From a virus, in IMG/VR virus record IMGVR_UViG_3300031578_003491, positions 1-40,745 of that record: a DNA stretch of 40,745 nucleotides; one strand, 5' to 3'. How positions within the stretch are numbered: the stretch's first letter is position 1; each line of letters starts with the position of its first letter. The position numbers and the translations under genes are program-made. Positions 1-40,745 of this stretch are shown here, piece after piece. The notes under the pieces are model-generated. The model made no database searches and had not been told where the DNA came from. It worked only from the letters and a program-made list of their open reading frames with translations.

Positions 1-205
1 AGCCAATCTGCGAGGAGCCGATCTGCAGGAAGCCAATCTGCAGGAAGCCAATCTGCAGGGAGCCAATCTGCGGGGAGCCAATCTGCGAGGAGCCGATCTG
101 CAGGAAGCCAATCTGCAGGAAGCCAATCTGCAGGGAGCCAATCTGCGGGGAGCCAATCTGCGAGGAGCCGATCTGCAGGAAGCCAATCTGCAGGAAGCCA
201 ATCTT
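1..205 (+). repeat. 15-bp tandem repeat encoding pentapeptide repeats
   Basis: About 13.5 near-identical copies of a 15-bp unit (agccaatctgcaggA-like) lie head to tail in phase with the coding frame. Units vary at only a few bases (cgagg, cagga, caggg, cgggg). A higher-order pattern of ~75 bp (five units) recurs, suggesting recent expansion by slippage or unequal exchange. There are no spacers, so this is not a CRISPR array. Confidence 0.95.
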
Positions 206-418
206 GACTTTTCTTGTCTACCCCTAAGATGTGGTGGCCTAAAGTGGAAAATTGATAAGCGTCTAGCCTGTCAACTAGCATATCACCTCTGCTCCATGCA
301 ATGCGATGATGAGGAGTATTTGAAAATGAGAGATTCAATCTTAGATTTCGCAAATCAGTTTCACAGAGTCGATGAGTGCGGAACATTGATTAATAAAGAA
401 AGCGAGGTAAAAAAATGA
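2..418 (+). CDS. Pentapeptide-repeat protein, 5' end cut by window edge
   Basis: The open frame enters from the left edge and runs to a TGA at 416-418. The first ~70 residues are pure pentapeptide repeats of the form A-N/D-L-Q/R-E/G, the A(D/N)LXX pattern of right-handed quadrilateral beta-helix proteins. The last ~70 residues are non-repetitive, with several Cys and a hydrophilic end (NKESEVKK). Family members often mimic DNA or bind partner proteins; the role here is unknown. It has no start in the window, so total length is unknown. The next gene overlaps its stop (ATGA at 415-418). Confidence 0.85.
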
Positions 419-543
419 GCAAATCACTATCATCTATGACCAAGTCTGATGAACAAAGGGCTATTACTCGGAGATTAGCGGAGAAAAAAGGTGGGCTGGG
501 ATATTGGGCGGCGGTGGATGCTTCTAAGAAAGTGAGAAAATAA
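415..543 (+). CDS. Small basic hypothetical protein (42 aa)
   Basis: ATG at 415 overlaps the stop of the pentapeptide gene as ATGA, so the two are translationally coupled; the upstream gaaagcgaggtaaa supplies a modest ribosome site. The product is 42 residues, polar and basic ([16 protein letters not shown] at the start, KKVRK at the end). No family is recognised. Coupling and clean spacing support it being real. Confidence 0.6.
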
Positions 544-544
544 A

Positions 545-900
545 TTGAAAATTAATGAGGTATTCGAGAAGTTAATTGAAAATCCAAAGGATGTTTATCA
601 GTGTTTTCTCAACAACAGATATGAATTATCAGTAAGCGATATGGGATTCTTTCACCTCAAGGTATTTGATGGAAATAGGGAACTGGATCCACATTCGAGG
701 GCGGGTGGCTTTGGCGGAATCTTACGGTTAATACCAATTGGGAAAAGGTGCATGAACCAGTGGATTTTATCACAGCCGTGAACAGCGGGAAAAATATAAT
801 GCCTGATTCATATGTTGGTAATTCTCATGGTTTTTATCCTTGGACATCCTGGAATTTAAATTTAGATAAAATCAACGGTAAATGGTACATCGAAGATTAA
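545..900 (+). pseudogene. Frameshifted phage early protein
   Basis: A TTG at 545 opens a frame that stops at 781, but phage-like coding continues in the next frame to a TAA at 900. In the second frame residues read NLTVNTNWEKVHEPVDFITA, the usual W-E-x-V-x-E-P-V-x-F-x-x-A signature of small phage proteins. The two halves join if one A is restored in GGAATC near 716-721 (GGAAATC). A short ORF from GTG 778 (40 aa) could still be translated because it overlaps the TGA at 779-781. Either a natural -1 mutation or a consensus error explains it. Function is unknown. Confidence 0.7.
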
Positions 901-923
901 CCAAGAGAAAGTGAGGAGTTAAA

Positions 924-1124
924 TTGCCAAAGCCATTATTCCAATGTGAGAAATGCAGTTCAATTCACGGATCCGAAAAGGAAGCCAACGTATGCGAGAA
1001 AAGCCATCTGGAACCAGAAAGGCAAGCTCTTGTTTTTAGCCAAGCAGATAGGAGGTATGCGTATCCGTCAGAAGTAAAAATGTGGTTCAAGTCTAAATGC
1101 GTTACTTATACCAGAGAAGGGTAG
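924..1124 (+). CDS. Small zinc-finger-like protein (66 aa)
   Basis: TTG start at 924 behind a strong GTGAGGAG site. The N-terminus carries C-x2-C (QCEKC) followed 12 residues later by C-x3-H (CEKSH), a plausible C2-CH zinc site. The rest is basic and aromatic. This layout is common among short early phage proteins that bind nucleic acid or host enzymes. No specific function can be given. Confidence 0.7.
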   Translation: MPKPLFQCEKCSSIHGSEKEANVCEKSHLEPERQALVFSQADRRYAYPSEVKMWFKSKCVTYTREG

Positions 1125-1139
1125 AAAGGAGCTAATCCA

Positions 1140-1253
1140 ATGCCAAAATTCAAATTCGACTCAGACCTAATCGAAGGCTCCAAGAAGCATAAAGTAGCCG
1201 TGCAAACTCGCCGTAATCAAAGACGTGCGCTTGCTAAAAAGTTGGCAAAGTAA
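1140..1253 (+). CDS. Very small basic protein (37 aa)
   Basis: ATG at 1140 follows AAAGGAG at ideal spacing. The product is rich in Lys and Arg, especially at the C-terminus (RRNQRRALAKKLAK), so nucleic-acid binding is possible. It lies in a run of small early genes on the same strand. No family is recognised. Confidence 0.6.
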   Translation: MPKFKFDSDLIEGSKKHKVAVQTRRNQRRALAKKLAK

Positions 1254-1277
1254 CAAAAAAGAAGGAGAGTGTTTTTA

Positions 1278-1385
1278 ATGAAAAAGCAAGTCGTTTATAT
1301 AGCTCAAAACGGTATCAAGGTAGTCGTGGATAGCAACACAGGCCCACGGAATGTACAGCTTTTTAATTCAGTCTTGAAGAAGTAG
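1278..1385 (+). CDS. Very small hypothetical protein (35 aa)
   Basis: ATG at 1278 follows GAAGGAGAG. The 35-residue product (MKKQVVYIAQNGIKVVVDSN at the start) alternates hydrophobic and polar residues as in a small beta sheet. The ribosome site and tight packing (12 nt before the next start) support it. Function unknown. Confidence 0.55.
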   Translation: MKKQVVYIAQNGIKVVVDSNTGPRNVQLFNSVLKK

Positions 1386-1397
1386 GGGGTAGTTCCA

Positions 1398-1592
1398 ATG
1401 CAGCTAAAATCAAGGGGCTTAGGTTTATCAATGATGATGGCAAGCATATTCGGAGGTCTTTTTAGTCCTGATATCAGGCAACACAATGAACCGCATTACT
1501 TTGAATACTCAGGCATTCCAACGGAAGAACAGCTAAGGAAAAGGGCAGAGCGTAAGGCGAGGAAAAAGGCTAAGAAGGGGGCAATAAAATGA
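1398..1592 (+). CDS. Small protein with hydrophobic start and Lys/Arg-rich tail (64 aa)
   Basis: ATG at 1398 sits behind a GGGGG tract. Residues ~8-24 are hydrophobic (LGLSMMMASIFGGLF) and could be a weak membrane segment or amphipathic helix; the last 20 residues are strongly basic (RKRAERKARKKAKK). The stop overlaps the next gene as ATGA at 1589-1592, so both are probably co-translated. No family assigned. Confidence 0.6.
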   Translation: MQLKSRGLGLSMMMASIFGGLFSPDIRQHNEPHYFEYSGIPTEEQLRKRAERKARKKAKKGAIK

Positions 1593-2170
1593 CCTTAGCA
1601 GAAAAAAGAAATAAGGAAAACGAGGAGCTACAAGAGCGTAAAGAAAAGGAACGCTTAGAATTGGAAAATCAATTAAAAAACGCATTATCCCTTGAATCTA
1701 TTGAATTTTTGTCACTAAAAGAAAATGGTGACAACTGGGATTGTTGTGTAAGGTTAGCCTTCACTCTTGTGGATTATAGGCAAGAAGATGACTTTTATTG
1801 GAGTTCTGATAAGAGCCAAGAAGCTTTTATTGAGCAAGTTAAAGGCAGAATAGATTACATCAAGGAATTGCGGGCAAGGCATCAGGAATTTTGCAAACAA
1901 AACGACTACATCCAATCAAATAGCAAGTTTAGTAAAAAAATATCACTCACGCACATGGGTTACGGTAGAGAGTTTTATTTTGAAGTGCAACTGGCTGATT
2001 ACCTTAAATTACCAAACAGTACATCCTGTAGTGTTGGCGGTGGAGATTACGAAATTAAGAGAACTCCAAAACGCGTGGAGGAGTATAACAAAAACATCGA
2101 TATCACGATTGACCTCCTTCTTGATTGCATCTCTGAGCTTAAGCAGAAAAAGTATGTTTCAGGGAAGTAG
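1589..2170 (+). CDS. Hypothetical protein with N-terminal coiled coil (193 aa)
   Basis: Starts at 1589 inside the stop of the previous gene. Residues 1-32 are almost entirely Glu, Lys, Arg, Leu and Asn and should form a charged coiled coil. The remainder looks globular, with Trp/Cys-containing strands (DNWDCCVRLAFTL), a predicted helix (IDYIKELRARHQEF) and a Gly-rich turn (SVGGGDY). No known domain is recognised. Translational coupling suggests action with the preceding basic protein. Confidence 0.75.
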   Translation: MTLAEKRNKENEELQERKEKERLELENQLKNALSLESIEFLSLKENGDNWDCCVRLAFTLVDYRQEDDFYWSSDKSQEAFIEQVKGRIDYIKELRARHQEFCKQNDYIQSNSKFSKKISLTHMGYGREFYFEVQLADYLKLPNSTSCSVGGGDYEIKRTPKRVEEYNKNIDITIDLLLDCISELKQKKYVSGK

Positions 2171-2178
2171 GTGATTCA

Positions 2179-2364
2179 ATGCAGCATCAGAAAGCAGGTA
2201 ATTTATTGAAAAAGGATCAAGCCCGCCGAATGCGGTATCAGGAGCAACAAAGAATCAAGCAAAAGCTCATTAATGCGCCGAACACTGGAAAGATGGCGTG
2301 GGAGTCTAATCAGGACATGCCGGAGGGACAACTGAAATCGTTTGCATCGAAGTTGATTAAGTGA
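2179..2364 (+). CDS. Small polar hypothetical protein (61 aa)
   Basis: ATG at 2179, 8 nt after the previous stop; the upstream gggaagtaggtg provides a ribosome site. The product is Gln-, Lys- and Arg-rich, probably helical (QARRMRYQEQQRIKQKL), with no Cys. It belongs to the early-gene run. No function is recognised. Confidence 0.6.
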   Translation: MQHQKAGNLLKKDQARRMRYQEQQRIKQKLINAPNTGKMAWESNQDMPEGQLKSFASKLIK

Positions 2365-2380
2365 GGGAGGAAATCAAAAG

Positions 2381-2584
2381 GTGGAATGTCCATATTGTGG
2401 CGAGGAATTAAAGTGTACTGATTTCTACGGGAGAAACTTGCACCTTGATAGCTTTGGAAGGGTTAAGGAAGGGTTTGAAAAACAAGGCGACATCTTTAGG
2501 TGCAACAACGAGGAATGCGATCATTACTGCGAGAGTTTTTACACTGACTTACGAGACGAATTACATGAAGGGTATCCATGTTAA
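2381..2584 (+). CDS. Zinc-ribbon protein (67 aa)
   Basis: GTG at 2381 follows GTGAGGGAGG. Two Cys pairs are clear: C-P-Y-C at residues 3-6 and C-N-N-E-E-C near residues 46-51, with a further C-x2-x-C-like group (DHYCESFY). This is the knuckle pattern of a treble-clef or zinc ribbon. Function unknown; nucleic-acid binding is likely. The stop at 2582-2584 overlaps the next ATG as TAATG. Confidence 0.75.
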   Translation: MECPYCGEELKCTDFYGRNLHLDSFGRVKEGFEKQGDIFRCNNEECDHYCESFYTDLRDELHEGYPC

Positions 2585-2757
2585 TGAGAACCATCCTCGC
2601 ATACCACGTCATCGGCTTAGGAATCCTCTTACAACTTCATATGGAGTATTACGCTTTTATACGAAAAAGAGCTTGCAGACGCGCCAACGTCAACAAGCCG
2701 AAGGGGAAATTATTCAATAATCAGTATATCACAAACCGCGAAAACTATTCCATCTAA
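2584..2757 (+). CDS. Small single-pass membrane protein (57 aa)
   Basis: ATG at 2584 overlaps the upstream TAA. Residues 3-25 (ILAYHVIGLGILLQLHMEYY) form one hydrophobic segment, followed by a very basic stretch (RKRACRRANVNKPKGK), so a cytoplasmic C-terminus is expected. Overlapping start and gap-free packing favour a real gene. No family known. Confidence 0.55.
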   Translation: MRTILAYHVIGLGILLQLHMEYYAFIRKRACRRANVNKPKGKLFNNQYITNRENYSI

Positions 2758-2776
2758 TTTGAGGGAGGTAGATTGT

Positions 2777-3517
2777 ATGCGCAAATTTGAATTAACAAGT
2801 GATTTTGTCCTAAGTGCTTTCGGTGTCAAATTGTTCAGGATTAAAGCCCTTGTGTCTTTTAAAAATGTTGACGCTGGTGAATTAGGTGGCTATATCGAGA
2901 AGGTAGAAAACTTAGATCAGTATGGTGATGCTTGGGTCTCTGGCAATGCTTGGGTCTCTGGCAATGCTTGTGTCTCTGGCGATGCTCGGGTCTCTGGCAA
3001 TGCTTGGGTCTCTGGCAATGCTTGGGTCTCTGGCGATGCTTGGGTCTATGGCAATGCTCGGGTCTCTGGCGATGCTTGGGTCTATGGCAATGCTCGGGTC
3101 TCTGGCGATGCTCGGGTCTCTGGTAATGCTCGGGTCTATGGCAATGCTTGTGTCTCTGGCAATGCTTGTGTCTCTGGCAATGCTTGTGTCTATGGCAATG
3201 CTTGTGTCAAAAAATCTACTCACCTATTTCAACTCGGCGCACTCGGATCACGAAACGGATTCACTACGTTCTTCCGGGTAAAGACGAATCAAATCCATGT
3301 GTCTTGTGGTTGCTTTCTTGGGAGTATTGATGAATTTGAAAAAGCAGTAGAAAAGACACACGCTGGCACGAAGCATGAGCGAACGTATAAGTTAGCTATC
3401 CAACTTGCAAAAGAGCAAATCGAACTCGACACAGAAGAAAACGAGGACGGTGAAGGCTGTGAATTTGGAGAAGAAAAGAAAGCTGGAATGTCTCACAGCA
3501 GACTGCGGATTAACTAA
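2777..3517 (+). CDS. Left-handed beta-helix (hexapeptide-repeat) phage protein
   Basis: ATG at 2777 is chosen because GAGGGAGG lies just upstream; an in-frame TTG at 2759 has none. The product is 246 aa. Residues 1-50 contain the usual N-terminal element of this family (ELGGYIEK). Residues ~51-144 are 15.5 hexapeptides of the form D/N-A-W/R/C-V-S/Y-G, which should stack into a left-handed beta-helix like bactofilin-type or acyltransferase-type repeats. The C-terminal ~100 residues form a separate domain with an acidic tail. Such proteins are common in phages but their job is unproven; no acyltransferase active-site His is obvious. Confidence 0.8.
   Translation: MRKFELTSDFVLSAFGVKLFRIKALVSFKNVDAGELGGYIEKVENLDQYGDAWVSGNAWVSGNACVSGDARVSGNAWVSGNAWVSGDAWVYGNARVSGDAWVYGNARVSGDARVSGNARVYGNACVSGNACVSGNACVYGNACVKKSTHLFQLGALGSRNGFTTFFRVKTNQIHVSCGCFLGSIDEFEKAVEKTHAGTKHERTYKLAIQLAKEQIELDTEENEDGEGCEFGEEKKAGMSHSRLRIN
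2927..3208 (+). repeat. 18-bp tandem repeat (15.7 copies) coding hexapeptides
   Basis: Units gatgcttgggtctctggc / aatgctcgggtctatggc follow each other without gaps. Variation is concentrated at four positions that switch D/N, W/R/C and S/Y, so the protein keeps its pattern while the DNA drifts little, suggesting recent expansion or homogenisation. All three + frames and one - frame stay open here only because of periodicity. Confidence 0.95.
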
Positions 3518-3689
3518 AGAACGCTGTTTAATTCATCACGGATCAAACTGTATCAAGCTCGGAGGCAAACGGATACCCCTGCAAACTGCTACCCCGAATC
3601 AGAGTGTGGCGTTGAGGGTAGAAGGTCAGACAAATTTTAAGGCTTATTGGATTGCTGATGGATGGGCAGTTACGGATTGGAGGGACTGA
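3459..3689 (+). CDS. Small Cys-containing hypothetical protein (76 aa)
   Basis: The frame is open from 3405, but GTG 3459 is preferred because it reduces the overlap with the beta-helix gene to 59 nt. Residues ~10-31 include ECLTADCGLTKERC and NCIK, four Cys that could bind zinc. A beta-rich second half follows (ALRVEGQTNFKAYWIADGW). The start remains uncertain. It ends just before the helicase gene, whose proposed start uses a GGAGGG located in this gene's last codons. Confidence 0.6.
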   Translation: MNLEKKRKLECLTADCGLTKERCLIHHGSNCIKLGGKRIPLQTATPNQSVALRVEGQTNFKAYWIADGWAVTDWRD

Positions 3690-3692
3690 GAT

Positions 3693-5075
3693 ATCGAGTA
3701 TTCAGAATTTATTGAATCAAAACGCATTGTAACGGTCAACTCAGGATTTACGGTTACAGAATCAAACCCCATGCTCTTTCCATTTCAGAGTGACATTGTG
3801 AAGTGGGCTTTAAGGAAAGGCAGGTCGGCCGTATTCGCTGATTGTGGCCTTGGGAAAACGGCGATTCAGCTTGAATGGTCACAAAAGGTAGTAGAACAAA
3901 CAGGCGGTAACGTGCTCATCTTGGCACCTTTAGCAGTAAGCGAACAGACAGTGAATGAAGGCCAAAAGTTCGGTATCGCGGTTAATCTGTGCCGCACTCA
4001 GGAAGATGTTAAGCCTGGTATCAATATCACAAATTATGAAATGTTGCATCATTTCGATTCATCGAAGTTTACCGGGGTGGTCCTCGATGAGTCTAGCATT
4101 TTAAAGGGTATGAACTCTAAAACAAGGATTACGGTAACAGAATCATTCCTAAATACTCCCTATAAATTAGCCTGTACTGCTACTCCTGCACCAAACGACT
4201 ACATGGAACTGGGCAATCATTCAGAGTTTCTAGGAGTAATGACTAGGGCTGAAATGCTGGCAATGTTTTTTGTGCATGATGGTGGGGAAACATCAAAATG
4301 GCGAGTCAAGGGACACGCAGCACAGAGATATTGGGAATGGGTAAGTTCTTGGGCGGTAGTGATTCGTAAGCCCTCAGACTTGGGGTATGACGATGGGGAT
4401 TACGTTCTCCCTGAGCTCAATATGCGTCAACACACGGTAACGGCCAGTAGCCCTCCTGACGGTATGCTTTTCACTATTGAAGCAATGACACTCCAAGAAC
4501 GTCAAGCGGCACGTAGAACAAGCATTGTGGACCGAGTGAGAGTATGCGCCGACCTAGTAAACCAAAGTACGGAACCATGGATTATATGGTGTGACTTAAA
4601 CGCTGAAAGTGAAGCACTCAGAAAAGCCATAACGGGAGCAATTGAGATTACCGGAAGCGATAGCCACGAACATAAGAAAAATTCCATGTTGGGATTTACG
4701 AACGGCGATATTGGAGTGTTGATTACTAAGCCAAAAATAGCCGGTCACGGCATGAACTGGCAGCATTGCAATAACGTAGCATTCGTTGGATTATCAGATA
4801 GCTATGAAGCGTTTTATCAAGCAGTTAGACGGTGTTGGCGATTCGGGCAAAAGAACGATGTCAATGTCCATATTATAACGGCCCATACGGAAGGTGCGGT
4901 TGTCGCAAACATCGAGAGGAAGGAGAGGGATGCCATGAATATGATCAACGAAATGGTAAGGCATACACAAAAAATAACGAGTGCGGAAGTTCGAGGAACA
5001 AAGAGAAATCAAGCCGATTACCTTCCTGCTCAAAAAATCATCCTTCCCCAATGGTTAGGGGTGACAGGCAGTTGA
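3693..5075 (+). CDS. SNF2-like phage DNA helicase/ATPase
   Basis: Superfamily 2 ATPase. Visible motifs: Walker A ADCGLGKTA, DExx-box VVLDESSILKG, motif III ACTATPAP, and motif VI AVRRCWRFGQK. Acts on double-stranded DNA in phage replication, recombination or DNA modification. The first ATG in frame is 3771 (434 aa) but has no ribosome site, and 26 upstream residues (EYSEFIESKRIV...) match the usual N-terminus of this family. GGAGGG at 3679-3684 sits 8 nt before an in-frame ATC at 3693, so initiation at ATC (460 aa) is proposed. The methylase downstream overlaps its stop (TTGA). Confidence 0.88.
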   Translation: MEYSEFIESKRIVTVNSGFTVTESNPMLFPFQSDIVKWALRKGRSAVFADCGLGKTAIQLEWSQKVVEQTGGNVLILAPLAVSEQTVNEGQKFGIAVNLCRTQEDVKPGINITNYEMLHHFDSSKFTGVVLDESSILKGMNSKTRITVTESFLNTPYKLACTATPAPNDYMELGNHSEFLGVMTRAEMLAMFFVHDGGETSKWRVKGHAAQRYWEWVSSWAVVIRKPSDLGYDDGDYVLPELNMRQHTVTASSPPDGMLFTIEAMTLQERQAARRTSIVDRVRVCADLVNQSTEPWIIWCDLNAESEALRKAITGAIEITGSDSHEHKKNSMLGFTNGDIGVLITKPKIAGHGMNWQHCNNVAFVGLSDSYEAFYQAVRRCWRFGQKNDVNVHIITAHTEGAVVANIERKERDAMNMINEMVRHTQKITSAEVRGTKRNQADYLPAQKIILPQWLGVTGS

Positions 5076-5524
5076 AGCGTATTTTAGATACTTGTTGTGG
5101 TAGTAGAATGTTTTGGTTCGACAAACACAATGAAGATGTTCTTTATATGGATAACCGTCAATTTAGTGACACGTTGTGTGATGGTAGGAAATTGGAAGTT
5201 AATCCGGATTTAGTCGCAGATTTCAGGAGTATTCCCTTCGAAGATGATTCCTTTTATTTAGTGGTTTTCGACCCACCACATTTACTAAAAGCTGGGGAAA
5301 ATTCATGGCTGGGCAAGAAGTATGGAATTCTTGGCCAAGATTGGATAAACGATATTAGGCAAGGATTCAATGAGTGTATGCGAGTTTTAAAACCAAATGG
5401 AACACTTGTTTTCAAGTGGAATGAAGAACAAATCGCCTTAAAGGAAATATTGAAATTAATTTGCATTAATCCACTTTTCGGAAATAGGCGAAGCAAGACC
5501 CATTGGTTAGTCTTTATGAAATAG
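5072..5524 (+). CDS. Phage class I SAM-dependent methyltransferase (150 aa)
   Basis: TTG at 5072 overlaps the helicase stop and follows AGGGGTGA. The open frame extends upstream to 4832, but that part only shadows the helicase. Motif I is LDTCCGSRMFWFD, followed by a D-R acceptor strand, and FDPPHL is motif IV (DPPH-type). KPNGTLVFKW is a typical post-motif strand. Short DPPH methylases of this kind are regularly coupled to SNF2-like helicases in Firmicutes phages; the substrate is probably DNA but is not proven. It likely works with the adjacent methylases. Confidence 0.82.
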   Translation: MKRILDTCCGSRMFWFDKHNEDVLYMDNRQFSDTLCDGRKLEVNPDLVADFRSIPFEDDSFYLVVFDPPHLLKAGENSWLGKKYGILGQDWINDIRQGFNECMRVLKPNGTLVFKWNEEQIALKEILKLICINPLFGNRRSKTHWLVFMK

Positions 5525-5569
5525 TTAGGTAAATAGAGGGTATTAAATCGAGTTAAGGAGTTTTTCTGT

Positions 5570-6520
5570 ATGACAAAAATAATGCCCTATTCCGTTCTTA
5601 GCCAAGCCAGTGGTGAAAATTGGCATTTATATAACGGTGATTGTGTTGAAATCTCAAAGCTAATTCCCTCTAGCTCAGTTCATCTATCACTTTTCTCTCC
5701 TCCATACGAAGGTTTATATGTTTACAGCAACTCCATAAGGGACCTCGGAAATAGCCGTAATAGTGGTGAGTTCTTTAAGCACTTCGGATACCTTGTAAAT
5801 GAGCTCCTTAGAATCATAAAACCCGGGCGCATAGTCGCGGTTGATTGCATGAATATTCCCGCTATGAAAGAAAGGGACGGATACATCGGCCTAAAGGATT
5901 TCAGGGGTGACTTAATCCGTTTATTCACATCATTTGGATTCATCTTTCATAGTGAGCATTGCATGTGGAAGGACCCGTTGATTGAAGCGGTTAGGACTAA
6001 GGCATTGGGATTAATGCACAAACAATTATGCAAAGACTCGGCAATGTGCCGGGCTGAAATACCCCAATATTTACTAGCATTTCGCAAGCCTGGTGTAAAT
6101 GATGAACGAGTTTTCCACGAAAACGGCCTGGATTATTTTATCGGAGAGAATGAACCAACAGAGGGGACCCTACAGCATGAAAGATGGCGAAGGTACGCTT
6201 CCCCGGTCTGGATGGATATTAACTTTGGGAACACGCTCAACCATCGTACAGTTAGGGAAGATAGCGACGAACGCCATATTTGCCCTATGAGCATGGATAT
6301 TATTGGCAGGGGTATTCAGCTATGGTCAAACCCGGGAAACGTTGTATTTGACCCATTCGCAGGAGTTGGCTCGACCGGTTATGTGGCCTTAGAGATGGGT
6401 AGAAAGTCGATTGGGATTGAATTGAAGCAAAGCTATTTCAACCAAAACAAGAAGAATCTTGAATCAGTTGTTATTGCAAAAGATGAAGTCGCTACATCAC
6501 TTTTTGGGGAGGAATTCTAA
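5570..6520 (+). CDS. DNA methyltransferase, beta-class N4-C/N6-A type
   Basis: ATG at 5570 follows TTAAGGAG. The catalytic motif IV (SPPYEG) lies near residue 44, and the SAM-binding motif I (DPFAGVGSTG) near residue 265, so the order IV-TRD-I is that of beta-class amino-methylases. SPPY favours N4-cytosine, but N6-adenine is possible. The middle contains a Cys-containing target-recognition part (LCKDSAMCRAEI). No restriction enzyme is next to it, so this is probably an orphan methylase that protects or marks phage DNA. 316 aa is within the family range. Confidence 0.85.
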   Translation: MTKIMPYSVLSQASGENWHLYNGDCVEISKLIPSSSVHLSLFSPPYEGLYVYSNSIRDLGNSRNSGEFFKHFGYLVNELLRIIKPGRIVAVDCMNIPAMKERDGYIGLKDFRGDLIRLFTSFGFIFHSEHCMWKDPLIEAVRTKALGLMHKQLCKDSAMCRAEIPQYLLAFRKPGVNDERVFHENGLDYFIGENEPTEGTLQHERWRRYASPVWMDINFGNTLNHRTVREDSDERHICPMSMDIIGRGIQLWSNPGNVVFDPFAGVGSTGYVALEMGRKSIGIELKQSYFNQNKKNLESVVIAKDEVATSLFGEEF

Positions 6521-6849
6521 TGCACGACCTAACAACAGACCAATTCACCAACCTAAAAACCCTATTAAAAAACACTCAACTAATCGAGCAAATCTCCATT
6601 GACATGCACTCAAATAGCCTACTCAGGGTAACAATCATATCCGTCATAGATGCTGATTTTAACGCCGTGGATGCTGAGATTGAGAAGATATTCCCCGGAA
6701 AATCCTATCGCGGTTCAGTCGGTGAGGAAGAGTATGGGGATTTTTACATGATTGATGTGGATGGGGAAACTCTCATTAACTTAATGGTGAAGAAGTCGCC
6801 CGAAGAAGTTGAGTGGACACTTGAAGAGATCATGAGACAGGAGGGTTGA
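6520..6849 (+). CDS. Hypothetical protein (109 aa)
   Basis: ATG at 6520 overlaps the methylase TAA. Acidic, with alternating hydrophobic strands (LLRVTIISVIDADFNAVDAE) and a helical C-terminus (EEVEWTLEEIMRQ). No known domain is recognised. Coupled to the methylase upstream and followed by AGGAGG for the next gene, so it is part of the same operon. Confidence 0.7.
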   Translation: MHDLTTDQFTNLKTLLKNTQLIEQISIDMHSNSLLRVTIISVIDADFNAVDAEIEKIFPGKSYRGSVGEEEYGDFYMIDVDGETLINLMVKKSPEEVEWTLEEIMRQEG

Positions 6850-6851
6850 CG

Positions 6852-7127
6852 ATGCAAGTTAACTTAATATTCTCCTTACTCCTGGACCATCTTAAATCAT
6901 GTGGCGGCTGCATCGGACATCGTAAAATCCAAAACTGCAAACACGCTAGAGCCTGTGCATCGGCAGAAGTTTTATTCAAAAGGGGGTTGGTAGCTAATTC
7001 GCAGGATTTGTTGCTTTTTGGTACTGCTGATAATGCTCGTTCAGCCAAGGACTACAGCAGGAAAAGTAATCGAGACTATGCCGACATTGGCCCTTGTGAA
7101 GCTGAGCCATCCTGTGAGTCGATCTGA
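6852..7127 (+). CDS. Small Cys/His-rich protein, 3' part overlaps 3D gene
   Basis: ATG at 6852 behind AGGAGG. The N-terminal 45 residues look genuine: hydrophobic start MQVNLIFSLLLDHL, then C-G-G-C-I-G-H and C-K-H-A-R-A-C, a likely metal site. The remaining ~47 residues overlap the 3D-domain gene in another frame and look like non-native sequence. Removing one base from the AAAAGGGGG run at 6978-6986 would end the protein at the TAG at 6991, so a homopolymer indel is suspected. Confidence 0.5.
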   Translation: MQVNLIFSLLLDHLKSCGGCIGHRKIQNCKHARACASAEVLFKRGLVANSQDLLLFGTADNARSAKDYSRKSNRDYADIGPCEAEPSCESI

Positions 7128-7428
7128 GCCTGTTGAAAAGGTTGAGCGAAGGATTATGAGGGTCACGGCCTATACATCTCGGGATCGTGGAATGAACGGT
7201 AAGGGGATAACAGCGAATGGCGAAAAGGCTGTCGAAGGCCGAACGATTGCAGCGGATTCGAGTATTCCGTTTGGCACTCAGATTTATATACCGGAGTTGG
7301 GGAAAACGTACACAGTAGTTGATCGAGGTGGAGCGATTAAGGGAGATAGGCTAGATCTTTATATGGAGTCGAGGAAAGATGCAATGGAATTCGGGGTGAG
7401 GTATTTAGAAGTTGTTATAAGGAGGTAA
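7018..7428 (+). CDS. 3D-domain (double-psi barrel) cell-wall-type protein
   Basis: The C-terminal ~90 residues are a clear 3D domain, with the three conserved Asp in AADSSIPFG, VVDRGGAIKG and DRLDLYM, as in YabE/YuiC/MltA-like lytic or wall-associated proteins. TTG 7018 gives 136 aa, but codons upstream extend a good signal or membrane segment (IRRICCFLVLLIMLVQ) back to an in-frame TAG at 6991. An ATT at 6997, 10 nt after GGGGG, could be the real start. Expected to act outside the membrane on peptidoglycan. It sits among DNA-modification genes, which is common for early-region 3D proteins in Firmicutes phages. Confidence 0.8.
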   Translation: MVLLIMLVQPRTTAGKVIETMPTLALVKLSHPVSRSEPVEKVERRIMRVTAYTSRDRGMNGKGITANGEKAVEGRTIAADSSIPFGTQIYIPELGKTYTVVDRGGAIKGDRLDLYMESRKDAMEFGVRYLEVVIRR

Positions 7429-7431
7429 GAG

Positions 7432-9798
7432 ATGGAAATAACACTAGGATCGCTATTTGATGGGATAGCTGGGTTTCCACTATCGGCTAGTCATTATGGG
7501 ATAGTAACAAAATGGGCAAGCGAAATAGAGTCATTCCCAATCAAGGTATCGCAGAAACACTTTCCCAACATGAAACACCTTGGCGATGTAACGAAGATCA
7601 ATGGTGCAGAAATTGAACCAGTGGACATTATCAGCTTTGGTAGTCCCTGCTTCCCTGCTGGGACACTGGTAATAACCGAGAAAGGATATATGCCAATTGA
7701 GGAAATCAATGTTGGGGATAGAGTTTTAACCCATACGGGTAAATGGCAAAAAGTTCTTAAGGTTGGCAATAAAATAGCGGACACAATCATACTAAAAGGA
7801 TTTGGTCACTATGGGCTAGAGACTACTACTGAGCATCCATTTTATTCAAGCGAAAAAATACGCAAATGGAGAAATGAACCTAGTCGTGGTTGGGATAGTG
7901 AAATGACTAATCCCAAATGGTCGAAAGCACAGCACATGGAGGGCAAGTTTTGGGCAACTCCAATAATAACCGAAATTATAGAAATACCCGATATCAAAAA
8001 AAGTCTAGGCAAGGGCAAAAGAGCGGAAATTCCAGAAATGAACGAACCTTTCTGGTGGTTTATCGGTAGATGGTTAGGTGATGGCTGGACAAGGGATGCC
8101 AAGCGGCTCAATAGGCCAATGGGATGGGGTCAAGTATTTATTTGCAGCTCACATGATGAAGCAGATGGTGTACAAGAAAAAATAGGCCATTTAGGAATTA
8201 TTTGGGCAAGATTTGAAGAACGAACAGTAACGAAATTTAGAACAACTAATCAAGCATTAACAAAATGGATACTTGATAATTTTGGTCAACATGCAGGTGA
8301 AAAGCGACTACCATCATGGATCCTGAGTTTATCCATAAAATACCGCCAATCCTTGTTAGATGGATATATAAGTGCGGATGGGTTTATTAACCAAGATGGA
8401 GCATATTCCGCAACTACCGTAAGCAAAAAACTGGGTCTAGGAATCAGATTAGTGGCTGAATCATTAGGGTTTGCTTCGGCACTGTATTTCTCTAAAACGA
8501 AACCAAAAACTACTATTGAGGGGAGAGTGGTAAATCAAAGGGATTTCTACACAGTTAGGTATGCCACGATCAAAAAACAAACGAGTAGAACCGAGGCATA
8601 CGGAGTTTCTTGGGGCAAGGTTCGCAAGGTTAGTGAAGGTAGAAAGTCAATTCGAGTTTACAACATTGAGGTAGGGGAAGATAACAGTTATGTAGTTGAA
8701 AACATCATTGTTCACAATTGCCAGGACATGAGTGTAGCTGGGAAGAGAGAAGGGCTAGGGGGGGCAAGGTCGGGTCTATTCATGGAAGCGGTACGAATTA
8801 TTAGAGAAATGAGGGAAGCAACTAATGGAGTTTACCCAAGAGTCGCTATTTGGGAAAACGTCCCAGGAGCATTCTCCAGTAATGGAGGTCAAGATTTTAG
8901 GGCAGTCCTTGAAGAGATCACAGAGACCGAAATTTCAATACCTCCAAGTGGTAGGTGGGCGGAGTCTGGAATGGTTAGAGGGGATGGGCGTTCAGTCGCT
9001 TGGAGAGTCCTTGATGCTCAATACTGGGGTGTCCCCCAGCGTAGAAAGAGAATCTTCCTTGTCGCAGATTTTGGAGGACAACGTGCTGGAGAAATACTTT
9101 TTGAGCGAGAAGGCATGTCTGGGCATTCTGAGGAGAGCGGAAAAGCGTGGGAAGAAGTTGCCGCCGGTGTTGGAGATGGCATTAATACAACAAGCCGGAT
9201 TAACTGCACACCCGATGGCATTGCCGGAACCGTCAGTAGTAAATGGGCAAAAGGGACTGGTGGCCCAGCAGGAGACGAGCACTATAACTTAGTTTGTCAG
9301 GAAGAAATAAAGGTCAACTTCGAACAAACATCTGACCGAATCGCAATAAATCCTAAAACTAGCGTAACTCTCAAGGCTTCAGGAGGAGGAGGAGGAGCAA
9401 AGACCGGACTTTACCTTCTTCCTATTGCATTCAATGGCAGACAGGACCCTATTTCTGGACCGATACCTGGAGCATTGGGAGCTAGTTTACCACAAGCTCA
9501 ATGCGTAGCTACCGGATATACAACCTCGCAGTTTGCGAAGTATGTCGAGGGGGTTGGCACTCTAAGGGCTAGTGGTGGTGATTTGGGTGGTGGCAGTGAA
9601 ACACTCGTTGTAAATTACCGAGTACGCCGACTAACACCAACTGAATGCCTACGACTTCAAGGATTCCCTGACAACTGGCTGGACATCGAAGGAGCAAGCG
9701 ATTCTGGCAAGTACAAAGCGACCGGGAATTCGGTAGCGATCCCTTGTGTAGAGTTCATTTTTAGTCAGATTGTGAAAGTTTTAGAAAGAAAGGACTGA
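7432..9798 (+). CDS. dcm: DNA (cytosine-5) methyltransferase interrupted by an intein
   Basis: ATG at 7432 behind AAGGAGG. Exteins total 431 aa and carry C5-methylase motifs I (GSLFDGIAGFPLSA), IV (PCQDMSVAGKREG), VI (ENVPG), VIII (QRRKRIFLVADF) and the C-terminal motifs (RRLTPTECLRLQGFPDNW, TGNSVAIPC). The intein (residues 73-429) splits the catalytic P-C-Q motif, so the enzyme should be inactive until protein splicing restores it. It methylates C5 of cytosine in phage DNA, likely for restriction evasion. The variable region between VIII and IX has Gly-rich patches (GGGGGAKTG). Confidence 0.93.
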   Translation: MEITLGSLFDGIAGFPLSASHYGIVTKWASEIESFPIKVSQKHFPNMKHLGDVTKINGAEIEPVDIISFGSPCFPAGTLVITEKGYMPIEEINVGDRVLTHTGKWQKVLKVGNKIADTIILKGFGHYGLETTTEHPFYSSEKIRKWRNEPSRGWDSEMTNPKWSKAQHMEGKFWATPIITEIIEIPDIKKSLGKGKRAEIPEMNEPFWWFIGRWLGDGWTRDAKRLNRPMGWGQVFICSSHDEADGVQEKIGHLGIIWARFEERTVTKFRTTNQALTKWILDNFGQHAGEKRLPSWILSLSIKYRQSLLDGYISADGFINQDGAYSATTVSKKLGLGIRLVAESLGFASALYFSKTKPKTTIEGRVVNQRDFYTVRYATIKKQTSRTEAYGVSWGKVRKVSEGRKSIRVYNIEVGEDNSYVVENIIVHNCQDMSVAGKREGLGGARSGLFMEAVRIIREMREATNGVYPRVAIWENVPGAFSSNGGQDFRAVLEEITETEISIPPSGRWAESGMVRGDGRSVAWRVLDAQYWGVPQRRKRIFLVADFGGQRAGEILFEREGMSGHSEESGKAWEEVAAGVGDGINTTSRINCTPDGIAGTVSSKWAKGTGGPAGDEHYNLVCQEEIKVNFEQTSDRIAINPKTSVTLKASGGGGGAKTGLYLLPIAFNGRQDPISGPIPGALGASLPQAQCVATGYTTSQFAKYVEGVGTLRASGGDLGGGSETLVVNYRVRRLTPTECLRLQGFPDNWLDIEGASDSGKYKATGNSVAIPCVEFIFSQIVKVLERKD
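7648..8718 (+). mobile_element. LAGLIDADG intein inside the cytosine methylase
   Basis: 357 aa in frame. Block A begins at Cys1 (CFPAGTLVITEKGYMPIEE), block B has TTTEHPF with the conserved T-x-x-H, and blocks F/G read VYNIEVGEDNSYVV...HN followed by Cys+1. Two dodecapeptide motifs, FIGRWLGDGW (~residues 205-214 of the ORF) and LLDGYISADG (~residues 300-310), indicate a homing endonuclease domain. All splicing residues (Cys1, block B His, terminal His-Asn, Cys+1) are present, so splicing competence is expected. Cys+1 is also the methylase's catalytic Cys. Confidence 0.93.
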
Positions 9799-10142
9799 TT
9801 ACCACGGACAAACACCAACTAGAAGTCTATAACGCCCTGCGACAACTTGAAATACCTGCACATGTCAAGGGCTATGAGTACATCAAAACTGCCATTAAAT
9901 ATCTGCAAGATCATCCTAATTCAATTTTCAAAATGACCAAGGAACTTTATCCGGAAGTTGGAAAGCTGCACAATACCACGGGTACAAGGGTTGATAGGGG
10001 GATTAGGCACGCACTCACATTAGGAACTGTTGATGACTCAAAATGGTATCGCGTGATAGGGAAAATTGGGCCAATGGCTAATGGGGAATTTCTCGCAACG
10101 CTTGGGGAGTCGATAAAGATTAAGTTGGCGGTGGAGGGATGA
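9798..10142 (+). CDS. Spo0A C-terminal-domain-like DNA-binding protein
   Basis: From the first clear ATG (9933) the ORF is 69 aa, but homologous-looking sequence extends upstream to about 9798: EIPAHVKGYEYIKTAIKYL then ELYPEVGKLHNTTGTRVDRG and IRHALTLG. This matches the Spo0A effector domain (IPAHIKGY, LYP..A....TT.SRVERAIRHAI). No ATG/GTG/TTG exists upstream of 9933 in frame; ATT 9798 or CTG 9795, beside the methylase stop, are the only candidates. Known family role: 0A-box binding in sporulation control. Here it would be a receiver-less ~114 aa protein that could bind host sporulation promoters. Confidence 0.72.
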   Translation: MTTDKHQLEVYNALRQLEIPAHVKGYEYIKTAIKYLQDHPNSIFKMTKELYPEVGKLHNTTGTRVDRGIRHALTLGTVDDSKWYRVIGKIGPMANGEFLATLGESIKIKLAVEG

Positions 10143-10492
10143 AGAAAATCTACGTAGCACACCCTTTTGGTGGCAAAAAGTCCAATAAAGAATCCATATC
10201 CCATATCTGTCGGGAGCTAGTCAAATACGGAGTTATGCCAATATCCCCGGTTCATGCCTTTGGTTTTCTGAATGACAATGTTCCAGATGAAAGGCAGAAG
10301 GCTATGGAATATTGCGACGAGTTATTAGAGTCCTGTGATTGTGTTTTCTTCTTTGGCGAATGGGAAAGCTCGGAAGGTTGCTGCAGGGAAATGGATCTTG
10401 CAAAGCAATTGTTTAAGCCGATTTATATCATGGTTGGTTGGATTGACGGAAGGCCCATATTCCGCAAAGCCCCGGCATGGTGGAAGAAATGA
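10139..10492 (+). CDS. DUF4406 / nucleoside 2-deoxyribosyltransferase-like protein
   Basis: ATG at 10139 overlaps the previous stop as ATGA. The start KKIYVAHPFGG, the P-x-x-A-F segment (SPVHAFGF), and WESSEGCCREMDLAKQL with the Gly-Cys-x-x-E region match the small Rossmann-like DUF4406/nucleoside deoxyribosyltransferase superfamily. Such proteins may act on nucleosides or nucleotide-derived ligands; the substrate is unknown. The 117 aa length fits. The next gene's ATG overlaps its stop. Confidence 0.7.
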   Translation: MKKIYVAHPFGGKKSNKESISHICRELVKYGVMPISPVHAFGFLNDNVPDERQKAMEYCDELLESCDCVFFFGEWESSEGCCREMDLAKQLFKPIYIMVGWIDGRPIFRKAPAWWKK

Positions 10493-10674
10493 ACCAAAAC
10501 GTATACGACACACTCACGGAGGCCCGCAAAACCCTATTCGATATGCAGACTTCACACATTGGGGCTGAGTATAAAGCGGAGTTGGATGTTGTGGCTATGG
10601 CGATTGACGATTCGCTTGATGAGTTGGATAGGTTAGCAGCACAAATTAAAAGATTAGAAAGTGGAGGGAAATAA
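10489..10674 (+). CDS. Small helical protein (61 aa)
   Basis: ATG 10489 overlaps the upstream stop (ATGA) behind GGTGGAAGAA; an in-frame ATG at 10477 is less likely. The product is almost wholly helical and acidic (LDEL DRLAAQ IKRLE near the end), with likely dimerising coiled coil. No family assigned. It directly precedes the recombination ATPase. Confidence 0.6.
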   Translation: MNQNVYDTLTEARKTLFDMQTSHIGAEYKAELDVVAMAIDDSLDELDRLAAQIKRLESGGK

Positions 10675-10675
10675 T

Positions 10676-12373
10676 ATGAAAATCAAAAGGCTTGAAATTA
10701 ATAACTACCTTGGAATATCAGAATTTGCTATGGATTTTGGCAAGGTGAATCTTATATCTGGCCATATTGGGGCCGGTAAGTCAACCATTGTAGAGACTCT
10801 CGATAAGGCCTTTACCAACAAGTCGCGCCGAACTGAAGTTATTAGGCATGGAGAGAATGAGGCTAGGATTTATGTCCAGACGGATGATGAGCTGGAGATT
10901 GAGCGCAAAATCAGAACTGACAAAGCGGATTACCTCAGAGTTCGCAAGCAAGGACAAAGCGTTCCATCTACTCAAACTTTCCTGAACAAGTTCATTAGTG
11001 GCGAGATATTCAGACCATTAGAGTTTGTGAATAAATCGGCTACTGAACAAGCTAAGATTATTCTCAACATGCTTGAAATTCCATGGACAACAAATGATAT
11101 TCAAACATGGTTTGGCGAGCTTCCAGGGGTCAATTATGAGGCTCATATCCTGCAAGTATTAAAGCAGATCGAAACACTTTATTATACGCAACGTGAAGCG
11201 ATTAACCGGGAAGTAAAGGTACTGGAAGCTCAAGTAACAGGGATTAAGAACGAGTTACCGCCGAATTATGATGGTGAAAAGTGGAGAAGTGAGAAGATTT
11301 CGGAGTATTACGGAAAGGTAGCCGCTGCCGAGGAATCTAATCGCAAGTTAGTAGCTGCCCAAAATGCAGTACAGGGATTGCAGGACCGGATTGATGCTAT
11401 TAATGCAAATTCCGAACTGGACAAGCAGACCAAAAAGAATGGGTATGATCAGAAGCGTTCTGAGGGCAGGGAGTTTATTCAGTTTATTAATCAGAAGATT
11501 GAGAAAATGCAAACCGTTATTGATGGTATGGAGCACAGACTTGAATCAAGTAGGAGGGATACAGACAAGGAGCTGGCACTCGATATTGAAAAAGCAAGAA
11601 ATGGATATCGACAAAAACTTCAAGAGCTTAAAGATCAGCACGAGGAAGAACTCGCTACCCTTAATCACGTTTCCGAAACTGCTAAAGAATCTGCTAAAAG
11701 GAATCTAGCCGAAGAAAAAACTAAGGCTACAGAAGAAATTGCAAAATGCAAAAATTCTCAAACCGCCAAAGAGCAGGAACTATTGAACATTGATTCACTC
11801 GAAGAACAATCTCTGTTGTCCATTGATGAAAAAGCAGTTGAGCAGATCAAAACTCTTAATGCCGAAGTTGGAAATGCCCAGAAAGTCTTAGATGTTACCA
11901 AGGAAATAGATACCTTGCCATTAACTGCCATAGCCGAAAAAGTAGCTCACATGCAATCCTTTCTCCGTGAATTTGACCACATGGACGACATGATTAAAAC
12001 AAAAATTGCACCTCGCCAAGAGCTTGCCCAAACTTTAACAGCTCGAATTGATACAGCTCGAACAATGCCTATGGAATTACTCAAAGTTGCAGCGGTTCCA
12101 ATTCCTGAAATCGCGGTGGATGGCGACGGAAAGATTCGCATAGGTGGAACGTTGTTGGATGGGCTTTCTGAGGGTGAGCAGTTGAACTTAGCTCTTAGGG
12201 TAGCAAAGGCACAGGCTGGGGAACTGGGGTTAATCTGTATTGATGGTATCGACAAAATTAATCCTTCAGATCGTAAATGGTTGGAAGAAGAAATGCTTAC
12301 AGATAAGTTTCAGTATTACATTTTATCAACCACAGAAGGTGATCTAAATGTAAAAATTGAGGGGGAGATTTAA
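10676..12373 (+). CDS. SbcC/RecF-like AAA ATPase (565 aa)
   Basis: ATG 10676 with GGAGGG upstream; an in-frame earlier start at 10661 is not needed. Walker A GHIGAGKST is at residues 29-37, and the distal part has LGLICIDGIDKI (Walker B-like) and LSEGEQLNLALRVA (signature/ABC-like). A long central coiled coil (~residues 180-450) separates the two halves, as in SMC/Rad50/RecN ATPases. Found in many phages immediately before recT and an exonuclease, so a role in DNA end processing or recombination is inferred. No partner SbcD-like nuclease is visible. Confidence 0.85.
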   Translation: MKIKRLEINNYLGISEFAMDFGKVNLISGHIGAGKSTIVETLDKAFTNKSRRTEVIRHGENEARIYVQTDDELEIERKIRTDKADYLRVRKQGQSVPSTQTFLNKFISGEIFRPLEFVNKSATEQAKIILNMLEIPWTTNDIQTWFGELPGVNYEAHILQVLKQIETLYYTQREAINREVKVLEAQVTGIKNELPPNYDGEKWRSEKISEYYGKVAAAEESNRKLVAAQNAVQGLQDRIDAINANSELDKQTKKNGYDQKRSEGREFIQFINQKIEKMQTVIDGMEHRLESSRRDTDKELALDIEKARNGYRQKLQELKDQHEEELATLNHVSETAKESAKRNLAEEKTKATEEIAKCKNSQTAKEQELLNIDSLEEQSLLSIDEKAVEQIKTLNAEVGNAQKVLDVTKEIDTLPLTAIAEKVAHMQSFLREFDHMDDMIKTKIAPRQELAQTLTARIDTARTMPMELLKVAAVPIPEIAVDGDGKIRIGGTLLDGLSEGEQLNLALRVAKAQAGELGLICIDGIDKINPSDRKWLEEEMLTDKFQYYILSTTEGDLNVKIEGEI

Positions 12374-13261
12374 TTGAGTAACGAGCTTCAAACACAAGGC
12401 ATAAAAACAGTAGCGCAGTTTCTGAGTGAGGTTAACACGCAAAGGTATTTGGAGGGGATGCTTAAAGAGCGCACAAGTCAATTTGTGACATCTCTTGTAT
12501 CTTTGGCTAATACTGCAAAGGGATTTGCTGGTGCAAATGTTGAGCCAAAAAGTTTACTCTTTTGCGGGTTAATGGCTGCAGGTATGAACCTACCTCTAAA
12601 TCCTAATCTCGGATTTGCGTGGGCCATCCCCTACAAAAATAATAAGGTGTCTCCCGTGGTCACAGAGGCACAATTTCAAATTGGAGCAAAAGGATTAATT
12701 CAATTAGCTCAAAGAACAGGATTATACAAAAGCCTTAATGCAATCGCAATCCACGAAGGCGAACTTAAAAAGTGGGACCCATTCACTGAGGAATTAGTTC
12801 TCGAATTGGTTGAAGACCTGGAAAAGCGCGAAAAACTTCCAATTATCGGGCATGCAGCTTATTTTGAACTTCTCAATGGATTCAAAAAGACTATTTACTG
12901 GCCAAGACAAAAAACCGAACGACACGGCAGGAAGTATTCAAAGGCCTACAACTATTTATGGTCGTCTGACTTTGACTCAATGGCACTAAAAACTGTTATT
13001 AAGAATTTGCTTAGTAAGTGGGGACCACTTTCTATTGAAATGCAAGATGCAATCCGCTTTGATCAATCGGTAATTCGCGGGGAATTGGGAGGAAGTCAGG
13101 AACCAGAGTATATTGACGGTTCAACTATTCTTCCGGAGATTCCAGAGGATACATTAGCTGATGAGTTTGCAAGGAATAAAGCCACTAGCCTTGCGCTAGA
13201 TGCCGAAATCGTTGAGGGAGAATTAGTTAAGGAGGGCAAAAATGCTAAAGCTAAATCATAA
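12374..13261 (+). CDS. recT: RecT single-strand annealing protein
   Basis: TTG 12374 starts right after the ATPase stop with GGGGGAG upstream. The RecT core is recognisable: LLFCGLMAAGMNLPLNPNLG, YKNNKVSPVVTEAQFQIGAK and GLIQLAQRTGLYKSLNA, and the SDFDSMALKTVIKNLLSKWG segment. It anneals complementary single strands and pairs with the exonuclease encoded next (20-nt overlap). C-terminal ~60 residues are acidic and probably recruit partners such as SSB. 295 aa is typical. Confidence 0.95.
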   Translation: MSNELQTQGIKTVAQFLSEVNTQRYLEGMLKERTSQFVTSLVSLANTAKGFAGANVEPKSLLFCGLMAAGMNLPLNPNLGFAWAIPYKNNKVSPVVTEAQFQIGAKGLIQLAQRTGLYKSLNAIAIHEGELKKWDPFTEELVLELVEDLEKREKLPIIGHAAYFELLNGFKKTIYWPRQKTERHGRKYSKAYNYLWSSDFDSMALKTVIKNLLSKWGPLSIEMQDAIRFDQSVIRGELGGSQEPEYIDGSTILPEIPEDTLADEFARNKATSLALDAEIVEGELVKEGKNAKAKS

Positions 13262-14051
13262 GAACTATCATTCCCTTGAAGCGTCCAGGGACTATATGAG
13301 TCGTGGTCAATACCTTGATTTCCTGAAATGCGAGGCGGCAGCGGTTGCCGTCCTCCGAGGGGAATGGGTAGAGGATGTATCGGACGCTTTATTAGTCGGG
13401 CAATACGTTCACACGTTCAACGATGGGACAAGGGGAGAATTTATCTCCGAACATCCCGAAATGTTCAAAAAAGATGGAAGCCTGAAAGCAACATTCATTA
13501 TTGCTGACAAAATGATTGAAACCCTCAAAAATGATGAATTCGCTATGTACGTCCTAGAGGGCCAGAAAGAAGTAATTTTCACGGCTGAAATGTTCGGATG
13601 CTGGTGGAAAGTAATGATTGACTCCTATAACCCCAAGAAGAGGCGTTCTGTGGATCTCAAGACCACTCGAAGCATCACAGATAAGGTGTGGAGTGATGAA
13701 GATCATGCGAAGGTTAGTTTTATTGAGAAGTATGAATATTTGATACAAGCTACTTTGTACTCTGAAATCGAACGCCTTGCAACCGGCAGACCTCCTGGTG
13801 ATTGGTTCGACTTTTATATTGTGGCTGTGAGCAAACAGGATGTTCCTGATAAGGAAGTAATTAGCTTGGTTGACCCCGAACGCTATGCCATTGAATTAAT
13901 TAACATTCAAAACAATATGAAGCGAATTCTTAGTTTAAAAACTGGCAAGGTTGAACCGGAACATTGTGGCCATTGCGATTATTGCCGAAGTGTAAAAAAA
14001 CTTAATGGGGCTATTTTTTACAAAGAACTCTGCCCTGAATTCTACGCTTAA
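13242..14051 (+). CDS. PD-(D/E)XK phage exonuclease (RecE/RecB-like)
   Basis: ATG 13242 lies inside the recT 3' end, preceded by AAGGAGGG. Motifs: GQYVHTF (G-x-x-x-H helix), D in KVMIDSYNP, the DLKTT core (D-x-K) and QATLYS. The C-terminal CGHCDYC with an upstream Cys may form an iron-sulfur or zinc site as in AddB/Cas4-type nucleases. It should resect double-stranded ends to give 3' tails for RecT. 269 aa matches the DUF3799-type phage nuclease family. Confidence 0.9.
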   Translation: MLKLNHKNYHSLEASRDYMSRGQYLDFLKCEAAAVAVLRGEWVEDVSDALLVGQYVHTFNDGTRGEFISEHPEMFKKDGSLKATFIIADKMIETLKNDEFAMYVLEGQKEVIFTAEMFGCWWKVMIDSYNPKKRRSVDLKTTRSITDKVWSDEDHAKVSFIEKYEYLIQATLYSEIERLATGRPPGDWFDFYIVAVSKQDVPDKEVISLVDPERYAIELINIQNNMKRILSLKTGKVEPEHCGHCDYCRSVKKLNGAIFYKELCPEFYA

Positions 14052-14080
14052 TCAATATCCATTTTAAAGGAGGAAAACCC

Positions 14081-14476
14081 ATGAATAAATGGACAGGAAT
14101 AGGCCGATTAGTACGCGATCCAGAATTGAGATATAGCCCTTCCGGTGTGGCAGTAACCACATTCACCATAGCGGTTGACCGTAGATTCAAAAACGCTCAG
14201 GGCGAGAAAGAAACGGATTTTATCCAGATTAAGACTTTCAAGCAACTTGCCGAGTTATGCGCGAATCACTTATCAAAAGGTAAACTAGCCGGAGTCAGTG
14301 GAGCTTTACAAATTAGTTCGTACAACGATAAGGAAGGGAACAAGAAATATTCCACTGACATCTTGGCTGATGAAGTACAGTTCTTGAGTCCAAGGGAAGA
14401 GAACGCAGCGCATCCTCCCGTATCGAATCAAAGCCGTGAAGTCAACCTCGATGATGACTCCGATATCCCATTTTAG
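14081..14476 (+). CDS. ssb: Single-stranded DNA-binding protein
   Basis: ATG at 14081 with AAAGGAGG. OB-fold sequence is standard: IGRLVRDPELRYSPSGVAV, TFTIAVDRRFKN, TDFIQIKTFKQLAELCANHL. The C-terminus ends DDDSDIPF, the acidic tip that binds recombination and replication enzymes. 131 aa. It completes the ATPase-RecT-nuclease-SSB set and should coat ssDNA in phage replication. Confidence 0.97.
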   Translation: MNKWTGIGRLVRDPELRYSPSGVAVTTFTIAVDRRFKNAQGEKETDFIQIKTFKQLAELCANHLSKGKLAGVSGALQISSYNDKEGNKKYSTDILADEVQFLSPREENAAHPPVSNQSREVNLDDDSDIPF

Positions 14477-14503
14477 ACAATATTCGACAATAATTAATTA
14501 ATC

Positions 14504-14559
14504 TTGGGCAGAACTCCTCTCAGTTCGGATGCATACGGACACATACTCATTCTGCCCAA
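14504..14559 (+). promoter_or_regulatory. Inverted repeat between ssb and next gene
   Basis: TTGGGCAGAA (14504-14513) and TTCTGCCCAA (14550-14559) form a perfect 10-bp stem around a 36-nt loop. There is no T-run, so it is not a plain terminator; the next ribosome site (AAAGGAGA) follows 11 nt later. It may be an mRNA control or stabilising element, or an operator. Function unknown. Confidence 0.5.
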
Positions 14560-14581
14560 TCAAATAAAAGGAGATTATTGC

Positions 14582-14917
14582 ATGGCAACATTCTTAAAAT
14601 CTGTAAACATAAAAAATACACGCAAAATACGAAGATGTTTCGCATGTGGGGAAATAATCAACAAGGGAAATCCTGCCGTTGAATGGGTATCCGTGGACGG
14701 AGGAACAATCTGTAGCATATACCTCCATCCTAAGTGCTGGAGCGTAACGGAAGATTACTGCTTTAGCTGTAAGGATTGTGACGATGGCGATGGATTCTAC
14801 GAAAGATATCTCTATGAGTCAATGAATGAAGGTTCGGAATGTGAAGGCGTAAAAGTCTGGTTGGAACTAAATCAGGGGCAGTCAAAAGCTGCCCCAATAA
14901 AGAAGAGGATGTGCTGA
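14582..14917 (+). CDS. Cys-rich zinc protein (111 aa)
   Basis: ATG 14582 follows AAAAGGAGATT; the longer reading to 14504 runs through the inverted repeat and is rejected. Cys pairs RCFACGEI, HPKCWS and CFSCKDC suggest one or two zinc sites of LIM/ribbon type, followed by an acidic segment (DDGDGF). A charged C-terminal tail ends KKRMC. Unknown function; probably protein or nucleic-acid binding. Confidence 0.75.
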   Translation: MATFLKSVNIKNTRKIRRCFACGEIINKGNPAVEWVSVDGGTICSIYLHPKCWSVTEDYCFSCKDCDDGDGFYERYLYESMNEGSECEGVKVWLELNQGQSKAAPIKKRMC

Positions 14918-14920
14918 AAA

Positions 14921-15214
14921 ATGAACCCAAAAGATTGCAATGCTAAAGCGGCCAAACCGCAATCAGTCCTGGAAGACGTAATTGAGTCGCTGAAATCCGA
15001 AGTCCTCGCAGTAAACAGATTAGCGGATAGAATTTTCGATATGTTGCGAGATCCTTCGCCAGCTTGTGAAAATGGATGCGCAAAGAGTTCACCTAATACG
15101 GTTGCGGATTCATTGAGAGATATTCGCACTATTACCGAGGGGACCAAGGAGCAACTTGAGGGTATTGCAAGAATCCTAGAAGAACAACTAGGGTGCTTGA
15201 AGTTGGAGCATTAG
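14921..15214 (+). CDS. Helical hypothetical protein (97 aa)
   Basis: ATG 14921 just after the previous stop, with gaagaggatgtg upstream as a modest ribosome site. Sequence is mostly helical, with heptad-like spacing (VLEDVIESLKSEVLAVNRL and LEGIARILEEQLGCL) typical of a small coiled-coil. Contains four Cys without a clear zinc pattern. No family recognised. Confidence 0.65.
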   Translation: MNPKDCNAKAAKPQSVLEDVIESLKSEVLAVNRLADRIFDMLRDPSPACENGCAKSSPNTVADSLRDIRTITEGTKEQLEGIARILEEQLGCLKLEH

Positions 15215-15282
15215 GGTTAACGACATCATGAGGGCCAACTACATAATTCAGGGCCCCATTAAATTTAAGGAGTTGAGGATAA

Positions 15283-15669
15283 ATGAAAACATGGGAAATG
15301 ATTAAGGAATTAACCAAAGACACAAAACTTATTTTTACAAGAAAAATGAGCGATTCTGGATGTAATCCTCAATATGTAGGCATGGAGGTCGGGTGCTTAT
15401 ATTGGCTAGATACTAAAACCTTAAAACCCCTAAAAGAGCAAAAATTCCATATTACAAGTTGGGGACTTGGTGATAATTGGGAATTAATTCCCCAAGAAGT
15501 AACTTGGCAAGAAGCTATTCAGGCATGGATTGAAGGCAAAGGAATACAGGTTAAGATTAATGATTGGGTTAGGGAGCAACCTTCATCTTATAAATTCGGT
15601 TGCCCTCCAGGCCTTGTGCTTGGATTTGATCGTGATGAATTTAAAAAAGGCAAATGGTACATTCGATGA
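15283..15669 (+). CDS. Phage early protein with WQEAI motif (128 aa)
   Basis: ATG 15283 behind AAGGAG. The segment VTWQEAIQAWIEGKGIQV resembles the W/x-E-A-I-x-A-x-x-x-G-K helical signature seen in many small phage proteins of unknown function, and is distantly like the end of the broken gene at 545-900. The N-terminus (KTWEMIKELTKDTKLIFTR) and strand-rich middle suggest a compact alpha/beta domain. Function unknown. Confidence 0.7.
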   Translation: MKTWEMIKELTKDTKLIFTRKMSDSGCNPQYVGMEVGCLYWLDTKTLKPLKEQKFHITSWGLGDNWELIPQEVTWQEAIQAWIEGKGIQVKINDWVREQPSSYKFGCPPGLVLGFDRDEFKKGKWYIR

Positions 15670-15692
15670 TCTGAGATTGGAGGGGAAGAACC

Positions 15693-15893
15693 ATGGCCAA
15701 ACCAGAAACAAACGCAATCAAGCTAGAAAATGGAAACTATGGCTGTCCCCAATGCAAGGGTGAACAATTCAAACTTGTAACCCATTTGGACGGCAAGAAT
15801 TTCTTTAAGAATATTTATAATTGCTGCGGTTGCGGTTTCCCGATTTCTTTTACTCATCAGCGAAGTAAGGAAGATCGGGCGTATTGGGAATAA
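15693..15893 (+). CDS. Zinc-ribbon protein (66 aa)
   Basis: ATG 15693 with GGAGGGGAAG upstream. Two Cys knuckles, C-P-Q-C and C-C-G-C-G (residues 18-21 and 43-47), make a clear zinc ribbon. C-terminus is charged. Unknown function; located just before the replication initiation genes. Confidence 0.75.
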   Translation: MAKPETNAIKLENGNYGCPQCKGEQFKLVTHLDGKNFFKNIYNCCGCGFPISFTHQRSKEDRAYWE

Positions 15894-15920
15894 AAAAGAG
15901 CCGGGATTAATCCTCCCGGC
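15892..15920 (-). terminator. Intrinsic terminator reading on the minus strand
   Basis: GCCGGGA (15900-15906) pairs with TCCCGGC (15914-15920) across a 7-nt loop. The A-run 15892-15897 becomes a six-T tract directly after the stem on the minus strand. On the plus strand no T-run follows, and a ribosome site starts immediately. It may stop antisense transcripts or simply act as an mRNA hairpin. Confidence 0.55.
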
Positions 15921-15939
15921 CAGGAGCAGGTGAAAAATA

Positions 15940-16785
15940 TTGGCTTGGATCTCAATTCACCAACAAATAAGGGATCACAGAAAAACTAGAGACTTATTTA
16001 GGAAGCTGAAGATCAGTAGGGCAGAAGCCATTGGAACCCTAACTCTTATATGGACATGGGCAATTGATAACTGTAATCAAGAAGGCGAGTTACTTTCAGT
16101 CACAAAAGAGGATATTTCCGAGGCTGCATATTGGAGAAAAAAACCTGAAATTTTATACAAAGCATTGGTGGAAACGGGTTGGATTGACGAACTTGAAGGA
16201 AAGATGTATTTACACGATTGGGGTGACTTTAATAAACCATTTTATGACTATATCACTAGGAAAGAGAAAGATAAGCAACGGAAAAGACTAGGTAATTCCG
16301 CAGGAAATTCCACAGAAAATACAGTGGAAAACCGTGCAGAATTCCACGTGTCACCTTCACCTTCACCTTCACCTTCACCTTCACCTTCACCTTCACCTTC
16401 ACCTTCACCTTCACAAGAACAAACATTAGAGGAAGTAACGGTAAAAAAACCTAAGAAGCTTAAACTGGAAATTATCAAAAAGGTATTTGGTGAAAAAGTG
16501 CGCTTATCAGAAGTTGAGTATAAAAAGCTAATTAGCGAGAATGGCCAACAGAATACGGATGAGATGATTGCTATTCTTGATAATTGGTACTGTTCTAAAG
16601 GCAAACCACCAAACAAGTCTGATTACCACACAATGATTGGCAAAGGCTGGGTACTTAACAGATTTAAGGAAGATCAACAAAAACAAACTGGACAAGCACT
16701 TAAGGGTAAGTCACAACCCAGTAGACCACGTTCTTTTGATGCAATTGACAAATGGGCAAAAATGACGGAAGGAATGATTGAATGA
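15940..16785 (+). CDS. Replication initiator-like protein (DnaD/replisome-organiser type)
   Basis: TTG 15940 behind CAGGAGCAGG. Residues ~1-100 look like the winged-helix N-terminus of phage replisome organisers (WISIHQQIRDHRKTRDLFRK, LYKALVETGWIDE). A low-complexity (SP)n linker at ~residues 137-160 joins a C-terminal part (~residues 170-265) with KSDYHTMIGKGWVLNRFK, resembling a DnaD/DnaB-family C-domain. It probably binds the phage origin and recruits the helicase loader encoded next (4-nt overlap). No replicative DnaB is visible nearby, so the host helicase may be used. Confidence 0.75.
   Translation: MAWISIHQQIRDHRKTRDLFRKLKISRAEAIGTLTLIWTWAIDNCNQEGELLSVTKEDISEAAYWRKKPEILYKALVETGWIDELEGKMYLHDWGDFNKPFYDYITRKEKDKQRKRLGNSAGNSTENTVENRAEFHVSPSPSPSPSPSPSPSPSPSPSQEQTLEEVTVKKPKKLKLEIIKKVFGEKVRLSEVEYKKLISENGQQNTDEMIAILDNWYCSKGKPPNKSDYHTMIGKGWVLNRFKEDQQKQTGQALKGKSQPSRPRSFDAIDKWAKMTEGMIE
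16351..16413 (+). repeat. 6-bp microsatellite (TCACCT)n coding a Ser-Pro linker
   Basis: About 10.5 perfect copies of the hexamer within the replication gene encode alternating Ser and Pro. Copy number can change by slippage in 6-bp steps without frameshift, varying linker length. Confidence 0.95.
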
Positions 16786-17483
16786 CAAGCCCGGAGTTCC
16801 AAAAGTTCTTTAGGTACATTAATTCGGTGACAACAGATACAAATCCAAGTCCTGAGAAAACACAAGTCTACTGGGACGCATTAAATGACCTTGAATTCAA
16901 CGTGGCAATGGTGGCAGCTAGAAAAGTAATAACAACCCTAGAAAATCCTTTTCTCCCAATGCCAGCAGTATTTAGGGGCGCAGCACTCCATGTCACAGGC
17001 CAAGCAATCCAAGCCGCCCCTGATGCCTACGCAGAAGTGTTGAAGGCAATACGCTACTACGGATCATACCGCGAACAAGAAGCGCTCCAAAGCCTTCCTC
17101 CTTTGACTAGAAAAGCGGCAGAAGCAATAGGATGGAAGGGACTTTGCTTGAGCGAGGAGCCTGATGTAATCAGAGGACAATTTCGCATGGCCTATGAAGC
17201 ATTGGAGAAAAGGGAAGTCGTGGAGGCAAAGACACCACAAAAGCTAAAGGATGTAATTGCGTCAATGGGAGTACCGGTCCGGGCAATAGTTGAAGCCCCA
17301 AGAAGAACAATGGCTGATCAATTAGAGCTTGACACAAATGAGATATACGAGGAAATAGATGCGGCTGAGGATATAACTGAAAGATCAAACCATATCAGGG
17401 AACTGTTGGCTAGAGCAGCTAAGAATAGGCCAAAGCAAGTCATAAAAACAAGCCCGGAGGAACTGGAAAAAATGTATTTATAA
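16782..17483 (+). CDS. G39P-like replicative helicase loader/inhibitor
   Basis: ATG 16782 overlaps the previous stop. The N-terminal ~70 residues (FQKFFRYINSVTT, VYWDALNDLEFNVAMVAARK) match the helical fold of SPP1 G39P, which binds and loads the G40P/DnaB helicase. The C-terminal part is longer than G39P (233 aa in all) and ends in acidic and Lys-rich helices. Position next to an initiator-like gene supports a loader role. Confidence 0.7.
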   Translation: MTSPEFQKFFRYINSVTTDTNPSPEKTQVYWDALNDLEFNVAMVAARKVITTLENPFLPMPAVFRGAALHVTGQAIQAAPDAYAEVLKAIRYYGSYREQEALQSLPPLTRKAAEAIGWKGLCLSEEPDVIRGQFRMAYEALEKREVVEAKTPQKLKDVIASMGVPVRAIVEAPRRTMADQLELDTNEIYEEIDAAEDITERSNHIRELLARAAKNRPKQVIKTSPEELEKMYL

Positions 17484-17496
17484 GGAGGGAGAAGAC

Positions 17497-18386
17497 ATGA
17501 AAATTGGGCTAGTTGATGTTGACTCAAAGATACCCAACCTAGCCTTAATGAAGATTTCAGCATACCACAAATCTCTAGGTGATGAAGTTAAGATGTTCGA
17601 CCCGCTCTTTGATAATCCTGACCGAATTTACTCATCCAAGGTTTTTAAATCCACAGATGAATATGGTTATTTTCCTCCCAACTGTGAAGTACTCCAAGGA
17701 GGAAGTGGCCACGACTTAGATGTGAAATTATCCAATTACATCGAAACTATGTACCCCGATTATTCGCTATATGGGATCGATTACGCGATGGGATTTACCA
17801 CGCGAGGTTGTACGAGAAAATGCGGATTCTACATCGTACCACAAAAGGAAGGGAAACTTCATCCGGTAGCCGATATCCACCAATTTTGGAATGGCCAAGA
17901 ACGGTTAAGTATCATGGATAACAACCTTGCTGGAGACACAGAACATTTTAACTCGTTGTTAATCAAGCGATTAATCATAAGATCAAAACCGACTTTAATC
18001 AAGGACTAGACATCCGCCTGATTGATGATGAAAAAGCAGAGTTACTTTCAAGGGTTAGGTTATGGAAGAATGGACACATAAGATTCGCATGGGATTCAAT
18101 GGATACAGAATAAGAAGTGATGAAAGGTATCGAAATTTTAATGAGATACATGAAGCCATGGAAACTAAGATTTTATTTATTGATTGGATATGAAACAACC
18201 GAGGACGAGGATTTATACAGAGTTGAAATGTTAAAAAGCTTAGGTATTGGGTCGTTCGTGATGCCTTATGACAGGACCAGCGAATACCAAAGAGACTTTG
18301 CTAGGTGGGTAAATACTCATGTATACAAAGTGGCGGCATGGCCGGATTATCGGGGACGAGAAGGAGGGATAAGCCATGTTAACTAA
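17497..18386 (+). pseudogene. Broken radical SAM protein gene
   Basis: An intact ORF from ATG 17497 (AAGGAGGG upstream) reads to a TAG at 18007-18009 (170 aa), then homologous coding continues in another frame (DFNQGLDIRLIDDE), is stopped by TAA 18111-18113, and goes on to 18386 (MKPWKLRFYLLIGYETTEDE). Restoring one A in TTAATC (about 17957-17962) joins the first two parts. The radical SAM cluster motif is also damaged: CTRKCGFY has Tyr (TAC 17830-17832) where the third Cys is expected. Several independent lesions mean the enzyme is dead. It belongs to a phage-borne B12-independent radical SAM family of unknown substrate. Confidence 0.8.
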
Positions 18387-18561
18387 AATACCTCGCCAAT
18401 TCACCAAACCTCGAAAAACCTATAAACAAGTGATAGAACCCTACAGAATACCCGACTTAGAATCTTTCCTCTACGGCTTAGAGCGAGCATGGGATGTTTG
18501 CAAACGCGAAGGGGTACAAATGGACGTAGGGAAGTGTATTGAAGAGCTAAGGCATAGATAA
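18376..18561 (+). CDS. Small basic protein (61 aa)
   Basis: ATG 18376 follows AAGGAGGG inside the end of the broken radical SAM gene. Basic N-terminus (KIPRQFTKPRKTYKQVIEPY), then a helical acidic part with one Cys pair (VCKREG...KCIEEL). No family recognised. The good ribosome site supports it. Confidence 0.6.
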   Translation: MLTKIPRQFTKPRKTYKQVIEPYRIPDLESFLYGLERAWDVCKREGVQMDVGKCIEELRHR

Positions 18562-18573
18562 GGAGTGAGGTAA

Positions 18574-19386
18574 ATGAATAAAAGTAAAATTGAATGGTGC
18601 GATTATACGTGGAATCCGGTAACTGGATGCGAGCATAATTGCCCATATTGTTATGCCAAAAGAATTGCTATGCGATTTAAGGGTAAAGCATTTCCGAATG
18701 GATTTGACCCTGCGTTTTATCCAGAACGCCTAAACAAGCCATTAAAACTAAGGAGCCCATCAAAAATATTCGCAGTAAGTATGGGTGATCTATTCGGCGA
18801 CTGGGTCCCTGATGAATGGATACGTGAAGTTTTTAAAGTTTGCGAAGATGTCCCGAGACATCAATACATTTTCCTTACAAAAAATCCAAAAAGATTCGGA
18901 GTTATAAATGATCTTTGGTATAACTACGATTGCAAATGGCCGGAAAATGCTTGGTTAGGAACATCTATAACTAATCAAGTAGATGCTAAAAAGATACTAC
19001 AATTACCATATGGAAAAGCCAACACTTTTATATCCATCGAACCGCTTCAGGAAAGAGTTGACCTGAGTTTCTATTTACCTGAAAAAGATACGAGATATAA
19101 ATGCTCATACTGTGGTCATCACACGGGTTATTACTCAAATCATTGCCAATATTGTAATAAAGAAGGTGGGTATGGCGGATCATTCCGTAAACAACCTGTT
19201 GATTGGATTATAGTTGGCGCACAAACAGGACCGGGTGCCAAACAACCAAAAATTGAATGGGTGGAATCAATAATCAGGCAAGCCAGGGAGCATGATATAC
19301 CTATTTTTCTCAAGGATAAATTGAATTGGCACTCGAAAATTCAAGAGTTTCCTATGGAAATGGAAAAGAAATCAAAGAGGATTTAA
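18574..19386 (+). CDS. DUF5131 (phage Gp37/Gp68) protein, copy 1
   Basis: ATG 18574 behind AAGGAGTGAGG. Signature W-N-P-V-T-G-C near residue 13, then C19-x3-C23-x2-C26, the canonical radical SAM cluster spacing, and later VSMGDLFGDWVP, TKNPKRF and DWIIVGAQTGPG. Residues ~168-190 form an inserted rubredoxin-like zinc knuckle (CSYCGHH, CQYCNKEGG). The family is widespread in phages and defence islands; the reaction is not established. A second copy is at 23179. 270 aa. Confidence 0.88.
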   Translation: MNKSKIEWCDYTWNPVTGCEHNCPYCYAKRIAMRFKGKAFPNGFDPAFYPERLNKPLKLRSPSKIFAVSMGDLFGDWVPDEWIREVFKVCEDVPRHQYIFLTKNPKRFGVINDLWYNYDCKWPENAWLGTSITNQVDAKKILQLPYGKANTFISIEPLQERVDLSFYLPEKDTRYKCSYCGHHTGYYSNHCQYCNKEGGYGGSFRKQPVDWIIVGAQTGPGAKQPKIEWVESIIRQAREHDIPIFLKDKLNWHSKIQEFPMEMEKKSKRI

Positions 19387-19409
19387 GGGAGGAAATGGAG
19401 GGATAGCAA

Positions 19410-19631
19410 ATGCCAGGAGGAACACCAATCGACACAACAAGAGTCACAAAACTCTGGGAAAATGGCCTACTCGACGCACAAATAGCTAAAGAGGTAAATT
19501 GCACAGAGAAAGCCATAAGCAATTGACGCAAGAGAAATGATATGCCAAGTAACCGAGGTATCTTTAATTGGGACCCGTTGGGATATGAAGATCACGCGAA
19601 AAGGAGCTATAAGAAATATGAAACTGCTTGA
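19410..19631 (+). pseudogene. Small HTH protein gene with in-frame TGA
   Basis: ATG 19410 (GGAGGG upstream) encodes 38 residues to a TGA at 19524, containing LWENGLLDAQIAKEVNCTEK, a helix-turn-helix-like start. The same frame continues without a new start for 35 codons (KRNDMPSNRGIFNWDPLGYE) to 19629-19631 and looks coding. A TGG-to-TGA change (Trp in AISNWRKR) explains it. Could still make a short 38-aa peptide. Probably a small transcription regulator beside the sigma factor. Confidence 0.6.
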
Positions 19632-20251
19632 TAAGATTCAAACGGATGGATAAAAACGAATATCTCCCCGGAACCCCGGATGAGTTTATCGAGAAGAATA
19701 TGGGCCTTGCTCAAAAAATCGCATGGGGATGGATGAAATACGTCCAACGAAACGAGGATATCAAATTCGATATTGATGACTTATTGAGTATCGCCTATCT
19801 CGGACTAATAAAGGCTTATCAAAAATTCGATCCTACGAAGTTTAGTGGTATGGACGGAGGAGAAATAAAGTTCTCAACTTATGCGGTGTCTATGATTAAG
19901 GGAGAAATACAAAAGTGGATAAGGGACAAGGGGCATACAATCCGAAAAAGCAGGGATGGCGAAATAATCCCCACTGACAGCTTAGACCGTCCATTATCGG
20001 ATGATGAAGGTAAAACGCAAACGCTGGGAGACAAAATTCAGGTTGAAGATTTTTAGGATGAGCAAATAGTTGTAAATGATTTCCTCTCACAAGTTGATGA
20101 AAGGTCATTGAAAATATACAGACTCCGAACACTGGGAGCATCGCAGCGAGAAGTAAGTGAAATTATTGGATTAAGCCAAGTGCAGATATCTAGGATTGAA
20201 ATGCGGTTTCTTGATTTAGCTAAAGAATATGGAGAAGGGGGAAATGCAAAG
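19628..20251 (+). pseudogene. Sigma-70-family factor interrupted by TAG
   Basis: TTG 19628 overlaps the previous stop. Region 2 is clear in the first 142 residues (ENMGLAQKIAWGWMKYVQR, DLLSIAYLGLIKAYQKFD, FSTYAVSMIKGEIQKWIRD). An in-frame TAG at 20054-20056 ends it. In the same frame the coding continues with a region 4 helix-turn-helix (YRLRTLGASQREVSEIIGLS, VQISRIEMRF). Both halves lie in one frame, so a single substitution or regulated readthrough is enough. Resembles SigB/SigF-type phage sigma factors. The end at about 20251 is approximate. Confidence 0.75.
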
Positions 20252-20749
20252 ATGGCAAAAAAGACAGAACAAATGAGAAAAGAAATTACAACGCTTCAAC
20301 AGTTTTATTCAGCAGGTGGAGCAGGACCGATTGCCAAGAAATATGGAGTCAGTGGGCCTATGGTATATGCACTTAAAAGACAACTCACAGAAAAGAGTGA
20401 CCCAAAAGCTACCCGAACAGTTGAGTTGGAAAAGGTCGCAGGAGTCACAGAAATAGCATCCTTGCCGCTAAAGACACTTGTGGAGGAAGAAACCACATTG
20501 GCGAAAGAACAGGTTATCTATTCGGTTGATATGGTACGAGATGGCGTAAAGCTTGAGGGAATAGTTTTCCCAGTTGATGAGCCAAGTGAACTACCTCCTG
20601 TGAAGCTAAATCTCCCACCTGATACCATCGAACAAAAATGGAATCACATTCAGCGAGAGATAGACGAACTCCGTCAAATGCACATGAAACGGGCGAAGGA
20701 AGAATTTGACTTGCAGCTAGAGCAAGTGATGGGGAGATTAGCGGTATGA
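20252..20749 (+). CDS. HTH protein with C-terminal coiled coil (165 aa)
   Basis: ATG 20252 with a GGGGGA ribosome site 9 nt upstream; it shares frame with the broken sigma gene, so a longer readthrough product starting upstream is possible. Residues ~15-45 (FYSAGGAGPIAKKYGVSG, MVYALKRQL) look like a helix-turn-helix; the end is a charged coiled coil (HIQREIDELRQMHMKRAKEE). Probably a transcription regulator. The stop overlaps the next ATG (ATGA). Confidence 0.7.
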   Translation: MAKKTEQMRKEITTLQQFYSAGGAGPIAKKYGVSGPMVYALKRQLTEKSDPKATRTVELEKVAGVTEIASLPLKTLVEEETTLAKEQVIYSVDMVRDGVKLEGIVFPVDEPSELPPVKLNLPPDTIEQKWNHIQREIDELRQMHMKRAKEEFDLQLEQVMGRLAV

Positions 20750-20913
20750 CCATTCTCGAAAAAATCCGACAAGCTAAAACAAAACAAGACTTAGATTTTT
20801 TAACGCAAGAAATCATTTTCAGCCCCGACCATAAGGAAAACATCGAAGCGTTTAAGGTGAGATTGAAAGAACTTGAAAATAGCTCCGTAGAGGGCAGAGA
20901 AGGGCAATTGTAG
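20746..20913 (+). CDS. Small hypothetical protein (55 aa)
   Basis: ATG 20746 overlaps the previous TGA. The product is helical and charged (TILEKIRQAKTKQDLDFLTQ at the start, then EEIIF and a polar tail). Coupled translation supports it. No family recognised. Confidence 0.55.
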   Translation: MTILEKIRQAKTKQDLDFLTQEIIFSPDHKENIEAFKVRLKELENSSVEGREGQL

Positions 20914-20969
20914 GCGTTTTAATTTAATTTGTGAGTAAGTGGACTAAAGGGAAGAGAAAGGAGTCCTAG

Positions 20970-21215
20970 ATGATGTGTAAGTGCCTTGAGGAAGTTAAGA
21001 AAGTTTCAACTACAGCTTATATAAAATCCCATCCAAAGGACAAACTTACCGGGAATATCTATTTTGAAAATGGGGTTTTATCCGACCCTCTTACATTGTT
21101 TTCGCCATTAATTATTGAAGTGGAAATGAAAAGATACGTCAAAAACGCAACCATCAATATTCACCATTCATTTTGCCCATTTTGTGGCAAACGAATAGTA
21201 AAGGAGGAATCCTAA
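20970..21215 (+). CDS. Small zinc-binding protein (81 aa)
   Basis: ATG at 20970 follows AAAGGAG (the second ATG at 20973 is an alternative). C-K-C near the start and HSFCPFCGKR near the end make a four-Cys/His zinc site separated by a strand-rich middle. Unknown role. The stop overlaps the next gene as TAATG. Confidence 0.7.
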   Translation: MMCKCLEEVKKVSTTAYIKSHPKDKLTGNIYFENGVLSDPLTLFSPLIIEVEMKRYVKNATINIHHSFCPFCGKRIVKEES

Positions 21216-21505
21216 TGTTCTGGATAGGTGTAGCAATCGGCTGCATGGTCGGCAGTTTAATGGGGGTAGCTTATGTGAGTATGGTTGTGATCGGAAAACA
21301 GGCAGATGAGAGGACGGTATGGGGTAAAAGAAAGGATACGACTGGGCGATTAACCGGAAGAAACAAACACCGTGGATATATAACCACTACATCAAGCAAA
21401 GGCGGAATTGGGGTATACGATGCTGTAATTGAAAAACTTTTTGCGTATGAGGAAACTGGATTAAGCCCAAATGAAGTGATTAAACTCTTGGAGGATAAAG
21501 AATGA
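21215..21505 (+). CDS. Small membrane-anchored phage protein (96 aa)
   Basis: ATG 21215 behind AAAGGAGG; the upstream open frame is a shadow. Residues 2-27 (WIGVAIGCMVGSLMGVAYV) are a strong transmembrane segment. The C-terminus (FAYEETGLSPNEVIKLLED) is the common phage motif of unknown function. Predicted inner-membrane protein with cytoplasmic tail. Overlaps the RusA gene by 4 nt. Confidence 0.75.
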   Translation: MFWIGVAIGCMVGSLMGVAYVSMVVIGKQADERTVWGKRKDTTGRLTGRNKHRGYITTTSSKGGIGVYDAVIEKLFAYEETGLSPNEVIKLLEDKE

Positions 21506-21963
21506 GGCTAATAATCCCTGCATACTTCCAAGCCATCAATAAATCAGGAAAACTGACTGATTATGCCGTAACAAGCAACCATATGTATACCATAGCCAAA
21601 ATAGGGAAAAGAACAGTCCCGATTATCAAGAAAGATGCGAAAGCGTGGTACGAGTTGGCAGCGTGGAAAGCTCAGTCGTGGGTTAATCTAACAGGTTGGC
21701 AGATACCACCTAAAGAAATGCTTGTGATAATGAACATTTGGTATTTCTTCAAGGATAACACTCACGGGGATGCAGGAAATTACCATAAGGCCCTTGGAGA
21801 TTTTCATCAAGGAATAATCGTCGAAAATGATAAATCTCTTTTATGGAGAGATCAATTCATCGAGATTGACAGGGAAAATCCCCGTATCGAATTAGATTTC
21901 AGGGTTGCAGGGTTAAAGATTTTACCTGCTAAAGCTAATAAAAAGAAGGTGGATAAGAAGTGA
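21502..21963 (+). CDS. RusA-like Holliday junction resolvase
   Basis: ATG 21502 overlaps the previous stop with AAGGAG-like spacing. The pattern of acidic catalytic residues fits RusA: NTHGDAGNYHKALGD and GIIVENDKSLLWRDQ (D-x-x-N...D...N-D). 153 aa is normal for the family. It should cleave branched DNA made by RecT recombination before packaging. Basic C-terminal tail (KANKKKVDKK). Confidence 0.8.
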   Translation: MRLIIPAYFQAINKSGKLTDYAVTSNHMYTIAKIGKRTVPIIKKDAKAWYELAAWKAQSWVNLTGWQIPPKEMLVIMNIWYFFKDNTHGDAGNYHKALGDFHQGIIVENDKSLLWRDQFIEIDRENPRIELDFRVAGLKILPAKANKKKVDKK

Positions 21964-22142
21964 ATATCTATGAAAAAATTTGGTATTTAATCTGGATGCT
22001 TATGGCAATCAAGGTAATAATCATTGGCGATTTCAACGCCTTTATTTGGATCAGATACGGTAGAGAATACCGCCTATGGTATTCGAGCAGGGAATCGTTT
22101 GGGGAATATCTGGACCGCACCGGGAAGAAGAAGGAGTGGTAG
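21960..22142 (+). CDS. Small membrane protein (60 aa)
   Basis: GTG 21960 overlaps the RusA stop. Residues ~6-32 (IWYLIWMLMAIKVIIIGDF) are hydrophobic, and aromatic residues follow. The C-terminal half is charged (RTGKKKEW). Single-pass membrane protein of unknown function; overlap supports it. Confidence 0.55.
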   Translation: MNIYEKIWYLIWMLMAIKVIIIGDFNAFIWIRYGREYRLWYSSRESFGEYLDRTGKKKEW

Positions 22143-22144
22143 AA

Positions 22145-22588
22145 GTGAAGGCTATAACATTGTTGGAACCATGGGCCTCACTGATCGCAGTGGGAGCTAA
22201 AAAAATTGAGACACGTAGCTGGTCAACGAAATATCGAGGTCCCTTGGCGATTCAAGCTGGAAAAAGTCTTAAAGCCTGGCATATGGATCTCGCGTGGAAA
22301 GAACCTTTCTTTTCAGCGTTGGTATCGCAACACACGGAGACTGGCGGGATCTGTTATTCTCGCGGATGTGTTATTGCTACCTGTAATCTAGTTGACATCA
22401 TTAAAATGACTCCAGAATTTATCGATTTTGTTAAATTAATTAAGGGATATGAATATGATTTCGGTAATTACACGGTTGGTCGGTATGCTTGGATCTTGGA
22501 AAACGTGAAGCGATTAGCGGAGCCGGTTCCGGCCAAAGGGAAGCTGAGTTTGTGGGAGTGGGAGGGAGAACGAGTTGACGTGGACTAG
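22145..22588 (+). CDS. ASCH-domain protein (147 aa)
   Basis: GTG 22145 follows AGGAGTGG; the open frame back to 22076 has no support. The opening VKAITLLEPWASLIAVGAKK and IETRSWSTKYRGPLAIQAGK are diagnostic of the ASCH/PUA-like fold, and the Gly-rich CVIATCNLVDI and YAWILENV follow. ASCH proteins bind RNA or act on modified nucleosides; the substrate here is not known. Confidence 0.8.
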   Translation: MKAITLLEPWASLIAVGAKKIETRSWSTKYRGPLAIQAGKSLKAWHMDLAWKEPFFSALVSQHTETGGICYSRGCVIATCNLVDIIKMTPEFIDFVKLIKGYEYDFGNYTVGRYAWILENVKRLAEPVPAKGKLSLWEWEGERVDVD

Positions 22589-22715
22589 CCTTAAAAAGAA
22601 AATTAGTGTTTGCATGACTATCATGAAGGCTCCTGTTGTTATGGTCACCAATCATAATAAAGGCGGAATTCATACAATCGAAGCGATTATTAGGAATTCG
22701 GAGGATAAAAAATAA
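22575..22715 (+). CDS. Small hypothetical protein (46 aa)
   Basis: TTG 22575 follows GGGAGGG and overlaps the end of the ASCH gene. The product has an amphipathic, mixed start (LTWTSLKKKISVCMTIMKA) and a basic/polar C-terminus. Its TAA (22713-22715) overlaps the next ATG. No family recognised. Confidence 0.5.
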   Translation: MTWTSLKKKISVCMTIMKAPVVMVTNHNKGGIHTIEAIIRNSEDKK

Positions 22716-22840
22716 TGTGTCAATGCCGAACCTGTAAAGGACAGGCCTGCCAATGTAAAGCTTGTCCGGAGAGCAAAACGTGCGGCTATGTGTATACCGA
22801 TGATTGCCGATGGGTGAGGATTAAGGGAGGTAAGAAGTAA
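22715..22840 (+). CDS. Cys-rich miniprotein (41 aa)
   Basis: ATG 22715 overlaps the previous stop. Eight Cys in 41 residues (CQCRTCKGQACQCKACPE, then CGYV and CRWV) should bind two metals or be disulfide-rich. It ends with the GGAGG site of the next gene. A similar miniprotein lies at 24192, and the two flank the second DUF5131 gene. Unknown function. Confidence 0.65.
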   Translation: MCQCRTCKGQACQCKACPESKTCGYVYTDDCRWVRIKGGKK

Positions 22841-23148
22841 TGGAAATTTCAAAAATCAAAGAAAAATATGAGCGACAATTTGAAGGAGTCAAGCAAAGTA
22901 TAATTGACTATGAATCATCTAAAAATCATGAGCTTAGAATTGCATCACGAACGTTAAAGGCTGAAGCTGAAGAACTGAATATCGTTATTGATGCGTTAGA
23001 AAAGCAGATACCGATGCAAGCCTGCTTCGAGTATGATGATGAGTTTACTTGTCCGGCATGTGGTTACGATGACGATGGTTATGACGTAAAAACATTGAAG
23101 GTGTGCCCCGAGTGCGGGCAAAAATTAGACTGGAATGGCGGGGAATAG
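22840..23148 (+). CDS. Coiled-coil zinc-ribbon protein (102 aa)
   Basis: ATG 22840 overlaps the previous TAA, preceded by GGGAGG. Residues 1-60 form a coiled coil (IKEKYERQFEGVKQSIIDYE, TLKAEAEELNIVIDALEKQ). The C-terminal part has CPACGYDDDGYD and CPECGQKLDW, a four-Cys zinc ribbon. This architecture is common in small phage proteins; role unknown. Confidence 0.75.
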   Translation: MEISKIKEKYERQFEGVKQSIIDYESSKNHELRIASRTLKAEAEELNIVIDALEKQIPMQACFEYDDEFTCPACGYDDDGYDVKTLKVCPECGQKLDWNGGE

Positions 23149-23178
23149 TTTAAGGTCAAAGATGGAGGTAATAAGTAA

Positions 23179-24195
23179 ATGAGTAAATCAATGATTGAAT
23201 GGACCGACGAAGTTTGGAACCCAGTAACCGGCTGCAGTAAAGTCTCGCCTGGATGCGCTAACTGCTATGCTGAGCGAATGAGCAAACGTCTAGCAGGGCG
23301 ATGTGGATACCCGATAGATAATCCGTTTAGAGTCACATTGCATCCTGATAAGATTGACGATCCTTTGAAATGGAAGAAACCTCGAAGGATATTTGTGAAC
23401 TCAATGAGTGATTTATTTCATGAGGATGTGCCGTTCGAATTCATTCGGGCTGTATGGGTAGTAATGGTGACTCATAGGCATCACACTTACATGGTTCTCA
23501 CAAAACGACCAAAGAGGATGCTAGAATTCTTCAATTGGATGGCAGCTCAAGAATTTAAGATCGAGACTTATCGAAACAATATTTGGCTTGGAGTTTCAAT
23601 CGAGAATCAGGTCGTAGCAAACGAACGAATTCCGCTACTACTTCAAGCTCCCGTGACGGTGAGGTTTATCAGCGCGGAGCCGTTGTTAGGGCCGGTCAAT
23701 ATTGCAAAATACTTACCCCATGATGCTCCAAAAGCTTATAAACTATTGTCCAAATTTTATGGTCCGAGTGGATTCGATTCAACTGGATCGCAACTTGAAA
23801 TCTCAACTATACGAGGCCTAGATTGGGTTATCGTCGGCGGAGAATCAGGATCCAGAGCAAGGCTAATGCACCCCGATTGGGTACGGAGCTTGAGGGATCA
23901 GTGTCAAACTGCGAATGTACCGTTTTTCTTTAAGCAGTGGGGAGAATTCACGGAAGTCTGCCGTTACGAGTCATGGTCCAAATACAGGGACCATGTTGGT
24001 GGAGTTTCACGGGCAGTTGGATTAAGTAAATTAGGCCTTCTCAATGCCGATGGGTCTGATCTCGTAAATGGTGGTCCGGAACATAAGGTATATCCAATAA
24101 GCCATCTTGAGCGGGTAGGTAAAAAACAAGCCGGTCGCATCCTCGATGGCCGGACGTGGGACGAACTTCCCGAGATTGGAGGGGATGCTGAATGA
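23179..24195 (+). CDS. DUF5131 (phage Gp37/Gp68) protein, copy 2
   Basis: ATG 23179 behind GATGGAGG. Same family as 18574: IEWTDEVWNPVTGC, VNSMSDLFHEDVP, LTKRPKRM, RFISAEPLLGPV and DWVIVGGESGSRAR. The cluster-like cysteines are C19, C26 and C29, i.e. C-x6-C-x2-C, with SKVSPG inserted relative to copy 1. It is longer (338 aa) and lacks copy 1's zinc insert. Two members in one phage suggest different substrates. Function not established. The following miniprotein overlaps its stop. Confidence 0.88.
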   Translation: MSKSMIEWTDEVWNPVTGCSKVSPGCANCYAERMSKRLAGRCGYPIDNPFRVTLHPDKIDDPLKWKKPRRIFVNSMSDLFHEDVPFEFIRAVWVVMVTHRHHTYMVLTKRPKRMLEFFNWMAAQEFKIETYRNNIWLGVSIENQVVANERIPLLLQAPVTVRFISAEPLLGPVNIAKYLPHDAPKAYKLLSKFYGPSGFDSTGSQLEISTIRGLDWVIVGGESGSRARLMHPDWVRSLRDQCQTANVPFFFKQWGEFTEVCRYESWSKYRDHVGGVSRAVGLSKLGLLNADGSDLVNGGPEHKVYPISHLERVGKKQAGRILDGRTWDELPEIGGDAE

Positions 24196-24344
24196 AATAT
24201 CCTGAATGCCTAACATGTAAATGCAATACCTGCGAAGACAATTATTGTAAAAATGAATCGTGTAATGAGGGGTGCAGGGATGACAAAGCAAACCCAGTGA
24301 TAGTTGATTGCCACGGGCACTGTCAACTAGAGATAGATGAATAA
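24192..24344 (+). CDS. Cys-rich miniprotein (50 aa)
   Basis: ATG 24192 overlaps the DUF5131 stop (ATGA), behind GGAGG. Nine Cys in 50 residues (CLTCKCNTCEDNYCK, then CNEGC, DCHGHC) suggest metal binding. It parallels the miniprotein upstream of the DUF5131 gene. Translational coupling hints at joint action with the enzyme, but this is inference. Confidence 0.65.
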   Translation: MKYPECLTCKCNTCEDNYCKNESCNEGCRDDKANPVIVDCHGHCQLEIDE

Positions 24345-24456
24345 GCCTATGACAGATAACCTCCGTACAATCCTAAACCTCCTATGGATACGATACCTAA
24401 AAATGCCTGACATTGACAACCAAAAGGCAGGGAAGGAGGAAGAGAAGGTAAGGTGA
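24337..24456 (+). CDS. Very small hypothetical protein (39 aa)
   Basis: ATG 24337 overlaps the previous gene; ATG 24349 is an alternative start. Short helical hydrophobic start (LRTILNLLWIRYLKM) and a Lys/Glu tail. Weak evidence: only overlap and position in the operon. No family recognised. Confidence 0.35.
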   Translation: MNKPMTDNLRTILNLLWIRYLKMPDIDNQKAGKEEEKVR

Positions 24457-24947
24457 TGGATTCGTTTTACGTTACGCCTACGGATTTTGATATTGCAGAA
24501 TCGAACGGCATAAATCCAAACGCATTATATCAGCGCATCCGTAATATGGCTTGGTCAAAGGAAAAAGCCATAAAAACTCCATTACGTCAAAAGCGGAACA
24601 TGAAGGAATTAGCCAAAATAGCAGAACAAAACGGCATAGAGTACAGAACAATGCTCAGGCGAATTCAGCGAGGTTGGGAACCCGAAAGAGCTGTAACACA
24701 ATCACTGACAAACAGGAAAGAATTAATGATCAAAAATAGTGCTAATAATCGAATTTACCCTAAAGAAATTATAGAGATGGCCAATAGCAATGGTGTGTCA
24801 TATTCTTGCTTTTTGATGAGAATAAAGCGAGGTTGGACACTTGAAAGAGCAAGTGAGACAAAAACACTTACTAGTGCGGAGTCGGGTAAAATTGCATCTA
24901 AAGAATCGTATTGGAGTAAGGGGCCAAGAGTCTTAAGAAAGGGGTAA
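24456..24947 (+). CDS. Triple helix-turn-helix repeat protein (163 aa)
   Basis: ATG 24456 (GTG 24453 also possible) overlaps the upstream TGA. Three copies of one motif are visible: IAESNGINPNALYQRIRNM, IAEQNGIEYRTMLRRIQRG and MANSNGVSYSCFLMRIKRG, each followed by W-x-x-E-x-A. Each looks like a small HTH (AxxxGIxxxTxxxRxxxGW). This repeat type occurs in phage DNA-binding proteins and homing-endonuclease-like modules. No nuclease motif is visible. Binding to repeated sites is inferred. Confidence 0.75.
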   Translation: MDSFYVTPTDFDIAESNGINPNALYQRIRNMAWSKEKAIKTPLRQKRNMKELAKIAEQNGIEYRTMLRRIQRGWEPERAVTQSLTNRKELMIKNSANNRIYPKEIIEMANSNGVSYSCFLMRIKRGWTLERASETKTLTSAESGKIASKESYWSKGPRVLRKG

Positions 24948-25023
24948 AGATATGATTCCATGGATAAACATTGGGAACTTTTCTCGGATTTAGATAAAGG
25001 TTAAGGGGGTAATCTCCATAGCA

Positions 25024-25557
25024 ATGATAAAAGAAAGCCAAAACATTCTCGAAGAACGACTGAAACTCTACAAAAAGCATAAAGCTGAGGTAATAACCAC
25101 TTTACAAAGAGTGTCGGTATGGGAGGAAGCCTTAAAAAGTGGCCAGTTATGGCTATTTGAGAATAGCACAAGCAGGATATTAGGGATGCCTCATGCAACA
25201 ACTACAACCTCACCAACTGAGCATATAGCAGGACAGAGGGAAGTTACTACTGAACTTGTGCAAGAATGGATAGATGAGGATAAATCTAGGATACGCTATA
25301 AAACGGTTGAGGTTGAGCAAATAGACGGAGCATTAAATGCATTAACGAGAGAACAGGAAACGGTTATTAAGTCGAAGTATTTTGAATCCGAAACATGGCG
25401 GAATATTGAGATACTTTTCAACGAGCGTCATTCGGTCGGGAGAGTATATATCACGGTTGAAATGCTGAGAAAGATCAATAAAGAGGCATTAGAAATATTA
25501 TGGGAGATACTGGGTCCATTGTTCCAAAGATACCTTTATTTTAGAAAATGCGTATAG
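25024..25557 (+). CDS. ArpU/RinA-like late transcription regulator
   Basis: ATG 25024 with AAGGGGG upstream at somewhat long spacing. The N-terminal half is a helical segment (NILEERLKLYKKHKAEVITT). The C-terminal third (LTREQETVIKSKYFESETWR and EMLRKINKEALEIL) is a sigma region 4-like HTH, typical of the ArpU/RinA/XpaF1 group that switches on phage late genes. The TAG at 25555-25557 is followed directly by three 11-bp iterons, the likely binding sites. 177 aa. Confidence 0.75.
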   Translation: MIKESQNILEERLKLYKKHKAEVITTLQRVSVWEEALKSGQLWLFENSTSRILGMPHATTTTSPTEHIAGQREVTTELVQEWIDEDKSRIRYKTVEVEQIDGALNALTREQETVIKSKYFESETWRNIEILFNERHSVGRVYITVEMLRKINKEALEILWEILGPLFQRYLYFRKCV

Positions 25558-25590
25558 ATTACCAGTTTATTACCGCTATATTACCAGTAT
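25558..25590 (+). repeat. Three 11-bp iterons, putative late-operator
   Basis: ATTACCAGTTT, ATTACCGCTAT and ATTACCAGTAT lie head to tail with no gaps. An 11-bp period puts each copy on the same face of DNA. The array starts right after the ArpU/RinA-like gene and ends 17 bp before a TATACT box, as expected for activator sites of a late promoter. Regulation by the adjacent protein is inferred. Confidence 0.8.
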
Positions 25591-25607
25591 AAGGGCATAA
25601 AAAGGTT

Positions 25608-25613
25608 TATACT
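25608..25613 (+). promoter_or_regulatory. -10 box (TATACT) of probable late promoter
   Basis: TATACT matches the sigma-A -10 at 5 of 6 positions. No good -35 is seen at 17 bp, consistent with activator dependence through the iterons upstream. It would drive the accessory region and, beyond it, the late genes. Confidence 0.55.
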
Positions 25614-25675
25614 TATAACGTGAGAATCTTAAGAATGAAACACACATAGTTCATCCGCAATGAGCGGGAAGAGCA

Positions 25676-25704
25676 ATAATGCCGTCCTAATTGGGCGGCA
25701 TTAT
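25676..25704 (+). terminator. Strong hairpin before first accessory gene
   Basis: ATAATGCCGTCC-type arm (25676-25687) pairs with GGGCGGCATTAT (25693-25704) through 12 bp including one G-T pair, loop TAATT. The following sequence is only moderately T-rich (ctatttgttt). It may be a terminator, an attenuator, or a 5' protective hairpin of the late transcript. Confidence 0.6.
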
Positions 25705-25728
25705 CTATTTGTTTGGGAGTTGGTTACC

Positions 25729-25911
25729 TTGAATTGCAAAGATTGTATTCGTCAAAAGACATGCTGGCAGAAAGAGAAGCCTCCGCCAAATTGCAGAAGG
25801 TTTGATAATTTCTCTACAACTTGGAAACATAAAGTAACTATTTTAGGTAAAGTCTTTAAAGAAACTGACAGAGAAATAAGATTAAATAAGCCAGTTAAGG
25901 GACCTTTGTGA
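25729..25911 (+). CDS. Small Cys-containing protein (60 aa)
   Basis: TTG 25729 follows GGGAG; the open frame back to 25660 would start inside the hairpin and is rejected. C-K-D-C and C-W-Q-K then NCRRF give a four-Cys group in the first 25 residues. The C-terminal half is basic. Unknown function. Confidence 0.6.
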   Translation: MNCKDCIRQKTCWQKEKPPPNCRRFDNFSTTWKHKVTILGKVFKETDREIRLNKPVKGPL

Positions 25912-25942
25912 ACGAAAAATAAACTTCATAGGAGCAATTAAA

Positions 25943-26872
25943 ATGAGTTTTATTAAACTTTCTCCAGAACATCACGAAAAATGGAATAAGTTTGCTTTTA
26001 AAAATCACTGGTTTTTTCATTCAACATATTGGATTAGGTATCATATGTGTAGTAAATTCGGAGTGGAATTCAAAGACCACTCTTTTTTTATTGAAAATAG
26101 TCGGCAAATAACAAATATTGTTCCGTTGATCCAAGAAGGAGATAAGCTAATTTCTCCGGGATTTGATGAAGAACGCGAGATAATGCGAGAAGTTAAAAGA
26201 ATTGCACTAGATAACGGCATTAAACATATTCAAGTTGATTGCGATATCAAGAAATACTTGAATGTGCAGAATTATACTTGTGTTCTTGATTTGAACAATA
26301 TAAAACCAACTAAAGGGCATAAGTCAGCCATAAAGAAGGCTGAACAATTCCTGACATATCGAACTTCGGAAAATATCGAGAAATTCCGGAAATATTATAT
26401 CAATGTTGCCAAGAAGGAAACTCGACCGAAGGAAACATTCAAACTACTGGGACAATGGATAAAACAAGGATTCGGGACATTACTCGAAGCATTGCTTGAT
26501 GGCAAAACAGTGGGCTATATTTATGTCCTGCATTGGAACAAATATGCTTATTATTTCATGTCATGTACACCGAGGACATATAAACAATATAATGTCACTC
26601 ATTTTTTAATGAATAAGGTATTTGAGATATTGAGGAATAAAGGAATAGAAAAATTAGAGATGGGTGAGCAAGTTTTCAACTCTTTGCATCAAAATTCCAT
26701 CGAAAAGGAACGAGCAATCAGTAAATTTAAAAGAAGTTTTGGTGGGCAAATAATAGTAAAGCCATCTTCTGAATATTTCCTTGATCAGAATTACATGATT
26801 GATGTTTTTGCAAATAGAATACATAAATATTGGGAGTGCGAACATGAAAAAAATATTATTGATTTTTCCTAA
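25943..26872 (+). CDS. FemAB/GNAT-like acyl- or aminoacyl-transferase (309 aa)
   Basis: ATG 25943 behind AGGAGC. The layout is that of FemAB/BioF2-like double GNAT folds: an N-terminal half with FHSTYWIRYHMC and ISPGFDEEREIM, and a C-terminal half with LLEALLDGKTVGYIYVLH, YYFMSCTPRTYKQYN and HFLMNKVFEI. Such enzymes transfer acyl or amino-acid groups to cell-wall or sugar substrates and occur in nonulosonate clusters. It could modify an amino group of the sugar made by the genes downstream. Overlaps the next gene's start. Confidence 0.72.
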   Translation: MSFIKLSPEHHEKWNKFAFKNHWFFHSTYWIRYHMCSKFGVEFKDHSFFIENSRQITNIVPLIQEGDKLISPGFDEEREIMREVKRIALDNGIKHIQVDCDIKKYLNVQNYTCVLDLNNIKPTKGHKSAIKKAEQFLTYRTSENIEKFRKYYINVAKKETRPKETFKLLGQWIKQGFGTLLEALLDGKTVGYIYVLHWNKYAYYFMSCTPRTYKQYNVTHFLMNKVFEILRNKGIEKLEMGEQVFNSLHQNSIEKERAISKFKRSFGGQIIVKPSSEYFLDQNYMIDVFANRIHKYWECEHEKNIIDFS

Positions 26873-28031
26873 ACTAAGAGAATATGCTGAATTTCATTAT
26901 ATGCCCATAACTGCCCTTGCCGTAGCCTCTGAATTATTAGCACAAGGATATGAAGTGAGAATATGGGATGATCGGGTAAATAAAATTGTTGGAGATAATC
27001 TATATTGTTTAGTCGAAGATTGCGATGAAGTAATGTTAAGTTCATTTACCGGACATCAATTAAGTGAAACTTATCGTTTCGCTAAAATAATTAAAGAACT
27101 TTTCCCAAAAAAGAAAATAGTGCTCGGTGGGCCTCATGCGACAAGTCTTCCAGCTCAAACCCTAGAATCTCCATACATCGACGAAGTATTCATAGGCGAA
27201 ATGGATACTGGACAACATCCTTTGCCTTATCACTTGATTGATATTCATAAATATATTAACCCTGATACTGAGCGCTTTATAGCGATTTCTAGCTACTCGT
27301 GTGTAGGAAACTGCACATTTTGTCAAGTATCTCCAAGACGCAAGTTGATATTCTTACCACTTGAAAAAGTGAAGAAAGATATTGATAACTTGATGGAACT
27401 ATATCCATGGAAAGAAGCAGTATGGTTTGACAGCACGATATTCACAAAGCCAGAACGCGCATTATTCATAGCAAGACTAATGAAAAGCCATAATTTGCGG
27501 TGGATCTGCGACAGTCGCGCTGATGAAATATGCAGAATTGATAAAAATTTACTTGACGAAATAGTAAATAGTGGATTAACACAAATTACCGTGGGTCTCG
27601 AATCTGGTAGCCAAAGAGTTGTAGATAAGATGAACAAAGGGAAAAACCATTTGGATAGTTACCGAAAATGTGCTGAAATAATGAGTCAGTACAATATCAC
27701 ATTGGCAAGTGGAGTCATATTCGGAACACCTGGAGAAACTCCCGAAGATATTATACAAACTATTGCATACATCAAGGAAATTCAAGCCATAAATCCTAAA
27801 TTTCGGATATCGACGACATTTTACCGGCCTCTTCCTGGCACGATTATGGCTGATATGTGCAGAGATTACGGGTACAAAGAACCTCAATCACTGGCTGAAT
27901 GGGCAGAACAAGGAGAATCTAATCATTACAATTACAATAGCTGGCAACATTCTCCATGGATACAAAACATAGATAAATACAAACAGATTTACGATGAGTT
28001 CGTTATGAACAATAAGGAGTTGTTAATATAA
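26844..28031 (+). CDS. B12-binding-type radical SAM protein (395 aa)
   Basis: ATG 26844 with GGGAG upstream; the upstream in-frame ATG 26799 lies inside the previous gene. Residues ~1-130 look like a cobalamin-binding-type Rossmann domain (ALAVASELLAQGYEVRIWD, VLGGPHATSLP). The cluster motif is C-V-G-N-C-T-F-C (C-x3-C-x2-C), followed by SAM-site sequences (ICDSRADEICR, VGLESGSQRVVDKM, GVIFGTPGETPEDI). Probably modifies a sugar or lipid precursor (methylation or rearrangement). Its place beside the FemAB-like gene suggests a shared pathway. Confidence 0.85.
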   Translation: MKKILLIFPKLREYAEFHYMPITALAVASELLAQGYEVRIWDDRVNKIVGDNLYCLVEDCDEVMLSSFTGHQLSETYRFAKIIKELFPKKKIVLGGPHATSLPAQTLESPYIDEVFIGEMDTGQHPLPYHLIDIHKYINPDTERFIAISSYSCVGNCTFCQVSPRRKLIFLPLEKVKKDIDNLMELYPWKEAVWFDSTIFTKPERALFIARLMKSHNLRWICDSRADEICRIDKNLLDEIVNSGLTQITVGLESGSQRVVDKMNKGKNHLDSYRKCAEIMSQYNITLASGVIFGTPGETPEDIIQTIAYIKEIQAINPKFRISTTFYRPLPGTIMADMCRDYGYKEPQSLAEWAEQGESNHYNYNSWQHSPWIQNIDKYKQIYDEFVMNNKELLI

Positions 28032-28049
28032 ATATTATTTAGTATAATT
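28021..28049 (+). promoter_or_regulatory. Sigma-A promoter of the 28075 moron
   Basis: TTGTTA (28021-28026), 17-bp spacer, TATAAT (28044-28049): a perfect -10 and a 4/6 -35 at ideal spacing. It overlaps the last codons of the radical SAM gene and drives only the following gene, which ends with its own terminator. Confidence 0.75.
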
Positions 28050-28074
28050 AGGAAAAAAATAAGGAGCGATTGAA

Positions 28075-28662
28075 TTGAAAAAAAGATTTTATAAAAAATG
28101 GTGGTTTTGGGTAATTATTTTTATATTTGTCATTGCATCGTTTTCGGCTGGTAAAGACAAAAAAACAAGTGCAGTTAATAACGATAAGGTTGTACCGGTG
28201 GCTCAATCAGAAAAACCCAAGGAAGCAGAAAAGGTAACGGTTCCAGAAAAGCCATTGACGCTTAATGAATACCTTGAAAATACGGTTACAACTACTTTAG
28301 GCAAAGAAACAAATGAAAAGAAACCTAAATTTATGGGCATTGAGGATGTCGATGGCGGTAAAAACATTATCATAAATGCAGATGCTAATATAACAAATAG
28401 TCTGACAGCACGCGGAATGCTTATGGATGCCAAGAAATATTTTCAAGAAATTCAAAAGAATAATGAAGCCATGAAGCTAAAGGATATAGCGCTCATATTT
28501 CATATGATGCTAGTTGATAAATACGGGAATGAAAAAGATTCAATAGTTTGCTCAATAACATTTATGCCAGCTACGCTTAATAAAATAAAATGGGATAATG
28601 TACTTACAGATAACATTGGAAAAATAGCAGATCAATATTATTTGGCTCCAGCACTTAAATAG
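28075..28662 (+). CDS. Membrane-anchored, mostly extracytoplasmic protein (195 aa)
   Basis: TTG 28075 behind AAGGAGCG. Residues 3-24 (RFYKKWWFWVIIFIFVIA) have a basic N-terminus and a membrane segment, followed by a Lys/Glu/Pro linker (~residues 28-70) and a globular region (NIIINADANITNSLTARGML, LIFHMMLVDKYGNE). This resembles Gram-positive surface-exposed lipoprotein-like phage lysogenic-conversion proteins, though no lipobox Cys is seen. Own promoter and terminator mark it as a moron. Function unknown; superinfection exclusion is possible. Confidence 0.75.
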   Translation: MKKRFYKKWWFWVIIFIFVIASFSAGKDKKTSAVNNDKVVPVAQSEKPKEAEKVTVPEKPLTLNEYLENTVTTTLGKETNEKKPKFMGIEDVDGGKNIIINADANITNSLTARGMLMDAKKYFQEIQKNNEAMKLKDIALIFHMMLVDKYGNEKDSIVCSITFMPATLNKIKWDNVLTDNIGKIADQYYLAPALK

Positions 28663-28675
28663 AAACGCTTCAACT

Positions 28676-28702
28676 AGGACTGTAAATTACAGTCCTTTTG
28701 TT
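28676..28702 (+). terminator. Intrinsic terminator after the 28075 gene
   Basis: AGGACTGTAA (28676-28685) pairs with TTACAGTCCT (28687-28696), 10 bp, minimal loop, followed by TTTTGTT. Good rho-independent terminator 13 nt after the stop codon. Confidence 0.85.
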
Positions 28703-28760
28703 ATGCTTAAAATTAGATAAATCTATGATAATTTTGTTATGAACAGCTAAGAGTTGTTTA

Positions 28761-28766
28761 TATAAT
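28761..28766 (+). promoter_or_regulatory. Perfect -10 box (TATAAT) just before array 1
   Basis: TATAAT with TATA before it sits immediately upstream of the GGYNN array, so transcription would start near 28772, inside the first units. A TTGTTA at 28734-28739 is 21 bp away, longer than usual, so the -35 is uncertain. Confidence 0.5.
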
Positions 28767-28767
28767 C

Positions 28768-28994
28768 ACGGCACGGTCCGGCAAGGTGGGATCTGGCAAG
28801 GTGCGGCATTGCTAGACATGGTTTAAGGCATAGCGTGGCGAGGCCTGGATTGGTGAGGCAAAACAAGGTGTGGTTTATGGCGAGGTGGTGCAAGGCCTGG
28901 TATGACAAAGCAAAGCAAGTCGAGGCTCTGGGTGTGGCCGGACTCGGCTCGGTTCGGTGAGGCATGGCATGACTTGGGTGGCAACTGCCACAAA
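28768..28994 (+). repeat. Degenerate 5-nt GGYNN array 1
   Basis: About 220 nt in which GG followed by C or T recurs every 5 nt (ggcac, ggtcc, ggcaa, ggtgg, ggcaa, ggtgc, ggcat...), with occasional 6-nt steps that shift phase (e.g. ggttta, ctctg/ggtgt). Positions 4-5 vary. It has no stable ORF on the + strand and ends with a small hairpin TGGCA-ac-TGCCA followed by CAAA. It forms the 5' leader of the following genes. Confidence 0.85.
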
Positions 28995-29008
28995 AAGGGG
29001 TGATGTAG

Positions 29009-29182
29009 TTGCAAGAAAAAATTGATAATCCAGTTAAGGCAATAGTGCTGGATGAAAAAATTCTATGTGGAAAATGTGGACACACAATAGCCTTAAAGAA
29101 AGAGGAAAATACAATACGCCTTAAATGTAAACATAGGGACAATGGTAAAAATTGTAATGTTATAAACGAAATCAAAATTTAA
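29009..29182 (+). CDS. Com-like zinc-ribbon protein (57 aa)
   Basis: TTG 29009 behind AAAAGGGG, directly after array 1. ILCGKCGHTIALKKEE, then RLKCKHRDNGKNCNVINEI gives C-x2-C ... C-x-H ... C, close to the Com family (CGKC...IKCPRC...NEI) from phage Mu, a zinc protein that binds mRNA and controls translation. Only 57 aa. Binding of the adjacent GGYNN arrays is a testable inference. Confidence 0.6.
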   Translation: MQEKIDNPVKAIVLDEKILCGKCGHTIALKKEENTIRLKCKHRDNGKNCNVINEIKI

Positions 29183-29203
29183 ATTTGAAAGAGGTTTTAG
29201 ACC

Positions 29204-29830
29204 ATGGCAAACAAGAAAAATGTTATTGAAATTGAGAATCTTACAATCACAAAACCAAGAATATATCTAGTTACCATCCAAGGCATGGATAGTTTATTGT
29301 TCAACAAAATGCCGGATTTAGGTAAACCTAAAACAGAAGATGCAGATCAATCCAAAATAGACAGGACGGAATTAGAAAGATTAACATGGAGAGAAAAGAG
29401 TTATTATGATGAATCTGGTATGGTTTACATGCCGGGTGAGAATATTCATGAATGCCTAAAAGAAGGTTCTCAGTATTGGGGGCAAAAGATACAGGGCGAA
29501 GGAAATAAGACATATACGGATGTTGTTAAATCTGCCGTTATATGCGAAAGCATGAATTTTGGAATTCACAAGGATTCGGAAGAAATAATTCCATTTGGAA
29601 AAATGGTAAATGGGAATCCATCAAAGGGTAAAAAATCGGGGTCAAAAGTTTACAAGATCAGACCTCTATTAAGGCCATGGGGTGGAGAATTTAAGATGCA
29701 TGTATTTGACGCACGATTATTACCAGCCATCCTGAAAACAATTATTTCATATGCCGGAGCCTTCAGAGGGTTGGGAGATTGGAGACCAATCTACGGAAGA
29801 TTCGAGCTTACTGATATTCGGGAGGGCTAG
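29204..29830 (+). CDS. Conserved-looking phage protein of unknown function (208 aa)
   Basis: ATG 29204 behind GAAAGAGG. Opens with strands KPRIYLVTIQGMDSLLFNKM and closes with a Gly/Arg-rich stretch AFRGLGDWRPIYGRFELTDI, the kind of Gly-rich loop found in RRM-like/RAMP folds; this resemblance is weak. A mid-region has Gly/Lys loops (GNPSKGKKSGSKVYK). No catalytic motif is seen. It is flanked by GGYNN arrays and coupled to 29834 (3-nt gap). Could be the array-binding protein. Confidence 0.7.
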   Translation: MANKKNVIEIENLTITKPRIYLVTIQGMDSLLFNKMPDLGKPKTEDADQSKIDRTELERLTWREKSYYDESGMVYMPGENIHECLKEGSQYWGQKIQGEGNKTYTDVVKSAVICESMNFGIHKDSEEIIPFGKMVNGNPSKGKKSGSKVYKIRPLLRPWGGEFKMHVFDARLLPAILKTIISYAGAFRGLGDWRPIYGRFELTDIREG

Positions 29831-29833
29831 TTT

Positions 29834-30277
29834 ATGGATACAAGGGAAATTAGCCAACTCATAGAAAGAGTTTCCGAAAATGTAACCAAGATGGGCGAGG
29901 GGACATTAATCACTCATGAATGGTTAGTAGAATCATTAAATGTTGATCGTAGGAAACAAAAAGAAAAATATTATGGGCTTGTCGGTAAGTTGAAGAGAAA
30001 TCTTGAAAAACACTATAATATATTCTTGACTACCGAACACAAACAAGGTTACAGGTATACGATTCATGGAGATGAGCATAAATCTTGTGAGGGTCAATGC
30101 AATAAGGGCATAAAGGGATTTCTTAAAGGAGTACGAAGATTCAACTTTATAGATTTAGACAAAATAAAGGACCCAGTAAAGAAAACAAAAACCTTGGAAT
30201 CTTCTCAAAGGTGTGCAAGTCTGGCTGGATTGGTTAAATTGGGAATGCCGAAAGTACAACAGAAAATAAGCCAATGA
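29834..30277 (+). CDS. Basic DNA/RNA-binding-like protein (147 aa)
   Basis: ATG 29834 follows GGGAGGG, nearly abutting the previous stop. Residues ~24-75 (LITHEWLVESLNVDRRKQKE, YYGLVGKLKRNLEKHY, TTEHKQGYRYTIHG) resemble a winged helix. The C-terminal half is Lys-rich with a Cys pair (CEGQC). No enzyme motif. Probably a regulator or nucleic-acid binder of the array unit. Confidence 0.65.
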   Translation: MDTREISQLIERVSENVTKMGEGTLITHEWLVESLNVDRRKQKEKYYGLVGKLKRNLEKHYNIFLTTEHKQGYRYTIHGDEHKSCEGQCNKGIKGFLKGVRRFNFIDLDKIKDPVKKTKTLESSQRCASLAGLVKLGMPKVQQKISQ

Positions 30278-30286
30278 TTTTGATTT

Positions 30287-30472
30287 AGGCTTGGATTATG
30301 GCCAGGTCCGGCCAGGTACGGCCCGGTTGGGCAAGGTTGAGATTGGTTTGGCACGGCTCAAGGTGCGACTGGGTCAGGTTAGGCATGGTCCGGTGGGGCA
30401 AGGTGGGGCTCAGGGTTAGGCATGGTGCGACTCGGCGTGGCCAGCCAAGGCAAGGGCGGTTTATGCCACAAA
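30287..30472 (+). repeat. Degenerate 5-nt GGYNN array 2
   Basis: About 175 nt of the same pattern as array 1 (ggcca, ggtcc, ggcca, ggtac, ggccc, ggttg, ggcaa...), with phase slips at ggttga and ggctca. Its end, GGC-ggtttat-GCC plus CACAAA, matches the hairpin plus TGCCACAAA that closes array 1. Non-coding. Located in the 3' region of the unit, just before a terminator. Confidence 0.85.
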
Positions 30473-30495
30473 CTTAATAATTGAAACTTGTTATA

Positions 30496-30544
30496 AACGA
30501 GTCATTTGCACTGTAATGGTGTAGATGGCTCGTTTTTGTTTTGT
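30496..30544 (+). terminator. Intrinsic terminator closing the array unit
   Basis: AACGAGTCAT (30496-30505) pairs with ATGGCTCGTT (30525-30534), 10 bp with one G-T pair, followed by TTTGTTTTG. Good terminator. Confidence 0.85.
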
Positions 30545-30609
30545 AAAGAGATTTCAAAGTGCGATTTATTAGTTGCCCATTCGGCACTATAAAAAGGAGA
30601 TATAACAAA

Positions 30610-31476
30610 ATGAAGGTGTGTGCAATCGTCCAAGCTCGTGAAGGCTCTACAAGGCTCCCAAATAAGGCCACAATAGATATTGGAGGCAAACCAGCCCTAG
30701 AATGTGTCATAGATCGTCTGAGAGCTGCTAAAACGCTAAACAACATCATCGTAGCCACGACCACAAATGAAAAAGACGATGTAATTATCGACCTATGCGA
30801 AAAATTAGGTTGTTCTTATTTTCGGGGTAGCGAAGAGGATGTGCTGACTAGGGTTTTGGAGGCTGCAAGGAAGTTTGAAGTGGATGTGATTGTCGAGGTG
30901 ACCGCTGACTGCCCATTAATTTTTCATGAACATATAGATAGTCTGGTCAAACAACATCTTGCCAATAATTGCGATATGACGAGTAATATTATCGAGAGAA
31001 GTTTTCCAAGGGGTTTTGACATTCGTGTCTTTAATACGGAAGCACTGGAACGAGTTAACAGGGAAGTTGACAACGCAATTGACCGGCAGCACGTAAGTAC
31101 TGCTATGTATTTGAATCCACGTTTTAAACAAAATTACAAAGTCCAAAATTGGTTTGCACCGCCTGAACAGAATCGACCCAATATTGATGTGACTTTAGAT
31201 ACGCCGGCAGACCTAGAATTAATCCGCTTCATCTATGGATTTGAAAGCCAAGGTTATAATCTAAAATTAAGCTGTGAGGAAGTCATTTCCATTATTGATA
31301 TTTATCCGGATATGTATGCTGATGTAACGAAAGTGGTTAGAAAAGATTATTTTGAAGAGTTAAAACAGGCTTATGAGCTAAAGGAGCACGAAAAACAAAA
31401 TGAAAAAGCATCGACCACTCATAATAGGCTGCGGCAAACAGGGCATAGGGGAAGGCCAAGGAAAGACAAGCCATAA
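30610..31476 (+). CDS. SpsF-like CMP-sugar cytidylyltransferase
   Basis: ATG 30610 follows AAAAGGAG; the frame open from 30559 has no ribosome site. VQAREGSTRLPNKATIDIGG is the nucleotide-binding signature of CMP-KDO/CMP-NulO/SpsF synthetases, with TADCPLI and the D-x-D-like DVTLDTP later. It should charge a nonulosonic or related acidic sugar with CMP. The last ~28 residues overlap the next gene (77 nt) and are low in complexity, with an RGRPRKDKP tail. 288 aa. Confidence 0.85.
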   Translation: MKVCAIVQAREGSTRLPNKATIDIGGKPALECVIDRLRAAKTLNNIIVATTTNEKDDVIIDLCEKLGCSYFRGSEEDVLTRVLEAARKFEVDVIVEVTADCPLIFHEHIDSLVKQHLANNCDMTSNIIERSFPRGFDIRVFNTEALERVNREVDNAIDRQHVSTAMYLNPRFKQNYKVQNWFAPPEQNRPNIDVTLDTPADLELIRFIYGFESQGYNLKLSCEEVISIIDIYPDMYADVTKVVRKDYFEELKQAYELKEHEKQNEKASTTHNRLRQTGHRGRPRKDKP

Positions 31477-32221
31477 GATTATTAATTTTGCCCATGCACT
31501 GACTGAGAATCCTAGATTTGATGAAATAGTATTTTATGATAAAAATTATTCAAAGGCTAATAAAGCTGCACTTGATTGGAATTGTTATTGGACAAAGGGA
31601 ATTGAACAACCAATTGATAATCCCAATGAATATGATGTTGTTATCATAACTACTCCTGATAATACACATTTTCAAATATTAAAGGCATTAACATTAGTTT
31701 CATGGAAACCTAAATTAGTAATATGCGAAAAGCCAATTTGCGAAGATTTACAGCAAGCCCGGGAAATAGTTGAGCTTTATAAGGCTAAGGGAATACCTTT
31801 ATGCGTGAACTATACACGTCAATTCTTGCCTTATTATGAGGATTTGAAGCGAAGATATGAATCAGGCGAATTTGGCAGAATAGTTTCTGCCAATGTTGTA
31901 TTTAATCGCGGATGGCTACACTCTGCTACTCATGCCATTTCATTCTTGGAATGGTTTTTTGATGGACAATATAACGGTAAAATAATGGAATGCGAAACAG
32001 ATTACCGCATTTGGCAGATGGATTTGTATTTTGAGAAATACCACTGGCGAGAGGAAAGAATTGGAGAACAACCAGTTTGGCCGTACTACGATAAATCTCA
32101 TTGGTATGTGATTGACAATGCTTTTCAGTTTTTAGAGGGAAAAGAAGTGTTGAAATGTACCGGAGAAGATGCATTGAAGGCATTGGAAATATGTTATAAG
32201 CTGATGGAGGTTGTAAAATAA
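31400..32221 (+). CDS. Gfo/Idh/MocA-family sugar oxidoreductase
   Basis: ATG 31400 inside the previous gene with AAAGGAG upstream. Rossmann start RPLIIGCGKQGIGEG, then VVIITTPDNTHF and the diagnostic VICEKPI (E-K-P). This family oxidises or reduces sugars with NAD(P), and members sit in legionaminic/pseudaminic and other sugar clusters. 273 aa is slightly short for the family (typically 320-390). Probably alters a sugar precursor. Confidence 0.85.
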   Translation: MKKHRPLIIGCGKQGIGEGQGKTSHKIINFAHALTENPRFDEIVFYDKNYSKANKAALDWNCYWTKGIEQPIDNPNEYDVVIITTPDNTHFQILKALTLVSWKPKLVICEKPICEDLQQAREIVELYKAKGIPLCVNYTRQFLPYYEDLKRRYESGEFGRIVSANVVFNRGWLHSATHAISFLEWFFDGQYNGKIMECETDYRIWQMDLYFEKYHWREERIGEQPVWPYYDKSHWYVIDNAFQFLEGKEVLKCTGEDALKALEICYKLMEVVK

Positions 32222-32449
32222 ATGTCAATACGAACTTTAGACAAAAATACTTTTTGTATTCTGCATAATGATAAATTAATGCGAATGGGGAGAATGGAAG
32301 ATAATAAACCATTCAGTTTTAATACAGAAAGCGAAGCCGAAGAATTCATACTCGACTATAGGTCAACATTGATAGAGCAAAGAATTTCCTCAAAACGTTG
32401 GGATTATTATATATTTAAAACGGATACGGATTTAGGAATAATCCAATAG
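32222..32449 (+). CDS. Small hypothetical protein (75 aa)
   Basis: ATG 32222 follows directly on the oxidoreductase stop, with GGAGG at spacing upstream. Mixed charged sequence (ESEAEEFILDYRSTLIEQ) and strand-helix pattern; no Cys pairs. No family recognised. Last gene before the terminator at 32489. Confidence 0.6.
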   Translation: MSIRTLDKNTFCILHNDKLMRMGRMEDNKPFSFNTESEAEEFILDYRSTLIEQRISSKRWDYYIFKTDTDLGIIQ

Positions 32450-32488
32450 GCATAAGGGTGTAAATAAATAGGTTGTTCGACGGGATGT

Positions 32489-32522
32489 AAAAAGCGACTA
32501 CACCTTAACTGTGGTCGCTTTT
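32489..32522. terminator. Bidirectional-looking terminator
   Basis: AAAAGCGACTACA (32490-32502) pairs with TGTGGTCGCTTTT (32510-32522), 13 bp with one G-T pair, loop of 7. A-run and T-run flank it, so it can work on both strands. A ribosome site for the next gene follows 17 nt later. Confidence 0.85.
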
Positions 32523-32552
32523 CCTATGCGCAAATAAAGGAGCGTAAAAAAT

Positions 32553-32825
32553 ATGATTAGGCAAGAGGGCCAAGTGTTTGAACGAATTAAATCCCCATCA
32601 ATAGGTACTGTGGTTAATAATCATGTAAGCAAGAATGAATATTATCCCGTATATATCGTTGAAGGGTTTTATCTTGATCCAGTCTATCAAAGATTATCGA
32701 ATGCTTGGAAATGGAGAAAAATTAATGAAGACGGAACACTTGGAGAAAAGGAATCAGATTACGGTCTTTTTTCCAAAGTTGATAGAGAATATGAAGTTGA
32801 AATTAAAATAAAGTGGAGTGAATAG
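32553..32825 (+). CDS. Small hypothetical protein (90 aa)
   Basis: ATG 32553 behind AAAGGAGCG. Strand-rich (YYPVYIVEGFYLDP, REYEVEIKIKW) with a KINEDGTLGE turn. No known domain; it may resemble small phage Ig-like or OB-like proteins, but this is only a guess. The stop overlaps near the next start (ATG 32827). Confidence 0.65.
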   Translation: MIRQEGQVFERIKSPSIGTVVNNHVSKNEYYPVYIVEGFYLDPVYQRLSNAWKWRKINEDGTLGEKESDYGLFSKVDREYEVEIKIKWSE

Positions 32826-32826
32826 A

Positions 32827-33996
32827 ATGAGCATTGGTCAAGAAGAAAAAGAAGCAGTTTTAAGAGTAATAAGAAGTGGGAATCTTAGTTCATATCAGGG
32901 GAATGCATCAAGTGCTTTTTATGGTGGACCAGAGATAAAAGCATTAGAATCAGAATGGTGTGCATACTTTGGCGTTAAACATGCCATAGCTTGCAATTCG
33001 GCTACTTCTGGATTGTGGTTAGCTTGTGCGGCTATTGGATTGCAGCAAGATTTTACTGATATCAATTGGAATATTGAAGAAAATGGGATTGATAGATATA
33101 AACCAGATGAAGTAATCGTGACACCGTATTCCATGACCTGCTCTGCTTCTATACCGCTTCATTTTGGCTGTAAGCCTGTCTTTGCCGATATAGAGAAGGA
33201 TTACTACTGCTTAGACCCTAAGTCAGTCGAGAAGGCTATCACGGAGCACACAAGAGCTATTATAGCAGTGGATTTATTTGGACAGCCTTATGATGCATTA
33301 GAAATTAATAAATTAGCTCGAAAGTATAGCAAAATTTATGGTCATAAGATATATGTCATTGAAGATGCAGCTCAGGCAATAGGAGCAACTTATATAGGTA
33401 ATTACGCCGGCACCCTTGGAGATATTGGAGTATTTAGTCTCAATCGACATAAGCATATTCAGTGTGGTGAAGGTGGAATCGTCATTACTGATGATGATGA
33501 ATTGTCATTGAAGATTAGATTAGCAATGAATCATTCTGAGGCAGTTGTTAATGATATGTTGAACACGGACAAGTCTTTAGTAAATGAAGAAAGTTTAACA
33601 TCAGTAACAAGTATTGTCGGAATGATCGGTATGAATATGAGAATGACTGAATTATCCGCAGCAGTCGCAAGAGAACAACTTAAAAAGCTGACTGGCATAC
33701 TCAAAAATGTCAGAGAACATGCTAAGTATTTTCCGGTTAAAGTTAGGCCGGGCTGTGAACATGCTTATTATAGATATGCTTTTGAGAATAATTATCCTAC
33801 ATGGGATATACAGCTTTTTGAAATGTTAAGCAAAAATAATATAGCTCAACTTTTTAAGGCTAAGCAGCACTACATTACCCCACTTTATAAAATGCCATTA
33901 TTCCAATCATTAGGCTATCCGGATAATCTTTGTCCAGTTTGTGAAGAAGTTGAGGGGAACATAGTTTTAGCTTGGATGAAGGGGAGTGATATGTGA
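32827..33996 (+). CDS. DegT/DnrJ-family PLP sugar aminotransferase
   Basis: ATG 32827 with GGAGTG 8 nt before it; an in-frame GTG at 32818 is less likely. Motifs of PseC/LegC-type aminotransferases: CNSATSGLWLAC, TPYSMTCSA, VIEDAAQAIGA, and GVFSLNRHKHIQCGEGG with the PLP-binding Lys in HKH. It converts a 4-keto sugar nucleotide to the 4-amino form, the step after the dehydratase at 38424. 389 aa is normal. The stop overlaps the terminase gene start. Confidence 0.92.
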   Translation: MSIGQEEKEAVLRVIRSGNLSSYQGNASSAFYGGPEIKALESEWCAYFGVKHAIACNSATSGLWLACAAIGLQQDFTDINWNIEENGIDRYKPDEVIVTPYSMTCSASIPLHFGCKPVFADIEKDYYCLDPKSVEKAITEHTRAIIAVDLFGQPYDALEINKLARKYSKIYGHKIYVIEDAAQAIGATYIGNYAGTLGDIGVFSLNRHKHIQCGEGGIVITDDDELSLKIRLAMNHSEAVVNDMLNTDKSLVNEESLTSVTSIVGMIGMNMRMTELSAAVAREQLKKLTGILKNVREHAKYFPVKVRPGCEHAYYRYAFENNYPTWDIQLFEMLSKNNIAQLFKAKQHYITPLYKMPLFQSLGYPDNLCPVCEEVEGNIVLAWMKGSDM

Positions 33997-34457
33997 TGCC
34001 TTTTCCTCATTTGAATGATGATGGTAGGCCTAGAAAATTTCAGACACCTGAAGATTTACAATTGGTAGTGAATAACTATTTTGCTTACTGCGATTCTCTT
34101 AACCCTGTAAATGATGAGGGAAGGGTTACTATCAATAAGCCTTATACGGTCACTGGGTTATGCGATTACATTGGGTTGCATAAGGATAATTGGCTAGAAT
34201 ACGGGAAACGAGATGGCTATACCGATATTGTCAAGAATGCCAAGCAGAAAGTGGAAACATTTACTGTCGAGATGGCCTCTATCAATAAGACTAATCCAAT
34301 CATGGCCATATTTAATTTAAAGAACAATTTTGGGTATTCTGATAAGATTGACGTTACAACCAGTAATCAGCCCGAACAATTGAACGCTACTGATATTAGG
34401 AAGTTATTGAATGATAAGGGAAGAGAGAGATTATTGGAATTAAATGGAAATTTATAG
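33996..34457 (+). CDS. terS: Terminase small subunit
   Basis: ATG 33996 (GTG 33993 alternative) behind GGGGAG, overlapping the aminotransferase stop. Sequence PFPHLNDDGRPRKFQTPED, VTGLCDYIGLHKDNWLEYG, KQKVETFTVEMASIN and AIFNLKNNFGYSDK is the P22/phage small-terminase pattern: an N-terminal DNA-recognition helix-turn-helix and a helical C-part. It selects pac/cos DNA for packaging. The large subunit does not follow. 153 aa. Confidence 0.85.
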   Translation: MPFPHLNDDGRPRKFQTPEDLQLVVNNYFAYCDSLNPVNDEGRVTINKPYTVTGLCDYIGLHKDNWLEYGKRDGYTDIVKNAKQKVETFTVEMASINKTNPIMAIFNLKNNFGYSDKIDVTTSNQPEQLNATDIRKLLNDKGRERLLELNGNL

Positions 34458-34859
34458 AGCAAGGATATGAGTTTATATTATTTGGTAAAGAAAATGCTTT
34501 TACGACCCAAACAAAAAAGGACCATGCAACATCTTGCATAATTATTCATTCAACATTCATTATAACTAGTACATTATTGGTTAAAATGTCCACCGGTCAT
34601 GGACTTTATTGCTAATAATACCAATGCATAAAAATCTTACAACACACGAACCCTGAACACCGCATGGCACTAAGGCTAAGCGATACAACATAATGACATT
34701 GTGAATAATCCTACTTTACGTAATGTTAGTTATGGGACCCAATCAAGCATGGACTATGTATGGTTATGCAGGCGGGGGGTGTGTTTGTCCTGTTTGTTTG
34801 GCAAGGTGGCGAATTAAGCCGCATAAAAATATTCAGTAGAACAAAAGGGGTTATTAACA
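34458..34859. other. About 400 nt without a convincing gene after terS
   Basis: No ORF with a ribosome site is seen. An 8-codon frame (ATG 34444-34470, overlapping the terS end) begins MEIYRARI and could be the relic of a large terminase start. A hairpin GTCCA-ccggtca-TGGAC with TTTATT (34588-34610) might end transcription. Packaging sites often lie here, but none can be named. Confidence 0.5.
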
Positions 34860-34949
34860 ATGCATTCTTACAAGGTAAACTTTATTTGTGGCGGTATTAC
34901 TTATGAAATAAGAGGTAATAACAAAAGGAAGCGATACTATGCATATTAA
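34860..34949 (+). CDS. Possible 29-aa peptide
   Basis: ATG 34860 behind AAAAGGGG. Short basic product (MHSYKVNFICGGITYEIRG start). It overlaps the next start by a few bases. Weak support: ribosome site only. Confidence 0.35.
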   Translation: MHSYKVNFICGGITYEIRGNNKRKRYYAY

Positions 34950-35085
34950 TTGGAATATTCTAATCATCAAAATTATTGTAGCCATAAGTACATTAGCTAT
35001 TTTGGTAATATGGGTAGGCATAGAAAAGCTACTTGAAAGGCGAGATCTAAAAGAGTTAGAACGAGAATTAAAAAGGAGATTATAG
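34939..35085 (+). CDS. Small membrane protein with coiled-coil tail (48 aa)
   Basis: ATG 34939 behind AAAGGAAG. Residues ~5-27 (WNILIIKIIVAISTLAILVI) are a clear transmembrane segment; the tail KLLERRDLKELERELKRR is a charged helix. The shape resembles small holin-like or phage membrane factors, but no function is assigned. Its 3' end carries the GGAG site of the next gene. Confidence 0.55.
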   Translation: MHINWNILIIKIIVAISTLAILVIWVGIEKLLERRDLKELERELKRRL

Positions 35086-35087
35086 TA

Positions 35088-35393
35088 ATGGAAAAAGTAA
35101 AAAGAAATGCATTAGTTGTATTTGAAGGTCATGGAATAAAACATACTAGAATAACAGTGTTTATACCTGAGAAGTATTGCACCTTTAAACAAGAAATGCC
35201 AAACATGTTTTCTAATGGTAGTTCATATTTTTATGATTTTCCATTAATCGATATGGAAAAAATAATGAATGACGGTTTTGACAATGCAGTTGAATTTAAG
35301 TTAGGCGATGACTGCTATGGGAATTCATTACAAGTATTATCCAGTAAGGATAAATCAATTCATATTACGGTAAGTAAGCTTAACGATAACTGA
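35088..35393 (+). CDS. Hypothetical protein (101 aa)
   Basis: ATG 35088 behind AAAAAGGAG. Strand-helix mixture with an aromatic centre (SSYFYDFPLIDMEKIM). No known domain. It forms a small cluster with the membrane protein upstream. Nothing in the sequence suggests a job. Confidence 0.6.
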   Translation: MEKVKRNALVVFEGHGIKHTRITVFIPEKYCTFKQEMPNMFSNGSSYFYDFPLIDMEKIMNDGFDNAVEFKLGDDCYGNSLQVLSSKDKSIHITVSKLNDN

Positions 35394-35427
35394 CATCTTT
35401 AAAAATTTTTTTTAAAAACAAAAAGAC

Positions 35428-35527
35428 CATGTAAAGATGGATATATATACTTCCTTTGTATCTTTGCATGAATTAATGAAAAAATATTGCTGTAGCCTTA
35501 CTACCACAAGCGATTGGGGCTATTTTT
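35428..35527 (+). terminator. Two hairpins between 35393 and 35598 genes
   Basis: First: CATGTAAAGAT (35428-35438) against ATCTTTGCATG (35460-35470), 10 of 11 pairs, no T-run. Second: TAGCC (35493-35497) against GGCTA (35518-35522) followed by TTTTTATATA, a weak terminator. Together they probably separate the two genes' transcripts. Confidence 0.45.
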
Positions 35528-35530
35528 ATA

Positions 35531-35582
35531 TAGTTGGTTTTTTATCGTTTTTTCAATCTCAAATGAGTGGAAAAACCAACTA
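35531..35582 (+). promoter_or_regulatory. 12-bp perfect inverted repeat ahead of ribosome site
   Basis: TAGTTGGTTTTT (35531-35542) and AAAAACCAACTA (35571-35582) form a perfect stem around 28 nt. It ends 1 nt before the AGGAAG ribosome site of the 35598 gene, so it could act as an attenuator or an operator. Confidence 0.6.
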
Positions 35583-35597
35583 GGAAGTTGGTGCAAT

Positions 35598-36137
35598 ATG
35601 AGTGATAAAATATTAAAAAAAACCCAATATATTGATAAGGATACAGGTGTTATTCAAAAAGAAAATATTCAATTCATTGCCGCTGCTTTCCATGAAGAAA
35701 AAGGTTATCTGTTTTGGGCTAGGAAAAACTTTGCCAAATCTTTTGTAGATGTGGATTTCCCTAAAGCTATGACAATGAAGGAACGCGGGCAAATGGCAAC
35801 ACTTGCAAAAAAGATGTGGTCAACAACTAATATGTTGGGATATCGCGGTAATGGTGGAATAAAATCTTATGATGATGAACAAATAGGGTATATTATTGGA
35901 CTGAAATCATACCAGGCTAAGAGCTTCATGAGAAAGATGATTAAAGTTGGAATGATAGCTAAGGTAACCGTTATGACCGAAGGGGAAAGGGTTACTCAAT
36001 ACTATATAAACCCAATCTATTTTTTTGGCTCAAATAGAATACCTCTTAATCTTTACCTGATATTCAAGACCCAACTTGACAAGGTTTTACCTAGTTGGGT
36101 TTTAGAAAAATATGCGCTCGCTAAAAACGGAAACTAA
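35598..36137 (+). CDS. Winged-helix-like protein, RepL-like (179 aa)
   Basis: ATG 35598 after AGGAAG, 15 nt past a perfect inverted repeat; the frame open to 35514 would run through the repeat. The middle (MTMKERGQMATLAKKMWSTT, GYIIGLKSYQAKSFMRKMI, GMIAKVTVMTEGERVTQY) looks like a winged helix resembling the RepL/replication-maintenance fold of Firmicutes plasmids and phages; not certain. It may bind the repeat just upstream. Confidence 0.5.
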   Translation: MSDKILKKTQYIDKDTGVIQKENIQFIAAAFHEEKGYLFWARKNFAKSFVDVDFPKAMTMKERGQMATLAKKMWSTTNMLGYRGNGGIKSYDDEQIGYIIGLKSYQAKSFMRKMIKVGMIAKVTVMTEGERVTQYYINPIYFFGSNRIPLNLYLIFKTQLDKVLPSWVLEKYALAKNGN

Positions 36138-36145
36138 ATTAATCT

Positions 36146-36208
36146 TAGCACAGGGATGGTTATTACCAATGCGAATTCGCTCCTCGCTTTCCTTGTGCTA
36201 TTTATATT
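36146..36208 (+). terminator. Branched terminator-like structure
   Basis: Outer stem TAGCACAGGGA (36146-36156) with TCCTTGTGCTA (36190-36200), 11 bp with one G-T pair, followed by TTTATATT. Inside lie two more hairpins: TGGT-tatt-ACCA (36157-36168) and the palindrome GCGAATTCGC (36171-36180). Together they can form a three-way junction before the next ribosome site. Confidence 0.6.
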
Positions 36209-36233
36209 GAAGGAGCGAAGAAGGAGTAATAAA

Positions 36234-36815
36234 ATGAAATTAAAAGCCTTATCCTTAAAAGATTTAGAGCAAGTCCGGCAATGGAGAAATTTACGACTTG
36301 AAATGTTAAGGACTCCATTTCCTTTGACCGAAGAACAGCAAGCAAAGTTTTATTCTGAGGTTATTTGTAATCGCCAATCAAATGCAAGGTATTGGGGAAT
36401 ATGGCCAAGTAAAAAAAGAACAACATATCCGGATACTTTTGAATACTGCCAATCAGTATTAATTGGCATGGCTGGACTGGAAAATATCCAATGGGAAAAT
36501 AGACTTTGTGAAATAAGCTTACTGTTAACGCCGGGAGCCATGGACGAATATGGAACTAAATCATTGAGCCTATTGTTACATGAAGGCTTTATGAATATGA
36601 ATCTAGAGAACATCTTCACAGAAGTTTACGAATGCAATCCTCATTTGAATTTTTGGATAAATATGGCCGGAGAATACAATACTTGTTTTGTTCGCCTGCC
36701 AAACCGTAAATATTATAACGGCGAATACTGGCCGAGTTATTACATCAATTTTAATAAGGAGGATTATCTAGAGCATGAAAATACTATTCTTGAGCCCACA
36801 CAAACACTTGATTGA
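36234..36815 (+). CDS. GNAT acetyltransferase, PseH-like (193 aa)
   Basis: ATG 36234 behind AAGGAG; the upstream open frame from 36156 is rejected as it crosses the hairpin. KLKALSLKDLEQVRQWRNL at the start is the hallmark of RimI/PseH-like GNAT enzymes (W-R-N). CEISLLLTPGAMDEYGTKSL and LLLHEGFMNMNLENI hold the acetyl-CoA loop and following helix. PseH/LegH acetylates the 4-amino group of the sugar nucleotide. 41-nt overlap with the formyltransferase. Confidence 0.82.
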   Translation: MKLKALSLKDLEQVRQWRNLRLEMLRTPFPLTEEQQAKFYSEVICNRQSNARYWGIWPSKKRTTYPDTFEYCQSVLIGMAGLENIQWENRLCEISLLLTPGAMDEYGTKSLSLLLHEGFMNMNLENIFTEVYECNPHLNFWINMAGEYNTCFVRLPNRKYYNGEYWPSYYINFNKEDYLEHENTILEPTQTLD

Positions 36816-37329
36816 GTTTCTAGAATCGAATGGTGATGAGGTTGTCAATTCATTTGAACTGGTAACAGAGGAATTACTAGAGGACATTGACTTCATCATC
36901 AGCTATGCTTATCGGCGCAAGATTGAGAAGGAGATTCTGGATAGATTTAAGGGTAGAGCAATCAATCTGCACATATCCTATTTACCTTATAATCGGGGTG
37001 CAGACCCCAACTTATGGAGCTTTCTTGAGGACACACCAAAGGGAGTAACAATCCATTACCTAGATGGCAGTATTGACACTGGGGATATTATCGCCCAGGA
37101 GAAGATCACATATGACATTGAAACAGATACCTTGCGAACCACTTATAGGCGTCTATCAGAAACGATAGAGGCTCTTTTTTATCGATTGTGGCCGGACATC
37201 AGGGTTGGCGTGATCGATTCGATTCCTCAACTGACTTATCACAGGGTGGCAAATAAGGAACGATATGCACATCTGTTCCCAAGAGGCTGGGACACTCCTA
37301 TTAAAGATGTTATCGGTAAAGGAAAATAA
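36775..37329 (+). CDS. Sugar N-formyltransferase-like protein (184 aa)
   Basis: ATG 36775 with AAGGAGG upstream, inside the GNAT gene. AINLHISYLPYNRGADPN contains the catalytic Asn-x-His of 10-formyl-THF transferases, and GSIDTGDIIAQEK supplies the conserved Asp. It lacks most of the C-terminal domain of tRNA formyltransferases. Sugar N-formyltransferases of similar size formylate 4-amino sugars. It probably offers an alternative to acetylation of the amino sugar. Confidence 0.82.
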   Translation: MKILFLSPHKHLIEFLESNGDEVVNSFELVTEELLEDIDFIISYAYRRKIEKEILDRFKGRAINLHISYLPYNRGADPNLWSFLEDTPKGVTIHYLDGSIDTGDIIAQEKITYDIETDTLRTTYRRLSETIEALFYRLWPDIRVGVIDSIPQLTYHRVANKERYAHLFPRGWDTPIKDVIGKGK

Positions 37330-37348
37330 ATTAAGGGAGCGATAAAAC

Positions 37349-37606
37349 ATGGAGAAGATGGTTAAATTTTTCGGTACTGCAATCTTAGGTATGGGAGTAA
37401 TTTTTATTATACTTCCATTAGATACAATATTTGGGTATATCGCAGGTTTTATTATTAAAATCATGTTTGGCGGTGTAATTACGCAAGGTCTTAACTTGTT
37501 ATTCAATACGCAAAGATTTTCTCCAAATGATATTCCATATGTATGTTCGGCATTAGCATTATTAAGTGCTTATCTAAAGACAACAGTTACTAATAAAATA
37601 AATTAA
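37349..37606 (+). CDS. Small membrane protein (85 aa)
   Basis: ATG 37349 behind AGGGAGCG. Two hydrophobic segments, ~residues 7-32 (FFGTAILGMGVIFIILPL) and ~37-52 (IIKIMFGGVITQGLNLL), and a third weaker one near the end. Might anchor the sugar enzymes or be a holin-like protein; no evidence decides. Confidence 0.65.
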   Translation: MEKMVKFFGTAILGMGVIFIILPLDTIFGYIAGFIIKIMFGGVITQGLNLLFNTQRFSPNDIPYVCSALALLSAYLKTTVTNKIN

Positions 37607-37619
37607 GGGAGCGATAAGC

Positions 37620-38270
37620 ATGGCAAAAATTATACTTGATTTTGGCAGCGGAAACACCTGCCACAACGATTGGGATTATACCAAACGAATGATTGACGAA
37701 CTTAAAGCAGTGGATACTGGCAAGCATGAGGTCATAATTAAGTGGCAACTTTTTAAAGAGGCTGGGGAAAACATCCCACTTGATAAATCGGTATTCGATT
37801 TAGCTTATGTTTATGCAAAAGAATTAGGTTATCAAACAACTTCCAGTGTTTTCGATAAAGAAAGCCTGGATTTTTTATTGCAGTTTGATGTGCCATTTGT
37901 AAAGATTGCCAACAATAGGGAATTGGATTGGCTGATTAGTGAGATACCGCGCAAGGTTCCTGTTTATGTCAGTTGCGGGAGTGCTGAACAGATTGGGAAC
38001 TGGCACGAGTCCGTTAGATGGGGAATCATTAAACCCTTGCTGTGCGTTTCTAATTATCCTGCTAATATGGAAGATTACGAAGAAATAAAAAAATTTGGCT
38101 TATATGTTATATATGATAAATATGGCATTTCTGACCACACAACAAACTTTGGGCTGTGGTATCGTTATCAACCTGAAATCATTGAGTGGCATTTTGGACT
38201 CTCGGATTCCACTGGACTTGATGCCGGGCCTTTTATGAGAACTCCGGCTATATTGAAAGAGGTATTGTAA
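37620..38270 (+). CDS. Short NeuB-like nonulosonate synthase (216 aa)
   Basis: ATG 37620 behind AGGGAGCG. Signature of the NeuB/PseI/SpsE TIM barrel: SVFDKESLDFLLQFDVPFVK, KIANNRELDWL and SDHTTNFGLWYR, with HFGLSDSTGLDAGPFM near the end. NeuB enzymes condense phosphoenolpyruvate with an amino hexose. It is 216 aa, about two thirds of the usual length, and lacks the C-terminal SAF (antifreeze-like) domain that shapes the active site, so activity or a partner subunit is uncertain. Confidence 0.8.
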   Translation: MAKIILDFGSGNTCHNDWDYTKRMIDELKAVDTGKHEVIIKWQLFKEAGENIPLDKSVFDLAYVYAKELGYQTTSSVFDKESLDFLLQFDVPFVKIANNRELDWLISEIPRKVPVYVSCGSAEQIGNWHESVRWGIIKPLLCVSNYPANMEDYEEIKKFGLYVIYDKYGISDHTTNFGLWYRYQPEIIEWHFGLSDSTGLDAGPFMRTPAILKEVL

Positions 38271-38440
38271 TGAAAATGTTTCTAAGAGTATTATTCACCT
38301 TGGAAGTATTAACACTTTTGGCCTCGACAATTTTTATGTTTAGAGGGTTATATTTTCAATCAATATTCTTTTTAATTGTTTCTTGCACAGAAAGAATAGC
38401 ACGTGAGATAAAGGAGAGAAAAAATGGATTGGTCAGATAA
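38270..38440 (+). CDS. Small membrane protein (56 aa)
   Basis: ATG 38270 overlaps the synthase TAA (TAATG). Two hydrophobic stretches (LFTLEVLTLLASTIFMFRG and SIFFLIVSC) then a basic tail (RIAREIKERKNG). Its 3' end overlaps the dehydratase start (38424). Short, so moderately supported. Confidence 0.5.
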   Translation: MKMFLRVLFTLEVLTLLASTIFMFRGLYFQSIFFLIVSCTERIAREIKERKNGLVR

Positions 38441-39284
38441 AACAGTATTAATAACTGGTGGTACAGGATCTATGGGCAGTGCATTTGCAAAATATCTTAT
38501 CCAATATCAGCCTAAAAAGCTGATTATTTTTTCGCGCGGATGGCTTGCACAGAAGTCTATGCAGGATGAACTCGGAGATTTGCCTTTTGTTCGATATTTC
38601 ATTGGTGATGTGAGGGATAAGGACAGGCTCATGAGGGCATTTAAAGATGTTGATATAGTAATACATGCGGCAGCACTTAAAGACTTGCCTACATGCGAGT
38701 ACAACCCAGGAGAAGCATTATTCACGAACGTAATAGGCACACAGAATGTTATAGATGCATGTATAGATTGTGGAGTAAGTAAAAGCTTATTTATAAGCAC
38801 TGATAAGAGCGTGGCACCATGCAATACCTATGGGGCGACAAAGGCATTAGCTGAAAGGTTGTGGTTGAATGCTAACAAAATCGCAGCAGATGATAATATT
38901 CGGTTTTCTGTTTGCAGATATGGGAACGTATGGAATAGCTCGGGTAGCGTGTTACCTATTTGGTTAAAAATGATCAAACAGGGAGCAGAATATCTTCCCG
39001 TTACAGATATAAATATGAGTCGTTTTATTTTCAAAATGGAAGACGTAATGCGCTTCGTGGAAGATAGTATTAAAAATATGCAGGGCGGAGAATTATATAT
39101 TCCAAAATTGCCAAGTGCGCGTATTGTTGACATCTGTGAAGCCCTCAACATGTCTTATGAAATAATAGGGATAAGACCTGGTGAAAAAATTCATGAAGAG
39201 ATGGAACTTGGATATGATAGCGGTTCGAATCCATGGTATTTATCAGTTGATGATCTAAGAAAAATGATACAAAATGTGATATAA
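38424..39284 (+). CDS. UDP-GlcNAc 4,6-dehydratase, PseB/LegB-like
   Basis: ATG 38424 behind AAAGGAG. Extended SDR: Rossmann VLITGGTGSMGSAF, IHAAALKDLPTCEYNPGEA, ISTDKSVAPCNTYGATK with the catalytic Y-x-x-x-K, and the C-terminal GIRPGEKIHEEM typical of this dehydratase group. It makes the 4-keto-6-deoxy sugar nucleotide that the aminotransferase (32827) uses. 286 aa, a little shorter than PseB (~330). Confidence 0.9.
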   Translation: MDWSDKTVLITGGTGSMGSAFAKYLIQYQPKKLIIFSRGWLAQKSMQDELGDLPFVRYFIGDVRDKDRLMRAFKDVDIVIHAAALKDLPTCEYNPGEALFTNVIGTQNVIDACIDCGVSKSLFISTDKSVAPCNTYGATKALAERLWLNANKIAADDNIRFSVCRYGNVWNSSGSVLPIWLKMIKQGAEYLPVTDINMSRFIFKMEDVMRFVEDSIKNMQGGELYIPKLPSARIVDICEALNMSYEIIGIRPGEKIHEEMELGYDSGSNPWYLSVDDLRKMIQNVI

Positions 39285-39285
39285 T
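39277..39285 (+). promoter_or_regulatory. Extended -10 promoter (TGnTATAAT)
   Basis: TG-A-TATAAT is a perfect extended -10 and needs no -35. It overlaps the last codon of the dehydratase gene and would start transcription at about 39291, exactly where the structured RNA begins. Confidence 0.6.
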
Positions 39286-39290
39286 ATAAC

Positions 39291-39343
39291 TGAGGCACAA
39301 GGAGTCATGACCTTGTTAAAACAGCTTTCCTGAGCTGGCCTCA
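39291..39343 (+). ncRNA. Compact three-way-junction RNA in front of the GIY-YIG gene
   Basis: TGAGGC (39291-39296) pairs with GCCTCA (39338-39343). Inside lie ACAAGG-agtcatga-CCTTGT (39297-39316) and CAGCT-ttcctg-AGCTG (39322-39337), joined by TAAAA. Helices abut with only the TAAAA unpaired at the junction, and every pair is Watson-Crick. It could be a regulatory leader or a short RNA. No known riboswitch class is recognised. Confidence 0.65.
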
Positions 39344-39383
39344 TCGTGTAAATCGGGACAATACGACAGGAGGTATTTTTGTT

Positions 39384-40253
39384 ATGCGAATTTGCGGAAT
39401 TTATAAGATCGAGAATGCGGTTAATGGGAAGGTCTATATCGGGCAAAGCATTGATATTAAGAAAAGATTTAGAGAACACAAACATCACTTTAGACTTAAT
39501 AAACACGATAATAGTTACATGCAAAGATCTTGGGAAAAATATGGCGAAGAGGGATTTACCTTTGAAATAATTGAAGAGTGTCTAGAGGCTAAATTAAATA
39601 ACAGAGAGATACACTATATAGAAAAACATAAAAATGTAACTGAATTATATAACCTAAAAGATGGCGGGTTAAATGGTGGCTCACCAAGTGAAGAGACAAG
39701 GAAAAAAATAAGCGAATCCAATATGGGCCATAAAATGTCTGAAGAAACAAAAGCAAAAATAGGTAAAGCAAACAAGGGTATGAAACGGTCCGATGAACAG
39801 AAAAATGCAATAAGCGAAACGCTAAAGGGCCACTGTGTTTATGAAGAAACTCGAAAGAAAATAAGCGATTCTAAGAAAGGCAAAAAAGGAAAAAAATTAT
39901 ATGAAGAACATAAGAAAAAACTTAGCATAGCAGATAAATGTAGGATTGTTTCAAGCGAAACTAGAAAGAAGTTAAGCGAATCACGCAAAGGGAAAGCAAC
40001 TCGAACTGGACATGTAAATAATGAAGATCATAGAAGAAAAATAAGTGAAGCCAATAAGGGAAAAACTCGTTCAGAGGAAGATAGAAAAAAGTCAAGTGAA
40101 TCGCATAAGGGGAAAGTCCATACAGAAGAAACGAAGATAAAAATGAGCGAATCTCATAAAGGGAAAAATACTTGGGCAACAGGTAGAAAACTTTCTGAGG
40201 AACATAAAAGAAAAATAAGCGAATCGTTATTAAGGAGAAAAGAAATTGGATAA
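39384..40253 (+). CDS. GIY-YIG homing endonuclease with NUMOD3 repeats
   Basis: ATG 39384 behind GGAGG. Residues 1-90 hold CGIYKIENAVNGKVYIGQS (GIY...YIG) and RFREHKHHF, the Seg-type nuclease core. From ~residue 103 onward, about nine NUMOD3-like repeats (EETRKKISESxKGK) provide DNA contacts, with variants S-E-E-T/HKRKISES. Freestanding homing endonuclease, 289 aa, which can spread itself into related phages. It sits inside the sugar operon, so it likely marks a recent insertion. Confidence 0.93.
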   Translation: MRICGIYKIENAVNGKVYIGQSIDIKKRFREHKHHFRLNKHDNSYMQRSWEKYGEEGFTFEIIEECLEAKLNNREIHYIEKHKNVTELYNLKDGGLNGGSPSEETRKKISESNMGHKMSEETKAKIGKANKGMKRSDEQKNAISETLKGHCVYEETRKKISDSKKGKKGKKLYEEHKKKLSIADKCRIVSSETRKKLSESRKGKATRTGHVNNEDHRRKISEANKGKTRSEEDRKKSSESHKGKVHTEETKIKMSESHKGKNTWATGRKLSEEHKRKISESLLRRKEIG

Positions 40254-40745
40254 AATTAAATTAGACCCTACTATATATACCAACAATATGGATGCTCTGA
40301 AAGTACGTTATCCAGATTTAGCATTGCTATTATCTCTGGTAGAAATTGGACCCAAATACCAATTGGCCAAGCAAGAAAACTGTCTACCGAACGTGATTCT
40401 TCCCGATGGTGCATTTTATTATCTTGGCAACATGATCCAATACTGTGAAGAACAATTTCGTGGCTTTGAATTATCTAATGTCAAAATTCCTGTCTTTAAC
40501 GGTTTTGGCTTGGGTTACGAAGTTCTCTACTGGCTTCAATTCAAGGCCAAAGAACATCAAACCCAAGGAGTTATCATCTTCGAAAAAGATATCGAACTAT
40601 TTCAATGTGCCATGAATGTTACAGATTTAACTCAGTTAATCAACAATCCCGGCATTCACTTCTTTGTTGGCGTACCTCTCGACCAACTATACACAAAACT
40701 TCGTGAGCACTATCAGAAGGAAATACAACAAATGCTGATGTGTGG
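40246..40745 (+). CDS. Maf/DUF115-like glycosyltransferase, N-terminal part
   Basis: TTG 40246 behind TTAAGGAG overlaps the GIY-YIG stop by 8 nt; the right end is cut by the window. The opening resembles motility accessory factors (NNMDALKVRYPDLALLLSLV), with VFNGFGLGYEVLYWL and GVIIFEKDIELFQCAMNVTD then GIHFFVGVPL, the typical GFGLG-strand and acidic E-x-D/E of the Maf fold. Maf proteins transfer pseudaminic or legionaminic acid to flagellin. Activity should use the CMP-sugar made by neighbouring genes. Confidence 0.75.
   Translation, partial: MDKIKLDPTIYTNNMDALKVRYPDLALLLSLVEIGPKYQLAKQENCLPNVILPDGAFYYLGNMIQYCEEQFRGFELSNVKIPVFNGFGLGYEVLYWLQFKAKEHQTQGVIIFEKDIELFQCAMNVTDLTQLINNPGIHFFVGVPLDQLYTKLREHYQKEIQQMLMC

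Follow-up and report, generated by a model that had tools for sequence, protein, structure and literature searches.

Why a viral genome should enclose three small genes between two arrays in which GG plus a pyrimidine recurs every 5 nt is the question raised by positions 28,761 to 30,544 of the DNA considered here. The window, that is, the whole stretch of 40,745 nt that was analysed, is an IMG/VR virus record and carries genes for RecT, an exonuclease, SSB and a terminase small subunit. Judging from sequence comparison, the unit is very probably a divergent locus of the VIPR (Viral Interference Programmable Repeat) kind, described only very recently in a 2026 preprint (bioRxiv 2026.04.26.720920, PMC13142463), and would be a new member of that kind. 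The case made here from the loci themselves consists of the homology and RAMP fold of one encoded protein, the arrays, their strand-locked association with its gene and the syntax of the guides. An initial sequence-only reading had assigned no known function to the unit, a statement that is outdated because the preprint describes VIPR. The anatomy which that reading gave, a compact self-contained unit with an array at either end, a perfect TATAAT directly before the first array and a strong terminator after the second, agrees with ours. Array 1 begins 4 nt after the TATAAT, ahead of which no good match to a -35 hexamer was found. In order, the unit consists of the TATAAT, array 1, a zinc-ribbon gene, a 208-aa gene, a 147-aa gene, array 2 and the terminator:

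28676-28696, + strand: terminator-like hairpin of the upstream gene, which would insulate the unit.
28761-28766, + strand: TATAAT -10 box, from sequence; the transcript is predicted to begin near the first unit of array 1.
28770-28977, + strand: array 1, by segmentation four guide blocks of 11, 10, 10 and 9 GGYNN units starting at 28770, 28827, 28879 and 28931, with the 7-nt joints GGTTTAA, GGTTTAT and GGCTCTG.
28978-28994, + strand: tail 1, GTGGCAACTGCCACAAA, with a 5-bp hairpin.
29009-29182, + strand: 57-aa zinc-ribbon protein with a TTG start, accessory or incidental.
29204-29830, + strand: vipr, predicted 208-aa RAMP (Cas7-like) guide-binding protein, phrog_4652.
29834-30277, + strand: vap1-like gene for a 147-aa winged-helix-like protein, distant phrog_5926.
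30288-30294, + strand: two stray units just before array 2.
30300-30455, + strand: array 2, by segmentation three guide blocks of 12, 10 and 8 units starting at 30300, 30362 and 30414, with the joints GGCTCAA and GGCTCAG.
30456-30472, + strand: tail 2, GCGGTTTATGCCACAAA.
30495-30535, + strand: strong intrinsic terminator, 19-bp stem plus T run, folding z = -5.7.

The 208-aa protein is, as predicted from homology, a Vipr, that is, a Cas7-like RAMP protein. Its family was aligned from the window protein plus 49 relatives taken from loci that the array alone had retrieved. All 50 match phrog_4652, of unknown function, and their profile matches PDB 36pp, 'SUSP1 Vipr protein', with an E value of 8e-43 (profile positions 15-200). 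By itself, the window protein matches a Felixounavirus homolog of the SUSP1 clade (about 27% identity, E about 1e-8), and its identity to the SUSP1 Vipr is about 25-27%. In a Foldseek comparison with the PDB, its AF2 model (pLDDT 86) best matches the Cas7-like RAMP subunits of Cmr, Csm and type VII systems, together with Cas7-11, at probability 1.0 and E values between 1e-7 and 1e-5. One viral match bears the name 'Cas system-associated RAMP superfamily protein'. A Vipr is expected to be an early-branching RAMP with a G-loop, and a glycine-rich C-terminal motif, GxGDxRP...GRF, is conserved. Nothing over the cut-offs was found for this protein in PADLOC, Pfam or NCBIfam, and as a single query against viral contigs it retrieves no related loci because it is too diverged. 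In the tree it lies apart from the SUSP1 clade and groups, with support 0.91, with the proteins of L008, L018 and L067. The Vipr closest to that of the window, at about 31% identity, is encoded in an Aenigmatarchaeota MAG (L122), in which an array lies directly 3' of the gene.

The link between array and vipr can be read in both directions. A search of viral contigs by the GGYNN x8 pattern alone, without protein information, yielded at least 119 loci. Among the 119 listed loci, an iterative profile search from the 208-aa protein places a homolog beside the array in 59, and a six-frame search independent of ORF picking finds Vipr in 87, with 170 arrays on the vipr coding strand versus 7 on the opposite one; some of the listed loci lacking Vipr end close to the array. 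Conversely, searching 84,980 genomes by a Vipr protein pattern only gave 32 homologs, from archaea, CPR bacteria, Chloroflexi, Actinomycetota, Pseudomonadota and others, and at 27 of these 32 loci a GGYNN array lies no further than 2.5 kb from vipr, in every case on the sense strand. The link is reciprocal and strand-locked and the association overwhelming; independently and from sequence, the survey strongly supports a pairing of GGYNN arrays with Vipr that extends over viruses, bacteria and archaea. The three gene families which the sequence-only reading had tied to such arrays fare unequally as neighbours: the 208-aa family accompanies the arrays at the frequency just given and a 147-aa-like gene recurs, but the zinc ribbon does not. 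Arrays with long flanks in which the profile finds no Vipr also occur (L012, L026, L034, L053, L057, L061, L083, L102); they may be solitary guides or belong to undetected Vipr types. Very long single-phase arrays were seen as well, of about 142 units in L022 (6301-7012, + strand) and about 174 units in L070 (reverse strand, about 8040-8944), far over the 9-16 units reported per vrRNA.

The 5-nt period is real in both arrays of the window. At lags 5, 10 and 15, the autocorrelation of GG in each array exceeds that of dinucleotide shuffles by 4.2-5.8 s.d. (about 5.5 s.d. at lag 5), and the lag-5 counts of 17 and 21 are unmatched in 2000 shuffles, whose maximum is 16 in either case. Elsewhere in the window, the best stretches hold 5 GGY (+ strand) and 7 GGY (- strand) per 100-nt phase versus 11 in an array. 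The description of GG plus pyrimidine every 5 nt is thus borne out as to period, but not as a single phase, since the arrays fall into blocks of 8-12 units set off by +2-nt shifts. All five joints are 7-nt units of the form GGYTY plus 2 nt, each shifting the phase by +2. Random placement would put YTY units at all joints with P = 4e-5, a value that is optimistic because the motif was noticed after looking. Over the GGYNN units in the window the first G is kept in 90%, the second in 86% and the pyrimidine in 97%, so that several GGY motifs are degenerate, and block 7, with only 8 units, is one below the 9-16 reported for a vrRNA.

About seven guides are packed in this fashion without individual tails, and there is one common tail per array, placed after the last block only. 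Both tails end in TGCCACAAA; the common 3' end noted earlier therefore stands for this sequence, whereas the hairpin noted with it is present in tail 1 and weaker in tail 2. Tail 2 contains GGTTTAT, as do internal joints. A search for sibling loci by the tail pattern gave four matches, none with arrays, and Rfam has no match within the window. According to the preprint, an invariant structured 3' tail follows each vrRNA in VIPR (PMC13142463). The Felixounavirus locus likewise has its own tail for each guide, whereas in the window three to four guides follow one another directly, offset by +2 shifts, before a single tail. Staggered arrays, in which blocks lack tails and the frame changes at each joint as it does here, are already mentioned among VIPR systems (PMC13142463), and we therefore do not claim the 7-nt joint as new. 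Common staggered arrays among the listed loci have a 4-nt GGYN joint and a separate Vipr clade, whereas the window joint is 7 nt long, GGYTY-NN. Many blocks of about 10 units with the GGYN joint were seen in L013, L015, L043, L064, L076, L106, L107, L116 and others, and in the first tree all GGYN-joint loci among those listed fall into one Vipr clade. Other loci have conserved joints of their own, GGACTTTAG in L005, GGCGTTCA in L025, GGAGR in L047 and GGTACAT/GGTACGC in L049/L072. Such locus-own joints between guide blocks suggest lineage-specific punctuation.

It is possible, if somewhat doubtful, that the locus represents a separate VIPR subtype whose guides follow a syntax of their own, in which one RNA packs several guides, the 7-nt GGYTY-NN closes each block as punctuation replacing tails and the zinc-ribbon protein acts as a further accessory factor. 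If the punctuation reading were true, the promoter-proximal and the terminator-proximal array would together deliver seven guides. The array grammar of VIPR, a discovery only months old, is barely charted, and the locus makes it testable how guide boundaries are marked when guides lack tails of their own.

How such a unit might act can be proposed from that one preprint, the source of the VIPR mechanism. As reported there, the RAMP protein of VIPR binds vrRNAs made up of 9-16 GGY/NN units, recognises dsDNA in the form NNxNNx with a 1-nt skip and represses transcription; the systems are mostly phage-carried, come with a vap accessory gene and fall into seven types (PMC13142463). By analogy, RNP formation, the skip rule and repression would apply at this locus. 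The unit would be transcribed from just past 28761 to about 30535, and Vipr would polymerise along each GGYNN block with a subunit on every 5-nt unit, holding the GGY and leaving the NN exposed. The exposed NN pairs of the seven or so guides in the two arrays would bind dsDNA read as NNxNNxNN, skipping one base per unit, usually the codon wobble, and the bound complex would block transcription of a gene in a competing phage, prophage or satellite. Repression is probably enhanced by the 147-aa winged-helix-like protein, as it is by Vap1 in SUSP1. Two guesses of the sequence-only reading fit VIPR as the preprint describes it (PMC13142463): that RNA and protein act together, with a subunit for each 5-nt unit, and that selection acts on the spacing and not on the exact letters. 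The informative part, the variable NN letters, escaped that reading, as did the +2 phase shifts.

The composition of the guides offers modest support for a wobble-skip rule. Over 4939 units from 137 loci, with dinucleotide preference averaged over both strands, the NN letters correlate with codon positions 1-2 at r 0.85 (the remaining frames give 0.76 and 0.62), as is predicted by a skip rule in which the wobble base is skipped. Read as NNx codons, guides give plausible peptides: EGKL(I/M)KKKES for S3 and (I/M)V(D/E)L(F/L)(D/E)KKV(F/L) for S2. No convincing target emerged for the five of seven guides (S1, S2, S3, S5, S6) scanned as exact 18-base codes against viral contigs, the matches numbering 0, 1, 4, 1 and 0, respectively, which chance could yield. 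The S5 match, 18/18 over the 9 units searched and 20/24 over the full guide, lies antisense to an ORF and was rejected as chance. S2 matches at 19/20 in frame within a tail-like gene (L155), and the four S3 matches include 20/20 at a start codon in a pair of contigs that are nearly the same (L156, L159); since composition predicts about 6 (S2, 18-base) and about 0.25 (S3, full 20-base) chance matches on an assumed collection size, neither is claimed as a target. Matches with a 1-nt skip and at most one mismatch among the fetched loci, considered as possible cross-targeting, were all discarded, as they come from low-complexity false arrays in L037.

The lack of a target among five guides, together with the loss of about 10-14% of G positions and the sharing of one tail per array by the seven blocks, might also be explained if the locus were VIPR-derived with guides that no longer target DNA, Vipr coating RNA for some other end such as packaging or a decoy while the arrays decay. 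Such decay is very unlikely, however, given that 97% of units retain the pyrimidine, none of the three reading frames is interrupted, the +2 shift and the GGYTY form persist at all five joints, and the terminator and -10 box are retained.

As a whole, the unit looks like a functional VIPR locus of a diverged lineage. The 147-aa gene appears to be a remote homolog of the SUSP1-clade accessory gene vap1, because its product matches phrog_5926 at E 3e-4 (versus 1e-75 for the second gene of the SUSP1-like phage tootiki) and the family profile at E 4e-4 before inclusion. Pairwise BLAST with the second gene of tootiki is not significant (E 0.31). The predicted order of the model, helix-strand-helix-helix-strand-strand, is that of a winged helix, with weak Foldseek PDB matches (E >0.1). 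The 57-aa protein weakly matches the recombinase zinc ribbon PF13408 (E 1.7e-4, under the gathering score), with minor zinc-finger matches in Pfam and an integrase match in PHROGs. The earlier analogy with the Com protein of phage Mu is unsupported, since the zinc ribbon is absent from most other array loci and hence not conserved, and neither Pfam nor PHROGs holds a Com family match for the protein. The idea that the arrays serve as 5' and 3' regulatory RNA acting on the transcript that carries them, for example as two-layer G-quadruplexes, with the zinc ribbon as a Com-type autoregulator, is very unlikely. In its favour, a GG at each fifth nucleotide might allow two-layer quadruplexes to stack, one array lies at the extreme 5' end and the other ahead of the terminator, and the zinc ribbon is encoded next to array 1. 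Against it, arrays elsewhere track vipr instead, lie on one or both sides of genes and are sometimes dozens of units long (listed loci), their variable NN has a codon-like composition, the arrays of SUSP1, which are homologous, are recovered together with Vipr as its guides (PMC13142463), and quadruplexes are not needed to explain the arrays.

Compared with known systems, the VIPR locus of the window most resembles the SUSP1/Felixounavirus clade, with which it shares a RAMP-fold Vipr, GGY/NN vrRNAs flanking the genes and carriage by a phage. In that clade vap1 directly follows vipr, as the vap1-like gene does here, and the array-vipr-vap-array layout is common to the window, tootiki and SUSP1, the last as described in the preprint, where its system is characterised as VIPR type II (PMC13142463). 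Unlike that clade, the window has the extra zinc-ribbon gene. The Cas7-like subunits of type III/VII CRISPR (Csm3, Cmr, Cas7-11) resemble Vipr in their RAMP fold and in devoting one subunit to each short guide segment, but their guides are contiguous, whereas those of the window have a period of 5 and a fixed GGY, and identity is about 8-16%. A class 1 repeat-spacer array and cas genes are absent from the unit, and none of its three genes has a PADLOC match. VIPR has been proposed to predate CRISPR.

The only nucleotide similarity found for the phage is confined to a short stretch of about 140 nt inside the methyltransferase ORF. A DNA cytosine methyltransferase gene at 7432-9798 is apparently split by an intein-like insert, as judged from split matches. 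Right after the VIPR unit, 30559-38270 holds a sugar-nucleotide cluster (cytidylyltransferase, aminotransferase, formyltransferase-like, epimerase), and the ORF at 2759-3517 contains many tandem 6-aa repeats of the GNAWVS/GDARVY type, with other frames also open.
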